Source: Crocinitomicaceae bacterium TMED16 (GTDB taxonomy: Bacteria > Bacteroidota > Bacteroidia > Flavobacteriales_D > Crocinitomicaceae). From it: DNA of 45,445 nucleotides. The DNA lies in contig NHBV01000013.1 of NCBI GenBank assembly GCA_002167775.1, positions 58,237-103,681 on the forward strand, given 5' to 3'. The translations under genes and the position numbers were made by a program. Below, piece after piece: positions 1 to 45,445 of the stretch (position 1 is the first letter of the stretch; the number at the start of each line of letters is the position of its first letter). The notes beneath the pieces were generated by a model. The model had not been told where the DNA came from, ran no database searches, and saw only the letters and a list, made by a program, of their open reading frames with translations.

Positions 1-90
1 TTTAGTTGAATCCTCAGAAACTTTGTAGCTCTTATTAGTCTTCCAAAATGAAATCCATTTCGATTCTATTTCCCTAAAGTTGTACTCCAT
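1..90 (-). CDS. leuS: Leucyl-tRNA synthetase, N-terminal 30 codons (partial)
   Basis: The ATG on the minus strand at 90-88 opens a frame that runs unbroken off the left edge. It gives 30 residues beginning MEYNFREIESKW and ending SEDSTK. This matches the well-known start of bacterial LeuRS (MxYxFxxIExKWQxxW), just before the catalytic-domain segment PKFYVLDMFPYPSG, which lies outside the window. The enzyme charges tRNA-Leu in the cytoplasm. A TATCTTTA -10-like element lies 18 bp upstream. The identification rests on a short segment but the pattern is distinctive. Confidence 0.85.
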   Translation of the reverse strand, partial: MEYNFREIESKWISFWKTNKSYKVSEDSTK

Positions 91-107
91 ATCTATTTTT
101 AAGAATG

Positions 108-138
108 TAAAGATAGTCAATGTGATTCATGATATAAA
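108..138 (-). promoter_or_regulatory. Probable leuS promoter (Bacteroidota type)
   Basis: On the minus strand TTTA (138-135) is followed after 19 bp by TATCTTTA (115-108). This resembles the Bacteroidota housekeeping consensus TTTG-N19-TAnnTTTG, with A in place of the last G in both elements. It sits 18 bp before the leuS ATG. No transcription data are available. Confidence 0.4.
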
Positions 139-146
139 GTCATGAA
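126..146. repeat. 7-bp inverted repeat over the leuS -33 region
   Basis: The sequence shows ttcatga (126-132), a 7-base spacer, then tcatgaa (140-146), a perfect dyad. It overlaps the proposed -33 element of leuS and could be an operator. Each arm also contains the self-complementary TCATGA, so chance occurrence in AT-rich DNA is possible. Confidence 0.3.
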
Positions 147-186
147 CTAAAGTTTGTTTCTAGTAAAAAATTAATAGGTTTTATTT

Positions 187-202
187 TGGCACAAAAGTTG
201 CA
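187..202 (+). promoter_or_regulatory. Sigma-54 (RpoN) -24/-12 promoter
   Basis: The sequence TGGCACAAAAGTTGCA has GG at 188-189 and GC at 200-201 with exactly 10 bases between. It matches the sigma-54 consensus TGGCACG-N4-TTGCW at all but one position (A instead of G at 193). The predicted start is about 12 bp downstream of the GC, near 213. No protein gene lies downstream on this strand before the terminator at 292-315, so the promoter appears to serve a short non-coding transcript. Confidence 0.6.
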
Positions 203-212
203 CTGTGTAGTT

Positions 213-316
213 AAAATACAGAAATACACTTTCTATATTTTTTAATTTTTAACACTTACTTTTTCATAATTCAATGTTTTTAACACAGATGGCCCGGAAG
301 TTTTCCGGGCTTTTTG
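213..316 (+). ncRNA. Putative sigma-54-dependent small RNA (about 100 nt)
   Basis: A sigma-54 promoter (187-202) and an intrinsic terminator (292-315) on the same strand bracket this AT-rich stretch. Genes on both sides (leuS and the UbiA-like gene) are on the minus strand, so neither explains the plus-strand signals. The body is mostly unstructured A/T-rich sequence ending in the terminator hairpin. A 20-codon ATG frame at 275 (MFLTQMARKF...) runs through the terminator and lacks a ribosome site, so I regard it as fortuitous. I recognise no known RNA family. Confidence 0.45.
292..315 (+). terminator. Intrinsic terminator (plus strand)
   Basis: The arms GCCCGGAA (292-299) and TTCCGGGC (303-310) form a perfect 8-bp GC-rich stem with a GTT loop, followed directly by TTTTT (311-315). 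Read on the minus strand the hairpin lacks a U-tract, so it acts for plus-strand transcription. It ends the proposed small RNA. Confidence 0.75.
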
Positions 317-327
317 TTTCTGGAGCA

Positions 328-1113
328 TCAAGATAATAACAAGACTACTCCAACGATTAAAAAGCAAGCATCTACCCAAACAAAATAATAATCTTTGTTG
401 ATCCTAGAATGGAAAAAGGTAAGTAAGAACATATAAGTAAAACTCATTATCCAGGGTAATGTAAAGTTGCTTTGTGTTATCACTGAATAACAAATACCAA
501 GTATAGAAAGGAAACGCATTAACTTTAAAGAATTATTCGTCCCAATGAGCTGCGGAATCGTTTTCATTTCTTCCGGATCATAATCGATATCCTTCATGTC
601 TGAAGGAATCAGTACGGCAAATAAAAGTAAGAAGCCCTCAACAGGGAAAAGGAGACTTTTAAATAGCATATGGGGCATGATGTGCAGTAAAAAGTACCAA
701 ATGCCAAATACTAAGAAAATTTTAAGATATGGGATTTCCCGTAAACTATACCTTCGGATTCTATATACATAAAGAATACAAACAAGTACGCAGATAGCGC
801 ATAATAAATGAATCAAATAATTCTGGGCAAAATAACGCGCGTATAAAACGCCGGCTAACAAAAGAGAAATGATGGAAAGAAATATAACAGAAGCCTTGTT
901 GGCCTCTAACCAATTTAAAATAACTCCAGGTAAATCTCCTCTCCTCAGCTTCCATAGTCGATGAAAGTTATAAATACTCAAAATGCCAAATGCAAACATC
1001 AAAGCATAATAAGGTGCGTATTGATTTGCCTTATAAAGCCCAAGAATATAAACAAAACTAAAAATCGCCAAATGAATGTGAGAACGAATTGCGTATTCCA
1101 TTACCTTGCTCAT
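328..1113 (-). CDS. UbiA-like membrane protein with degenerate first motif
   Basis: This 261-residue, strongly hydrophobic protein has roughly seven membrane segments. It resembles the UbiA prenyltransferase superfamily of inner-membrane enzymes. The second acidic motif is present around residues 170-180 (SDMKDIDYDPEE, compare DxxDxxxD). The first motif, usually NxxxD after helix 2, reads YNFHRLWKLRRGD near residue 48, with the aspartate displaced. It may bind isoprenoid diphosphate weakly or have a different role. The family is seen widely in Bacteroidota as an uncharacterised protein. It lies upstream of leuS on the same strand but 238 bp away. The substrate is unknown. Confidence 0.6.
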   Translation of the reverse strand: MSKVMEYAIRSHIHLAIFSFVYILGLYKANQYAPYYALMFAFGILSIYNFHRLWKLRRGDLPGVILNWLEANKASVIFLSIISLLLAGVLYARYFAQNYLIHLLCAICVLVCILYVYRIRRYSLREIPYLKIFLVFGIWYFLLHIMPHMLFKSLLFPVEGFLLLFAVLIPSDMKDIDYDPEEMKTIPQLIGTNNSLKLMRFLSILGICYSVITQSNFTLPWIMSFTYMFLLTFFHSRINKDYYFVWVDACFLIVGVVLLLS

Positions 1114-1279
1114 TTGTGACTAATTACGTTGGATTTAAAAAAGGAATAATACATTGCGTTTCTTCATATAAAGTTAGTCATCTTTGAAGTAAAAAGATCA
1201 AATCTGAGGCAAATCATGAAAGTCCAAAAGAGAATTTAATTACTACTTTTAACCTGAAGTTCAATCAAATATTTCGATA

Positions 1280-2038
1280 ATGCCAAACCTTTCTGTAGTC
1301 ATCATTACCTTCAATGAAGAAAAAAATATCGCAAGATGTTTGGCTTCCATCGAGACTATTGCAGATGATATCGTTGTAGTGGATTCTTTTTCAACAGATA
1401 GAACAGAACAAATTTGTTTACAATTTAAGGTTCGCTTTATACAGCATAGATTTGAAGGACACATACAACAAAAGAACTGGGCTTTGCAGCAAGCAAAATA
1501 TCCACATGTCTTATCATTAGACGCAGATGAAGCACTTGATGAGAAGCTTAAATCTCAGGTGAACTCAATAAAAGAAAATTGGACTGCTGATGGCTATACG
1601 ATGAATCGACTCACAAATTATTGTGGTCAATGGATTAAGCATTGTGGATGGTACCCGGACAAAAAGCTTCGTCTATGGGATACACGGCTTGGTGATTGGG
1701 GAGGAACAAACCCTCATGATAAAGTAATAATGCAAAAGGGAACACGCATTACTCATCTTAACCATGATATTCTTCATTACTCATTTTATACCATAGACCA
1801 ACATTTAAAACAAATTGACTTTTTCACTGACATAAGTGCAAAAGCAGCATTTGACGCAGGCGAAAGAAGCTCAAGTTTCAAAATCATCTATAAATCTGCA
1901 TTTAAATTTTTTAGGGATTATATCCTAAAATTAGGATTTCTTGATGGTTACTATGGATTTATTGTTTGTAAAAACTCTGCTTTTGCTAAACGAATGAAAT
2001 ACAGAAAACTTCAAGAGCTAAATAAAAGTGGAGCCTAA
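1280..2038 (+). CDS. Family 2 glycosyltransferase, WaaE/KdtX-like
   Basis: This 252-residue cytoplasmic glycosyltransferase has a GT-A fold. The N-terminus LSVVIITFNEEKNIARCL is the nucleotide-sugar-binding strand of GT2 enzymes, VVVDSFSTDRT follows at about 32-42, and the metal-binding DxD is LSLDADEAL (D81-A-D83). W/H-rich segments (KHCGWYPDKKLRLW, HYSFYT) match WaaE/LgtF-type enzymes that add a sugar to the LPS inner core. The length equals the family norm. It is transcribed divergently from the UbiA-like gene and converges on the DUF4837 gene. The acceptor cannot be read from sequence. Confidence 0.85.
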   Translation: MPNLSVVIITFNEEKNIARCLASIETIADDIVVVDSFSTDRTEQICLQFKVRFIQHRFEGHIQQKNWALQQAKYPHVLSLDADEALDEKLKSQVNSIKENWTADGYTMNRLTNYCGQWIKHCGWYPDKKLRLWDTRLGDWGGTNPHDKVIMQKGTRITHLNHDILHYSFYTIDQHLKQIDFFTDISAKAAFDAGERSSSFKIIYKSAFKFFRDYILKLGFLDGYYGFIVCKNSAFAKRMKYRKLQELNKSGA

Positions 2039-2053
2039 ATAAAAGGAATTTTA

Positions 2054-3109
2054 TTACTTAATGGTAACACTTTTCCAAATCGCCTCAATCTCCCTCAAGG
2101 AATGTGTCCAACTCGTGGTAGACGGGGCATCAACGTACCCCGAAATACAAATTAGCTTATTCGTTTTCGGGTGTACAAAATGAAAGGACCAAAAAGCTCC
2201 ACCTGTCGTATGAATGGCTTTTCCTTTAAAAACAAACATACCACGCATTTCGACACCTGAGATACTTCCATTATAATTAGAGCTCATCGTAGATTCTGGA
2301 TAAACCAAGTCTGTATATTGCGTCCCCATATAAAGACGCGAGGTTTCATGAGGAACATTATATTTAAGCATGGTATCTCTCGCCTGAAGTAAATTTTTAT
2401 GGGTCAATTGTGCCGCATCAGTATAAGGATATTGGTAGATCATCACTCCAGAATAAATAGCCCCAACATCTTGCTGTCCGGTGCCAATAAATTCAATAGG
2501 TCTTGAAGCATTCGGAAGCTGAATTCGATAAAAGTTCGGTTGAGAAGCAACAACATTTGCCCCATCGGGAAGCTCAATATGAATACCAAAACCGTCTGCA
2601 AGCTTATCATTTATGTAAGGGCTCTGTTTTTCCCGAAAATACTTTCGGATACGATTCCACTCTGCAGTGTCAAAAGAATCATGAACTTTTTGTAATCCAT
2701 CTTTACAGGTAGCATAAAGCTCTTCAATATTTTTTGCAGTGATTTCAATGACTAGCTGACGATTTGCCCATACATCTTTCCTGGAAACAATCGATGCTCC
2801 TGACGCTTTATGGCCATTATCTATGGTCAAAAAAAGAATATTGCGATGTCTTTTGATTGCTCCCTCAAAAGTTTTTGAATTTCTATGTACTAATTCAAAT
2901 GTTGGAACATCAGGCCAATAAGGCATAATAAACTGCGTTAATGCCGTATCAAGCTCATTGGTTAATGGTGCTTGCCAAATCGCATCATCGCAAACCACCA
3001 AAATTTCTCCGACTTTACCCGTAACATTTAGCCCTGCAATGTTTTTATCATTGCAACCCGATAGACCAGCTAAAATGAGCAAACCACAAAGAAAACTAAA
3101 GGCTTTCAT
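2054..3109 (-). CDS. DUF4837 family lipoprotein
   Basis: This 351-residue protein has a lipoprotein signal: a short basic start, a hydrophobic stretch and the lipobox LSGC with Cys19. The body resembles the DUF4837 family of Bacteroidota, a periplasm- or outer-membrane-facing protein of unknown function. It contains the segments GEILVVCDDAIWQ near residue 33, YQYPYTDAAQL, and a C-terminal part about folding into the envelope (GGAFWSFHFVHPKTNKLICISGYVDAP). It starts 1 bp after the stop of the lytic transglycosylase gene (TAATATG), so the two are co-transcribed and may act together on the cell wall. That link is inference. Confidence 0.8.
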   Translation of the reverse strand: MKAFSFLCGLLILAGLSGCNDKNIAGLNVTGKVGEILVVCDDAIWQAPLTNELDTALTQFIMPYWPDVPTFELVHRNSKTFEGAIKRHRNILFLTIDNGHKASGASIVSRKDVWANRQLVIEITAKNIEELYATCKDGLQKVHDSFDTAEWNRIRKYFREKQSPYINDKLADGFGIHIELPDGANVVASQPNFYRIQLPNASRPIEFIGTGQQDVGAIYSGVMIYQYPYTDAAQLTHKNLLQARDTMLKYNVPHETSRLYMGTQYTDLVYPESTMSSNYNGSISGVEMRGMFVFKGKAIHTTGGAFWSFHFVHPKTNKLICISGYVDAPSTTSWTHSLREIEAIWKSVTIK

Positions 3110-3110
3110 A

Positions 3111-4589
3111 TTATCGGATTCTTATTTTTTGTCCTATTGAAATCCGGTTGATATTGACCCTAGGGTTCAATCGCTTTAGCCTTGACTGAGACATTCGGTG
3201 CTTTTCAGCAATATGACCAAAAGTATCTCCACTCCTTACAGTATAATATTTTCGTGTTGTAGGACTTACTACCGGCTTTGGTTTCGGCTTTGGTGCCGTT
3301 ATTTTTTTCTCTGTTTCGATACGCAAGTGCTGACCAATATAAATATTAGAAGTTTTTAAACCATTCCAATTCATGATTGCATCAGAGCTCACACCATAAT
3401 AAGCCGCTACTGATTTCAAGACATCTCCCGATTGCACCTTGTGATAATAAATATTTAATGTTTTTTGAATGGTATCTCCCGACGCGGAGTCTTGTACAAA
3501 AATCTGTTTTACTTGCACCTCATCTGTTCCAAATATGGAGTGCTCTAGGGCCATTAATGAGTCCTCTAAACCTGCTATCAAACTTATTTTCTTATAGGGT
3601 CCAGTTAGGCAATAGGGTGGGTTCGCCTTGGGAATGTAGGTTGTTTTGTAAATCGGATTGAGCTCTTTTATTTCTTCGAGAGGCCAATCAATTACTTTTG
3701 AAATTGTTCCCATATGAATAGAAGACTTAAAGCATAAAGTATCCGTTTCGACATTGTGTAAATTGAATTTTACAGGAAAAATATTGTGTTCCTTGTGATA
3801 GGTCATTAAATACGCCGCCGCAATAAAATTTGGCACATAACCCCTTGTTTCCTGAGGGAGATATGGCCTGACCTCCCAATACGTTTTTTTATTTCCTGAT
3901 CTCCGTATTGCCTTATTGACATTTCCTGGACCAGCATTATATGCCGCAAGTGCTAAATTCCAATCACCATAGATGCCAAATAGTTTTTTCAAATATCTGC
4001 ATGCAGCATCCGTTGCTTTTTCTGGATCCATTCTTTCGTCTACGTAAGAATTTTCCTTGAGCCCAAAATAAAGCCCCGTTCGGTACATGAATTGCCATAA
4101 TCCTAGGGCGCCGACGCGCGATTTAACATTCGGTCTTAAACCACTTTCAATAACCGAAAGGTATTTAAGCTCAATAGGCAAACCATAGGCGGATAGTTTG
4201 GACTCAAACATATCGAAGAACAAAGGAGAACGACCCAATACAACTTTGATGAAACCGCGCCTTTTTTGAAGAAAATACTTGATTGTACTTAAAGTACTTG
4301 GATTACAATCCAAATGAAAAGGGCTAATTTCATTCATTTCATCCAATCTCTCGCAATAAACTTCATCAGCGTATACAGGAAGATCTGTCGGAAGGTATTC
4401 AAGTGATTGTCTTATGGAGTCGACATTTTCTTTTGCCTCATATTCTACATAAAATGCATTTAAGCTTTGTTCAACGGTATTCAAAAATGGGTCCTTGTGC
4501 AATGAGTCTCCTATTTTTGGAGGATTGGTTGGTTGAGAAAAGCTCGAAAAAGCGATCGCTAAAAAATAGATGAATACCCTTATGTTCAT
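3111..4589 (-). CDS. mltD: MltD-like lytic transglycosylase with two LysM domains
   Basis: This 492-residue secreted enzyme has a signal peptide at residues 1-19 ending FSSFSQ. The GH23 SLT catalytic domain follows, with Glu148 in the motif IESGLRP, then GALGLWQF and LAAYNAGPGNVNKA. Two LysM peptidoglycan-binding modules sit at about 380-425 (VQSGDVLKSVAAYYGVS) and 448-492 (YYTVRSGDTFGHIAEKH). It cleaves the MurNAc-GlcNAc bond to form 1,6-anhydro ends in the periplasm. The start codon overlaps the last base of the gatA stop (TAATG), indicating translational coupling. The symbol is by family resemblance to E. coli MltD. Confidence 0.88.
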   Translation of the reverse strand: MNIRVFIYFLAIAFSSFSQPTNPPKIGDSLHKDPFLNTVEQSLNAFYVEYEAKENVDSIRQSLEYLPTDLPVYADEVYCERLDEMNEISPFHLDCNPSTLSTIKYFLQKRRGFIKVVLGRSPLFFDMFESKLSAYGLPIELKYLSVIESGLRPNVKSRVGALGLWQFMYRTGLYFGLKENSYVDERMDPEKATDAACRYLKKLFGIYGDWNLALAAYNAGPGNVNKAIRRSGNKKTYWEVRPYLPQETRGYVPNFIAAAYLMTYHKEHNIFPVKFNLHNVETDTLCFKSSIHMGTISKVIDWPLEEIKELNPIYKTTYIPKANPPYCLTGPYKKISLIAGLEDSLMALEHSIFGTDEVQVKQIFVQDSASGDTIQKTLNIYYHKVQSGDVLKSVAAYYGVSSDAIMNWNGLKTSNIYIGQHLRIETEKKITAPKPKPKPVVSPTTRKYYTVRSGDTFGHIAEKHRMSQSRLKRLNPRVNINRISIGQKIRIR

Positions 4590-5992
4590 TACGTAAAATA
4601 TTTCTTGATTGCCTCTGAATAATAAATAAGCTTTTCCTCTTCGTTACAAGCTGACATGAGCTGCAGTCCAAAAGGCATGCCGTTTGTGTGCTCACCAAAA
4701 GGAATACTTATTGCCGGGTGTCCTGTAATGTTTGCATGGACTGTGAATATATCTTGAAGATACAATTGTACCGGGTCTGAAATAGAGCCCAGCTCAAAAG
4801 CAGTAGAGGCTGTTGTTGGCATTACCAAAACATCTACCTCTTCGAAAATAGCATTGGTTGCTTGCTTTGCCAAACGTCGAACTTTTTGTGCCTTCGTGTA
4901 GTAGGCATCATAATAACCGTGAGACAGCACAAAAGTTCCTGTCATTATTCTTCTTTTAACTTCTTTACCAAAGCCTTCTGAACGTGAGTTTTTGTATGTC
5001 TCATCCACACCCTTTGATGATTCACTTCTGAAGCCATAATGAACCCCATCAAAACGAGATAAATTAGAAGATGCCTCAGCTGTAGTTAAAACATAATAGG
5101 TCGGCACTAAATGATCGAGATAAGGAAAGCTAAAATCATGAACCTCCACATTCTCCTTTTGCAAATACTCCTTTAAATGATTGACTTTCTTTTTTATTTC
5201 TGGGTCAAGACCTTCATGGTTCATATATTCAGTCAGGAAACCGATACGCAATGGTCTATTTTCATCGTAAGGCAACGGATCTTCCGTTATAGATGTTGAG
5301 TCCATTGGATCTTTTCCCTGGGTTAAGTCAAAAATTAGCTTAACATCGCTTAAATCGTTTGCGAAAATCCCTATCTGATCAAACGAGGAACCATAGGCAA
5401 TTAAGCCATAGCGGCTCAATCTTCCATAGGAAGGTTTTAAACCGAAGGTATTGGTCCAAGATGCAGGTTGCCGGACAGAACCTCCCGTATCACTTCCCAA
5501 GGATACCGTGCACATTCCAGCAGATACTGCAACTGCAGAACCACCGGAAGAACCACCCGGAACAAATTCAGGATTTATATTGTTTTTTACTGGGCCATAA
5601 AAAGAAGTTTCACTTGTACTACCCATAGCAAATTCATCACAATTCAGTCTACCGATAACAATTGCATCTTCATTTATGAGTTTTTGTAAAACAGTCGCGG
5701 TAAACAACGATTCGAAATTGTCTAAGATTTTAGAAGCGGCAGAAACCTTATGTCCTTGATAGCATATATTGTCTTTAATACCCAATATAACTCCCGCGAG
5801 CTTTCCTGCTGTTCCATTTTTGATTTTTTCATCAATGATAAGAGCCGCCTCGCGGGCAGAATCTGAAAAAACCTCTACAAACGCATTGAGGTCATTACAT
5901 TCGGCTATTTTAGAAAGGCTTTCTTCAACAATCGACGCTGCTGAAGTACCAGATTTAATGGCCTGTTTTATATCCGCAATCGTCCTAAACAT
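4589..5992 (-). CDS. gatA: Asp/Glu-tRNA amidotransferase subunit A
   Basis: This 467-residue protein carries the amidase signature. The catalytic lysine is in LGIKDNIC near residue 73. The Ser-cisSer pair is in the segments GGSSGGSAVAVSAG and LGSDTGGSVRQPA. With GatB and GatC it converts Glu-tRNA(Gln), and sometimes Asp-tRNA(Asn), to the amidated form. The neighbouring tRNA-Gln gene at 24.9 kb is consistent with a use for it. GatB and GatC are not in the window. It starts 6 bp after the tatA stop and ends one base into mltD, so tatA, gatA, mltD and the DUF4837 gene form one operon. Confidence 0.93.
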   Translation of the reverse strand: MFRTIADIKQAIKSGTSAASIVEESLSKIAECNDLNAFVEVFSDSAREAALIIDEKIKNGTAGKLAGVILGIKDNICYQGHKVSAASKILDNFESLFTATVLQKLINEDAIVIGRLNCDEFAMGSTSETSFYGPVKNNINPEFVPGGSSGGSAVAVSAGMCTVSLGSDTGGSVRQPASWTNTFGLKPSYGRLSRYGLIAYGSSFDQIGIFANDLSDVKLIFDLTQGKDPMDSTSITEDPLPYDENRPLRIGFLTEYMNHEGLDPEIKKKVNHLKEYLQKENVEVHDFSFPYLDHLVPTYYVLTTAEASSNLSRFDGVHYGFRSESSKGVDETYKNSRSEGFGKEVKRRIMTGTFVLSHGYYDAYYTKAQKVRRLAKQATNAIFEEVDVLVMPTTASTAFELGSISDPVQLYLQDIFTVHANITGHPAISIPFGEHTNGMPFGLQLMSACNEEEKLIYYSEAIKKYFT

Positions 5993-5998
5993 GAAAAC

Positions 5999-6196
5999 TT
6001 ACTTTGACTCTTTTTCGTCTTCTGATTCTGCTTCGCTTGAAGCTTGATCTCCTTTGGAAGCATTTTTGAATTCGTTGACTCCTTTACCGAGTCCTTTCAT
6101 TAATTCAGGAATTTTTTTTCCACCAAAAAATAATACAACGATTACCAAAACGATAATTAAAATTTGTGGACCACCTACAGCACCTAAATAAAACAT
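5999..6196 (-). CDS. tatA: Twin-arginine translocase subunit TatA/E
   Basis: This 65-residue protein has one N-terminal membrane helix (about residues 10-25) and a hinge with the FGGKKIPEL motif. An amphipathic helix follows ([14 protein letters not shown]), then an acidic Ser/Glu/Lys tail. This is the standard TatA layout. It polymerises in the inner membrane to let folded proteins pass. A likely client, the ActB subunit with an RRDFLKFLG signal, is encoded at 18.6-21.8 kb. It is the first gene of the tatA-gatA-mltD-DUF4837 unit. Confidence 0.92.
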
Positions 6197-6218
6197 ATAC
6201 TTAACTTTTAATTACAAA

Positions 6219-6226
6219 CAAATGTA
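6219..6226 (-). promoter_or_regulatory. Probable -7 element for the tatA operon
   Basis: TACATTTG on the minus strand matches TAnnTTTG and lies 23 bp before the tatA ATG. No clear -33 TTTG is seen at the right distance. It would give tatA-gatA-mltD its own start, separate from the infB transcript. Confidence 0.35.
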
Positions 6227-6253
6227 GTGAATAAAACGCAGCCTAATACCCTT

Positions 6254-6282
6254 AAAAAAGTCTCAACTAGAGCTTTCTAGCT
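6254..6282 (-). terminator. Weak possible terminator after infB
   Basis: On the minus strand AGCTAGA, a four-base loop and TCTAGTT (6282-6265) can pair over 7 bp including one G-U pair. Six T residues follow after a five-base gap. The stem includes the infB stop codon. It is a poor hairpin and may only partly end transcription. Confidence 0.25.
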
Positions 6283-8933
6283 ACCTCAACTTCCTCATAA
6301 GCCTCCACGATATCGCCAACCTCAATATCATTATATTTATCAATATTCAAACCACATTCGTAGTTGTTCTTGACTTCTTTAACATCGTCTTTGAAACGTT
6401 TCAAGGAACCAAGCTCTCCGGAGTGAACAACAATCCCATCACGAATAATTCTAATCATAGAGTTTCGTTTTATAATCCCTTCGAGGACAAAACAACCAGC
6501 GATGGTACCTACTTTCGTAATATCAAACGTTTCTCTGATCTCAGCTGAACCAACAATTTTCTCCTCAATATCCGGAGAAAGCATTCCTTCCATGGCTGCC
6601 TTAATTTCTTCAATTGCTTTATATATAATAGAATAAAGTCTAATATCTATTTGCTCGTTTTCAGCAAGTTTTCTTGCCCCCATCGTAGGTCTTACTTGGA
6701 AACCAAGTATGATCGCATCAGAGGCGGAGGCTAAGTTGACGTCTGCCTCAGATATCGCACCAACTCCTTTGTGTATAATATTTACTTGGATTTCTTGAGT
6801 AGATAAATTCAATAAGGCATCCGAAAGTGCCTCGATAGAACCATCAACATCTCCTTTGATAATAAGGTTCAACTCTTTAAAGTCTCCAATTGCCAATCGT
6901 CTTCCAATTTCATCTAAGGTAATATGCTTAGTCGTTCGAAGACCCTGTTCACGGTATAGCTGTTCTCTTTTCGTAGCAATAGATTTTGCTTCTTTTTCGT
7001 CCAGCATAACATTAAAATTATCACCCGCACTTGGCGCTCCATTTATTCCCAAAACAGATATGGCTTGAGATGGACCTGCTTCCTTCATTGCAATACCTTT
7101 TTCGTCATGCATTGCTCGAACCCTACCATGGTGCCTTCCGACCAATAAAACATCTCCGATCTTCAAAGTACCCGCTTGAACGAGCATATTGGTAATATAA
7201 CCCTTACCCTTATCCAAAGAGGCCTCAATCACAGTTCCTAATGCTGGTTTAGCAGGATTGGCTTTGAGGTTTAACATTTCCGCCTCTAACAATACTTTTT
7301 CAAGAAGCTCTTCAATATTTAAGTTCTGCTTAGCAGAAATTTCTTGACACTGATAAGTTCCTCCCCAATCCTCAACCAAAATATTCATGGCTGAAAGCTG
7401 TTCACGTATTTTATCTGGACTTGCACCAGGCTTATCAATTTTATTAATGGCAAAAATCATTGGGACACTAGCAGCCTGTGCATGGGAAATTGCTTCTTTC
7501 GTTTGAGGCATAACATCATCATCAGCTGCAACAATGATAATCGCAACATCAGTTACCTGAGCTCCCCTTGCACGCATCGCTGTAAAGGCCTCATGACCCG
7601 GTGTATCTAAAAAGGTCATTTTACGACCATCTTTTAACACTAGTGAATACGCGCCGATATGCTGTGTAATTCCTCCTGCTTCTCCTTCTGTGACATTCGC
7701 ATCACGAATTCTATCCAATAAAGACGTCTTACCGTGATCAACATGACCCATCACAGTGATAATAGGTGGTCTATCGATAAGATCCTCTTCACTGTCTTCA
7801 ACGGTAGGAATTGATTCTTGAACCTCTGCACTTACAAATTGTGTTTCGTATCCAAATTCATCTGCCACGATTTGAATTGTTTCGGCATCCAACCTCTGGT
7901 TGATTGATGCAAAAATACCCAATGACATACAAACTGAAATAACCTGAGTCGGCTGAATATTCATCATTACAGCAAGTTCAGAAACTGTTACGAATTCAGT
8001 AAGCTTTAATATTTTCTCTTGAAGCTCAGCTGCCTCCATTTCTTCTTGACGGCGCTGTGCAACACTTTCTCTTTTTTGTCTTCTATTCTTTGAAGCTTTC
8101 GACTTACCGCCCTTATTTGAAAGTCTGGCAAGCGTATCTTTAATTTCTTTCTGAATATCTTTTTCAGAAATTTCAGCTTTTTGAGGTTTGTTGGATTGGA
8201 ATTTAGAATTACCCCCTTTTGCTCCGGGTGCAGGTGTTTCTACTTTCTTAATCCTCTTCCTCTTTCTTTTATTGGCATTATCAGCCTTAGAATTACCCGA
8301 GCTTTTTGGCTTTTCAACAGGCAACTCAATTTTACCTAAAACAGTAGGGCCCGTGATTTTTTTACGCTCTATTTTTATGGTCTCAATCTCCTCTGTTTTC
8401 GCAGGTGCTTCTTCTTCTTTCTGAACTTCCACTTCCTTTTCAGGTGCTGCATCCGCTTCTTCAGCCTTTGGGGTTTCCTTCTTGGGCGCATCAACAGGCG
8501 CATCAGTAGAATTTTCAGTCGTTTTTGCTTCAGCCTTTTTCTTCGGCTTTAATGCATTTAAATCAATGTTTCCGACCACCTTTAGTCCGGCATCTGGCTT
8601 TTCTGGAGCTTCTTCCTCAGCAACCTTCCGTTTGATTTCTTCAACATTGAGCTGAGGCTCCTCTTTGACAACTGGAGCTTCCTCTTTTTTAGTGTCTTCA
8701 ATAGACAGAGATTCTCTTTTTTCACGGTTTGTCAAAACACCCTTAGATTTTTCTTTAAGATCTTGGTCAGCCGCAAATTCGTCACACAACATTTCGTAGT
8801 GTTCTTTGTCAAGCTTGGTATTCGGATTTGTGTCAATAGTAATTCCCTTAGAACTAAGAAATTCTACAATAGTTGGCAAACCCACGTTGAGCTCTCCCGC
8901 TGCCTTACCTAATCTAATCGGTCTTCCTGCCAT
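6267..8933 (-). CDS. infB: Translation initiation factor IF-2
   Basis: This 888-residue protein has the full IF2 layout. An N-terminal IF2_N-type segment ([19 protein letters not shown]) leads into a long Lys/Glu/Ala-rich linker (about residues 70-310) and a second IF2_N unit. The GTPase domain follows with G1 [12 protein letters not shown] near 395, G3 DTPGHEAF near 441 and G4 NKID near 494, then domains II to IV. It brings initiator tRNA to the 30S subunit and promotes subunit joining. It is the last gene of rimP-nusA-infB, 33 bp after nusA. The length is normal for Bacteroidota, whose linker is extended. Confidence 0.97.
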
Positions 8934-8966
8934 AATTTATTTTCGATTTACAATCGATTTCCAAAT

Positions 8967-10202
8967 TTATTCAAATTCCGCATTCAATATACGAAATACT
9001 TCCTCAATGGTCTCTTTTTCGAGATCTGTTCTTTGTACCATGTCTTCAACACTAATCTCCAAAACAGACTTCGCTGTATCGCATCCAATAGCCTTCAACT
9101 CATCAATGATCCAGCTATCAATTTCATCTGCAAATTCTTCTAAATCAACATCTTCAATATCTACTTCCCCATCTCTGTAGACATCAATCTCATAGCCGCA
9201 CAACCTACCTGCTAATTTAATATTGTTACCCCCTCTACCAATTGCTAAAGAGACCTGGTCCGGCTTTAAGAATACTTTAACGCGGCCTTCCTCTTCAACT
9301 ATTTCGATAGAAGTTATCTTTGCTGGAGACAGAGCCCTTTGAATCAAAAGTTGATTATTGGTTGTAAAGTTTATGACATCAATGTTTTCATTTCGAAGCT
9401 CACGCACAATTCCATGAATTCTGGAACCTTTCATTCCAACGCATGCCCCTACTGGATCAATTCGATCGTCATAAGACTCAACAGCCACCTTGGCTCTTTC
9501 ACCTGGTTCTCTCACAATATTCTTAATTGTAATCAATCCATCAAATACTTCAGGAACCTCTAACTCAAACAGGCGCTCTAAAAACTCAGGTGCTGTTCTG
9601 GAAAGGATAATTACTGGTGTGCTGTTGCGCATATCCACTTTAGAAACGACAGCCCTTACGGATTCTCCTTTTTTGAAGAAGTCCGAAGGAATTTGTTCAG
9701 ACTTTGGTAGAATAAGCTCATTGCCATCATCATCCATGACAAGAATTTCTTTTTTCCATACTTGGTAAACTTCACCTGTCATAATTTCACCCACACGCTC
9801 CTTATACTTCTTATAAATATGATCTTTCTCTAATTCTAAAATACGAGAGATAAGGTTTTGTCTTAATGACAGTACATTTCGCCTTCCAAAATCTGCGAAT
9901 CTAAATTCTTCTGTTACCTCCTCGCCTATTTCGAAATCTGGCTCGATTTTAATCGCATCAGAATAAGCAATTTCTGTATTTGGATCTTCAACCTCACCGT
10001 CATCTACAATTTCTTTATTTAAAAATATCTGAACATCTCCCTTGTCTATGTTCACAATGATATCGATGTGCTCATCGGTGTTGAACTTTCGCTTAAACAT
10101 CGCTCTAAAAACATCTTCGAGGACGTGCTGCATCGTTTGCTTATCAATGTTTTTAAGCTCCTTAAATTCTGAAAACGAATCTACCAATTCAATACTATTC
10201 AT
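8967..10202 (-). CDS. nusA: Transcription termination/antitermination factor NusA
   Basis: This 411-residue protein has the NusA N-terminal RNA-polymerase-binding domain (about 1-125), an S1 domain (about 130-200, beginning GEIMTGEVYQVWKKEI) and two KH domains. The KH domains carry GACVGMKGSRIHGIVREL near 230 and LAIGRGGNNIKLAGRL near 320. A C-terminal acidic and helical extension ends the protein. It modulates pausing and intrinsic termination. It sits 6 bp after rimP and 33 bp before infB, the conserved bacterial order. A strong hairpin terminator in this operon's own leader (10699-10728) is a plausible NusA target for self-regulation; that is inference. Confidence 0.96.
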   Translation of the reverse strand: MNSIELVDSFSEFKELKNIDKQTMQHVLEDVFRAMFKRKFNTDEHIDIIVNIDKGDVQIFLNKEIVDDGEVEDPNTEIAYSDAIKIEPDFEIGEEVTEEFRFADFGRRNVLSLRQNLISRILELEKDHIYKKYKERVGEIMTGEVYQVWKKEILVMDDDGNELILPKSEQIPSDFFKKGESVRAVVSKVDMRNSTPVIILSRTAPEFLERLFELEVPEVFDGLITIKNIVREPGERAKVAVESYDDRIDPVGACVGMKGSRIHGIVRELRNENIDVINFTTNNQLLIQRALSPAKITSIEIVEEEGRVKVFLKPDQVSLAIGRGGNNIKLAGRLCGYEIDVYRDGEVDIEDVDLEEFADEIDSWIIDELKAIGCDTAKSVLEISVEDMVQRTDLEKETIEEVFRILNAEFE

Positions 10203-10208
10203 ATTCTA

Positions 10209-10685
10209 TTATTTAAATGATATAATAATTTTTGTTTCTTTTATTTCTTTCATCTTTATATTGTAGACTTCCTCTACCCACTCCTTCTTCTTTCGACCTT
10301 CCACTTTTTTCTTAACTCGGTCCTTGAGCTGAATTTCCTCAGGATCAAAAGAAATCAGTTCTCCCTCAATTTTCGAGGCGTCGTTTAGCTTTACCTTGAC
10401 CCTTTTGCCAATATTTTTAACATATTGGTTCTCATGGCGAAATGGTTTGTCTAATCCTGCAGAAGAAACATGTAATTCAAAATCAGCTGCATCCCTGTCT
10501 AAATTATGTTCAATGTTTCTAGAGACCGACATACAATCTTCAACAGCAACATACCCATCAACTCTATCCAGTTCAACGCGGATTACATTACTTGATGATA
10601 TAGTCATATCGACCACATACAGATTCTTGTTTAGTTCTTGAATCCGTTCATCGATTAACGCCGTTATTCGCTCTTTTGAAATCAT
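10209..10685 (-). CDS. rimP: Ribosome maturation factor RimP
   Basis: This 158-residue protein assists late 30S assembly. The segments VRVELDRVDGYVAVEDCMSV and FELHVSSAGLDKP are RimP hallmarks (compare the family motif YxLEVSSPGLDRPL). The frame stays open upstream to 10982, but the ATG at 10685 is the sensible start. It gives MISKERITALIDERIQEL, the normal family N-terminus, while the longer form would run through a terminator hairpin and into the divergent DUF3109 gene. It is the first gene of rimP-nusA-infB. Confidence 0.92.
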   Translation of the reverse strand: MISKERITALIDERIQELNKNLYVVDMTISSSNVIRVELDRVDGYVAVEDCMSVSRNIEHNLDRDAADFELHVSSAGLDKPFRHENQYVKNIGKRVKVKLNDASKIEGELISFDPEEIQLKDRVKKKVEGRKKKEWVEEVYNIKMKEIKETKIIISFK

Positions 10686-10696
10686 GTCAATCTTGC

Positions 10697-10741
10697 TTAA
10701 AAAAAGAGGGGACTTTCGTCCCCTCTTTGTATAAACCTCAT
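10697..10741 (-). other. 14-codon leader ORF overlapping the rimP attenuator
   Basis: On the minus strand an ATG at 10741 opens a frame reading MRFIQRGDESPLFF and stopping with TAA at 10699-10697. The frame covers the whole hairpin (10703-10728), and its stop lies in the U-tract. A ribosome on it would block the hairpin from forming. It begins about 12 bp after the proposed -7 element, so it would be almost leaderless. Translation is unproven and so short a frame can arise by chance. Confidence 0.3.
10699..10728 (-). terminator. Intrinsic terminator in the rimP-nusA-infB leader (attenuator)
   Basis: The arms AAAGAGGGGAC (10703-10713) and GTCCCCTCTTT (10718-10728) pair perfectly over 11 bp with a 4-base loop. 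On the minus strand the stem runs straight into a run of seven T residues. On the plus strand only three T follow, so it terminates minus-strand transcription. The flanking genes, rimP (minus) and the DUF3109 gene (plus), diverge from this region. The hairpin therefore cannot be an ordinary end-of-gene terminator for either; it lies in the rimP 5' leader, 14 bp before the ATG. Confidence 0.75.
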
Positions 10742-10752
10742 ATTTGTGAATA

Positions 10753-10760
10753 CAAAGATA
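10753..10760 (-). promoter_or_regulatory. Probable rimP operon promoter (-7 element)
   Basis: TATCTTTG on the minus strand is an exact TAnnTTTG match. A T-rich tract (CCTTTTTTTATT) lies at the -33 distance instead of a clear TTTG. The predicted start near 10747 would place the terminator hairpin within the first 50 nt of the transcript. Confidence 0.5.
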
Positions 10761-10806
10761 TAACATTTCACTTAATAAAAAAGGAATAACCATTACATTT
10801 ATAATT

Positions 10807-11391
10807 ATGCTGGTAGAAATTAATGATAAAATAATATCAACTGAGGTCTTTTCAGAGGAGTTCGTATGTGATCTCTCAAAATGCAAAGGTGCATGCTGCG
10901 TAGAGGGGGACGGAGGAGCCCCACTTAAAGAATCAGAGCGTGTCTTGATAGAAAACAACCTTGATAAAATCAAGCCCTTCATGAATCAAAAAGGAATTGA
11001 CACAATAGAAAAGAACGGTTTCTTCTATGAAGACGAAGAAGACTTGCCAGCAACGCAGCTCGTCAATAAGAAAGAATGCGTTTTTGTTTATTTCAATAAG
11101 AAAAACAATCACGCAATGTGTTCTATTGAAAGTGCCTTTAAGGAAGGAGCGATTTCATTCAACAAGCCAATATCCTGTCATTTATATCCCATTCGAACAA
11201 AGGACTTTAATGAATTTACAGCTTTGAATTATGAGCGCTGGAATATATGCAGCCCAGCATGCGACCTAGGCGCATCGCTCAAATTACCTGTATACAAGTT
11301 CCTCAAAGAACCTTTGACGCGCGCTTACGGTGAGGACTTTTATAAAGAACTTGAAAAAGTTGATGCTGAATTAAAAAATCAAGAAAAGTAA
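10807..11391 (+). CDS. DUF3109 family cysteine-rich protein
   Basis: This 194-residue protein has nine cysteines arranged like the DUF3109/YkgJ group of putative metal-binding proteins. The first cluster is C21-x4-C26-x3-C30-C31 (CDLSKCKGACC), and later residues are Cys91, Cys105, Cys124 (ISCHLYPI), Cys148 and Cys152 (NICSPAC). The spacing suggests a zinc or iron-sulfur site. No signal peptide is present, so it is likely cytoplasmic. The biochemical role is unknown. It is transcribed divergently from rimP and its stop lies 2 bp from the convergent coxA end. Confidence 0.8.
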   Translation: MLVEINDKIISTEVFSEEFVCDLSKCKGACCVEGDGGAPLKESERVLIENNLDKIKPFMNQKGIDTIEKNGFFYEDEEDLPATQLVNKKECVFVYFNKKNNHAMCSIESAFKEGAISFNKPISCHLYPIRTKDFNEFTALNYERWNICSPACDLGASLKLPVYKFLKEPLTRAYGEDFYKELEKVDAELKNQEK

Positions 11392-11393
11392 GC

Positions 11394-13244
11394 TTAATGC
11401 TCTTCCTCTCCCTCTGCTAGAGGTTCAGTCTGCATAATAAAATCTTCCTTGGCTCCTGGCTTAGAATAATCATAAGGCCATCTATGAACCGTCGGTAAAT
11501 TTCCAGGCCAATTTCCGTGAATATGTTCCACAGGCGTAGTCCATTCTAGGGTCGTTGATCTCCAAGGATTTTGAGGTGCTTTAGGACCTCTATAAATACT
11601 GTAAAAGAAGTTGAACAAGAATAAGGCTTGACCTAAAGCTGCAAAAATGGCGAAGAAGGTAACAATGACATTTAGATCCATCATCATATCCAAAGCTCCC
11701 TGATCGAACTCTTCATAAACCGAGTAATTATAATATCTCCTCGGCGCACCTGCCAATCCAACAAAATGCATTGGGAAAAACACACCGTAAGCACCAATAA
11801 TCGTAATCCAAAAATGAACATAACCAAGTCGGGTATTCATCATTTTACCAAACATTTTAGGGAACCAATGATACACACCACCAAACATTCCAAAGACTGC
11901 AGACATTCCCATTACTATGTGGAAGTGAGCTACAACAAAGTAAGTATCATGGATCGCTATATCTAAAGCTGAATCCGCTAAAATAATACCCGTAACACCA
12001 CCTGTTATAAATGTAGAAACCAAACCAATAGCAAACATCATTGCAGGCGTTAGAACCAGTGATCCTTTCCATAACGTTGTAAGGTAATTGAAGACCTTTA
12101 CAGCTGAAGGAATCGCAATGAGCAATGTTGTAAATACAAATACAGATCCCAAAAACGGATTCATTCCAGTAATAAACATGTGATGCCCCCATACTATAAA
12201 GGATAAAAATCCAATGGCTAAAATAGAACCAATCATTGCTTTATAACCGAAAATTGGTTTTCTTGAATTTGTTGCGATAATCTCAGAGGATAGTCCAAGG
12301 GCAGGAAGCAGTACAATATAAACCTCTGGGTGACCAAGAAACCAAAATAAATGCTGATAAAGAATTGGTGAACCACCATGATTAGCAAGCATCTCTGATC
12401 CTACAATGATATCTGAAAGATAGAAACTTGTTCCGGCCATCCGGTCCATCATAAGCAGTAAAGCAGCAGAGAGCAAAACAGGGAATGATAACACACCTAA
12501 AATAGCTGTCACAAAAAATGCCCAAATCGTCAAAGGCATTCTAGTCATTGTCATCCCTTTTGTTCTAAGGTTCAACACCGTTACAATGTAGTTTAGCGAA
12601 CCAATCAAAGAAGATGCAATAAATATAGTCATTGAAAACAACCACAATGTCATCCCTAAACCGGAACCAGAAACAGACTGAGGCAAAGCTGATAGAGGAG
12701 GGTAAATGGTCCACCCAGCCATCGCCGGTCCGGATCCATCCCAAACACCCGGAAGTGAAGTTGTGGGGTCACCAAGTTGTAGGCCAAAGACGGCTCCTTC
12801 ATGCACAAATAACGATGCGAACATCAATAAAGAAGATATAAAAAAGAACCAATAAGAAAGCATATTTAAAAATCCCGAGGCCATATCCCTTGCCCCTAAT
12901 TGAAGTGGAATAAGAATATTCGAAAAGGTTCCCGATAAACCACCTGTAAGAAGGAAGAAGACCATGATTGTTCCATGGAGTGTTACCAAACCAAGGTACA
13001 TGTCCTCTTTCATGATTCCATTTGGCGCCCATGCATCACCAAGGAACAAGTTTAATATTGTTGATTCTTCTCCTGGCCATGCCAATTGAATTCTAAACAA
13101 TATTGAAAGCATCATGGCGACAAGTCCCATGAATACCGCAGTCATTAAAAACTGCTTACCAATCATTTTATGATCTTGACTAAAGATATACTTTGATACA
13201 AAGTGCTCTTCGTGATGGTGTTCGTCGTGTGCTACTGATGACAT
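11394..13244 (-). CDS. coxA: Cytochrome c oxidase subunit I
   Basis: This 616-residue membrane protein has about 12 helices. It carries the heme-copper signature: low-spin heme ligand region LHGTIMVFFLLTGG, CuB/cross-link motif WFLGHPEVYIVLLPALG, the HHMFITGM pair, and HDTYFVVAHFHIVMG with the heme a and a3 ligands. The GHPEV form, with its proton-pumping glutamate, marks an A1-type oxidase. It receives electrons from CuA of the adjacent coxB product and reduces O2. It is the last gene of the act-cox operon. Subunits III and IV are not in this window. Confidence 0.97.
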   Translation of the reverse strand: MSSVAHDEHHHEEHFVSKYIFSQDHKMIGKQFLMTAVFMGLVAMMLSILFRIQLAWPGEESTILNLFLGDAWAPNGIMKEDMYLGLVTLHGTIMVFFLLTGGLSGTFSNILIPLQLGARDMASGFLNMLSYWFFFISSLLMFASLFVHEGAVFGLQLGDPTTSLPGVWDGSGPAMAGWTIYPPLSALPQSVSGSGLGMTLWLFSMTIFIASSLIGSLNYIVTVLNLRTKGMTMTRMPLTIWAFFVTAILGVLSFPVLLSAALLLMMDRMAGTSFYLSDIIVGSEMLANHGGSPILYQHLFWFLGHPEVYIVLLPALGLSSEIIATNSRKPIFGYKAMIGSILAIGFLSFIVWGHHMFITGMNPFLGSVFVFTTLLIAIPSAVKVFNYLTTLWKGSLVLTPAMMFAIGLVSTFITGGVTGIILADSALDIAIHDTYFVVAHFHIVMGMSAVFGMFGGVYHWFPKMFGKMMNTRLGYVHFWITIIGAYGVFFPMHFVGLAGAPRRYYNYSVYEEFDQGALDMMMDLNVIVTFFAIFAALGQALFLFNFFYSIYRGPKAPQNPWRSTTLEWTTPVEHIHGNWPGNLPTVHRWPYDYSKPGAKEDFIMQTEPLAEGEEEH

Positions 13245-13270
13245 AGTAGGTTTTTTTTAGTTTTAATTTC

Positions 13271-14656
13271 TTATTTAGATACTTTTTCTTCTGCCTCTTC
13301 TGATGGGAAATATTGATCCTTAAAAGTTGCATTTTTCTTTTCATTCATCCATGCCTCGTATTCGGCTTCAGGATAAACAACTACAATCATTTTCATTTTA
13401 TAATGTGCGCCTCCACAAATTTTATTACACATTAAAACGAAATTAAATTTCTCATCATTCTTGGACTCCCGCATTTCCTGCGTAGTTAGTATTGGAGTAA
13501 ATTTAAATCGAGTCGGCATTCCAGGTACAACGTTCATTTGTGCCCGAAAATGTGGAAAATAAGCAGAGTGAATTACATCTTTTGCTCTAAAAGAAAAATC
13601 ATATTCTCGGCCTTTACAAAGGTATAGGGTGTCTTTTTGAATAATATCATTTAGTGCAAGCTTATCAAAATCAGGATTATGATTTTGTTTCATTTGAACC
13701 AAGCTTCGATACAATCTTTCTTTAATCGAAAGTTCCTTCTCCAAGTCACCAATGATTGATTGAGTTTCTGCATTTGGCTCATTTAATGTAACATTAATAT
13801 GTCCATGTGCACCAGTATATTTGCCATAAAGGTGTTTTAACTTTTCCTCTGCATTGACAAGATTAAATTCGGATGCAGCTATTTCTGAAACCAAGGCATC
13901 AACATCGGACTTGTAATCCGAAGCAGCCATTAACCCTCTATATTCTGAGGACAAATAATCAAAGTTTATGCGCTTCAATTTTAGTTCAACATTTTCAATT
14001 GATTTACCCATTTCTTGAACAGATGAATCAATCGTACTTTCAGTCATCAAGGCAAGTTCATTATTACCGTTGGTCAACTTATAATCGAACTTCCCTAAGG
14101 TATTGTCTTCACCACCATATCTTGCAATCCATGCAAACTGATAAGCAAAAAGTTCAACCTTCTCAGCTTTTTTGGATGCGTCAGCTGTTAATTCAGACCA
14201 CGATTTTAAACCTAGAATAATGATGACAGCAAGGACAATTGCTGGAACAATCGTCCAGATCATCTCTAGTTTATTGTTGTGTGAATAATACGTTGCTTTT
14301 ACGCCGGGCTTTCTAACATACTTGTAAGAAAAGTAAAAGAGCAAGAAGTTTGTTATAAAGAATACTGCAATAATTATAACAAAATTCACATTCAATAGCC
14401 AATCTGTTTCTACACCTTGAATAGATGCAGGTTCTCCTCGGCCAGTCCAACCGTATTTCAACATTAAATATATGAAGCCAATAAATTGAAATAGCATAAA
14501 ACCCAGCATCAACTTGGCATTTAAATTGTTGTCTCTGTTTGGTATTTCATGTTCGCCACGATTCTTGAGTTTGTATGTTAACTCGTATACTCTTACAAGC
14601 TGAGCAATAGCGATAACTCCAGTTATAAGGACAATAAGAATAATTATTTTTTCCAT
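13271..14656 (-). CDS. coxB: Cytochrome c oxidase subunit II with large insertion
   Basis: This 461-residue protein has an N-terminal hydrophobic segment and helices at about 46-67, 88-112 and 131-150 ahead of a periplasmic cupredoxin domain. The CuA ligands are visible: His363 (VIHSAYFPHFRAQM), Cys410, Cys414, His418 and Met421 (CNKICGGAHYKM). It takes electrons from cytochrome c or ActE. Between FAWIARYGGEDNTLGKFDYKL (ends about 194) and TLYLCKGREYDFSFRA (from about 343) lies an insertion of about 140 residues, rich in Glu/Lys and predicted helical. Relatives I recall have only 20-40 residues there. It starts 21 bp after the actF stop. Confidence 0.93.
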   Translation of the reverse strand: MEKIIILIVLITGVIAIAQLVRVYELTYKLKNRGEHEIPNRDNNLNAKLMLGFMLFQFIGFIYLMLKYGWTGRGEPASIQGVETDWLLNVNFVIIIAVFFITNFLLFYFSYKYVRKPGVKATYYSHNNKLEMIWTIVPAIVLAVIIILGLKSWSELTADASKKAEKVELFAYQFAWIARYGGEDNTLGKFDYKLTNGNNELALMTESTIDSSVQEMGKSIENVELKLKRINFDYLSSEYRGLMAASDYKSDVDALVSEIAASEFNLVNAEEKLKHLYGKYTGAHGHINVTLNEPNAETQSIIGDLEKELSIKERLYRSLVQMKQNHNPDFDKLALNDIIQKDTLYLCKGREYDFSFRAKDVIHSAYFPHFRAQMNVVPGMPTRFKFTPILTTQEMRESKNDEKFNFVLMCNKICGGAHYKMKMIVVVYPEAEYEAWMNEKKNATFKDQYFPSEEAEEKVSK

Positions 14657-14677
14657 TTTATCTATCGACTTGTTAGG

Positions 14678-15865
14678 TTAAATTTCATGATGTATACTCT
14701 CATCCAAAAAGGGATGGTTGACCGGGGTCAAAGGAGCTTTTGTTAAATTTTTCAGAATAACTAATATAAAAATGCTTAGAGCAGTCAAAGCCATTCCAAT
14801 TTCTAATAATCCAATATGAGCAGTAGGTCCAAGTGATCCAGCAGTAACCATAATATATACATCAACCCAATGACCTCCGATAATAATTAGTCCAATGAAC
14901 GTTAGAATACCGGCATGTCTTTTGGCATCTCGTGACATTAAAATGAGCATTGGAAATGCAAAGTTGATAATAAACATTCCAAAATAAAGCAACTTGTAAT
15001 TGTCTATTCTCATTTGAAAATAAGTTACCTCCTCACCAATATTGGCATACCAAATAAGCATGAATTGGGAAAACCAGAGATAAGACCATAAAAATGAGGT
15101 TGCAAAAGCCCATTTTCCAAGGTCATGAATATGATTGTCGTTTACTTTTTCTAAATAACCCAACTTTTTAAGATATAAAGTGACCATAATTAACACGACC
15201 ATCGTAGTACACCACATACCTGCAAAAGTGTACCATCCAAATAGCGTAGAAAACCAGTGAACATCAATAGACATCAACCAGTCCCATGAAGATGTAGAAC
15301 TGAAAACTGCAAAGAATACCAAAAACAATGCTCCTTTCTTATAATTCATAAAGTGAAGGTCTGTACCTCCTATTTTATCCTCCTCAAGTGAGCGCCTTTT
15401 AAACCCTCGCAAGAAAATTAAATAACATGCGAAATAGACGATTGTTCTAATCCAAAAGAATACCGGATTTAAATATGCCGTTTTACCCTGAATAATTTCA
15501 TCATGCGCTACTACATCAGGATCCATCCATTGATAAACATGAGCACCATCCATGAATGTGATGATCAAAAGAACAAGTCCCATCAAACCCATTCCGTACG
15601 GCAAGTATCCGGCTACAGCCTCAATTATTCTCTTCACTGACGCATACCATCCTGTTTCTGTTGCATAAGCAAGTGCTAAAAAGAAAAGCGCTCCTAGACC
15701 CATTGCAAAAAAGAAAAAAGTATCTATTAACCCATTCGTTAATAGACGGGTGGAGAAGTGATTACTATCCATACCCGTGAGCACGCCAATAAGAGTCAAT
15801 AAAAGACCAGTACCTAACAATAGGTATATATTTCTTTTGGCTTTTTGTGTTATTTGAAATTCCAT
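14678..15865 (-). CDS. actF: Alternative complex III subunit ActF
   Basis: This 395-residue polytopic membrane protein (about 10 helices) resembles ActF, the second NrfD-like quinone-site subunit of alternative complex III. Recognisable parts are the N-terminal segment KAKRNIYLLLGTGLLLTLIG, WDWLMSIDVHWFSTLFGWY and YANIGEEVTYF. It pairs with ActC in the membrane core of the quinol:cytochrome c oxidoreductase. The gene lies between actE and coxB with gaps of about 20 bp. Confidence 0.9.
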   Translation of the reverse strand: MEFQITQKAKRNIYLLLGTGLLLTLIGVLTGMDSNHFSTRLLTNGLIDTFFFFAMGLGALFFLALAYATETGWYASVKRIIEAVAGYLPYGMGLMGLVLLIITFMDGAHVYQWMDPDVVAHDEIIQGKTAYLNPVFFWIRTIVYFACYLIFLRGFKRRSLEEDKIGGTDLHFMNYKKGALFLVFFAVFSSTSSWDWLMSIDVHWFSTLFGWYTFAGMWCTTMVVLIMVTLYLKKLGYLEKVNDNHIHDLGKWAFATSFLWSYLWFSQFMLIWYANIGEEVTYFQMRIDNYKLLYFGMFIINFAFPMLILMSRDAKRHAGILTFIGLIIIGGHWVDVYIMVTAGSLGPTAHIGLLEIGMALTALSIFILVILKNLTKAPLTPVNHPFLDESIHHEI

Positions 15866-15885
15866 TTATCTAAATTTTATTGCTT

Positions 15886-16626
15886 CTATTCAGCAGATTC
15901 CTCCGCGCTTTCTACCTCAGCCACATCCTCAAACTTTCCATATCCATCGCGTTGAAATTGTCGAACGTAGTGAACAAGTGTCCATATTTCTTTTTTATTA
16001 AGCAAAGATCCATGTGCGCCCATATATCCCTTACCATAATATATACTATAGTAAATTTTACCCTCAGACAAGGTATCTAAATCCTTGTAGGCAGGAACGA
16101 CACCCAAATCTCCATAGGCGCCACTTTGAATCATAGTTCCATTACCGTCACCCTTCTCGCCATGACAATGTGCACACATCGAGGTGTAGAGCTTCTCACC
16201 ATTCTTCAAGATTGTTTCTGCATTCTCAGGTGTCATAGTCAAAGGATTCACTGTATCTAACCTAGCTTTGTCATAAGCACTTTCCGCATTTAAATCCCAA
16301 CCAAATAGACCATGGCTTTCTCTCCACGCGACACCAGCTTTTCTTTTATTGGGGAGCATCATTTGAACTTCGCTCCCTTCCGTTCCATAATAAGGCACGG
16401 TATATTTCGGTGTTTGACGAGCAGATAGCTTGGTTTTAATTTCCTTATTCTCACGACCTCTTATTTCACCATAATCTACATATGTTTCAATCGCTGGAGA
16501 CCTATACATATCGGGCATATACTCTGTTCCCGCACTATCTGGGTTTGAAGAACACGATACCATCAATGCTAATAACATTAGGAAGGATAGGCCCATATTT
16601 AAATTAAATTTCTTATTCATTTTCAA
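15886..16626 (-). CDS. actE: Alternative complex III subunit ActE, mono-heme cytochrome c lipoprotein
   Basis: This 246-residue lipoprotein has the lipobox LMVSC with Cys25. It carries one heme c motif, MCAHCHGEKGDGNG, at about residue 150, and an axial-ligand region near GKGYMGAHGSLL. The N-terminal segment MPDMYRSPAIETY is typical of ActE. It carries electrons from the ActA hemes to the oxidase and sits on the periplasmic face. The C-terminus is acidic (VAEVESAEESAE). It is followed 20 bp later by actF. Confidence 0.92.
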   Translation of the reverse strand: MKMNKKFNLNMGLSFLMLLALMVSCSSNPDSAGTEYMPDMYRSPAIETYVDYGEIRGRENKEIKTKLSARQTPKYTVPYYGTEGSEVQMMLPNKRKAGVAWRESHGLFGWDLNAESAYDKARLDTVNPLTMTPENAETILKNGEKLYTSMCAHCHGEKGDGNGTMIQSGAYGDLGVVPAYKDLDTLSEGKIYYSIYYGKGYMGAHGSLLNKKEIWTLVHYVRQFQRDGYGKFEDVAEVESAEESAE

Positions 16627-16643
16627 AGCTTTTCAAATAATAC

Positions 16644-17174
16644 TTAAATAGTCTTTTTATCAATCTCAATAAAACCTGTATCCTTGATTAATTTATCCAA
16701 GTCTTTTTCATCCATTGAATTTTCGGCAGTTCGAATTTCCATAACGAACTTATCATCTGTGGTTCTAGGGTCTGGATTTTGTGCAGGCATCCCAGGAAGT
16801 GTTTTGTTCTTCAATAGGTAAGTAATTGCCATTCCATGCGCTGCGCACATAACAGTAAACTCAAATGAAATCGGTACAAAAGATAAAATGTTTTCTAAAT
16901 ACGAGAAGCTAGGTTTACCACCAATGTTCATTGGCCAATCGACAATCATAAAAAAACGCATTCCGATTGTAGCGAGCGTGAGACCAGTAAGACCATATAA
17001 AAAAGCCATAATCCCCAAACGCGTATTTTTAATACCTATAATTGGGTCTATGCCGTGAATAGGAAACGGCGAAAATGTATCCGAGATTTTAACACCTTTT
17101 GAGACGAGTTTTTTCGCGCCGTCTTTCAGCACTCCGTCGTCATCATACATTACATATATTACTTTTTCAGACAT
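16644..17174 (-). CDS. actD: Alternative complex III subunit ActD (DUF3341)
   Basis: This 176-residue protein has a soluble N-terminal part (IYVMYDDDGVLKDGAKKLVSK) and the typical PFPIHGID segment near residue 38. Two membrane helices follow at about 57-76 and 97-115. This matches the ActD/DUF3341 family of alternative complex III. It is thought to stabilise the ActB/ActC contact. It lies 11 bp after the actC stop. Confidence 0.92.
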   Translation of the reverse strand: MSEKVIYVMYDDDGVLKDGAKKLVSKGVKISDTFSPFPIHGIDPIIGIKNTRLGIMAFLYGLTGLTLATIGMRFFMIVDWPMNIGGKPSFSYLENILSFVPISFEFTVMCAAHGMAITYLLKNKTLPGMPAQNPDPRTTDDKFVMEIRTAENSMDEKDLDKLIKDTGFIEIDKKTI

Positions 17175-17185
17175 AGTTCTCTTTC

Positions 17186-18574
17186 TTAATGATTTTTATA
17201 ATAATCAGGTGATTCTTTATAGGACTGTCCTGAACCTTTCAATATTGATTTTACTTCATTCAGAGCCAATACTGGAAAGACTCTTGCAAACAACAAAAAG
17301 AAGACAAAGAATAAGCCAATGGTACCGATATACACACCGATATCAATAGGACTAGGATAATGCATGCTCCAAGACGATGGAAGATAGTCTCTATGTATTG
17401 ACGTTACAATAATGACATAACGCTCAAACCACATCCCGATATTTACAACAATTGAAATGAAAAAAGTAAACAACAAGCTTCTTCTCAATTTTCGGAACCA
17501 CATCAATTGTGGGGACACCACATTACAGGTCATCATTGCAGCATAGGCCCACCAATAAGGACCAGTAGCTCTATTGAGAAAAGCATATGCTTCGTATTCA
17601 ACTCCTGAGTACCATGAAATAAATAGCTCTGTTATGTAGGCGGTACCTACAATAGAACCTGTAACCATAATTACAATATTCATATATTCAACGTGCTTTG
17701 TATGAATATAGGCCTCTAGATTCATTGCTTTCCGCATAATCAAAAGCAAGGTCTGAACCATCGCAAATCCAGAGAATACAGCTCCTGCTACAAAATAGGG
17801 TGGGAAAATTGTCGTATGCCAACCCGGAACAATAGAAGTTGCGAAGTCAAATGATACAATCGAGTGAACAGAGAATACAAGTGGCGTTGCTAAGCCAGCA
17901 AGCACCAATGAAACGAGCTCAAAACGATTCCAATGTTTTGCCCTACCAGACCATCCAAAAGCAAGTATTGAATACATCTTCTTGGAGACAGGTTTTCGTG
18001 CTCGATCTCGAATCGTTGCAAAATCAGGAATCAATCCAATATACCAAAACACTACGGAAACAGATAAATAGGTAGAAATCGCAAAAACATCCCAAAGAAG
18101 AGGCGAATTAAAGTTTACCCACAAAGAACCAAACTGATTTGGTAAAGGAAACACCCAATATCCAACCCATAAACGCCCCATGTGTATTAGCGGGAATAGC
18201 CCTGCCATAAATACAGCAAAAATAGTCATTGCTTCTGCAGACCTATTAATGGCCATTCTCCATTTCTGCCTAAAGAGAAGTAAAACCGCAGATATAAGTG
18301 TTCCAGCGTGACCAATTCCAACCCACCAAACAAAATTGGTAATGTCCCAAGCCCAACCAATGGTCTTGTTAAGCCCCCAAACACCAACTCCTGTGCCTAA
18401 TAGATACAAAATGCATCCTACACCGTAAAGGCCGATAACCAATGCTACACCAAAAAGGATGTACCACATTTTAGGTGCTTTATCTTCTATTGGTCGACAA
18501 ACATCCTCTGTGATGTCATGGTATGACTTGTGACCAAGTATGAGGGGTTCTCTTATTGCAGCTTCCTTTTGCAT
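17186..18574 (-). CDS. actC: Alternative complex III subunit ActC (NrfD-like quinol site)
   Basis: This 462-residue NrfD/PsrC-type membrane protein has about 10 helices. The N-terminal EPLILGHKSYHDITEDVC and the segments NFVWWVGIGHAGTLISAVLLL, FAMVQTLLLIMRK and WWAYAAMMTCNVVSPQ are characteristic. It binds menaquinol in the membrane and passes electrons to the iron-sulfur clusters of ActB. It starts 9 bp after the actB stop. Confidence 0.95.
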   Translation of the reverse strand: MQKEAAIREPLILGHKSYHDITEDVCRPIEDKAPKMWYILFGVALVIGLYGVGCILYLLGTGVGVWGLNKTIGWAWDITNFVWWVGIGHAGTLISAVLLLFRQKWRMAINRSAEAMTIFAVFMAGLFPLIHMGRLWVGYWVFPLPNQFGSLWVNFNSPLLWDVFAISTYLSVSVVFWYIGLIPDFATIRDRARKPVSKKMYSILAFGWSGRAKHWNRFELVSLVLAGLATPLVFSVHSIVSFDFATSIVPGWHTTIFPPYFVAGAVFSGFAMVQTLLLIMRKAMNLEAYIHTKHVEYMNIVIMVTGSIVGTAYITELFISWYSGVEYEAYAFLNRATGPYWWAYAAMMTCNVVSPQLMWFRKLRRSLLFTFFISIVVNIGMWFERYVIIVTSIHRDYLPSSWSMHYPSPIDIGVYIGTIGLFFVFFLLFARVFPVLALNEVKSILKGSGQSYKESPDYYKNH

Positions 18575-18583
18575 AGCTATATC

Positions 18584-21500
18584 TTAGTGTTGTTTGTGAT
18601 TTGATTCGTGATGTACTTCTTTCTCTTCTTGCAACTTTGCGAGCAAGTCGTTTTCTTCATTACGAACCTTTACTTTATACCATACGTTAGGCTTCACACC
18701 TACTTCCTCCAGTGCTTGATAGGACCTCTTGTCCTCAGAGCTCTTTCTAATATTCGAATCTATATCATTCCAGTCACCGAATGTAATCGCATCAGCTGGG
18801 CAAGAATCACTGCAAGCAGAACTTACATCTCCATCCACAATTGGTCTTCCATCTTTTTTAGCCGCTAGCTTTCCAGCTTGTATGTTTTGAACGCACATGG
18901 AACATTTTTCCATCACTCCTCTCGTTCTAACAGTCACGTCTGGATTTAATACCATTCTTCCCAAATCATCTTGAGCTGGATTGATTTCTGTAAACTTTTT
19001 GTAAGAAGGATAGTTGAACCAATTGAATCTTCTCACCTTGTAAGGGCAGTTGTTTGCACAATACCTTGTTCCGATACATCGATTGTAGGTCATTTGGTTA
19101 AGTCCTTCATTACTGTGTGTAGTTGCAGCAACAGGACAAACGGTTTCACATGGCGCATGATTACAATGCTGACACATCATAGGCATATGAACTACCTTTG
19201 GATTAGCAGCCGCTATCTCAGCCTTACTGTATGAGAACGTATCTTTATCCTTTCGTGTTCCAACCGTCGCTTCTTCATCACTAGCATAATATCTATCTAA
19301 TCTCAGCCAATGCATTTCTCGACCACGCCTGACTTCATCTTTACCCACGACAGGCACATTATTCTCCGCCTGACATGCTATAAGACAAGCCCCACAACCA
19401 AAGCAAGCATTAAGGTCGATTGACATCGCCCAACGATGCCCAATGTTTTCTACAGGATGTTCATCCCATAAATCAAATTCTCCCACAGGCTTTTCAACAT
19501 GATGCCCATGTTCGTCAATGGTCTGCAAGGTATGTGTTGGGTTATATGTCTCCTTGTCTTGTGAATCATAAATGGATTTAGTAGTCTCGCGGACGATTGA
19601 GTGCCTCGCCATAACTGTATGATGAATTTGCGTCGCGGCAATAATGTATTCGCCGTCTATTTTCGCAATCTTCCCAGAATTTGCATACGTAAATTCTTTG
19701 GAGACAGCCGAAAGCATCTTAAAAGCATTCTCACCTATTGGCTTCGGGTTTCCTTTTTCATTTAAAATATGCCCCCCGTATTCTTTTGTTTGGTAGGCCG
19801 CTTTTCCTATTTTCTCACCGTTACCACCTCGTCCATAACCTAAAGCCAAACCGACAGTTCCGAGAGCTTGCCCAGGTGAAGGGTAAACAGGTAAAGTATA
19901 TTTCACCCCATTCGCAGAAATGGTTGCCATTGATAATCCATTCTCTTGGTCAAATGTAGTTGCATAACCTGCGGCGGTCATTTCAACAGGATTCATGGTA
20001 ATATAATTGTCCCAAGTTACTTTAGAAATTGGATCCGGCATTTCTTGCAACCATGGATTGCTTGCCTGGTTACCATCTCCTATGGCTGTTTTCTGATAAG
20101 TAACAAGCTCAAGTCCTTTGTCATATTTCGGCGTCTTAGAAATTGTTGCGGTATTGAACGCCAATGTCTCTTCTATTGTTGACGACGGAAGATCAATACA
20201 ACTATTGTGTACAGCTAAGTCAAAGTCTCCACCACTCAATTCTGAGAACGTTTCTTTGATTTTTTCGTAAGCTACTGTTGAACTTTTACCTTCTCTTAAG
20301 GCTTGACCAGCCCAAACCATCATAGATTCTATAGGTGAAGCCGTATCGTGAAGAGGGGTAATCATTGGTTGCGCTAGTGCATAATGATTTGTCTTCGCGT
20401 TAAAGTCAGACCAAGTCTCCAAAGAATGATGCGCAGGACACATGTAGGTGCACAATGATGAAGTTTCATCTGCATGAGAATTCATCGATACACTTGTCTT
20501 CACATTTTTAAGCTCTTTTGCGAAATCAGCTCCATTTGGAAGAGAGTATACTGGATTAGAGTTGTAAAAAAGAACAACATCAGGCCTATTCCCTTTTGCC
20601 ATTGCGTCGACTAAGTCTAACATTCTAGCCTCTTCAGATTGGAATAAATTAAGCTCGTTATAGAGGTCAATAGTCGTTCCATTCGCACCTAAAACATTAT
20701 TGATCTCGTTTACAAGCTGCTGAATACCAGTATTGTTTGTTCCACAAACGACCAAAGATTCTTTTCCGCTTTCTTTTAATGATTTCACTGCTGCATCTGC
20801 AGTAGACTTAAGTGATTTAGAAATACTTGAAGATGTGTTATTGAGTCTTGCAAGAATATAGCGCAGCACAGATTCCTCTTCGGAAGGCTTTGTCATCGCT
20901 CTGTAATCTGCATTAGAACCCGTAACGCTCATTACTGCTTCAAACTGAAAATGCTTTGACATCCATTTGCCATCAGGATTTCTCTTTTCACCATACTGAG
21001 AAGAAAAAATAGTTGGCATGAGCCATGTACTTAAAAAATCTGCCCCGAAAGAAACGATTGTTTTCGCTTTTGAAAAATCATAGGTCGGAATAAATGACTT
21101 ACCAAAATTCAATTCGTTTGCACGTCGGATGGCTGAATAAGAAATTGGATCGTATTGAATGTGATCGAAGGTACCTGATGTAGACGACTTCAAAGCTTCT
21201 ATTGAAGATGACAATGAAGGACTAATGACTGTATTGGAAATTAACGCAACGCTTTTTGCTGAGGCCAATGCTTTTCCAATCGCCTTATCAACAGTAGACC
21301 ATTTTGCAGGTTTCCCTTTTTGCATTGGTCCTTGTAGTCTCTCGCTATCATACAAACCAAGAACAGAAGCAATGATTTGCGCATTAACAACTCCCTTTGT
21401 AAGTCCAAAATCCTTATTTCCTTTGACGAATATTGGACGACCCTCTCTCGTTTTTACCAAAACACTGGCATAAGAACTCCCGTCATAATAAGTCGATGCA

Positions 21501-21781
21501 TACCAAGTCGCCATACCAGGAACGATGTTCTCAGGCTTCATGACATAAGGTACCGCTTTGATAACAGGGGCCTCACAAGCTGCAACAGTAGCAGCTACAA
21601 CAGAAAAGCCAAGAAACTTCAGAAAGTCTCTTCTTCCAGTTGAGGATTCGTTCAGCTCGTCATCAGCCAACATACTCTCCAAATTGTTTTGTTCAGGAAA
21701 CTCTACAGATTTAGATTTTTGAAAAGACTCTGTTTGTTGCAGCTCCTCAATACCCTTCCAATATTTTCTTTCGTTTGTCAT
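18584..21781 (-). CDS. actB: Alternative complex III subunit ActB, iron-sulfur/molybdopterin-oxidoreductase-like
   Basis: This 1065-residue protein has an internal Tat signal at residues 49-70 (TGRRDFLKFLGFSVVAATVA), the usual variant for this family. A molybdopterin-oxidoreductase-like domain without cofactor follows (about 80-700). The C-terminal ferredoxin domain (about 785-1000) has four cysteine clusters: CFGCGACLIAC, CQHCNHAPCETVCPV, CIGTRYCANNCPYKVRR, and CSMC with CSDSCPADAI. It relays electrons from ActC to the ActA hemes. TatA, encoded at 6 kb, could help to export it. It starts 29 bp after actA. Confidence 0.96.
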   Translation of the reverse strand: MTNERKYWKGIEELQQTESFQKSKSVEFPEQNNLESMLADDELNESSTGRRDFLKFLGFSVVAATVAACEAPVIKAVPYVMKPENIVPGMATWYASTYYDGSSYASVLVKTREGRPIFVKGNKDFGLTKGVVNAQIIASVLGLYDSERLQGPMQKGKPAKWSTVDKAIGKALASAKSVALISNTVISPSLSSSIEALKSSTSGTFDHIQYDPISYSAIRRANELNFGKSFIPTYDFSKAKTIVSFGADFLSTWLMPTIFSSQYGEKRNPDGKWMSKHFQFEAVMSVTGSNADYRAMTKPSEEESVLRYILARLNNTSSSISKSLKSTADAAVKSLKESGKESLVVCGTNNTGIQQLVNEINNVLGANGTTIDLYNELNLFQSEEARMLDLVDAMAKGNRPDVVLFYNSNPVYSLPNGADFAKELKNVKTSVSMNSHADETSSLCTYMCPAHHSLETWSDFNAKTNHYALAQPMITPLHDTASPIESMMVWAGQALREGKSSTVAYEKIKETFSELSGGDFDLAVHNSCIDLPSSTIEETLAFNTATISKTPKYDKGLELVTYQKTAIGDGNQASNPWLQEMPDPISKVTWDNYITMNPVEMTAAGYATTFDQENGLSMATISANGVKYTLPVYPSPGQALGTVGLALGYGRGGNGEKIGKAAYQTKEYGGHILNEKGNPKPIGENAFKMLSAVSKEFTYANSGKIAKIDGEYIIAATQIHHTVMARHSIVRETTKSIYDSQDKETYNPTHTLQTIDEHGHHVEKPVGEFDLWDEHPVENIGHRWAMSIDLNACFGCGACLIACQAENNVPVVGKDEVRRGREMHWLRLDRYYASDEEATVGTRKDKDTFSYSKAEIAAANPKVVHMPMMCQHCNHAPCETVCPVAATTHSNEGLNQMTYNRCIGTRYCANNCPYKVRRFNWFNYPSYKKFTEINPAQDDLGRMVLNPDVTVRTRGVMEKCSMCVQNIQAGKLAAKKDGRPIVDGDVSSACSDSCPADAITFGDWNDIDSNIRKSSEDKRSYQALEEVGVKPNVWYKVKVRNEENDLLAKLQEEKEVHHESNHKQH

Positions 21782-21810
21782 AATCTTTTTCTTTCAGTAG
21801 ACAATTTAAT

Positions 21811-23169
21811 TTAGTAGTGACATTTTGAACATTCCCAACCACCCAATTCTTTCACTGATACCCTACCGTCCTCGTTATATTGATTCAGTAGATTGTAGTC
21901 ATTTTCCTTCAGTCTATTATGAATCTCTGCATAATAACCGCTCTTGCCATCCGTAATATTTATGCTCGACTGTTCGTGACACTGGATACACCATCCCATC
22001 GTCATCGTTGCTCGGTCAAACTCAATTTTACTATCAATATTTTCTTGTATTTTATTCAATTCTTGGTGGGGTTGAACTTTTGCCAACTCTTTTAACTTAG
22101 CCATATCACCATGACATTGTTTACAATCTAAACCACCAACTACGACGTGCTGTGAGTGATTGAAATAAACGTGGTCCGGTAAGTTGTGAACCTTGTTCCA
22201 AACGATTGGTTTTGTTTCATTGGTATATTCACCTGATGGACCTCTCGAAGGATCCCAACCGGCGGCCGCATAAATTTTATTGATTTCGCCTTGGTACTCT
22301 TTACCTTCGCCATCGATTTTTTTGTGGCAATTCATACAAACGTTTACGGTAGGCAGTCCAGCAGATTTTGATTTGGTTACCGAATTATGACAATATTTAC
22401 AATCAATACCATTGACACCTGCATGCACATCATGAGGAAAAGCAATCGGCTGAGATGGCTGATAAGATTCCATTAAATTTATGCTATATAATGTTTGGAA
22501 GAAACCAACGACCAAGGATAACACCAATACCAATGTTGTCAACCCGACGTATAACCTATATTTCCAAGCCCAAGTTTTGAACTCCTCGACATATGTGAGC
22601 CCTTCTGAATCTTCATCACTTTCTTTTGTGGCTATTTTTAATTGACGACGAACGCCTCCCACAGCCATAATGATGATGCTAAACATGACCCCCATCACGA
22701 TCCATATCCAAGGAAGACCTTTCTCTTCTTCCATCTCTACACCCGAGACAGCAGCTATATTGGGACCTCCAGCGGCCTGAGCATTTGGGTCTTGGGCATC
22801 AACCCAGTCAAAAATAGAAGTGATTTGATCGTCTGTAAGGTCAGCAAAGACGGACATTACACTTCCCTTATACTCTTGGAAGATTTCATTGGCCCGACTT
22901 GACTTACCACTTGCTCTAAGGGCTGCATTGTTGCGCACCCATTCGTAAATCAATTCTCCTTCACCCGCATCGTCCCACCTTTTACGGGCTTCATACAATT
23001 TGGGACCAGTTCCGTTTTTAAAAACCGCATGACAGGTTGCACATTTGGCCTTGAAAAGACCTTCTCCTTGAGAAAAATAAGATGGGGCTAGGGTTAGAAA
23101 GGAAAAAAGGAATATCGCCTTGAGGCTAGTCCTTAGCTCTGTAACTTTCTGAATGTTAGTTATTTTCAT
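21811..23169 (-). CDS. actA: Alternative complex III subunit ActA, six-heme cytochrome c
   Basis: This protein has 452 residues when started at the ATG at 23169, which gives MKITNIQKVTELRTSLK followed by a hydrophobic signal ending SYFSQG. A longer frame would need a TTG at 23199. There are six CxxCH heme motifs: CATCH in an N-terminal mono-heme domain (Cys43), then CKYCH, CMNCH, CKQCH, CIQCH and a terminal CSKCHY. Two membrane segments (about 154-172 and 208-228) separate the mono-heme and penta-heme parts. It is the first gene of the act-cox operon. Confidence 0.94.
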   Translation of the reverse strand: MKITNIQKVTELRTSLKAIFLFSFLTLAPSYFSQGEGLFKAKCATCHAVFKNGTGPKLYEARKRWDDAGEGELIYEWVRNNAALRASGKSSRANEIFQEYKGSVMSVFADLTDDQITSIFDWVDAQDPNAQAAGGPNIAAVSGVEMEEEKGLPWIWIVMGVMFSIIIMAVGGVRRQLKIATKESDEDSEGLTYVEEFKTWAWKYRLYVGLTTLVLVLSLVVGFFQTLYSINLMESYQPSQPIAFPHDVHAGVNGIDCKYCHNSVTKSKSAGLPTVNVCMNCHKKIDGEGKEYQGEINKIYAAAGWDPSRGPSGEYTNETKPIVWNKVHNLPDHVYFNHSQHVVVGGLDCKQCHGDMAKLKELAKVQPHQELNKIQENIDSKIEFDRATMTMGWCIQCHEQSSINITDGKSGYYAEIHNRLKENDYNLLNQYNEDGRVSVKELGGWECSKCHY

Positions 23170-23225
23170 GAAAAGTAAACTAATAAAGGTTAATATCAAA
23201 AAGGCATTAACACATTTTAACGTCC

Positions 23226-23233
23226 CAAAATTA
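23226..23233 (-). promoter_or_regulatory. Possible -7 element for the act-cox operon
   Basis: TAATTTTG on the minus strand fits TAnnTTTG and is 56 bp before the actA ATG. No clear -33 element is seen, so the call is tentative. No other promoter is needed within the tightly packed operon. Confidence 0.35.
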
Positions 23234-23338
23234 CGTAGATTACTTGTTTACATGACACTTTTATGACAAAAAGAGTCCAATAAATATTAATTTAAAATGA
23301 TTCTAAATAAGGAAGTTGATGATTGTAACTATTTTCTG

Positions 23339-23346
23339 TAAATTCG
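23339..23346 (+). promoter_or_regulatory. Probable promoter of the SPOR-like gene
   Basis: TAAATTCG (23339-23346) differs from TAnnTTTG at one base and is preceded, 20 bp upstream, by TTG (23316-23318). It ends 30 bp before the proposed ATG. The same TAAATTCG octamer occurs before the DUF2723 gene. Confidence 0.4.
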
Positions 23347-23376
23347 TATAAATGCTACAATCGAACGGTGTTTATT

Positions 23377-23772
23377 ATGCAAAAAAAAATATTACATTTG
23401 GTGTTCTCTATTTCGATCGCGGCCTCGAGCTTTGCGCAGCGAGACGCCTCTATCGGTAGCATCGATGTTCTTGCCGATTCGAGGGTTCAAAACCTCGTGA
23501 CTTTAGAAAAAAGCATAGACGAAATTTCAGGATATCGACTACAAATTTGTTTTGACTCCGACAAAAAAGTTATAGATGAAGCCAGAGACCGGTTTTTAAA
23601 GCTATACCCCCTCATTTCGACCTATGTTGAGTTTGAGGCACCGCACTTCAACCTAAAAGTAGGTGATTTCAGGACTCGTTTAGAGGCGGAGAAAGTAAAG
23701 AGAAAAGTTTTCGGTGAATTCGTTATTTGTATTATTCACCAAGACCTTATACAGCTTCCAAGGATAGATTAG
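23377..23772 (+). CDS. Small secreted SPOR-domain-like protein
   Basis: This 131-residue protein begins at the ATG at 23377 (MQKKILHLVFSISIAASSFA, a signal peptide cleaved after Ala20). A GTG 9 bp upstream is the only alternative. The region about 50-125 has the look of a SPOR fold: YRLQICFDSDKKVIDEARDR, a middle YVEFEAPHFNLKVGDFRTRLEA, and a final strand. SPOR domains bind denuded glycan strands of peptidoglycan. The stop codon overlaps the convergent thiL stop. The exact role is unknown. Confidence 0.7.
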   Translation: MQKKILHLVFSISIAASSFAQRDASIGSIDVLADSRVQNLVTLEKSIDEISGYRLQICFDSDKKVIDEARDRFLKLYPLISTYVEFEAPHFNLKVGDFRTRLEAEKVKRKVFGEFVICIIHQDLIQLPRID

Positions 23773-24809
23773 AAGTGTTTCCAACCCTGAGCTGAGATAC
23801 GCACCGCGCTATTGTTCTTATCAATCAGTAGGTTATCTTGAGACTTATCTGTAACAAAACCAATCACCGAAAAGCTCGGGTGATTTTTAATTTTATCGTA
23901 ATCTTTTTGACTCACTGTAAATAAGAGCTCATAATCCTCACCCCCATTCATTGCACACATGTAAGGGTCAAGGTTTAGTTCCTCAGCAGTAACAATAAGT
24001 TTCTCCGTAATTGGCAATTTATCTGAATATAGAGATACCGAGCAATCACTGGATTTTGCGATATGAAGGACCTCAGAAGCCAATCCATCAGAGATATCAA
24101 TCATTGCACTCGGAACTAAATCAAGTTCATCAAACATGTCAATTACATCTTGTCTTGCAATGGGCTGAATCTGCTTTTTTATTAAGTCATCGTAGCCTTC
24201 AAGTTTAGGCTGAATGTCTGGGTTTTCTAAAAAAACCCCCTTTTCACGTTCCAAAATCTGTAATCCAAGATAAGACGATCCTACATCTCCTGTAACCACA
24301 ACAAGGTCATTTTCTTTGGCGCCCTTTCGATATGTTATTTTTTTCTTGGCAACACGGCCGACAACAGAAATGGACAAAATCAATCCCGAGGAAGAAGAAA
24401 CAGTATCTCCTCCAACAAGATCAACATTGTAAAAGGAGCAAGCTGCATGAATACCCTTGTAAAGTTCTTCTAACGCCTCCACTGGAAATTTACTTGAAAC
24501 ACCTAGGGAAACCGTTATTTGTTCGGGCTTTCCGTTCATCGCAAAAATATCAGATACATTAACAGAAACAGCTTTAAATCCTAATGACTTAAGCGGAACA
24601 TAAGAAAGATTAAAATGTACACCCTCCACCAGCATATCAGAAGATACTAGCATGGATTCTTTCGGCGAAAGTTCGATTTCAGCAGCATCGTCTCCAACAC
24701 CTAAAAGACTCGAAGGATTCTTTAATGTTGCCTCTTTTGTTAGCTTATCAATCAGACCAAATTCTCCAAGTGAATCGATTTCAAGGTGCTTTTTTTCGTT
24801 ATCGCTCAT
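23769..24809 (-). CDS. thiL: Thiamine-monophosphate kinase
   Basis: This 346-residue enzyme phosphorylates thiamine phosphate to thiamine pyrophosphate. Motifs are LGEFGLIDKLT at the N-terminus, LLGVGDDAAEI (ATP/Mg binding), VSSDMLVEGVHF, VSVNVSDIFAMNGKP, VDLVGGDTVSS and AMIDISDGLASEVLHIA, with AMNGGEDYELLFTV near the end. I chose the ATG at 24809 (MSDNEKKHLEIDSL) because the longer frame would run back through the tRNA-Gln gene and its terminator. No thiamine biosynthesis genes are nearby. Confidence 0.92.
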   Translation of the reverse strand: MSDNEKKHLEIDSLGEFGLIDKLTKEATLKNPSSLLGVGDDAAEIELSPKESMLVSSDMLVEGVHFNLSYVPLKSLGFKAVSVNVSDIFAMNGKPEQITVSLGVSSKFPVEALEELYKGIHAACSFYNVDLVGGDTVSSSSGLILSISVVGRVAKKKITYRKGAKENDLVVVTGDVGSSYLGLQILEREKGVFLENPDIQPKLEGYDDLIKKQIQPIARQDVIDMFDELDLVPSAMIDISDGLASEVLHIAKSSDCSVSLYSDKLPITEKLIVTAEELNLDPYMCAMNGGEDYELLFTVSQKDYDKIKNHPSFSVIGFVTDKSQDNLLIDKNNSAVRISAQGWKHF

Positions 24810-24820
24810 AATAATTTGTA

Positions 24821-24855
24821 AAATAAAAAGAGTGAATGCTTCCACATTCACTCTT
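24821..24855 (-). terminator. Intrinsic terminator after tRNA-Gln
   Basis: The arms at 24828-24838 (AAGAGTGAATG) and 24845-24855 pair perfectly over 11 bp with a 6-base loop. On the minus strand the stem is followed by TTTTTATTT. It lies 9 bp past the tRNA 3' end and only 11 bp ahead of the thiL ATG, so thiL mRNA must come from readthrough or from a start very close to the gene. Confidence 0.75.
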
Positions 24856-24864
24856 GTTAAGAGT

Positions 24865-24936
24865 TGACCCACTAGGGCTCGAACCTAGACTCTTCTGGAC
24901 CAAAACCAGACGTGTTGCCAGTTACACCATGGGTCA
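24865..24936 (-). tRNA. tRNA-Gln (anticodon UUG)
   Basis: The minus strand folds into a 72-nt cloverleaf without an encoded CCA. The acceptor arms TGACCCA and TGGGTCA pair, the T-arm loop is GTTCGAG, and the anticodon stem TCTGG/CCAGA encloses the loop TTTTGGT with anticodon TTG. It reads glutamine codons CAA and CAG. In organisms using GatCAB, as here, it is first charged with Glu. Confidence 0.95.
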
Positions 24937-24966
24937 ATCTGATGAAAAATTTCAACAATTAGCGTG

Positions 24967-24974
24967 CAAATTTA
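24967..24974 (-). promoter_or_regulatory. Probable tRNA-Gln promoter (-7 element)
   Basis: TAAATTTG on the minus strand is an exact TAnnTTTG match, 30 bp before the tRNA 5' end. The -33 element is not clear. Confidence 0.4.
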
Positions 24975-25071
24975 ACAACTAAATTTAATTTAATCAGCGC
25001 GATTAACAAAAATTATGTCTCCAGAGCCTTCTTTTGAGAGGAGAATAGACACAAGTACAAACGAATATTCT

Positions 25072-25079
25072 TAAATTCG
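25072..25079 (+). promoter_or_regulatory. Possible promoter of the DUF2723 gene
   Basis: TAAATTCG, a one-base variant of TAnnTTTG, lies 28 bp before the ATG at 25108. No TTTG is seen at the -33 distance. The octamer is identical to the one before the SPOR-like gene. Confidence 0.3.
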
Positions 25080-25107
25080 CGCTACTATTAAAGGAATTAA
25101 AACAGAC

Positions 25108-28100
25108 ATGAATTACACTTTCATCAATAAAATTACAGGTTGGGTTGTCTTTGCGATTGCTTCAACTGTATACCTGCTAACGATCGAAGACACAGCTAGC
25201 TTATGGGATTGCGGAGAATACATCACGGCTGCTTATAAGCTAGAAGTTGGTCACCCTCCCGGTGCTCCGCTATACATGCTCTTGGGTCGACTTTTTTCCT
25301 TCTTTGCAGCTCCAGAAAATGTCGCTTACTTCATCAACGCGTTGTCCGCATTCTCAAGCTCTTTTACTATTCTCTTTATGTTTTGGTCCTTGACCATTTT
25401 ACTTAAAAAGTTAATATTACAAACGAAAGAAAAGCTTGAGAACCCCGATAAAATCGCCATTTTCATTTCTGCATCCATTGCATCTTTAGCATATACTTTT
25501 TCAGAATCCTTTTGGTTTTCTGCCGTTGAAGGAGAGGTGTATGCAATGGCCTCATTGTTTACCGCCGTCATCTTTTGGGCCATCCTAAAATGGGATGAAG
25601 AAATGGCTTTATATGAAAAGAGTGGGTATTCAAATGGTAGATCTCCAAATAAATGGTTGTTACTCATTATGTTTTTACTTGGTCTCGCTATTGGCGTTCA
25701 CTTATTAGGTATTCTTGTTATCCCGGCAATAGGTTATGTGATCTACTTCAGAGTCAAGAAGACTTCCCCAAAAGGTTTTGTCCTTGCCGGACTAATGTCA
25801 ATTGTCGTTCTTGGATTTATCCAGGAAGGAATTATTCCAGGTACAATTTCTCTTGCCTCTAAATTTGAGGTTTCATTTGTGAACACCTTAGGCTTACCCT
25901 TTTATTCCGGTTCCGTTCTGTTTTTCGCCTTATTGATAGGGGCTTGCGTGTGGGCAGTTCGTCATGCGAATAAGAAAAGAAATACACTTTTATCAAACTC
26001 CTTGATGGGACTAATATTTTTATTGATTGGCTACGGTTCTTTTGCTGTTATTGTGATTCGTTCCAATGCAAATACGCCCCTTGATGAAAACGACCCTGAA
26101 AATTTAGTTACACTTCACTCCTATCTTAAAAGAGAGCAGTATGGGAGCGCACCTTTACTAAAAGGTCAATATTGGAATTCTGAGATGGCACCTCAAAATG
26201 AGTGGAATGATCTTTCAGCATACTATTTAAGAAGATGGGTGGTTACAGATGGAACGACAGACATCAAGGCATTTGTAAATGAAAAAGATGCCCAGGATTA
26301 TGTAATAAAAGAAAATTCAGAGGGCCTTTCTGTCGTGGAGAAGTACTTTGAGAGCAATGCCTCCATCAGAAAAGGAGCAACGCCTACCTTTAGCCAAACA
26401 ACTTTTTTCCCAAGAATGTATTCGAGTACACCACGCCATATTTCAGGTTATAAATATTGGTCAGGATACAACCCATATAGCGAAGGGAATGGTGATATTG
26501 GAACAGACGATAACAGAATCCCAACTTTTGGAGAAAACCTAAGCTACTTTTTTAATTACCAAGTTAATTGGATGTACTTCAGGTATTTCATGTGGAACTT
26601 TGCTGGGAGACAAAATGATATTCAAGGACATGGTGACAACATGAGAGGAAATTGGATCTCAGGAATTGGATTCATTGATGATGCTCGATTAGGAAGTCAA
26701 GCTGATGCACCTTCGTACACAACAAATAATAAATCCAACAATAAATTTTACTTCATTCCGCTCATCTTCGCACTCATTGGCCTTATATTTCATTACCGAA
26801 AATCTCCCAAAGACGCTTTCGTATTGACACTTGCTTTCATTTTCACAGGCTTTGCCATCTTGATCTACCTGAATCAAAAACCGTTCGAGCCAAGAGAAAG
26901 AGATTATGCTTACGCAGGTTCATTTTATTTCTTTGCGATGTGGATCGCATTTGGCGTCTATGCCATCATAGATTTTCTTAAAAACAAAGTGAAGCTTGAA
27001 AATGCCAATGTTCGTTTAAGCGCTGGTGCTTTGATTGGTTTTATTGTTCCATTTATTATGGGTTCTCAAGGATGGGATGACCACAACCGTCATGGAAAAA
27101 CAACCGCAAGAGATTTAGCCAAAAACTATCTTGCATCCTGTGAGAAAAATGGAATCATATTCACAAATGGCGACAACGACACATTCCCGCTTTGGTATGC
27201 GCAAGAGGTTGAAGGATTCAGAACAGATGTTCGTGTTTGCAATCTTTCTCTCATGGGTACAGATTGGTACACGAATCAAATGAAAATGAAAGCTTATGAG
27301 TCTGCGCCGCTACCCATCAAGTTTACTGAGGACCAAATCCTCATGTACGGAGGAACAACAGACCAGCTTTATTTTACGGATTTATACAATATTGTGGGGA
27401 GCTCTGATATAAAAATGGCAACAATAAAAGAGATTCTAAAGCTTAGATTAGAAAATGGGAATAACGAAAATGTAGCTAGGGTTAAATTCCCAGCCTTTCA
27501 AAATGCAGTGCAAAACATATTGTATCAGCTTTCGGTAATGCAACCATCCACAAAAGCGCAGGCACAAAAACTAACCGCCTATTTAAATACGAACAGCAAC
27601 CAAAACTTCAGCGATTCAATTGCGAGTCAATACATGGTTTTAAAACAACTTTATCCACAACTTGAAAGTAAACTCAGGACTTATGGCCAGGGGGATGAAT
27701 CAAAATATAACGAAACCATCAGTGCACTAAATCTTTTGTCGAAACCGTTTGAAAATTTTGAGTCCGGTTGGGATTCTATAGACCTGTCTAAAGCGATGAA
27801 TTTTGTTCGTGAAAACAAAGGTGTTCTTAAAATGAGGCGTGGTTCTAGGGCAAATATCTTTCCTGCTCAAAACTTTACGCTTTCTGTGAATAAAGAGAAT
27901 GCAGTGAAATCGGGTATTATAGACAAAAAAGACATTGAGCGATGTCCTAACAACATTACCATAAGTTATAGTGGTATTGACAGGATATCAAGAGAAGAAA
28001 TCATGATGCTAGATATATTGAGTAATTTCAATTGGGAACGTGGCTTATATTTCTCAAGCAATAGAGGGTCAAAATTTGCGACAAGGCTTCTACAAAAAGG

Positions 28101-28893
28101 ATATGTCAAACAAGTGGGCGTTGCTTATGAGCTGAATCCATGTCCGCCGGAAAAGCCACTGCTAAAGAACGAAAAACAAAACTTCTTCAATGTAGAAAAA
28201 ATGTATTCTAAGCTCATGAAAGAGTATGAATTCGGTGATATGGCAAATCCAGATGTGCTGACTGATTACTATGCAAGAAGACACACATCTCACTACAGAA
28301 CTGACTTTTTACTGCTAGCAGAACAGTTGTATTATGAAGGAGACAATAAAAGAGCTATAAAAGCCTTAGACCGTTCGTTAAAGCTCATGCCTGTTGAAAC
28401 CGTAATTGATTTTGGAGAGATTACAGGAAATGACCCAATTACATCTCTTGACTATAATAGAATCAGAAACAATAGCTATAGCCCAAGAATGAGCGGTTGC
28501 TTATATGAATATGTTCAGCTCTATGCTCTGCTAGGAGAAACAAAAAAAGCCACGGATTTAGGCAAGAAGCTTCTGAACATCTATAATAGTGTATTCTCCT
28601 TTTTTGAAAACAGCAATGCTATGGTTGCCATCGAACCAGGAACAATGAATAGTAACAGAGATGACCTCTTCGCAGCTGCAGATGCATGCTTTAAAATACA
28701 AAAGGCTGTTCAGGGAATGGCATTTGAAAAGGAAGTAACTGCCTCTTTAGACAAGTTGTACGGGGAAATTCTAAGGGAAATAGATAATGAACTATCGACG
28801 TTGGGTTTATCTGAAAACATGGAAGCATTGAATCAGCTTTTCAAAGAGCATATGGCGAATATGGCGACAGAATATAATTATATACAAAAATAG
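25108..28893 (+). CDS. DUF2723 GT-C-like membrane protein
   Basis: This 1261-residue protein belongs to a family common in Bacteroidota. The N-terminal half is polytopic. Its first periplasmic loop has the hallmark LWDCGEYITAAYKLEVGHPP (residues 32-51, with acidic Asp34 and Glu37), as in protein O-mannosyltransferase-like GT-C enzymes. A further motif is EPRERDYAYAGSFY near residue 595. The second half is soluble, likely periplasmic, with a TPR-like region late in the protein (RAIKALDRSLKLMP). A role in transferring lipid-linked sugars, perhaps protein O-glycosylation, is inference. It is the first gene of a run with a NodB deacetylase and a kinase, spaced 9-11 bp. Confidence 0.8.
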   Translation: MNYTFINKITGWVVFAIASTVYLLTIEDTASLWDCGEYITAAYKLEVGHPPGAPLYMLLGRLFSFFAAPENVAYFINALSAFSSSFTILFMFWSLTILLKKLILQTKEKLENPDKIAIFISASIASLAYTFSESFWFSAVEGEVYAMASLFTAVIFWAILKWDEEMALYEKSGYSNGRSPNKWLLLIMFLLGLAIGVHLLGILVIPAIGYVIYFRVKKTSPKGFVLAGLMSIVVLGFIQEGIIPGTISLASKFEVSFVNTLGLPFYSGSVLFFALLIGACVWAVRHANKKRNTLLSNSLMGLIFLLIGYGSFAVIVIRSNANTPLDENDPENLVTLHSYLKREQYGSAPLLKGQYWNSEMAPQNEWNDLSAYYLRRWVVTDGTTDIKAFVNEKDAQDYVIKENSEGLSVVEKYFESNASIRKGATPTFSQTTFFPRMYSSTPRHISGYKYWSGYNPYSEGNGDIGTDDNRIPTFGENLSYFFNYQVNWMYFRYFMWNFAGRQNDIQGHGDNMRGNWISGIGFIDDARLGSQADAPSYTTNNKSNNKFYFIPLIFALIGLIFHYRKSPKDAFVLTLAFIFTGFAILIYLNQKPFEPRERDYAYAGSFYFFAMWIAFGVYAIIDFLKNKVKLENANVRLSAGALIGFIVPFIMGSQGWDDHNRHGKTTARDLAKNYLASCEKNGIIFTNGDNDTFPLWYAQEVEGFRTDVRVCNLSLMGTDWYTNQMKMKAYESAPLPIKFTEDQILMYGGTTDQLYFTDLYNIVGSSDIKMATIKEILKLRLENGNNENVARVKFPAFQNAVQNILYQLSVMQPSTKAQAQKLTAYLNTNSNQNFSDSIASQYMVLKQLYPQLESKLRTYGQGDESKYNETISALNLLSKPFENFESGWDSIDLSKAMNFVRENKGVLKMRRGSRANIFPAQNFTLSVNKENAVKSGIIDKKDIERCPNNITISYSGIDRISREEIMMLDILSNFNWERGLYFSSNRGSKFATRLLQKGYVKQVGVAYELNPCPPEKPLLKNEKQNFFNVEKMYSKLMKEYEFGDMANPDVLTDYYARRHTSHYRTDFLLLAEQLYYEGDNKRAIKALDRSLKLMPVETVIDFGEITGNDPITSLDYNRIRNNSYSPRMSGCLYEYVQLYALLGETKKATDLGKKLLNIYNSVFSFFENSNAMVAIEPGTMNSNRDDLFAAADACFKIQKAVQGMAFEKEVTASLDKLYGEILREIDNELSTLGLSENMEALNQLFKEHMANMATEYNYIQK

Positions 28894-28902
28894 ATCCTTA
28901 TA

Positions 28903-29508
28903 ATGTTTTTTAGAGTCCCTTTTCTAGTACAACTTCTTTTTAAGAGAAGGATATGGAGAGGAGAGGATTCTAATTCGGTCTACCTTACTTTTGACGATGG
29001 TCCAGATATAGAAACAACTCCTTGGGTATTAGATTTATTGAAAAGAGAAAACATCAAAGCCACTTTTTTTTGCATTGGTCAAAATATTGAGAAGCACCCT
29101 TCTCTTTTCAAAGAAATTCTCAATAACGGACATAGGATCGGCAACCACACGTATAAACATGAAAAAGGAACCAAAACAAGAAAAACAGCGTACCTTGATT
29201 CCATTGGCAAAACCGAGACACTTCATTCTTCAAATTTGTTCCGACCACCATACGGAAGAATCAATATTTTTCAGGTTGACAACCTGCTTTCAATGGGGAA
29301 AAAAATTATCATGTGGACATGGAACGCCCAAGACTACAAAAAGTCACTTAAGCACTCGCAAATTATTGACAAAGCGAGAACAATTAGAGGGCGAGATATC
29401 CTGCTCTTTCACAATAGCAAAAAGAGTGAGCATAATATGAAAAACAGTCTCCCAGAGGTGATTAAAATTGTAAAACAAAAAGAGCTTTTATTTAAGCTGC
29501 TTGATTGA
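28903..29508 (+). CDS. NodB-type polysaccharide deacetylase
   Basis: This 201-residue protein has all five NodB motifs. They are TFDDGP (29-34, catalytic and metal Asp31/Asp32), HTYKH (His82 and His86, metal), RPPYG (114-118), the WTWNAQDY region (138-145) and LLFH with His170. These enzymes remove N-acetyl groups from chitin-like or peptidoglycan sugars. An N-terminal hydrophobic segment (MFFRVPFLVQLLF) may act as a membrane anchor. It lies 9 bp after the DUF2723 gene. The substrate is unknown. Confidence 0.88.
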   Translation: MFFRVPFLVQLLFKRRIWRGEDSNSVYLTFDDGPDIETTPWVLDLLKRENIKATFFCIGQNIEKHPSLFKEILNNGHRIGNHTYKHEKGTKTRKTAYLDSIGKTETLHSSNLFRPPYGRINIFQVDNLLSMGKKIIMWTWNAQDYKKSLKHSQIIDKARTIRGRDILLFHNSKKSEHNMKNSLPEVIKIVKQKELLFKLLD

Positions 29509-29519
29509 ATTGAGAAGAA

Positions 29520-30419
29520 ATGATGATCCGGTCTAAAATATTGATTTACTTATTGGCATTCTACGTCCTTCTTCAATTTGTTTGGTGGGGCTATCAAATC
29601 ATTGATCTTGGAGCACTTGCAGACCAATCGCAAGAGGACACCTCTCGAAGAATCATTATGATTATAGGCGAAGGTGGCGTTTTCATTTTGATCCTTATGG
29701 CTGGATTCTGGAAAATTCAACAATCCATTGCAAAAGAAATTCAGCTTTCTCAAAGACAAAACAATTTTATGCTTTCGGTTACTCATGAATTGAAGACCCC
29801 ATTAACATCAATTCAGCTCGCCCTACAAACACTAAAAAAACGCAACCTAAAAGCAGAGGATCAAGCGGATTTAATTGCAAAAGCCCTTGGTGCAAACCAA
29901 CGTCTTTCATCCCTAATTGATAATATTATCAATGCATCTCGATTGGAGAGCAACGATTTTACACCAAGGTTAGAAATATTCCCCTTAAAGACCTTCTTAC
30001 AGAACAAAGCTACAGAGTTAAAAACTACCCATAAACAGGCCAGTATAATACTGAATTGCGCTGTAGAAATCATGCATGCCGATGCATATATGCTTGAAAC
30101 AATATTTAATAATTTACTAGAAAATGCCATTAAATATTCAGGTGACAATCCTAAATTGGAAATCCTTGTGAAACAAAATGGAAAGTTTACAGAAATTATC
30201 ATAAGTGACCAAGGACCAGGGATAACAGCAGAAGAAAAGCAACAGATTTTTAAGAAATTTTACAGAGTGGGTAGTGAAATTTCAAGAAGTCAAAAAGGAA
30301 GTGGTTTGGGGCTATTTATAACGAGTGAATTTGTCCAGCTGCACAAAGGGCGCATTAAGTGTGAAAACAATAAACCCGCAGGGACAAAATTTATAATTGA
30401 ATTGCCAAATGGAGAATAA
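29520..30419 (+). CDS. Membrane sensor histidine kinase, orphan
   Basis: This 299-residue protein has membrane helices at about 6-30 and 44-64, with only about a dozen residues between them as sensor. The dimerisation/phospho-acceptor region has His89 in the box VTHELKTPLTSI. The ATPase domain has the N box FNNLLENAIKYSG, G1 DQGPGITAEEK and G2 GSGLGLFI. No response regulator is encoded in the window. The start is the first of two adjacent ATG codons. The gene end overlaps gpmI by 11 bp, so the kinase is co-translated with a glycolytic enzyme. Confidence 0.92.
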   Translation: MMIRSKILIYLLAFYVLLQFVWWGYQIIDLGALADQSQEDTSRRIIMIIGEGGVFILILMAGFWKIQQSIAKEIQLSQRQNNFMLSVTHELKTPLTSIQLALQTLKKRNLKAEDQADLIAKALGANQRLSSLIDNIINASRLESNDFTPRLEIFPLKTFLQNKATELKTTHKQASIILNCAVEIMHADAYMLETIFNNLLENAIKYSGDNPKLEILVKQNGKFTEIIISDQGPGITAEEKQQIFKKFYRVGSEISRSQKGSGLGLFITSEFVQLHKGRIKCENNKPAGTKFIIELPNGE

Positions 30420-31917
30420 AATTGGTTTAATCATTTTAGATGGTTGGGGGATCGGAAATAAAGACAAAACCGATGCCATTGATTCGGCTAAGACTCCTTT
30501 TTATGACCAACTAATAGAACGATATCCAAATGCCCAACTGACCACATTTGGAGAAGCTGTTGGATTGCCTAAGGGACAAATGGGGAATTCTGAGGTTGGA
30601 CATTTGAATATTGGAGCTGGACGAATTGTTTATCAGGAGTTAACAAGAATCAATAAAAGCATTAAAGACAAAACATTTTTCAGCAACCAAGTTTTGTGCA
30701 ATGCCTTAGGGCTGGCGAAAAAAGAAAACAAAAAAGTGCACTTTATGGGATTGGTTTCTGACGGAGGTGTTCATAGCGCACAAGAACATCTGCATGCACT
30801 TTGTCAGCTGTCAAACGATCTAAAAGTTAAAAATGTCTTTATTCATGCCTTTACTGATGGACGAGATTGTGATCCTAAAAGCGGTCTGACATTTATACAG
30901 AAACTTGAAAGTTTTATTGCGGATGGGCCAGTTAAAATCGCGTCAGTAATAGGACGTTATTTTGCCATGGACCGCGACAATAGATGGGAACGCATCAAAA
31001 AAGCACATGCGCTTATGACAAAAGGTATTGGAGATAAATTCAAGGATGCCTCTCAAGCAATCCAAAGTGCATATAGTAAGGGAATAACTGATGAATTTAT
31101 TCAACCTGCAATCATAAATCATGATGGCCTTATCGATGAAGGGGATGTTGTAATTTGTTTCAATTTTCGCTCAGACCGACCTAGAGAGATTACAAGCGCC
31201 TTAACACAAAAAGATTTTCCTGAATTCGATATGAAAAAGATAAATCTTCATTATTGCTGTATGACACGCTATGATGAATCATTCAAGGGTCTTCATATCT
31301 TATTCGAAAAAGACAACCTATTGAATACGCTTGGTGATGTTATTTCAAAAGAAGGAAAAACACAGGTCCGAATAGCTGAAACAGAGAAATACCCGCATGT
31401 TACGTTTTTCTTCAATGGCGGCAGGGAAGCTCCTTTTAAAAATGAACACAGGATTTTGGTCAGCTCTCCAAAAGTTTCAACCTATGATTTAATGCCGGAA
31501 ATGAGTGCTCCAAAAGTGAAGACTCAAATCATATCATATATGAAATCGGATAAACCTGACTTTATTTGTTTGAACTTTGCTAACCCTGATATGGTAGGTC
31601 ATACGGGCGTCTTTTCTGCCATTGTAAAGGCAGTAGAAACCGTAGACAATTGTTTGGTGGAGATTGTGAACGAAGGGACAAAAATTGGATATGAGTTTAT
31701 TGTAATTGCAGATCATGGAAATGCAGACCTTGCGATCAACCCAGATAAAACGCCCAATACTGCACATACGACAAATCCCGTTCCCATCATACTTATCTCA
31801 GACGACCAAAATCTTAAGGTATCAAATGGAAAACTCGCAGATATCGCACCTACAATATTAAAGCGACTAGGCATAGTTCCTCCCAATGAAATGGATGGGA
31901 AAAGTTTAATTCACTGA
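30409..31917 (+). CDS. gpmI: Cofactor-independent phosphoglycerate mutase
   Basis: This 502-residue enzyme interconverts 3- and 2-phosphoglycerate using two Mn ions. Motifs are LIILDGWGIG (metal Asp11), GQMGNSEVGHLNIGAGR with catalytic Ser61, HAFTDGRDCDPKSG, IGRYFAMDRDNRWER, NFANPDMVGHTG and IADHGNAD. The ATG at 30409 gives MENKIGLIILDGWG, the family start. It overlaps the last 11 bp of the kinase gene, pointing to translational coupling. Confidence 0.95.
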   Translation: MENKIGLIILDGWGIGNKDKTDAIDSAKTPFYDQLIERYPNAQLTTFGEAVGLPKGQMGNSEVGHLNIGAGRIVYQELTRINKSIKDKTFFSNQVLCNALGLAKKENKKVHFMGLVSDGGVHSAQEHLHALCQLSNDLKVKNVFIHAFTDGRDCDPKSGLTFIQKLESFIADGPVKIASVIGRYFAMDRDNRWERIKKAHALMTKGIGDKFKDASQAIQSAYSKGITDEFIQPAIINHDGLIDEGDVVICFNFRSDRPREITSALTQKDFPEFDMKKINLHYCCMTRYDESFKGLHILFEKDNLLNTLGDVISKEGKTQVRIAETEKYPHVTFFFNGGREAPFKNEHRILVSSPKVSTYDLMPEMSAPKVKTQIISYMKSDKPDFICLNFANPDMVGHTGVFSAIVKAVETVDNCLVEIVNEGTKIGYEFIVIADHGNADLAINPDKTPNTAHTTNPVPIILISDDQNLKVSNGKLADIAPTILKRLGIVPPNEMDGKSLIH

Positions 31918-31983
31918 ATATAGACATCAAAAAATCACCCTTGTGATGATGCATTTTTCATAAAAATTTTTAATTTAGAATTA

Positions 31984-34236
31984 ATGTATAACCCAACTAA
32001 ATCAGACATTCCAAAGGAAGGGTTTTTAGGTTTCAAGGAGAACTGGAGAAATGATGTTATTGCCTCACTCAGTGTAGCCCTTGTTGCCTTGCCCTTATCA
32101 ATGGCTATCGCCATAGCCTCTGGTGTTCAGCCATTGTCTGGACTTCTATCGTGTGTGATTGCAGGTCTGGTTACAACCTTTTTTAGAAGCGGAAGGTTAA
32201 CCATTAATGGTCCTGCAGCAGGAATGATTACGGTTATCTTTGGTGCAATTGTCTCATTAGATGATGGAAGTGGACATGCCTTTAATTATGTTTTGGCTGC
32301 TATTGTAATCTCAGGTCTTTTACAAGTGATTCTTGGCCTATTAAAGCTTGGGCGTATTGCAGAAATCTTCCCATCCTCCGTAATTCACGGAATTTTGGCC
32401 GCGATTGGCGTTATTATTTTTGCCAAACAAATGCACGTAGCAATTGGAACAAGTTCAACCGCAGGAAACGCCATAGGTATTTTAAAAGACCTTGTTGATC
32501 AATTGCCCAATGCAAACCCTTACATTGCTCTTATTTCTGCTATTGGTGTTTTTTTACTGTTTTTTCACGCAAAAATAAGCTACAAAGTTTTCCATATTAT
32601 ACCTGCTCCAGTGTGGGTCGTAGCAATTTCAGTTTCCATAGTCTTGTTGTATAACTATCTGGATTTAAATCAAGTCGAGGTAATGGGTATTGCATTTGAA
32701 AAGCCAACAAATTATTTAATGTCCATTCCTTCGGACCTAACAGAAGTGTTTTTATTTCCCGATTTCTCTCGAATTAACAGCGGTGTGTTTTGGATGGTCG
32801 TTTTGTCTATGACAATCATATCATCAATTATAAGCTTAGCTGCTGCCAAAGCCATAGATAAACTTGACCCTTACAAAAGAAAAACCAATTTAAATAAGGA
32901 TTTAATGGGCTTAGGTGCAAGCACAATGGTTTCTGGAATGCTTGGCGGTCTTCCTATCTTAAATGTAATTGTAAGAAGTACAGTGAATGTTCAAAACAAT
33001 GCAAAAACAAAATGGTCAAACTTTTTTCATGGGTTTCTTGTACTATTCTTCATTGTCTTGCTTCAACCGATAATGAACATGATCCCTTTAGCTGCATTGG
33101 CTGCGGTTCTGGTTTTTGCCGGAATCAAGCTTGCATCTCCAAGAGTATTTAAAGATGTTTATAAAGAAGGAGTTGAGCAGCTTGTTTTCATGGTGTCCAC
33201 CCTACTTTTCACTTTATACAATAATCTATTATTTGGTCTAATTGCAGGTATCATTATTACATTAATTACACATATTCTTATTGCTAGAATATCAGTCCCT
33301 CAATTTTTTCTTTATGTATTTTCCCCAGGGAATATAGAGTTCAAAAAAACAAATGAGAATTTAGAGTTGCGTATTCGCGGTGTTGCCAACTTTATGACGC
33401 TGCTCAAAATATTAAAAAAATTGGAGGAGGTGCCTGCTAAATCAGTCCTAAAAATTAACTTTTCTGGCGCCAAAATAATAGACCTCACGGTACAGGAAGC
33501 AATTGACGACTTCAAACGGAACCATGAACTTTCAGGTGGAAGTGTAGAAATAGTAGGGCTTCATAAACATGTTTCCTCTACCCCACACAAATTCGCATTA
33601 AAGAGTAGTATTGCACCTGTTGCGCAAAAAGCATCTCCGCGGCAGAATAAGTTCAAGTGGCTTGCATCTGAACATAAATGGACATATACTTTGGGACAAG
33701 ACAATGGTTTCAAAAACCTTGAAAGTTTTCATTTTTTCGACTCTAGACCAATTGAGTACAAAGAAAACATCATCAAAGGGGCCTACCTCGATGGAGCAGC
33801 AGACTGGGAACTTACCGATGTTACTTTTTCTGAGGGAGCGATGCTCGCAAGGGAAGTATACCATTGTACCGTCCAGATTTCAGACTTGCCCTTTAAGGCG
33901 CCAACATTTGTCTTACGTAGAGAAGAATTCGTGGATCGATTTATCGATCGCGTTAGGGTTTTTGGGTCTATGGGAGATATTGATTTTAAAGAAAATCCAG
34001 AATTCTCAAAGTTCTATTTCTTAAAAGGAGCAAATGAATCCGAGATACGGGCCTATTTTAAACCGGAGGTGTTGGAGTTTTTAGTTGAAAATCCAGTTTA
34101 TCATATAGAATGTAATGGTGAAAAAATTCTAATTGTTGGACCAGTTGGTGTTACTAGTATTCCAGACATCGAAAGACAAATTCAAACGATGGCAGAGCTC
34201 ATCGGTATTTTAAATGATTTTCACGGAAACGGTTAA
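31984..34236 (+). CDS. SulP-family anion transporter with STAS and extra C-terminal domain
   Basis: This is a 750-residue protein. Residues about 20-440 are the SulP membrane domain, with WRNDVIASLSVALVALPLSM, the helix-3 segment INGPAAGMITVIFGAIV and FPSSVIHGILAAIGVIIF. A STAS domain follows at about 448-528 (KINFSGAKIIDLTVQEAI). The remaining 220 residues (about 529-750) form a soluble domain absent from standard SulP proteins. It has segments such as YFLKGANESEIRAYF and ILIVGPVGVTSIPDIERQI. The substrate may be bicarbonate or sulfate. It begins 66 bp after gpmI. Confidence 0.88.
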   Translation: MYNPTKSDIPKEGFLGFKENWRNDVIASLSVALVALPLSMAIAIASGVQPLSGLLSCVIAGLVTTFFRSGRLTINGPAAGMITVIFGAIVSLDDGSGHAFNYVLAAIVISGLLQVILGLLKLGRIAEIFPSSVIHGILAAIGVIIFAKQMHVAIGTSSTAGNAIGILKDLVDQLPNANPYIALISAIGVFLLFFHAKISYKVFHIIPAPVWVVAISVSIVLLYNYLDLNQVEVMGIAFEKPTNYLMSIPSDLTEVFLFPDFSRINSGVFWMVVLSMTIISSIISLAAAKAIDKLDPYKRKTNLNKDLMGLGASTMVSGMLGGLPILNVIVRSTVNVQNNAKTKWSNFFHGFLVLFFIVLLQPIMNMIPLAALAAVLVFAGIKLASPRVFKDVYKEGVEQLVFMVSTLLFTLYNNLLFGLIAGIIITLITHILIARISVPQFFLYVFSPGNIEFKKTNENLELRIRGVANFMTLLKILKKLEEVPAKSVLKINFSGAKIIDLTVQEAIDDFKRNHELSGGSVEIVGLHKHVSSTPHKFALKSSIAPVAQKASPRQNKFKWLASEHKWTYTLGQDNGFKNLESFHFFDSRPIEYKENIIKGAYLDGAADWELTDVTFSEGAMLAREVYHCTVQISDLPFKAPTFVLRREEFVDRFIDRVRVFGSMGDIDFKENPEFSKFYFLKGANESEIRAYFKPEVLEFLVENPVYHIECNGEKILIVGPVGVTSIPDIERQIQTMAELIGILNDFHGNG

Positions 34237-34251
34237 GCCCATGGAAATTTG

Positions 34252-35361
34252 ATGACCCGAAAAGGACTTATTAAGCACTTACTCCTAGCTTTAACAATGC
34301 TAAGTTTTATCATTTCATGTGTCCCCATGAAAAGCATATTTCTTGGACACCCAGACAAGAAGGACGCTTCCCGATTTCGCTCAAATACAATCGATCCACA
34401 AAAAACAAACTTTCAATTCAAAAAACGAACAAGCAACCCAATCATTAAGATTAATGATTGGACAAGTGACCTTCCAGAATTCAATACGCTTCAAGAGCTC
34501 TGTGAAAACCATGAAGTTCGAGAGCTGCTCATTATTAAAAATGACACCATTCTCTTTAACTATAAAAAAGGTTTAAAGCAGGAATTGCATAGCTCCTACT
34601 CCATGTCGAAATGCGTCGTTTCTTGTCTTATTGGAATGGCCATAGACGACGGATTCTTAGAAAGTGAGCATCAATATGTCAAAGGATATTTACCTGAATT
34701 AATTCAAAATAATAATTCAGCTCAACTTCAAATAAAACATCTCCTAAACCATACCTCTGGAATTAAAAGCTCAATGGCGATGGATGGACGAATGTATTAT
34801 GGGAATGATATCCAAAAAGAAATAGAAAAAATCCGGTTTATACGCGCCCCGGGTAAGCAGCAAGAATACCTGAATATAAATACACAACTATTAGGAATTA
34901 TATTGTCAAAGGCTGTTGGTAAAAGTATAAGTGAATACGCTAAAGAACGACTATGGCATCCCATTGGAATCAGTAATGAAGTGATCTGGTCAACAGATAA
35001 AAAAGGAATTGAAAAAGCCTTTTGCTGCATTTCGGCAAGCGCATTGGATTATGCCAAATTCGGAAGACTTTATCTCCATAGAGGGTTGTGGAATGACAAA
35101 AGATTGCTGAGCGAATATTGGTATGAAGAATCCATCAAAAGAGATACAAGCGATGGAAGTAGCTTTAATTTTAATTACTCTTGGCATTTAGGACTTAAAA
35201 AATATGGGGATTTCATGGCCATTGGTTTGTATAAACAACACCTTTATATTTATCCCGAAAAAGGAATTATTATCGTCCTCAACAATGACCGAGAAAATAA
35301 ACTTGAGGCTGAACGCGTTAATTGGTGGAATGTCTTTCGACAAATCTCAGATCAACTTTAA
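34252..35361 (+). CDS. Serine hydrolase (beta-lactamase class C fold), lipoprotein
   Basis: This 369-residue protein has a lipoprotein signal (FIISC, Cys23). The S12-type fold shows the SxxK motif SYSMSK (Ser117, Lys120) and YLNIN (Tyr206 and Asn210) in the second motif position. A WHLGLKKYGDFMAIGLYKQ region stands in for the KTG-like strand. Relatives include esterases and D-aminopeptidase or carboxypeptidase-like enzymes; the substrate is unknown. The ATG at 34252 is preferred over a TTG one codon upstream. The gene converges on the small unknown gene at 35372. A paralogue lies at 35776-37008. Confidence 0.82.
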   Translation: MTRKGLIKHLLLALTMLSFIISCVPMKSIFLGHPDKKDASRFRSNTIDPQKTNFQFKKRTSNPIIKINDWTSDLPEFNTLQELCENHEVRELLIIKNDTILFNYKKGLKQELHSSYSMSKCVVSCLIGMAIDDGFLESEHQYVKGYLPELIQNNNSAQLQIKHLLNHTSGIKSSMAMDGRMYYGNDIQKEIEKIRFIRAPGKQQEYLNINTQLLGIILSKAVGKSISEYAKERLWHPIGISNEVIWSTDKKGIEKAFCCISASALDYAKFGRLYLHRGLWNDKRLLSEYWYEESIKRDTSDGSSFNFNYSWHLGLKKYGDFMAIGLYKQHLYIYPEKGIIIVLNNDRENKLEAERVNWWNVFRQISDQL

Positions 35362-35371
35362 TGAATATATT

Positions 35372-35779
35372 TTACTTTATGATAATACCCTGAAGACCCA
35401 AGGAAGAAATCAAGCTCATATTGGGCTCTGAAATTGATTCGGCGGGAAATACAAAACGTTTATCGTACATGACTCCATCCACCCAAAAACTCACCCAGTA
35501 TTCATTAGACAAACCAAAAACTTCCGGCATAATCGGTTCTATTTTAGCAGCTTCATTAGGCAAAAGAACTTCTATGGTATGCCTAAGGGTTGAGGTTCTT
35601 ATGGTCTCACCCGTTTGTGTATTTTCACCGTAACCTGTGCTTGCGATGATAATACCTTCCATTATATCATTCCTGCTACTCAATAAATAGGCATAATAAC
35701 TCAATTCTCCTTCAACTGTAGATTGAACGATTGCAACAGCAACGTTTTCAACTTTAGGGCCCTTTATACTTTCTTTCAT
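35372..35779 (-). CDS. Conserved Bacteroidota protein of unknown function
   Basis: This 135-residue cytoplasmic protein has no signal or membrane segment. The segments VAVAIVQSTVE near the start, IIASTGYGENTQTGETIRTSTLRH in the middle, and AKIEPIMPEVFGLSNEYWVSFW with DKRFVFPAESI near the end match a short Bacteroidota family that I know only as hypothetical. Composition suggests an all-beta or alpha-beta fold. The start overlaps the end of the serine hydrolase gene by 4 bp. It is the last gene of the carboxylase-isomerase-lipB cluster. Confidence 0.75.
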   Translation of the reverse strand: MKESIKGPKVENVAVAIVQSTVEGELSYYAYLLSSRNDIMEGIIIASTGYGENTQTGETIRTSTLRHTIEVLLPNEAAKIEPIMPEVFGLSNEYWVSFWVDGVMYDKRFVFPAESISEPNMSLISSLGLQGIIIK

Positions 35780-37008
35780 TTCTGCATTCGTTCTGCGACA
35801 ATACGGTCTGCAATCTTTAAATATTCAAACAAATCAACTGTATGGCCAAGTTTTTCGTCATTTTTGACCCTGAAAGAACTATCCATAATTTTATCTGAAG
35901 GGATTTTATAATGTGGGCCTCTCTTTTCACCTAAGCGAACAATAACTCTGTTTTTATTTGGTACTACAATGATATATTGACCTTTGAGGCCGCGAAAATA
36001 ATGTACAGGATTCCCTTGATTTTTATATGTCCAGATATGCCAGCCATAGCGCATATTTGAGACATCATCATCTGTCGTTAGATATGGGGTTTTAACCATC
36101 TCAGTCAAGAATGATTGAGAAATAATTTGGTTTCCATTGAAGTTTCCATCATTTAAAACCAACTGACCAAGAAGAGAAAAGTCCCTAGCTGAAGCGTATA
36201 AACAGCAGAAAGCTTTTTCATCTCCTTCTTCCCTGTCAAGACTCCAATAAGCATTGCTGCTAGCACCTATTGGCTCCCAAATTTTCGTGTGCATATATTC
36301 TGTTAATGTAACACCTGTAGCCTTCTCCAAAATAAAACCTAAAATCTGTGAATTGCCACTTTGGTAATGAAACCGCTTACCAGGTTCTTCCACCATTCTT
36401 AATCTTGTAACTAAACCATATAGATCCGACCCATAATAACCCTCTGCGGCCTCGGATAACGGGTTTTTTCCGCTCTCCTCCCAGTCAAAGCCAGCAGACA
36501 TCAACAACAAATGACGTATCGTTAAAACATCACGACCATTGGTTTTGAATTCTGGTAAATAATGAAAAATGGGTTCATCAACGCTTGCAATCTTACCTTC
36601 CTCTATAGCGATTCCGATAAGCAAGCCGATAACAGTTTTTGAAGCAGAGAAGGAATTTGATACTTGATTTACAGAGTGTTCTTCCCAATACTGCTCATGC
36701 AATAGGGTATCATTCTCGAACACCAAAAAAGCACGTGTATCAATGCTGCTTAAGTATTCCTCTTCGTTTTCTGTAAGCACTACATTTTGTCCTGACTTCA
36801 CCTTTAGATCGTTCGGTGTGGTTGATTTTTCAACTGTATTTACGGGAAAAACATCTAGATCATAAATCCCTGGGGCCGTTTTACCAATTAAATACGTTTT
36901 ACTTATACCGGAATACAAATAAAATCGACCCGATAACAAAATGAAAAGGTTAACAACCAAAATAAGGGTTAAGGTGATGTAGGAAGCATACTTTATAAAT
37001 CTATTCAT
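35776..37008 (-). CDS. Serine hydrolase (beta-lactamase class C fold), membrane-anchored
   Basis: This 410-residue protein has an N-terminal membrane helix (about 9-27). The SxxK motif is SFSASK with Ser121 and Lys124, and the second motif is YQSGN (Tyr215, Asn219). A final strand motif FRGLKGQYIIVVP completes the S12 fold. It shares layout and several segments (APGKQ/EPGKR before the second motif, KAFCC) with the lipoprotein hydrolase at 34252-35361, so the two are paralogues. It likely acts outside the inner membrane; the substrate is unknown. It lies 17 bp after lipB. Confidence 0.85.
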   Translation of the reverse strand: MNRFIKYASYITLTLILVVNLFILLSGRFYLYSGISKTYLIGKTAPGIYDLDVFPVNTVEKSTTPNDLKVKSGQNVVLTENEEEYLSSIDTRAFLVFENDTLLHEQYWEEHSVNQVSNSFSASKTVIGLLIGIAIEEGKIASVDEPIFHYLPEFKTNGRDVLTIRHLLLMSAGFDWEESGKNPLSEAAEGYYGSDLYGLVTRLRMVEEPGKRFHYQSGNSQILGFILEKATGVTLTEYMHTKIWEPIGASSNAYWSLDREEGDEKAFCCLYASARDFSLLGQLVLNDGNFNGNQIISQSFLTEMVKTPYLTTDDDVSNMRYGWHIWTYKNQGNPVHYFRGLKGQYIIVVPNKNRVIVRLGEKRGPHYKIPSDKIMDSSFRVKNDEKLGHTVDLFEYLKIADRIVAERMQK

Positions 37009-37025
37009 CTATGTAAATTCATTAA

Positions 37026-37724
37026 TCACAGAACGCGGAAACCAAACAAATCTTTTAACTCCTGAAGCAAAATGGATTGTACCTCATCGAGGTCAAGAGG
37101 ATATCCAAGCTCCTTTTGCATGGAAGTTACCGCTTTATCTTCTATTCCACAAGGAACAATATTTGAAAAATATTCAAGATTTGTATTCACATTGAAGCCA
37201 ATGCCATGCATTGTGACCCAACGAGAAGCCTTAACACCCAAAGCGCATATTTTTCGCTCATTCGATTTCCCCGGATCAAGCCAAACTCCTGTCATACCAT
37301 CAAGTCTTTCTCCTTTTAACCCAAAGACAGCAATTGTTTTTATTACAGCTTCTTCCAAAAACCTCATGTACTGATGAATGTCTGTAAAAAACTGCTCCAA
37401 ATCTAATATTGGATATACGACAATTTGGCCAGGGCCATGATAGGTTATATCTCCGCCCCTATTGATTTTATAAAAAACAGCGTTTTTTTTCGAAAGCTCG
37501 ACATCATTAAGCAATAAATGATCCTTTTTGCCACTCTTTCCCAAAGTATAAACATGAGGATGCTGGCAGAACAATAAATGATTCGAAGTTGTACCTGTCA
37601 ATTCTCCTTTACGTTGGGCAATTTTATGGTCTATCGCTTTCTTAAATAATTTCTCCTGATAATCCCACCCTTCTTGATAGTCAATAAGGCCAATATCATG
37701 AACGAAAACTCTGGGTTTCATCAT
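37026..37724 (-). CDS. lipB: Octanoyltransferase LipB
   Basis: This 232-residue enzyme moves octanoyl groups from acyl carrier protein to lipoyl domains. The signature RGGDITYHGPGQIVVYP spans about 89-105, with Lys158 (RKICALGVKASRWVTMHG) and catalytic Cys192 (IVPCGIEDKAVTS). The start is the first of two ATG codons, directly after the isomerase stop (TAAATGATG). The lipoate made here would serve 2-oxoacid dehydrogenases; lipA is not in the window. Confidence 0.94.
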   Translation of the reverse strand: MMKPRVFVHDIGLIDYQEGWDYQEKLFKKAIDHKIAQRKGELTGTTSNHLLFCQHPHVYTLGKSGKKDHLLLNDVELSKKNAVFYKINRGGDITYHGPGQIVVYPILDLEQFFTDIHQYMRFLEEAVIKTIAVFGLKGERLDGMTGVWLDPGKSNERKICALGVKASRWVTMHGIGFNVNTNLEYFSNIVPCGIEDKAVTSMQKELGYPLDLDEVQSILLQELKDLFGFRVL

Positions 37725-38705
37725 TTAAAACTTCGCCAATTCCCCTTTTAAATAATCAATGATTTCAATATCTATAATGTCAGCACCATTCATTTCACAT
37801 AAATAATAGGAGGCCCAATCTACAATATTGATGAGATAAATAGAACGCTCAATAAACGAATCTCCCTTCGCCGAAACATCGAATACTTTTCCACATTTCT
37901 TTTCAATTGCCGTCTTAGAAATTTCAAACCTTCTATAATTTCTAGGATGTAAGTCACCAGTATTAAAAAATATTGGTGCAAATCTTTCATCACCGCCAGT
38001 CCAACCCACTAGCTCATTATGGTTCATTTCAGGAATAACATGATGCCAACCCAAATATTTTGAGTTCTCATTAAACTGCTGGCGCGCACGTACAATAATA
38101 CCCTCGTATTTGGTCTCAGCGTAATATACGCCTACCTTCCCAAAGAGATGTGCGGCCATTTCTTTTGCGATAGTGTGAATTTCTTCCTGATTTTTTTCTA
38201 TAAAAGACCCTGCTTTAAGCATTTCGCCTTTATGATCAGAAACAAAACCAAGCGTAGTAAATATGTGCAAGAGTTGAATCACAGAATAAGCAAGCGCGCT
38301 TCTTGGCGGATTTCCTCCAGGAACAAGGATACAATCGTAAGCATGATTTTTACAGAATTGCTCTAATTTTCCTCCACTACATATTCCTATGATATGACAA
38401 CCCCTAGTCCTTGCTTCTTCAATGGCTATTGTCGTTTCTTCTGTGTTTCCAGAATAGCTAGAACCAATCACCAATGTATTTTCATCAACATATGCAGGCA
38501 ATGTATAATCATTCACCAAGGATACGGGGACCTTCATTTCATCTTGCAACCAATTGGCAACCATCTTCGCACCAATGCCCGAGCCTCCGAGCCCACACAT
38601 AACGATATTTTTAATTTCATTCGTTGGTTGTTTCAACTCTGAAGCATTAGCAATGGCAATGGCTTCTTTTATGTTATCGGGAAAAGCGTGTATTAAATCT
38701 TTCAT
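37725..38705 (-). CDS. Bifunctional phosphoglucose/phosphomannose isomerase
   Basis: This 326-residue SIS-domain sugar isomerase is of the PGI/PMI type first known in archaea. The motifs are VMCGLGGSGIGAKMVANWL (33-51), the SIS phosphate loop GSSYSGNTEETT (81-92), PGGNPPRSALAYS, and the catalytic Glu region EMNHNELVGW. The C-terminal helix carries MNGADIIDIEIIDYLK. It would interconvert glucose-6-P or mannose-6-P with fructose-6-P. It starts 9 bp after the carboxylase gene and abuts lipB. Confidence 0.9.
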   Translation of the reverse strand: MKDLIHAFPDNIKEAIAIANASELKQPTNEIKNIVMCGLGGSGIGAKMVANWLQDEMKVPVSLVNDYTLPAYVDENTLVIGSSYSGNTEETTIAIEEARTRGCHIIGICSGGKLEQFCKNHAYDCILVPGGNPPRSALAYSVIQLLHIFTTLGFVSDHKGEMLKAGSFIEKNQEEIHTIAKEMAAHLFGKVGVYYAETKYEGIIVRARQQFNENSKYLGWHHVIPEMNHNELVGWTGGDERFAPIFFNTGDLHPRNYRRFEISKTAIEKKCGKVFDVSAKGDSFIERSIYLINIVDWASYYLCEMNGADIIDIEIIDYLKGELAKF

Positions 38706-38714
38706 TTTTTCTAT

Positions 38715-40256
38715 TTATAAGGGTATATTTCCATGTTTTTTTGGAGGTAATGATTCATTTTTATTTTCGAGCATTTTGAATCCGGATATAACTCTGCTTC
38801 GGGTCTCGTTTGGGAAAATAACCTCATCCACAATCCCTCTTTCAGCTGCTCGGTATGGGTTTGCAAAAAGCTCGGCGTATTCAGCCTCTTTCTCAAGCCA
38901 CTTTTTTTGCGGATCAGCACTATTTGCAATCTCTCTTTTAAATATAATCTCTGCCGCTCCTTTGGCTCCCATAACCGCGATTTCAGCTGTCGGCCAAGCA
39001 AAGTTCAAGTCAGAACCTATACTTTTTGAGTTCATAACATCAAATGCCCCTCCATAAGCCTTTCGGGTAATGACGGTAATTCTCGGAACAGTAGCTTCAG
39101 AGAAAGCATACAGCAACTTTGCCCCATGCGTGATAATTCCTCTCCATTCTTGATCTGTTCCCGGAAGGAATCCCGGAACATCTTCAAATACAAGTAAAGG
39201 AATATTAAACGAATCACAGAATCTTACAAATCGTGCTCCTTTGCGGGACGAATCTATATCCAAAACTCCGGCAAGAGATGCAGGTTGATTGGCAACTACA
39301 CCAATTGTTCGTCCCTCAACACGGGCAAAACCAACTACTATATTTGTTGCAAAATCCTTGTGAACCTCTCTAAAAGAGTCATCATCAATAACGCAGTCAA
39401 TTACTTTTCTAATATCATATGGTATGCTTGAATTCTCAGGTAGGATTTCGCTTATCGCTTCTTCTTTTTTAACGTCAAAAGTAAAAGAACCTGGATACGG
39501 CGCTTCCTCCTCTGCGTTTTGAGGAAGGTAACTCATCAAATCCCGAACACTTTTTAAGCACTCGACATCATTTCCTGAGGTAAAATGATTTACACCTGAT
39601 TTTTCTGCATGCGTTTTTGCACCGCCTAAATCTTCAGAACTTACTTCTTCGTGGGTAACTGTTTTAACGACATTTGGACCAGTTACAAACATATAGGAAG
39701 TGTCCTCTACCATAAAAACAAAATCTGTCAAAGCTGGTGAATAAACAGCACCACCTGCGCAAGGTCCCATAATGACAGAAAGCTGAGGGATGACTCCAGA
39801 AGCTCTTGTATTTCGGTAGAAAATGTCGGCATAACCGGCAAGGGATACCACACCCTCCTGTATTCTAGCGCCTCCTGAATCATTTAATCCGATAAGCGGA
39901 GCGCCATTTTTAAGCGCCATATCCATAATTCTACAAATTTTTGCTGCATGGGTTTCTGAAAGGGAACCTCCCAAGACAGTGAAATCCTGAGAAAAAACAT
40001 AAACCAGCCTTCCATGTATTGTTCCATATCCTGAAACAACGCCGTCCCCTGGTATTTTCTGCTTATCTAAACCAAATGCTGTTGCCCGATGTTCAACGAA
40101 CCCACCGATTTCGTGGAAACTTGATTCGTCCAAAAGAACCGTAATACGCTCGCGTGCACTTAGCTTTCCCTGCTTGTGCTGGCGCTCAAGACGCTCGGAT
40201 CCCCCTCCCTCGTAGGATTTATTTCTTTTATTTTGTAACTCTTGATTTTTCTCCAT
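38715..40256 (-). CDS. Acyl-CoA carboxylase/decarboxylase beta-type carboxyltransferase
   Basis: This 513-residue carboxyltransferase is of the PccB/MmdA family. The N-terminus has [15 protein letters not shown], and the first acyl-CoA-site region is [51 protein letters not shown] and [15 protein letters not shown] line the active site. It transfers a carboxyl group between biotin and propionyl/methylmalonyl-CoA. The biotin carboxylase and biotin-carrier partners are not adjacent, so the exact reaction (propionyl-CoA carboxylase or methylmalonyl-CoA decarboxylase) is open. It is the first gene of a five-gene minus-strand unit. Confidence 0.92.
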
Positions 40257-40272
40257 AGTTAATGTAGCTCAA

Positions 40273-40280
40273 CAAAAATA
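40273..40280 (-). promoter_or_regulatory. Possible -7 element for the carboxylase-isomerase-lipB unit
   Basis: TATTTTTG on the minus strand fits TAnnTTTG and lies 16 bp before the ATG at 40256. A convincing -33 TTTG is not seen. Confidence 0.35.
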
Positions 40281-40317
40281 AGGTAAAATTTAAATTATCC
40301 TTCTAAATACCTTCCCT

Positions 40318-40893
40318 TCATGATATATTTCTATAGATCCAAAATGGCTGAATACAAAGGGTTATAATTAGAATTGCAACTAAGGTGGTTTCTGATATTG
40401 AAAAAAGGAAAGTAAGGAAGAGCAGCAGCGACCAAAACAAAATTCGAAACAATCCCGAAAGCTGATAATTCTTCAAAATTTCAAACCGAACATTTTGTGA
40501 TGTTCCTAGTTTTTTTTCATTTCTGATACGGATGATCTCATTCAAAAAAAGCAATGGAAGCAATAATATTCCTTGCGCAACACCGAGCTCTTCATAGCTT
40601 AAAAAAGACCATATTTCCGCCGTAAAGCTGATGGGATTGAAACTAAAATAAACGAGTAAATGTAAAATCAAGACCTCTGAGACCACGAATCCTATACCCT
40701 TTAATAAAAATGCTTTAGGTAAAATAATAGAAGGTAAAAAGCCTATTCTCTTGTGTAAAAAAAGGGTACGAATAACCAAGTCAAAAAGAAAGAATAATGT
40801 TATAAAATAAAATCCCCAATCCCAAAATAAAAAGCCGACCAATGGAAGTGCCGCATCTCCAAGAATTGCACTGATTATTTCAAGCTTTTTCAC
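40318..40893 (-). CDS. Membrane protein of unknown function
   Basis: This 191-residue protein has about five hydrophobic segments, starting MKKLEIISAILGDAALPLVGF with no cleavable signal. I recognise no family motif. The start overlaps the stop of the TPR lipoprotein gene by 4 bp (an ATGA-type junction), so the two are translated together and may act together at the envelope. It lies 61 bp upstream of the carboxylase gene on the same strand. Confidence 0.65.
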   Translation of the reverse strand: MKKLEIISAILGDAALPLVGFLFWDWGFYFITLFFLFDLVIRTLFLHKRIGFLPSIILPKAFLLKGIGFVVSEVLILHLLVYFSFNPISFTAEIWSFLSYEELGVAQGILLLPLLFLNEIIRIRNEKKLGTSQNVRFEILKNYQLSGLFRILFWSLLLFLTFLFSISETTLVAILIITLCIQPFWIYRNIS

Positions 40894-42020
40894 AATTTAT
40901 CTTTGATTTCATCAGCATACTCCCTCGCTAAATTTTGATTTTCAATAAAGGTGCTGAGTGGCATGAAAGGGCCTCTGTCTTCGGGTAAAATTGAAAGGGC
41001 TTTAGAATAACTCTTCAATGCTCTTGTGTACGCTTTTTGTTCAGCATAGATAACACCCATGTTCACATAGGCGTCTATGTGACTTGGATCAATCGCTACG
41101 ACCTCTCTATACATATTTAAAGCACTATCTAATTCGCCATACTTTTTCTGGTAAATCTGACCCATCTGACAATAAGCTTCACTATACAACGAATCAAGTT
41201 CCTGCATCTCCTCGTAAACCTGCATTGCCAATCGCTCCTGACCAAACAATCCATATGCGTAAGCCAAAGCATATTTATAATCAATATTCTCAGGTTCTAA
41301 TTGAACGGCAGAATAAAAATGATCCACGCAGCGTTCATTATTCGTCTGCTGAAACAAAATTCCTAATTCAATGTAAATTTCAGGTCTATCCGGATAATAT
41401 TGACTAACACGAGAGTAGGTATTGATGGCCGAATCCATATATGCCTGAGAAAGTGCTTGCGAACCATCTTCCCCACTCAAGGCAGCAGATAAAACCTTAT
41501 ACATACTTCCTTGTAAAACATGTGCGTCAAAAAACTTCGGCGCCTCCTCAAGTGCTTTATCAATCCAGAGTCTAGCTTCATCAAAATCTTGTTGTAATGC
41601 ATATGTGTTTGCAAGACCAACCATTGCTTTTACATTTTTGGGATCCTTGTTAACAACGATTTGCAAATAACTTTGTGCCCTACTTATATCAGCAACTGTT
41701 CTGTTTCCTTGATTGATAATAGACAAGGCATACATCATTCTTGCACGGTGACTCGAGCTATCAATACGAAATGCCTTCGCTGCATCAGCATAGGCCATGG
41801 CATAATCATAGTGCTCTAAGGCAAGCGCAGCGCTTTCTAATAATGCTTGGAAATTATTGGGTGATGTTTCAAGCGTTTTATTCAAACGAATTCTCGATTC
41901 AGCATAAGATTCGTTGGGAACTGAGACAGATGCTGCTTTGCTTTTTTCAGGCATTTCATCTCCACCAACACATGCAAAGAGAATGCTAATTATTGAGCAA
42001 ACAAACAATAAATTTTTCAT
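40890..42020 (-). CDS. TPR-repeat lipoprotein
   Basis: This 376-residue protein has a lipoprotein signal with lipobox LFAC (Cys17). The rest is a series of about eight TPR units. Examples are ALALEHYDYAMAYADAAKAF, AMVGLANTYALQQDFDEARL and AYVNMGVIYAEQKAYTRALK, each followed by a proline-bearing turn (DPSH, LPED). TPR arrays mediate protein-protein contacts, here in the periplasm or on the outer-membrane inner leaflet. The partner is unknown; the overlapping membrane protein gene is a candidate. Confidence 0.85.
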   Translation of the reverse strand: MKNLLFVCSIISILFACVGGDEMPEKSKAASVSVPNESYAESRIRLNKTLETSPNNFQALLESAALALEHYDYAMAYADAAKAFRIDSSSHRARMMYALSIINQGNRTVADISRAQSYLQIVVNKDPKNVKAMVGLANTYALQQDFDEARLWIDKALEEAPKFFDAHVLQGSMYKVLSAALSGEDGSQALSQAYMDSAINTYSRVSQYYPDRPEIYIELGILFQQTNNERCVDHFYSAVQLEPENIDYKYALAYAYGLFGQERLAMQVYEEMQELDSLYSEAYCQMGQIYQKKYGELDSALNMYREVVAIDPSHIDAYVNMGVIYAEQKAYTRALKSYSKALSILPEDRGPFMPLSTFIENQNLAREYADEIKDKL

Positions 42021-42024
42021 AATG

Positions 42025-42032
42025 TAAAGTTA
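42025..42032 (-). promoter_or_regulatory. Possible promoter of the TPR lipoprotein, near-leaderless
   Basis: TAACTTTA on the minus strand resembles TAnnTTTG with one mismatch and ends only 4 bp before the ATG at 42020. If used, the transcript would begin at or next to the start codon. Confidence 0.3.
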
Positions 42033-42038
42033 GGGTAT

Positions 42039-42069
42039 TTTGTTTTGCTTAAAGCATTTTGTACCTTTG
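42039..42069 (+). promoter_or_regulatory. Bacteroidota housekeeping promoter of the small CxxC gene
   Basis: TTTG (42039-42042), exactly 19 bp, then TACCTTTG (42062-42069) is a full match to TTTG-N19-TAnnTTTG. The expected start near 42075 lies ahead of the ATG at 42096. This is the best promoter match in the window. Confidence 0.65.
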
Positions 42070-42095
42070 AAACTAACTAAATGATGGTAGGCATT

Positions 42096-42341
42096 ATGAA
42101 ATTAAAGTTATCTCTTTTTCTTGTTTTAATGATAACGATTACCCAAAGTGCTTGGACTCAGGGCTGTTCTCAGTGTAAGCTATTAGCGGAACAAGGTAGT
42201 GGACTTGAAGAAGCTTCTTTTGGAAGTAACATCAACAGCGGTATTCTATTTCTAATGGTTATACCCTATTTGATTTTAATGTTTCTCTTTCGGGAACAAG
42301 TCAAAAATATTTTTTCAAAATTATTCTCTAAAAAGAGCTAA
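42096..42341 (+). CDS. Small CxxC membrane protein of unknown function
   Basis: This 81-residue protein starts at the ATG at 42096 (MKLKLSLFLVLMITITQSAWTQ, a signal peptide). ATGs at 42081 and 42084 are possible, but they would sit almost at the transcript 5' end. A CxxC pair, CSQCKLL, follows the signal. A membrane helix INSGILFLMVIPYLILMFLF and a basic tail complete the protein. The layout of signal, CxxC, NxGIxxLMxxPY helix and basic tail matches a short Bacteroidota family known only as hypothetical. It could bind metal or heme, or do thiol chemistry in the periplasm. The stop overlaps the convergent dehydrogenase stop. Confidence 0.75.
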   Translation: MKLKLSLFLVLMITITQSAWTQGCSQCKLLAEQGSGLEEASFGSNINSGILFLMVIPYLILMFLFREQVKNIFSKLFSKKS

Positions 42342-43357
42342 TCCCAAACAACAGAAATCTTTCCGATTGAGGCTCCGCTCTCTAGGTATGTGTGGGCAGC
42401 TGAAATATCGTTCACGTTGTATACTTTACCCACAACTACTTGAATTTTTTTCTGCAAATAAAGCTCCATAAGCTGGACTAAGCAATCCTGCATAATTGAA
42501 GGTTTCTCATCAGCGATTTTTAACATATTCACACCTAAGATACTTTTGGAAGACATCATCAAAGCGGCAGGTATAATTACTCCCATTTTTCTGAGGAAAT
42601 TCAGAGAAGAAAGTATGCCAAAACGACCACCTGAAAGCTCCGCGCCTCCAAATAAATAGAGCTTTCCGCCTGGGCCCAAATGACGCCAGTCTTTTTTAAA
42701 GGTTGAACCTCCTACAGGGTTAAAACTCACATCAAGCTTCTTCTTCCCTTTTATCTCCTCAACATAATCTTTTGTTTTATAATTGATTATGTGATCCGCA
42801 CCAAGGTTTTTAACGATTACTTCTTTTTCAGTTGAACCCACTTTGGCAATAACTTCAGCACCTCTTTGTTTTGCAAGCTGAATCAAAAGCGTACCAACTC
42901 CACCTGCAGCGGCATGAATCAAAACACGCTCACCAGGCCGAATAGGGGCAAGATAATCGGTCATATAATACGCTGTTACCCCCTGAGTACTCAACGCCAG
43001 AACCTCCGAAGATGGTAAGTCAGAAATCAATACCAAAGCCAGTTCTGTTGTAATAACGTGTCGGCCATATCCACCGAATCTACAAAAGGCAAGCACCCGT
43101 TTCCCAATTAAATCATGATTCCCATCTGGCCCAACAGATAAGACCTCTCCAACTACTTCATATCCGATGACACATGGCATTGGTGGTGCTTCTCGGTACA
43201 GACCGTTACGCGCCATAACATCCGCGTAATTCAAGCCAAATGCTTCACTTTTAATCATTGCCTCACCTTTATTAAGCGCAGGCAAAGTGATCTCTTTTTT
43301 CAGAAAAGCATGCTTCGCATCTCCCTTTTTAACCAAGAAAATCGCTTCTGATTTCAC
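42338..43357 (-). CDS. Quinone oxidoreductase-like NADPH-dependent dehydrogenase
   Basis: This 339-residue medium-chain dehydrogenase/reductase belongs to the zinc-free quinone oxidoreductase/VAT-1 branch. The GroES-like part has EAFGLNYADVMARNGLY and VIGYEVVGEVLSVG. The Rossmann motif is AAAGGVGTLLIQLAKQRGA near 150-168, followed by NLGADHIINYKTKDY. The structural zinc cysteines are absent. It probably reduces quinones or enones with NADPH. It lies 11 bp after the outer-membrane protein gene. Confidence 0.85.
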   Translation of the reverse strand: MKSEAIFLVKKGDAKHAFLKKEITLPALNKGEAMIKSEAFGLNYADVMARNGLYREAPPMPCVIGYEVVGEVLSVGPDGNHDLIGKRVLAFCRFGGYGRHVITTELALVLISDLPSSEVLALSTQGVTAYYMTDYLAPIRPGERVLIHAAAGGVGTLLIQLAKQRGAEVIAKVGSTEKEVIVKNLGADHIINYKTKDYVEEIKGKKKLDVSFNPVGGSTFKKDWRHLGPGGKLYLFGGAELSGGRFGILSSLNFLRKMGVIIPAALMMSSKSILGVNMLKIADEKPSIMQDCLVQLMELYLQKKIQVVVGKVYNVNDISAAHTYLESGASIGKISVVWD

Positions 43358-43368
43358 TTCTATTTAAT

Positions 43369-45102
43369 TTAGAATCTAAATGAGAAACCACCCATTACCT
43401 GTATAGGTTGAACAGGGTAGTTATACCAATCGTTGTAGCGTTGAGACAAAATATTATTGAACGATAAGAAGGCAGTAACTCTTTTATTATATCTGTAAGA
43501 AACGCCCAAGTTAAAATCAACGATTGCTCCGAGATTCATATAATATTGGCCATCAACTTCTTGGACATCTTCGAGCATTTCATAAACCAATGCCTTTCTG
43601 CCTGTTTCGATATGCCCATCCAAATTAAACATGAACTTATCAAATAAATTATAGGCGGCTCTAAGTTGAAACTCTAGTGAAGGTAAATTCCAGGCATAGG
43701 CCTCATTTAATGTTTCGTATGAATTATAACGGGCCAAGCCATCAATCTTTAACTTTTCATCAAGTTGATAAAAAAGAGAGGCCTCAATACGCGTATGGTT
43801 AAGCGTATCATAGAGCAAGCCAAACTTATTCCTAAACGCAGACAATGTATCGGTGACAAAGAATGCTTTATTGGTGATTTTCTTAAAGCTCATATTTACA
43901 TTAAAACCCATTCTTTTGCTTAATGTCCCTTTGATACCACCGTAAATATCATAAGGGTTGTTTTCGTTTATAAGCCTTACAGAAGGTGCTAAAAACTGGT
44001 TCGTTTGCGATAAAGATGAGAACGAATTTTGTGAAAGACCTCCTCTGATTCCTGCAAACGGAATGAATATATCGTTAAATAGAGAATACTTTATTTCGGC
44101 CTGTGGATAAATGAAAAACTCTGTCTTTTCGCCTATGTCCAAAGCAATTGAAAACCCCAGATCTAGTTTAAATCTATTGTCCATAAGTTGTGTCAAAACA
44201 CCTGGCTTAAAATCAACGATTGTGTTTGATCTTATACGACCCGAATCCAAGGGCAAGCTAACAATTGAATCCTCAACTCCAAAACGATAATGATTCAGTC
44301 GCATCCCCAAATTAGCATAAAACTCCTCTGATTTATAATTATACCATCCTTTGATATTTAGCTTTGCGTTGTGCTCAGCTGTCCTCCATTCTTCAAGAGA
44401 ATCCTCAAAAGGCAATGCGGTTTGTAAATAATGATACCCCAAATCCACAGCATAATTCATTACCGCACTGTCACCGAAGTCAGAAACATACCCTATGTTG
44501 GCGCCAATCCTTTGGAACCGCTGTGAAATCAATGATTTATCAATCGTGTCAGATGGAATTCCGTAATAATTAAAGCCGTGGTTCAAATAATTTAATTCCC
44601 CATTGATCATATAGGTATTGTCCACAATTTTACCATATAAAGTAGCACCTGTTCTATCATAATTTGCCGGAGCATATGCAATACTATTTCTATCCTTTAT
44701 TTTTGCAAAAGAGCTTATATGGTCGACTTTTACGCCATATTGATACCCTTTTGACCTCATTGAATTGTATATAAACTGACCTAAAGGCATCACCCCTGTT
44801 CCCATCCCAATTTTGGCATAAAAAGGATAAAGCTGACGAAGCTTTTCCGTAGTTTCAATTTCTGCTGCTTTAATGGGCGTAAGCCTAATTTGTGTGGGAT
44901 ATAAATAAGCCAATAAAGGATAGGATGCAACGGCAGAAGGCTTGACAGTATCTATAATTTGAGGAGATAGCGTAAGTCGGCTTGCCGGCTCTACTTGCCT
45001 ACTTCCCTTACCATCAATGGTAACATCTGGAGGTTGGGCATAGCTTACTTGGAAAAGGACAAAAAGAAAGCAAAGCAATAAATATAGTCGGCTATTCTTC
45101 AT
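43369..45102 (-). CDS. Outer-membrane beta-barrel, TonB-receptor-like
   Basis: This 577-residue protein has a signal peptide (1-22, ending VSYAQ). A long pattern of alternating aromatic/polar strands follows, and it ends GGFSFRF with the terminal phenylalanine typical of outer-membrane barrels. It lacks an N-terminal plug and carboxypeptidase-like domain, so it resembles the barrel part of TonB-dependent receptors, with recurring segments such as YGKIVDNTYMINGELNYLNHG. The ligand is unknown. The start overlaps the preceding TPR gene by 11 bp. Confidence 0.75.
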   Translation of the reverse strand: MKNSRLYLLLCFLFVLFQVSYAQPPDVTIDGKGSRQVEPASRLTLSPQIIDTVKPSAVASYPLLAYLYPTQIRLTPIKAAEIETTEKLRQLYPFYAKIGMGTGVMPLGQFIYNSMRSKGYQYGVKVDHISSFAKIKDRNSIAYAPANYDRTGATLYGKIVDNTYMINGELNYLNHGFNYYGIPSDTIDKSLISQRFQRIGANIGYVSDFGDSAVMNYAVDLGYHYLQTALPFEDSLEEWRTAEHNAKLNIKGWYNYKSEEFYANLGMRLNHYRFGVEDSIVSLPLDSGRIRSNTIVDFKPGVLTQLMDNRFKLDLGFSIALDIGEKTEFFIYPQAEIKYSLFNDIFIPFAGIRGGLSQNSFSSLSQTNQFLAPSVRLINENNPYDIYGGIKGTLSKRMGFNVNMSFKKITNKAFFVTDTLSAFRNKFGLLYDTLNHTRIEASLFYQLDEKLKIDGLARYNSYETLNEAYAWNLPSLEFQLRAAYNLFDKFMFNLDGHIETGRKALVYEMLEDVQEVDGQYYMNLGAIVDFNLGVSYRYNKRVTAFLSFNNILSQRYNDWYNYPVQPIQVMGGFSFRF

Positions 45103-45445
45103 TTATTTCAATTTTAGTTTCTGGACTCTCTTCCTCTTTGTTTTCCTCAGCTTCTTTTAGGACCATAATCTCCGACCATAATAAATTTGCCTCTTCAATA
45201 ATCCCATCATCTGATATTGGGTAATGCTCTTTAACGGATTTAAGATTTTGCTCAGCCTGAACGTAATCCTTTTGCTTTACGAAGATTTTAGATTTTAAAA
45301 TCAATGCCTTTGCAATCCAATAATCATAACTAGGTTTCATTTTTAAGAGCTCCTGAATTTCGATGCTAGCCGTATTTAGGTCATCTTGAATATAATGTAT
45401 ATAAGCCATGGTATATTTAGCTTCTGACCCCATAAATGTTGTGGT
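45092..45445 (-). CDS. TPR protein, C-terminal part (partial)
   Basis: The frame is open to the right edge, giving about 117 residues of a larger protein. TPR-like units are visible: AKYTMAYIHYIQDDLNTASIE, then YWIAKALILKSKIFVKQKDY and VQAEQNLKSVKEHYPISDDG. The tail is very acidic (EENKEEESPETKIEINEE). Such TPR proteins occur next to outer-membrane barrels in Bacteroidota. It overlaps the barrel gene by 11 bp, so the two are co-translated. The N-terminus is outside the window. Confidence 0.75.
   Translation of the reverse strand, partial: TTTFMGSEAKYTMAYIHYIQDDLNTASIEIQELLKMKPSYDYWIAKALILKSKIFVKQKDYVQAEQNLKSVKEHYPISDDGIIEEANLLWSEIMVLKEAEENKEEESPETKIEINEE

Follow-up and report, generated by a model that had tools for sequence, protein, structure and literature searches.

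Several small RNAs of proteobacteria, namely GlmY/GlmZ, Qrr1-5, and CrcZ/CrcY, are sigma-54-dependent. They are short and intergenic, and each has a dedicated -24/-12 promoter, an enhancer-binding activator, and an intrinsic terminator, a layout to which the locus described here corresponds; however, they belong to another phylum and have neither sequence similarity nor an Rfam match to the RNA predicted here. Few small RNAs are known from Bacteroidota. Rfp18 of Flavobacterium and GibS of Bacteroides thetaiotaomicron are, like the present candidate, regulatory RNAs of this phylum, but sigma-54 control is not described for them, and no sequence relation to them was shown. General-term literature searches for sigma-54-dependent small RNAs in Bacteroidetes gave nothing. 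In Flavobacterium psychrophilum, a sigma-54 (SM4) promoter belongs to Rfp36, a putative regulatory RNA (PMC9723704). It resembles the present candidate as an independent small transcript that has its own sigma-54 promoter, it comes from the same order, and the sigma-54 regulon of its host covers chaperones, envelope genes, and a thioredoxin; no sequence relation between the two was seen, as judged by the distribution of the core pattern (see below). The small RNA presented here is a new family, although a putative sigma-54 small RNA has already been listed in F. psychrophilum (Rfp36), and, as far as can be read from the DNA, its gene is very probably real and lineage-specific, with a conserved sigma-54 promoter and a regulatory RNA as its product.

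The window, that is, the whole stretch of 45,445 nucleotides analysed here, contains no protein gene between leuS and a UbiA-like gene (Table 1). An earlier note had picked out in this spacer a near-perfect -24/-12 element and, downstream on the same strand, a strong intrinsic terminator, with the flanking genes facing the other way. The element, TGGCACAAAAGTTGCA, is in fact an exact TGGCAC-N5-TTGCA with GG-N10-GC spacing, and no other site in the window matches, even with a tolerance of one mismatch; the mean number of exact matches expected by chance, derived from shuffled windows, was 0.03. The terminator stem comprises 9 bp, of which 6 are GC, and its T-run lies on the plus strand, with none on the minus strand for the same hairpin; both flanking genes indeed lie on the minus strand. 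The start of the RNA was placed twelve bases past the C of the -12 box. We consider it likely that 187-315 encodes, together with its promoter, a trans-acting regulatory small RNA which, as we infer, is transcribed by RpoN polymerase and acts by pairing.

Table 1. Features of the leuS/UbiA-like spacer and its borders (positions refer to the window)
Feature	Position	Strand	Remarks
leuS, gene 5′ end (MEYNFREIESKW...)	1..91	-	start ~91, divergent from small RNA
Divergent leuS promoter, putative -7 box TATCTTTA	109..116	-	Bacteroidota TAnnTTTG; TAAAGATA on + strand, 13/13 homologues
Predicted sigma-54 promoter, -24 (TGGCAC) and -12 (TTGCA)	187..202	+	exact consensus, present in all homologues
Promoter spacer, -12 to predicted start, unconserved	203..212	+	47% mean pairwise identity
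Predicted small RNA, ~103 nt	213..315	+	model R1 match 211-316, 116 bits; homologues in 13 genomes
5′ hairpin AAAAUA.AGAAA-UACAC-UUUCU.UAUUUU	213..241	+	predicted fold
Unstructured conserved core UUUUUAACACUUACUUUUUCAUAAUUCAAUGUUUUU	246..281	+	candidate pairing or protein-binding region
Intrinsic terminator of predicted small RNA	291..315	+	hairpin 291-311 plus T-run
UbiA-like membrane protein gene	328..1113	-	convergent on terminator; Pfam UbiA 25.7 bits, under cut-off

The earlier note had named, as an outcome that would refute its reading, loss of the -24/-12 bases in close relatives that kept the flanks. This was not observed; 13 species have retained the promoter along with the RNA body and the terminator. 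When positions 100-420 were compared by BLAST with 60 congeners, long matches were obtained in eight other genomes, all in the same leuS/UbiA-like spacer, and the aligned homologues displayed TGGCAY-N5-TTGYA, a conserved body, and terminator arms changing together. A covariance model built on the RNA body alone, with the promoter left out, brought the carriers to 13 of the 86 genomes of the genus, four of them new. The spacer was the same in 13/13 homologues, and all four new copies had TGGCAC-N5-TTGCA at the same distance from the RNA. Every new copy found by the promoter-free model came with the element, so that the RNA predicted the promoter, which had not been put in beforehand; in the form TGGCAY-N5-TTGYA it is kept in 13/13 homologues. 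Two other matches were rejected, a weak one outside the genus (L032, E 0.0035), which lacks a sigma-54 element and was considered chance, and one of 21 bits upstream of leuS in G012 (L097), which is the rpmH terminator region.

Mean pairwise identity amounts to 84% for the element, 67% for the 5′ arm, and 84% for the RNA core; conservation thus falls in the promoter spacer between the element and the predicted start (Table 1) and returns at +1. The distribution of the core was examined with the pattern TTTTTAACAC-N(3-16)-AATTCA-N(0-3)-GTTTTT in one genome per species (~85,000 species), which resulted in 34 matches. All 12 small RNA matches from Flavobacteriales/Crocinitomicaceae scored 9-11 of 11 for the sigma-54 element, whereas the 22 others, from diverse phyla, scored at most 7 of 11, and the element was present in 0/22; the 12 records are largely the 13 carrier genomes and do not constitute a separate sample. 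Across 399 genomes of the order, no genus other than this one had the core pattern.

The earlier note had also suggested that the transcript, estimated at ~100 nt and free of a protein gene, is a regulatory RNA that ordinary annotation would miss. The lack of an ORF conserved among the 13 species and the covarying hairpins support a non-coding RNA, predicted at 103 nt. In its predicted fold, the 5′ hairpin is followed by a long stretch without pairing and then by the terminator; folding beat that of 200/200 shuffles (z -4.4), with the terminator contributing most. Over the 13 sequences, 96% of the cells of the structure were paired and 16 were double-changed, which 0/500 shuffles equalled, and slid versions of the structure scored far worse; the alignment underlying these values was fitted to the model and is somewhat favourable to the structure. 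Most of the covariation signal comes from the terminator, the stem of which is 100% paired across homologues, with double changes in 5/8 pairs. The 5′ hairpin, weak in folding energy by itself in most species, has 90% of its cells paired and one pair changed from AU to GC in 4 sequences. The mean unpaired probability of the core ranges between 58 and 91% across the 13 sequences. The gene was previously unannotated, and no Rfam family reached its gathering cut-off for the predicted RNA, the best weak match having 23 bits where 90 were required. Elsewhere in the window, a tRNA gene (24864-24936, minus strand) is the sole Rfam match.

In the proposed mechanism, an enhancer-binding activator would open the sigma-54 promoter under a stress condition, and an RNA of ~103 nt would begin near 213 and stop at the 291-315 terminator. 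The small 5′ hairpin and the terminator would protect its ends, and the invariant, unstructured, U-rich core (UUUUUAACAC...AUAAUUCAAYGUUUUUAAC) would stay free to pair with mRNAs or to bind an RNA-binding protein.

RpoN is encoded by one gene in the genome, which also encodes two proteins in which the sigma-54 activation domain is complete. One of these (L120:808-2061, minus strand) is a PspF-like activator with AAA+ and HTH_8 domains and no sensor domain, flanked by miaB and an lptE-like gene. The second protein (L127:1261-2418, minus strand), adjoining pcm, is a receiver-AAA+ (REC-AAA+) protein in which GAFTSA replaces GAFTGA and which has no HTH or other DNA-binding domain. Because the only other full activator thus lacks a DNA-binding domain, the PspF-like protein of the miaB-activator-lptE operon would be the best candidate for activating the promoter. 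In F. psychrophilum, a sigma-54 regulator is likewise paired with LptE (PMC9723704). Among 40 relatives, G024 (83% complete) is the only one without an RpoN match, which may reflect incompleteness or real loss.

When a relaxed sigma-54 pattern was run on two carriers, 51 and 52 matches were obtained, compared with 19 and 29 for the reversed pattern. Because the reversed pattern matches so often, many of the relaxed sites are chance; those common to both species are credible. Such sites are located 36-43 nt upstream of htpG (L152 and L216), of a gene for a TlpA-like thioredoxin (L138 and L214), of one for an N-acetylmuramoyl-alanine amidase (L188 and L220), and of a 62-codon ORF (MKRNVQTLRTN...; L180 and L233), suggesting that these four genes form a conserved RpoN regulon of small size. 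The sigma-54 motif that was mapped experimentally in F. psychrophilum governs groES/EL, dnaK, grpE/dnaJ, lon, htpG, and clpB, as well as envelope and gliding genes, a thioredoxin, and the putative regulatory RNA Rfp36 (PMC9723704), and a survey from 2025 found that, in Bacteroidota, chaperones are enriched among the genes with sigma-54 promoters (PMC12316311). Given the sites before htpG, the TlpA-like gene, and the amidase gene, together with the F. psychrophilum regulon and the survey, a role of the RNA in protein-folding/envelope stress appears likelier than one linked to nitrogen. Of the two links suggested in the earlier note, that to stress is therefore plausible, and that to nitrogen found no support. 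A family of 13 species with a clean sigma-54 promoter would offer a regulator and an RNA that are both defined, as well as a stress regulon that can be tested.

The block at ~104-127 that contains TAAAGATA is conserved in all 13 carriers (79% mean pairwise identity), and several non-carriers of the genus have CAAAGATA at the equivalent position upstream of leuS. As TAnnTTTG is the consensus of the Bacteroidota -7 box (PMC9723704), this block was placed as the divergent sigma-A promoter of leuS, so that leuS and the RNA each have a promoter of their own, the two pointing in opposite directions. In the gap between this promoter and the sigma-54 element, mean pairwise identity is only 39%, and no shared activator-binding motif was seen there among the 13 homologues. 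A palindrome, TTCATGA-N7-TCATGAA (~125-145), was rejected as an activator site, being retained in the nearest relatives only, and so was an unconserved sigma-A-like promoter (TTTG-N18-TAGGTTTT, ~153-182) just upstream of the element.

How the RNA would act was approached by searching 12 carriers for AAGTGTTAAAAA and ACRTTGAATTAT, the exact 12-mer complements of two core words. They proved rare and mostly lay inside coding regions, and no recurrent site at a gene start was found among the 12 carriers, shorter or bulged pairing being outside the reach of this search. The sole recurring complement site (in G017, G026, G031, G033, and G090) was rejected, as it lies inside a long ORF whose encoded amino acids are conserved. 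The notion that the core is antisense to a start codon (CATTGAATTATGAAAA) was likewise rejected, as the position facing the G of ATG differs from species to species. The lack of a recurrent mRNA target among exact complements would be compatible with the RNA serving as a decoy, in which two UUUUUAACA(C) repeats and the U-rich core titrate an RNA-binding protein, in a CrcZ-like or RbpB-type role. In nearly all homologues, two copies of the word UUUUUAAC do flank the core, most of which is unpaired; still, AUAAUUCA between the repeats is equally conserved, although a decoy would have no need of it, and no partner protein was identified, so that we regard titration as unlikely. Action in cis appears more doubtful still. 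The predicted RNA is antisense within the leuS/UbiA-like spacer, and many members of the genus lacking it have leuS 36-90 nt downstream of a same-strand UbiA-like gene; the transcript, or its mere transcription, might limit read-through of the neighbouring operon. However, leuS owns a conserved promoter on its own side of the RNA, so the leuS leader and the RNA do not overlap, and a cis-antisense RNA could do without sequence conservation, whereas here the core is better conserved than its flanks.

Two further readings were considered. The hairpin might merely be the terminator of the convergent UbiA-like gene, with the -24/-12 match a coincidence or a relic, and in G031, G052, G080, and G092 the hairpins are indeed bordered on either side by A- and T-runs, which could make them stop transcription in both directions. 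This is very improbable, as the window and its nearest relatives carry the T-run on the plus strand only, and as element, spacing, and RNA core are kept in 13/13 species. That the transcript encodes a small peptide is scarcely credible and largely refuted by frame changes: in several species, a short frame begins at an ATG within the core and runs through the terminator, but this frame shifts between species because the length of the T-run varies, the ATG is missing in three species (G052, G080, and G092), and a stop follows after three codons in two.

The trans-acting RNA we favour is a gene of restricted distribution. In thirty well-assembled congeners without the RNA, leuS was inspected; it typically lies 36-90 nt downstream of the preceding gene, often a UbiA-like one on the same strand, with no comparable sigma-54 element in the spacer. 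A regulatory RNA gene would thus exist in some lineages of a genus and be missing from the same spacer in others, apparently having been recruited into an ancient sigma-54 network. We tentatively suggest, with rather less than even confidence, that a newly evolved small RNA, which a single genus recruited into its leuS spacer, couples the flavobacterial RpoN regulon for protein-folding/envelope stress to post-transcriptional control, and does so independently of Hfq via its unstructured, U-rich core; the literature on Bacteroides describes neither an obvious Hfq nor an obvious ProQ (PMC7366714). The carriers were strongly clustered in a LeuS tree, where they fell into two supported groups of 9 and 4 species, for which a single origin is possible.

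Follow-up and report, generated by a model that had tools for sequence, protein, structure and literature searches.

What is the soluble segment that follows the STAS domain of a SulP transporter in Crocinitomicaceae bacterium TMED16, and how might it serve a membrane transporter? The window, i.e. the whole stretch of DNA analysed (45,445 nucleotides), encodes a SulP protein that continues well beyond its STAS region (Table 1). The first-pass annotation had described the extra segment as a soluble domain starting at position 33565 and reaching residue 750. An additional domain does follow STAS, but position 33565 corresponds to residue 528, which still lies within the end of STAS, and the domain proper spans about residues 549-750 (window positions ~33628-34233), based on profile matches to relatives and an AlphaFold2 model. 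At the position of the weak PF01740 match, the full-length 750-aa model (pTM 0.66) shows an alpha/beta region. The STAS domain of SulP/SLC26 proteins lies on the cytoplasmic side, in contact with the membrane domain, and the extra domain is therefore expected to be cytoplasmic as well.

Table 1. Features of the SulP locus (positions refer to the window).
Feature	Position	Strand	Basis or remark
SulP transporter gene with predicted C-terminal TtfA-fold domain	31984..34236	+	ORF and translation, 750 aa
SulP membrane domain PF00916, residues 22-401	32047..33186	+	Pfam 213.7 bits, cut-off 23.2
STAS domain PF01740, residues 451-545, weak match	33334..33618	+	Pfam 18.2 bits, below the curated cut-off of 22.6
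Predicted TtfA-fold C-terminal domain, residues 551-750	33634..34233	+	AlphaFold2 model residues 7-206 aligned with 6t84, Z 17.8; alignment A3
Downstream serine beta-lactamase-like protein PF00144	34249..35361	+	Probably outside the SulP system; similar gene 3' of SulP in L005-L010, same genus

The annotated extra domain was indeed unplaced by the curated libraries used: neither Pfam nor NCBIfam, nor a sequence search of the PDB, gives a significant match for residues ~549-750, and a viral fold library returned nothing at E 0.001 or better for the C-terminal domain. A CX module (E 0.056 in a Pfam scan of the segment alone), trimethylamine dehydrogenase (a weak row at E 0.16) and 15 PHROGs, each hit by a single sequence among the 36 domain members (E 0.0046-0.1), were taken as chance. 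SulP proteins with an extra C-terminal domain are an already known kind. Among the matches listed for 99 genomes of the class, 15 SulP frames are at least 720 aa long, seven carrying the domain described here, four a beta-carbonic anhydrase (PF00484) and four a cyclic nucleotide-binding domain (PF00027). The latter two fusion types resemble the window protein in having a SulP membrane domain, a STAS region and then a soluble domain of ~190 residues, but their appended domains are unrelated to that of the window. The initial statement that SulPs either terminate close to STAS or have a carbonic anhydrase attached fits some of these proteins while overlooking both the PF00027 fusions and the present Bacteroidota architecture. 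Neither PF00484 nor PF00027 is matched by the window domain in Pfam, and both were rejected as its identity; the four real carbonic anhydrase fusions of the class match PF00484 at 7e-10 to 1.3e-53, and the reported lack of a beta-carbonic-anhydrase signature is borne out. Only an I and an E are invariant in alignment A3, with R, N, D, G, P, F and E nearly so, and no Cys or His is invariant. An undescribed enzyme activity on CO2 or bicarbonate that replaces carbonic anhydrase could be imagined, given that a neighbouring SulP clade has carbonic anhydrase at the same position, but it is highly improbable with A3 lacking an invariant Cys/His metal set and with no enzyme among the significant fold matches. 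Alongside carbonic anhydrase and cyclic-nucleotide domains, the domain appears to be a third type of C-terminal appendage in SulPs, and would occupy the site that those two take in other SulPs. The PF00027 SulP-STAS fusions form one clade in the class (L236:996-3206, L237:781-3000, L238:619-2811, L239:1039-3246). One carbonic anhydrase fusion (L234:831-3038) has a weak PF00484 part (39.8 bits) that, by eye, seems to be without the usual Cys/His residues; this part may be an inactive enzyme retained in a regulatory role.

The domain can be placed by its predicted fold. An AlphaFold2 model built with 36 sequences reached a pLDDT of 89.5 and a pTM of 0.86, and Foldseek against the PDB returned a single match within E 0.001, TtfA (6t84; E 1.4e-5, probability 1.00, TM-score 0.64 by query and 0.73 by target), with the next match at E 0.38. 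VIA-align superimposed the model on 6t84 with a Z of 17.8 and an rmsd of 2.8 Å over 170 of 178 residues at 12% identity. Below a second family of translocon chains, Z fell to 6.0 and less, including START-like lipid-binding rows at Z 4.1-4.6; all rows at Z 6.0 or below were discarded as they lie below the level that VIA-align treats as meaningful. The modelled structure is strong evidence that the C-terminal domain has the TtfA fold. When the PDB was searched with profiles A2 and A3, 6t84 was absent from the matches up to E 10, i.e. no sequence similarity to TtfA was detected. 6t84 was released in December 2019, which we take to be after the training set of the AlphaFold2 version used, so that the likeness should not be AlphaFold2 memory. 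Profile search and structure prediction, the route the first-pass annotation had proposed, thus gave no library match and a model matching TtfA 6t84; what could not be placed at first is absent from the curated libraries but can be assigned by predicted fold and, as described below, through distant DUF3137 kin.

TtfA (MSMEG_0736/Rv0383c) is a helper protein of the mycobacterial transporter MmpL3. The primary report describes a protein anchored in the cytoplasmic membrane, with an apparently cytoplasmic C-terminal part, that is essential, co-purifies with MmpL3 and is required for trehalose monomycolate transport; residues 1-205 suffice for MmpL3 binding and function, and shorter pieces fail both (PMC6593404). 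According to a review, the crystal structure has no obvious lipid pocket, and TtfA and MmpL3 may not be in direct contact (PMC7458404). The TtfA fold has been published as atypical. The window domain shares, by prediction, the fold of the TtfA cytoplasmic domain, and TtfA works on the cytoplasmic side in the service of a membrane transporter. However, TtfA is encoded separately, has a single N-terminal TM helix and partners the RND transporter MmpL3, whereas the window domain forms the C-terminus of a polytopic SulP behind STAS, and the two have no detected sequence similarity. To our knowledge, Bacteroidota make no mycolates. The fold also bears on the suggestion, made in the first-pass annotation, of a regulatory or ligand-sensing module. 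A regulatory role is still the best guess. Ligand sensing, in which the domain would bind bicarbonate, a nucleotide or a metabolite and gate the transporter as the cyclic-nucleotide domain presumably does, would suit the shared protein position with PF00027 in four SulPs of the class and the conservation of some polar positions (R, N, D, E) in A3. We consider it rather unlikely, since no ligand-binding fold is among the significant matches, the START-like rows ranking only lower (Z 4.1-4.6), and the matched TtfA fold has no obvious lipid pocket according to the review (PMC7458404).

The second family in VIA-align comprises three translocon chains (7tm3_4, 6w6l_7 and 9i78_4), the best at Z 9.3 and the other two at 8.4 and 8.3, to which a single model of the domain was aligned over 169-176 residues with an rmsd of 4.7-5.0 Å and 7-10% identity. 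All three are presumably CCDC47. For 9i78 this agrees with the aligned range of 99-370, given that the structure report describes a complex of SEC61, CCDC47, SND3 and TRAP in which CCDC47 residues 76-370 were docked as one body (PMC12572126). According to the same report, CCDC47 is a single-TM protein whose cytosolic domain, beside a membrane machine, binds the ribosome and SEC61 (PMC12572126). The window domain is aligned over its whole length at Z 8.3-9.3, but the deviation is large, the identity low, and CCDC47 is eukaryotic with a role in protein insertion; by VIA-align's own caution, moreover, models lacking any clear match often reach a best Z of 7 to 8. The likeness to CCDC47 of the modelled domain is treated as a lead only. 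It could point to a biogenesis or assembly domain that contacts the ribosome or insertase, or chaperones the folding of the multipass transporter, in analogy to the cytosolic domain of CCDC47 in the multipass translocon. CCDC47 being the second best structural family in three entries, and the contact of its cytosolic domain with ribosome and SEC61 described for 9I78 (PMC12572126), would fit such a role. It is nevertheless improbable, considering the rmsd of 4.7-5.0 Å, the existence of domain-less sister SulPs and the C-terminal location of the domain, which is hence made last.

The domain also exists as a free protein, a check proposed together with the original annotation. Searching genomes of the class with profile A2 brought up 16 free proteins, 199-280 aa long. 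L031 (209 aa), itself a member of A2, is matched at E 8.3e-18 by profile A1, which was built without it. By eye, L070 (231 aa) and L071 (224 aa) have one hydrophobic N-terminal stretch followed by the domain, a TtfA-like build, while L069, L072 and L083 have two such stretches; other free relatives are L073, L080 and L081. Using hhalign, A3 matched three groups of free proteins outside A3 at probabilities of 95.1, 96.7 and 95.5%, these groups having originally been found with A2 and thus chosen for likeness, and matched L070/L071, which are in A3, at 99.9%. The same 14 unrelated alignments used as controls stayed at or below 0.7% with A3 and 0.5% with the DUF3137 alignment A5. The 16 free relatives have no common partner among their neighbours by eye; L078 adjoins an RND efflux pair, and the L070 and L071 genes (L070:4295-4987, L071:4965-5636), which come from one genus and encode the hydrophobic N-terminus, are followed by an anmK-like gene by eye.

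Free relatives connect the domain with DUF3137. L080 is matched by A2 at E 6.7e-4 in its genome (4.7e-6 in a smaller frame set) and matches PF11335 (DUF3137) above the cut-off (29.1 versus 26.1 bits). A direct alignment of A3 with A5 covers 143 columns in collinear order at E 3.6e-4, but at a probability of only 37%, and neither the window domain nor any of the 12 A2 members matches PF11335 above its curated cut-off. The group F3 (L073, L080, L081) is matched by A3 at 96.7% and by A5 at 92.5%, while A5 gave only 1.2-2.8% with the other three free groups. As the likeness to A5 is high for F3 and low for A3 and the other groups, kinship with DUF3137 is likely but distant, and runs largely via F3. 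The TtfA fold would give a structural label to this family, which is connected with DUF3137 but absent from the curated libraries. Even common descent of TtfA, the SulP domain, its free Bacteroidota relatives, DUF3137 and CCDC47 might be envisaged, from a single ancestral cytoplasmic domain with a docking role beneath membrane machines that in Bacteroidota was fused in cis to an inorganic-carbon transporter, an idea we regard as tentative. If such common descent were true, the transporter-binding role of TtfA would become testable in one polypeptide and CCDC47 would gain a bacterial relative.

The C-terminal domain is under constraint. Over 199 codons, dN/dS is 0.027 between the window and its nearest relative, at an unsaturated dS of 0.55, and 0.022 and 0.019 against the second and third nearest relatives, where dS (2.4 and 2.7) is near saturation; these values cover the three nearest relatives, four more distant ones having no computable domain dS. 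The membrane part gave 0.007-0.013 against the same three relatives. Slower change is seen in the membrane part, which is 93-94% identical to L036/L037 versus 78-79% for the domain. A mere structural spacer without specific role could be suspected from the patchy occurrence in 9 of 61 genomes of the genus (the window's own counted), but is distinctly improbable with a dN/dS of about 0.03 and with the domain present in many genera, in a scan that selected for it.

Outside the genus, the domain was found in 2 of 39 other genomes of the order. Within the genus, SulP frames of at least 740 aa are confined to eight of the nine domain-carrying genomes; in the ninth (G052) the frame is cut at the contig end. 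A first profile gave matches in 9 of 395 genomes of the phylum (window genome counted), eight SulP fusions and one free protein (G275), and a wider profile, at an E cut-off of 0.01, found the domain in fused or free form in 34 of 295 genomes of the class. A pattern scan of genome contigs, which selected for the domain, yielded 364 pattern matches and 232 relatives, of which 80 loci were kept and examined. Homologous C-termini are present in 80 of 80 kept loci and the domain ends a 720-779-aa frame in 75 of them, so it is not a chance read-through. Among the remaining loci, three (L139, L154, L183) begin at the edge of the stretch examined and L134 has stops within the SulP frame. In a Kordia metagenome-assembled genome (L156:3378-5636), an in-frame stop near the domain start separates SulP from most of the domain, either a real split or a sequence error. 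The kept loci come from Flavobacteriaceae (Winogradskyella, Dokdonia, Kordia, Maribacter, Aquimarina and others), Saprospiraceae, Ekhidna and Bacteroidetes, all genomes and patterns used being from Bacteroidota, and the SulP fusion architecture is common in this phylum. The commonest neighbour clusters of 107 fusion loci, each named from one member, are M1 peptidase (15), metallo-beta-lactamase (14), Na/H exchanger (13), subtilase (13), LepA-like by eye (11), universal stress protein (9) and MiaE (7). The count of 107 is slightly redundant, as two locus pairs (L084/L122 and L184/L188) have identical C-termini. A gene-neighbour signature of the fusion was rejected, as the most frequent clusters look lineage-bound.

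The substrate of the transporter was approached through its SulP part. By sequence, the membrane part is closest in the PDB to 6ki1 (E 3.5e-28), an entry labelled low affinity sulfate transporter; with the whole protein as query, 5da0 ranks slightly ahead of 6ki1. We take 6ki1 to be BicA. Although this makes a BicA-type bicarbonate transporter the nearest PDB sequence to the membrane part, the protein scores 132.7 bits with the NCBIfam BicA equivalog model, far below its cut-off of 880, indicating generic SulP likeness and not membership. A midpoint-rooted tree was built from 86 N-terminal parts (first 480 residues), using 10 of 80 named loci and leaving out L244 (the same gene as L090), a partial L228 frame and fusion frames of 700 aa or less. 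All 39 fusion rows fall into one group together with six domain-less SulPs (99/98). An adjoining clade of 15 rows (99/97) contains all four carbonic-anhydrase fusions tested and the window genome's paralogue L003, while the four cyclic-nucleotide fusions are far from the window's group. The domain can be absent, as in the six domain-less SulPs of the same larger clade, a point against the reading proposed below. They sit in a nine-row subclade (L099, L222, L223, L225, L226, L229, L242, L029, L030) with three fusions (L029, L030, L099). A dabA gene (PF10070) adjoins seven of these nine rows, L226 and L099 being the exceptions, and five of the six domain-less SulPs are in dab loci. This suggests that SulP regularly accompanies the DAB system for inorganic carbon in Bacteroidota. 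Genes for dabA beside subclade SulPs are at L029:740-3235, L030:8549-11185, L248:7354-9843, L249:669-3170, L250:815-3307, L251:1350-3920 and L253:8909-11404.

In the window genome, the one PF00484 gene found overlaps the end of the SulP paralogue L003 by 16 bases on the same strand. The neighbouring clade with carbonic-anhydrase fusions, the dabA neighbours and this overlap place the clade in an inorganic-carbon setting. For the window's own branch the link is through kinship, since only 2 of 107 fusion loci have dabA in the flanks examined (carbonic anhydrase in 1 of 107) and no dabA (PF10070) was found in the window genome. Bicarbonate is most likely the substrate, as indicated indirectly by kinship and gene neighbours. 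In a quick tree of the domain, the three dab-subclade fusions group together (86, no bootstrap), which fits, weakly, a domain that is old in this subclade and was lost several times; it may also have been gained repeatedly. No free domain gene lies beside the domain-less sister SulPs in the stretches examined (L202-L247, L248-L253). The domain-less L003 gene (L003:518-2709, contig C40 of G000) is the one overlapped by the beta-carbonic anhydrase frame.

We lean towards the hypothesis that the domain binds a protein partner in the manner of TtfA and, being fused in cis, controls an inorganic-carbon transporter or docks it. If TtfA is a guide, the domain would act through protein contact. Fused to the end of STAS, it could pack on its own transporter or recruit a partner, and such packing or recruitment might set transport activity or location; the anion moved would be bicarbonate, judging from kinship and neighbours. 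With the predicted TtfA fold now seen on a transporter from a different superfamily, the fold may serve transporters more generally, and the fusion hints at shared control of membrane transport from the cytoplasmic side. It would also offer a single-chain system in ordinary marine bacteria for testing how the TtfA fold acts. In the open-access literature, with most subscription papers and bioRxiv's own holdings outside this scope, no paper was found that contains both SulP and TtfA, nor, in open-access papers, both TtfA and CCDC47; DUF3137 is named in two papers, each time once within a list, and SulP is mentioned in neither. Close to the 3' end of the SulP gene, the window encodes two PF00144 serine beta-lactamase-like proteins near each other on opposite strands, at 34249-35361 (+) and 35776-37008 (-).
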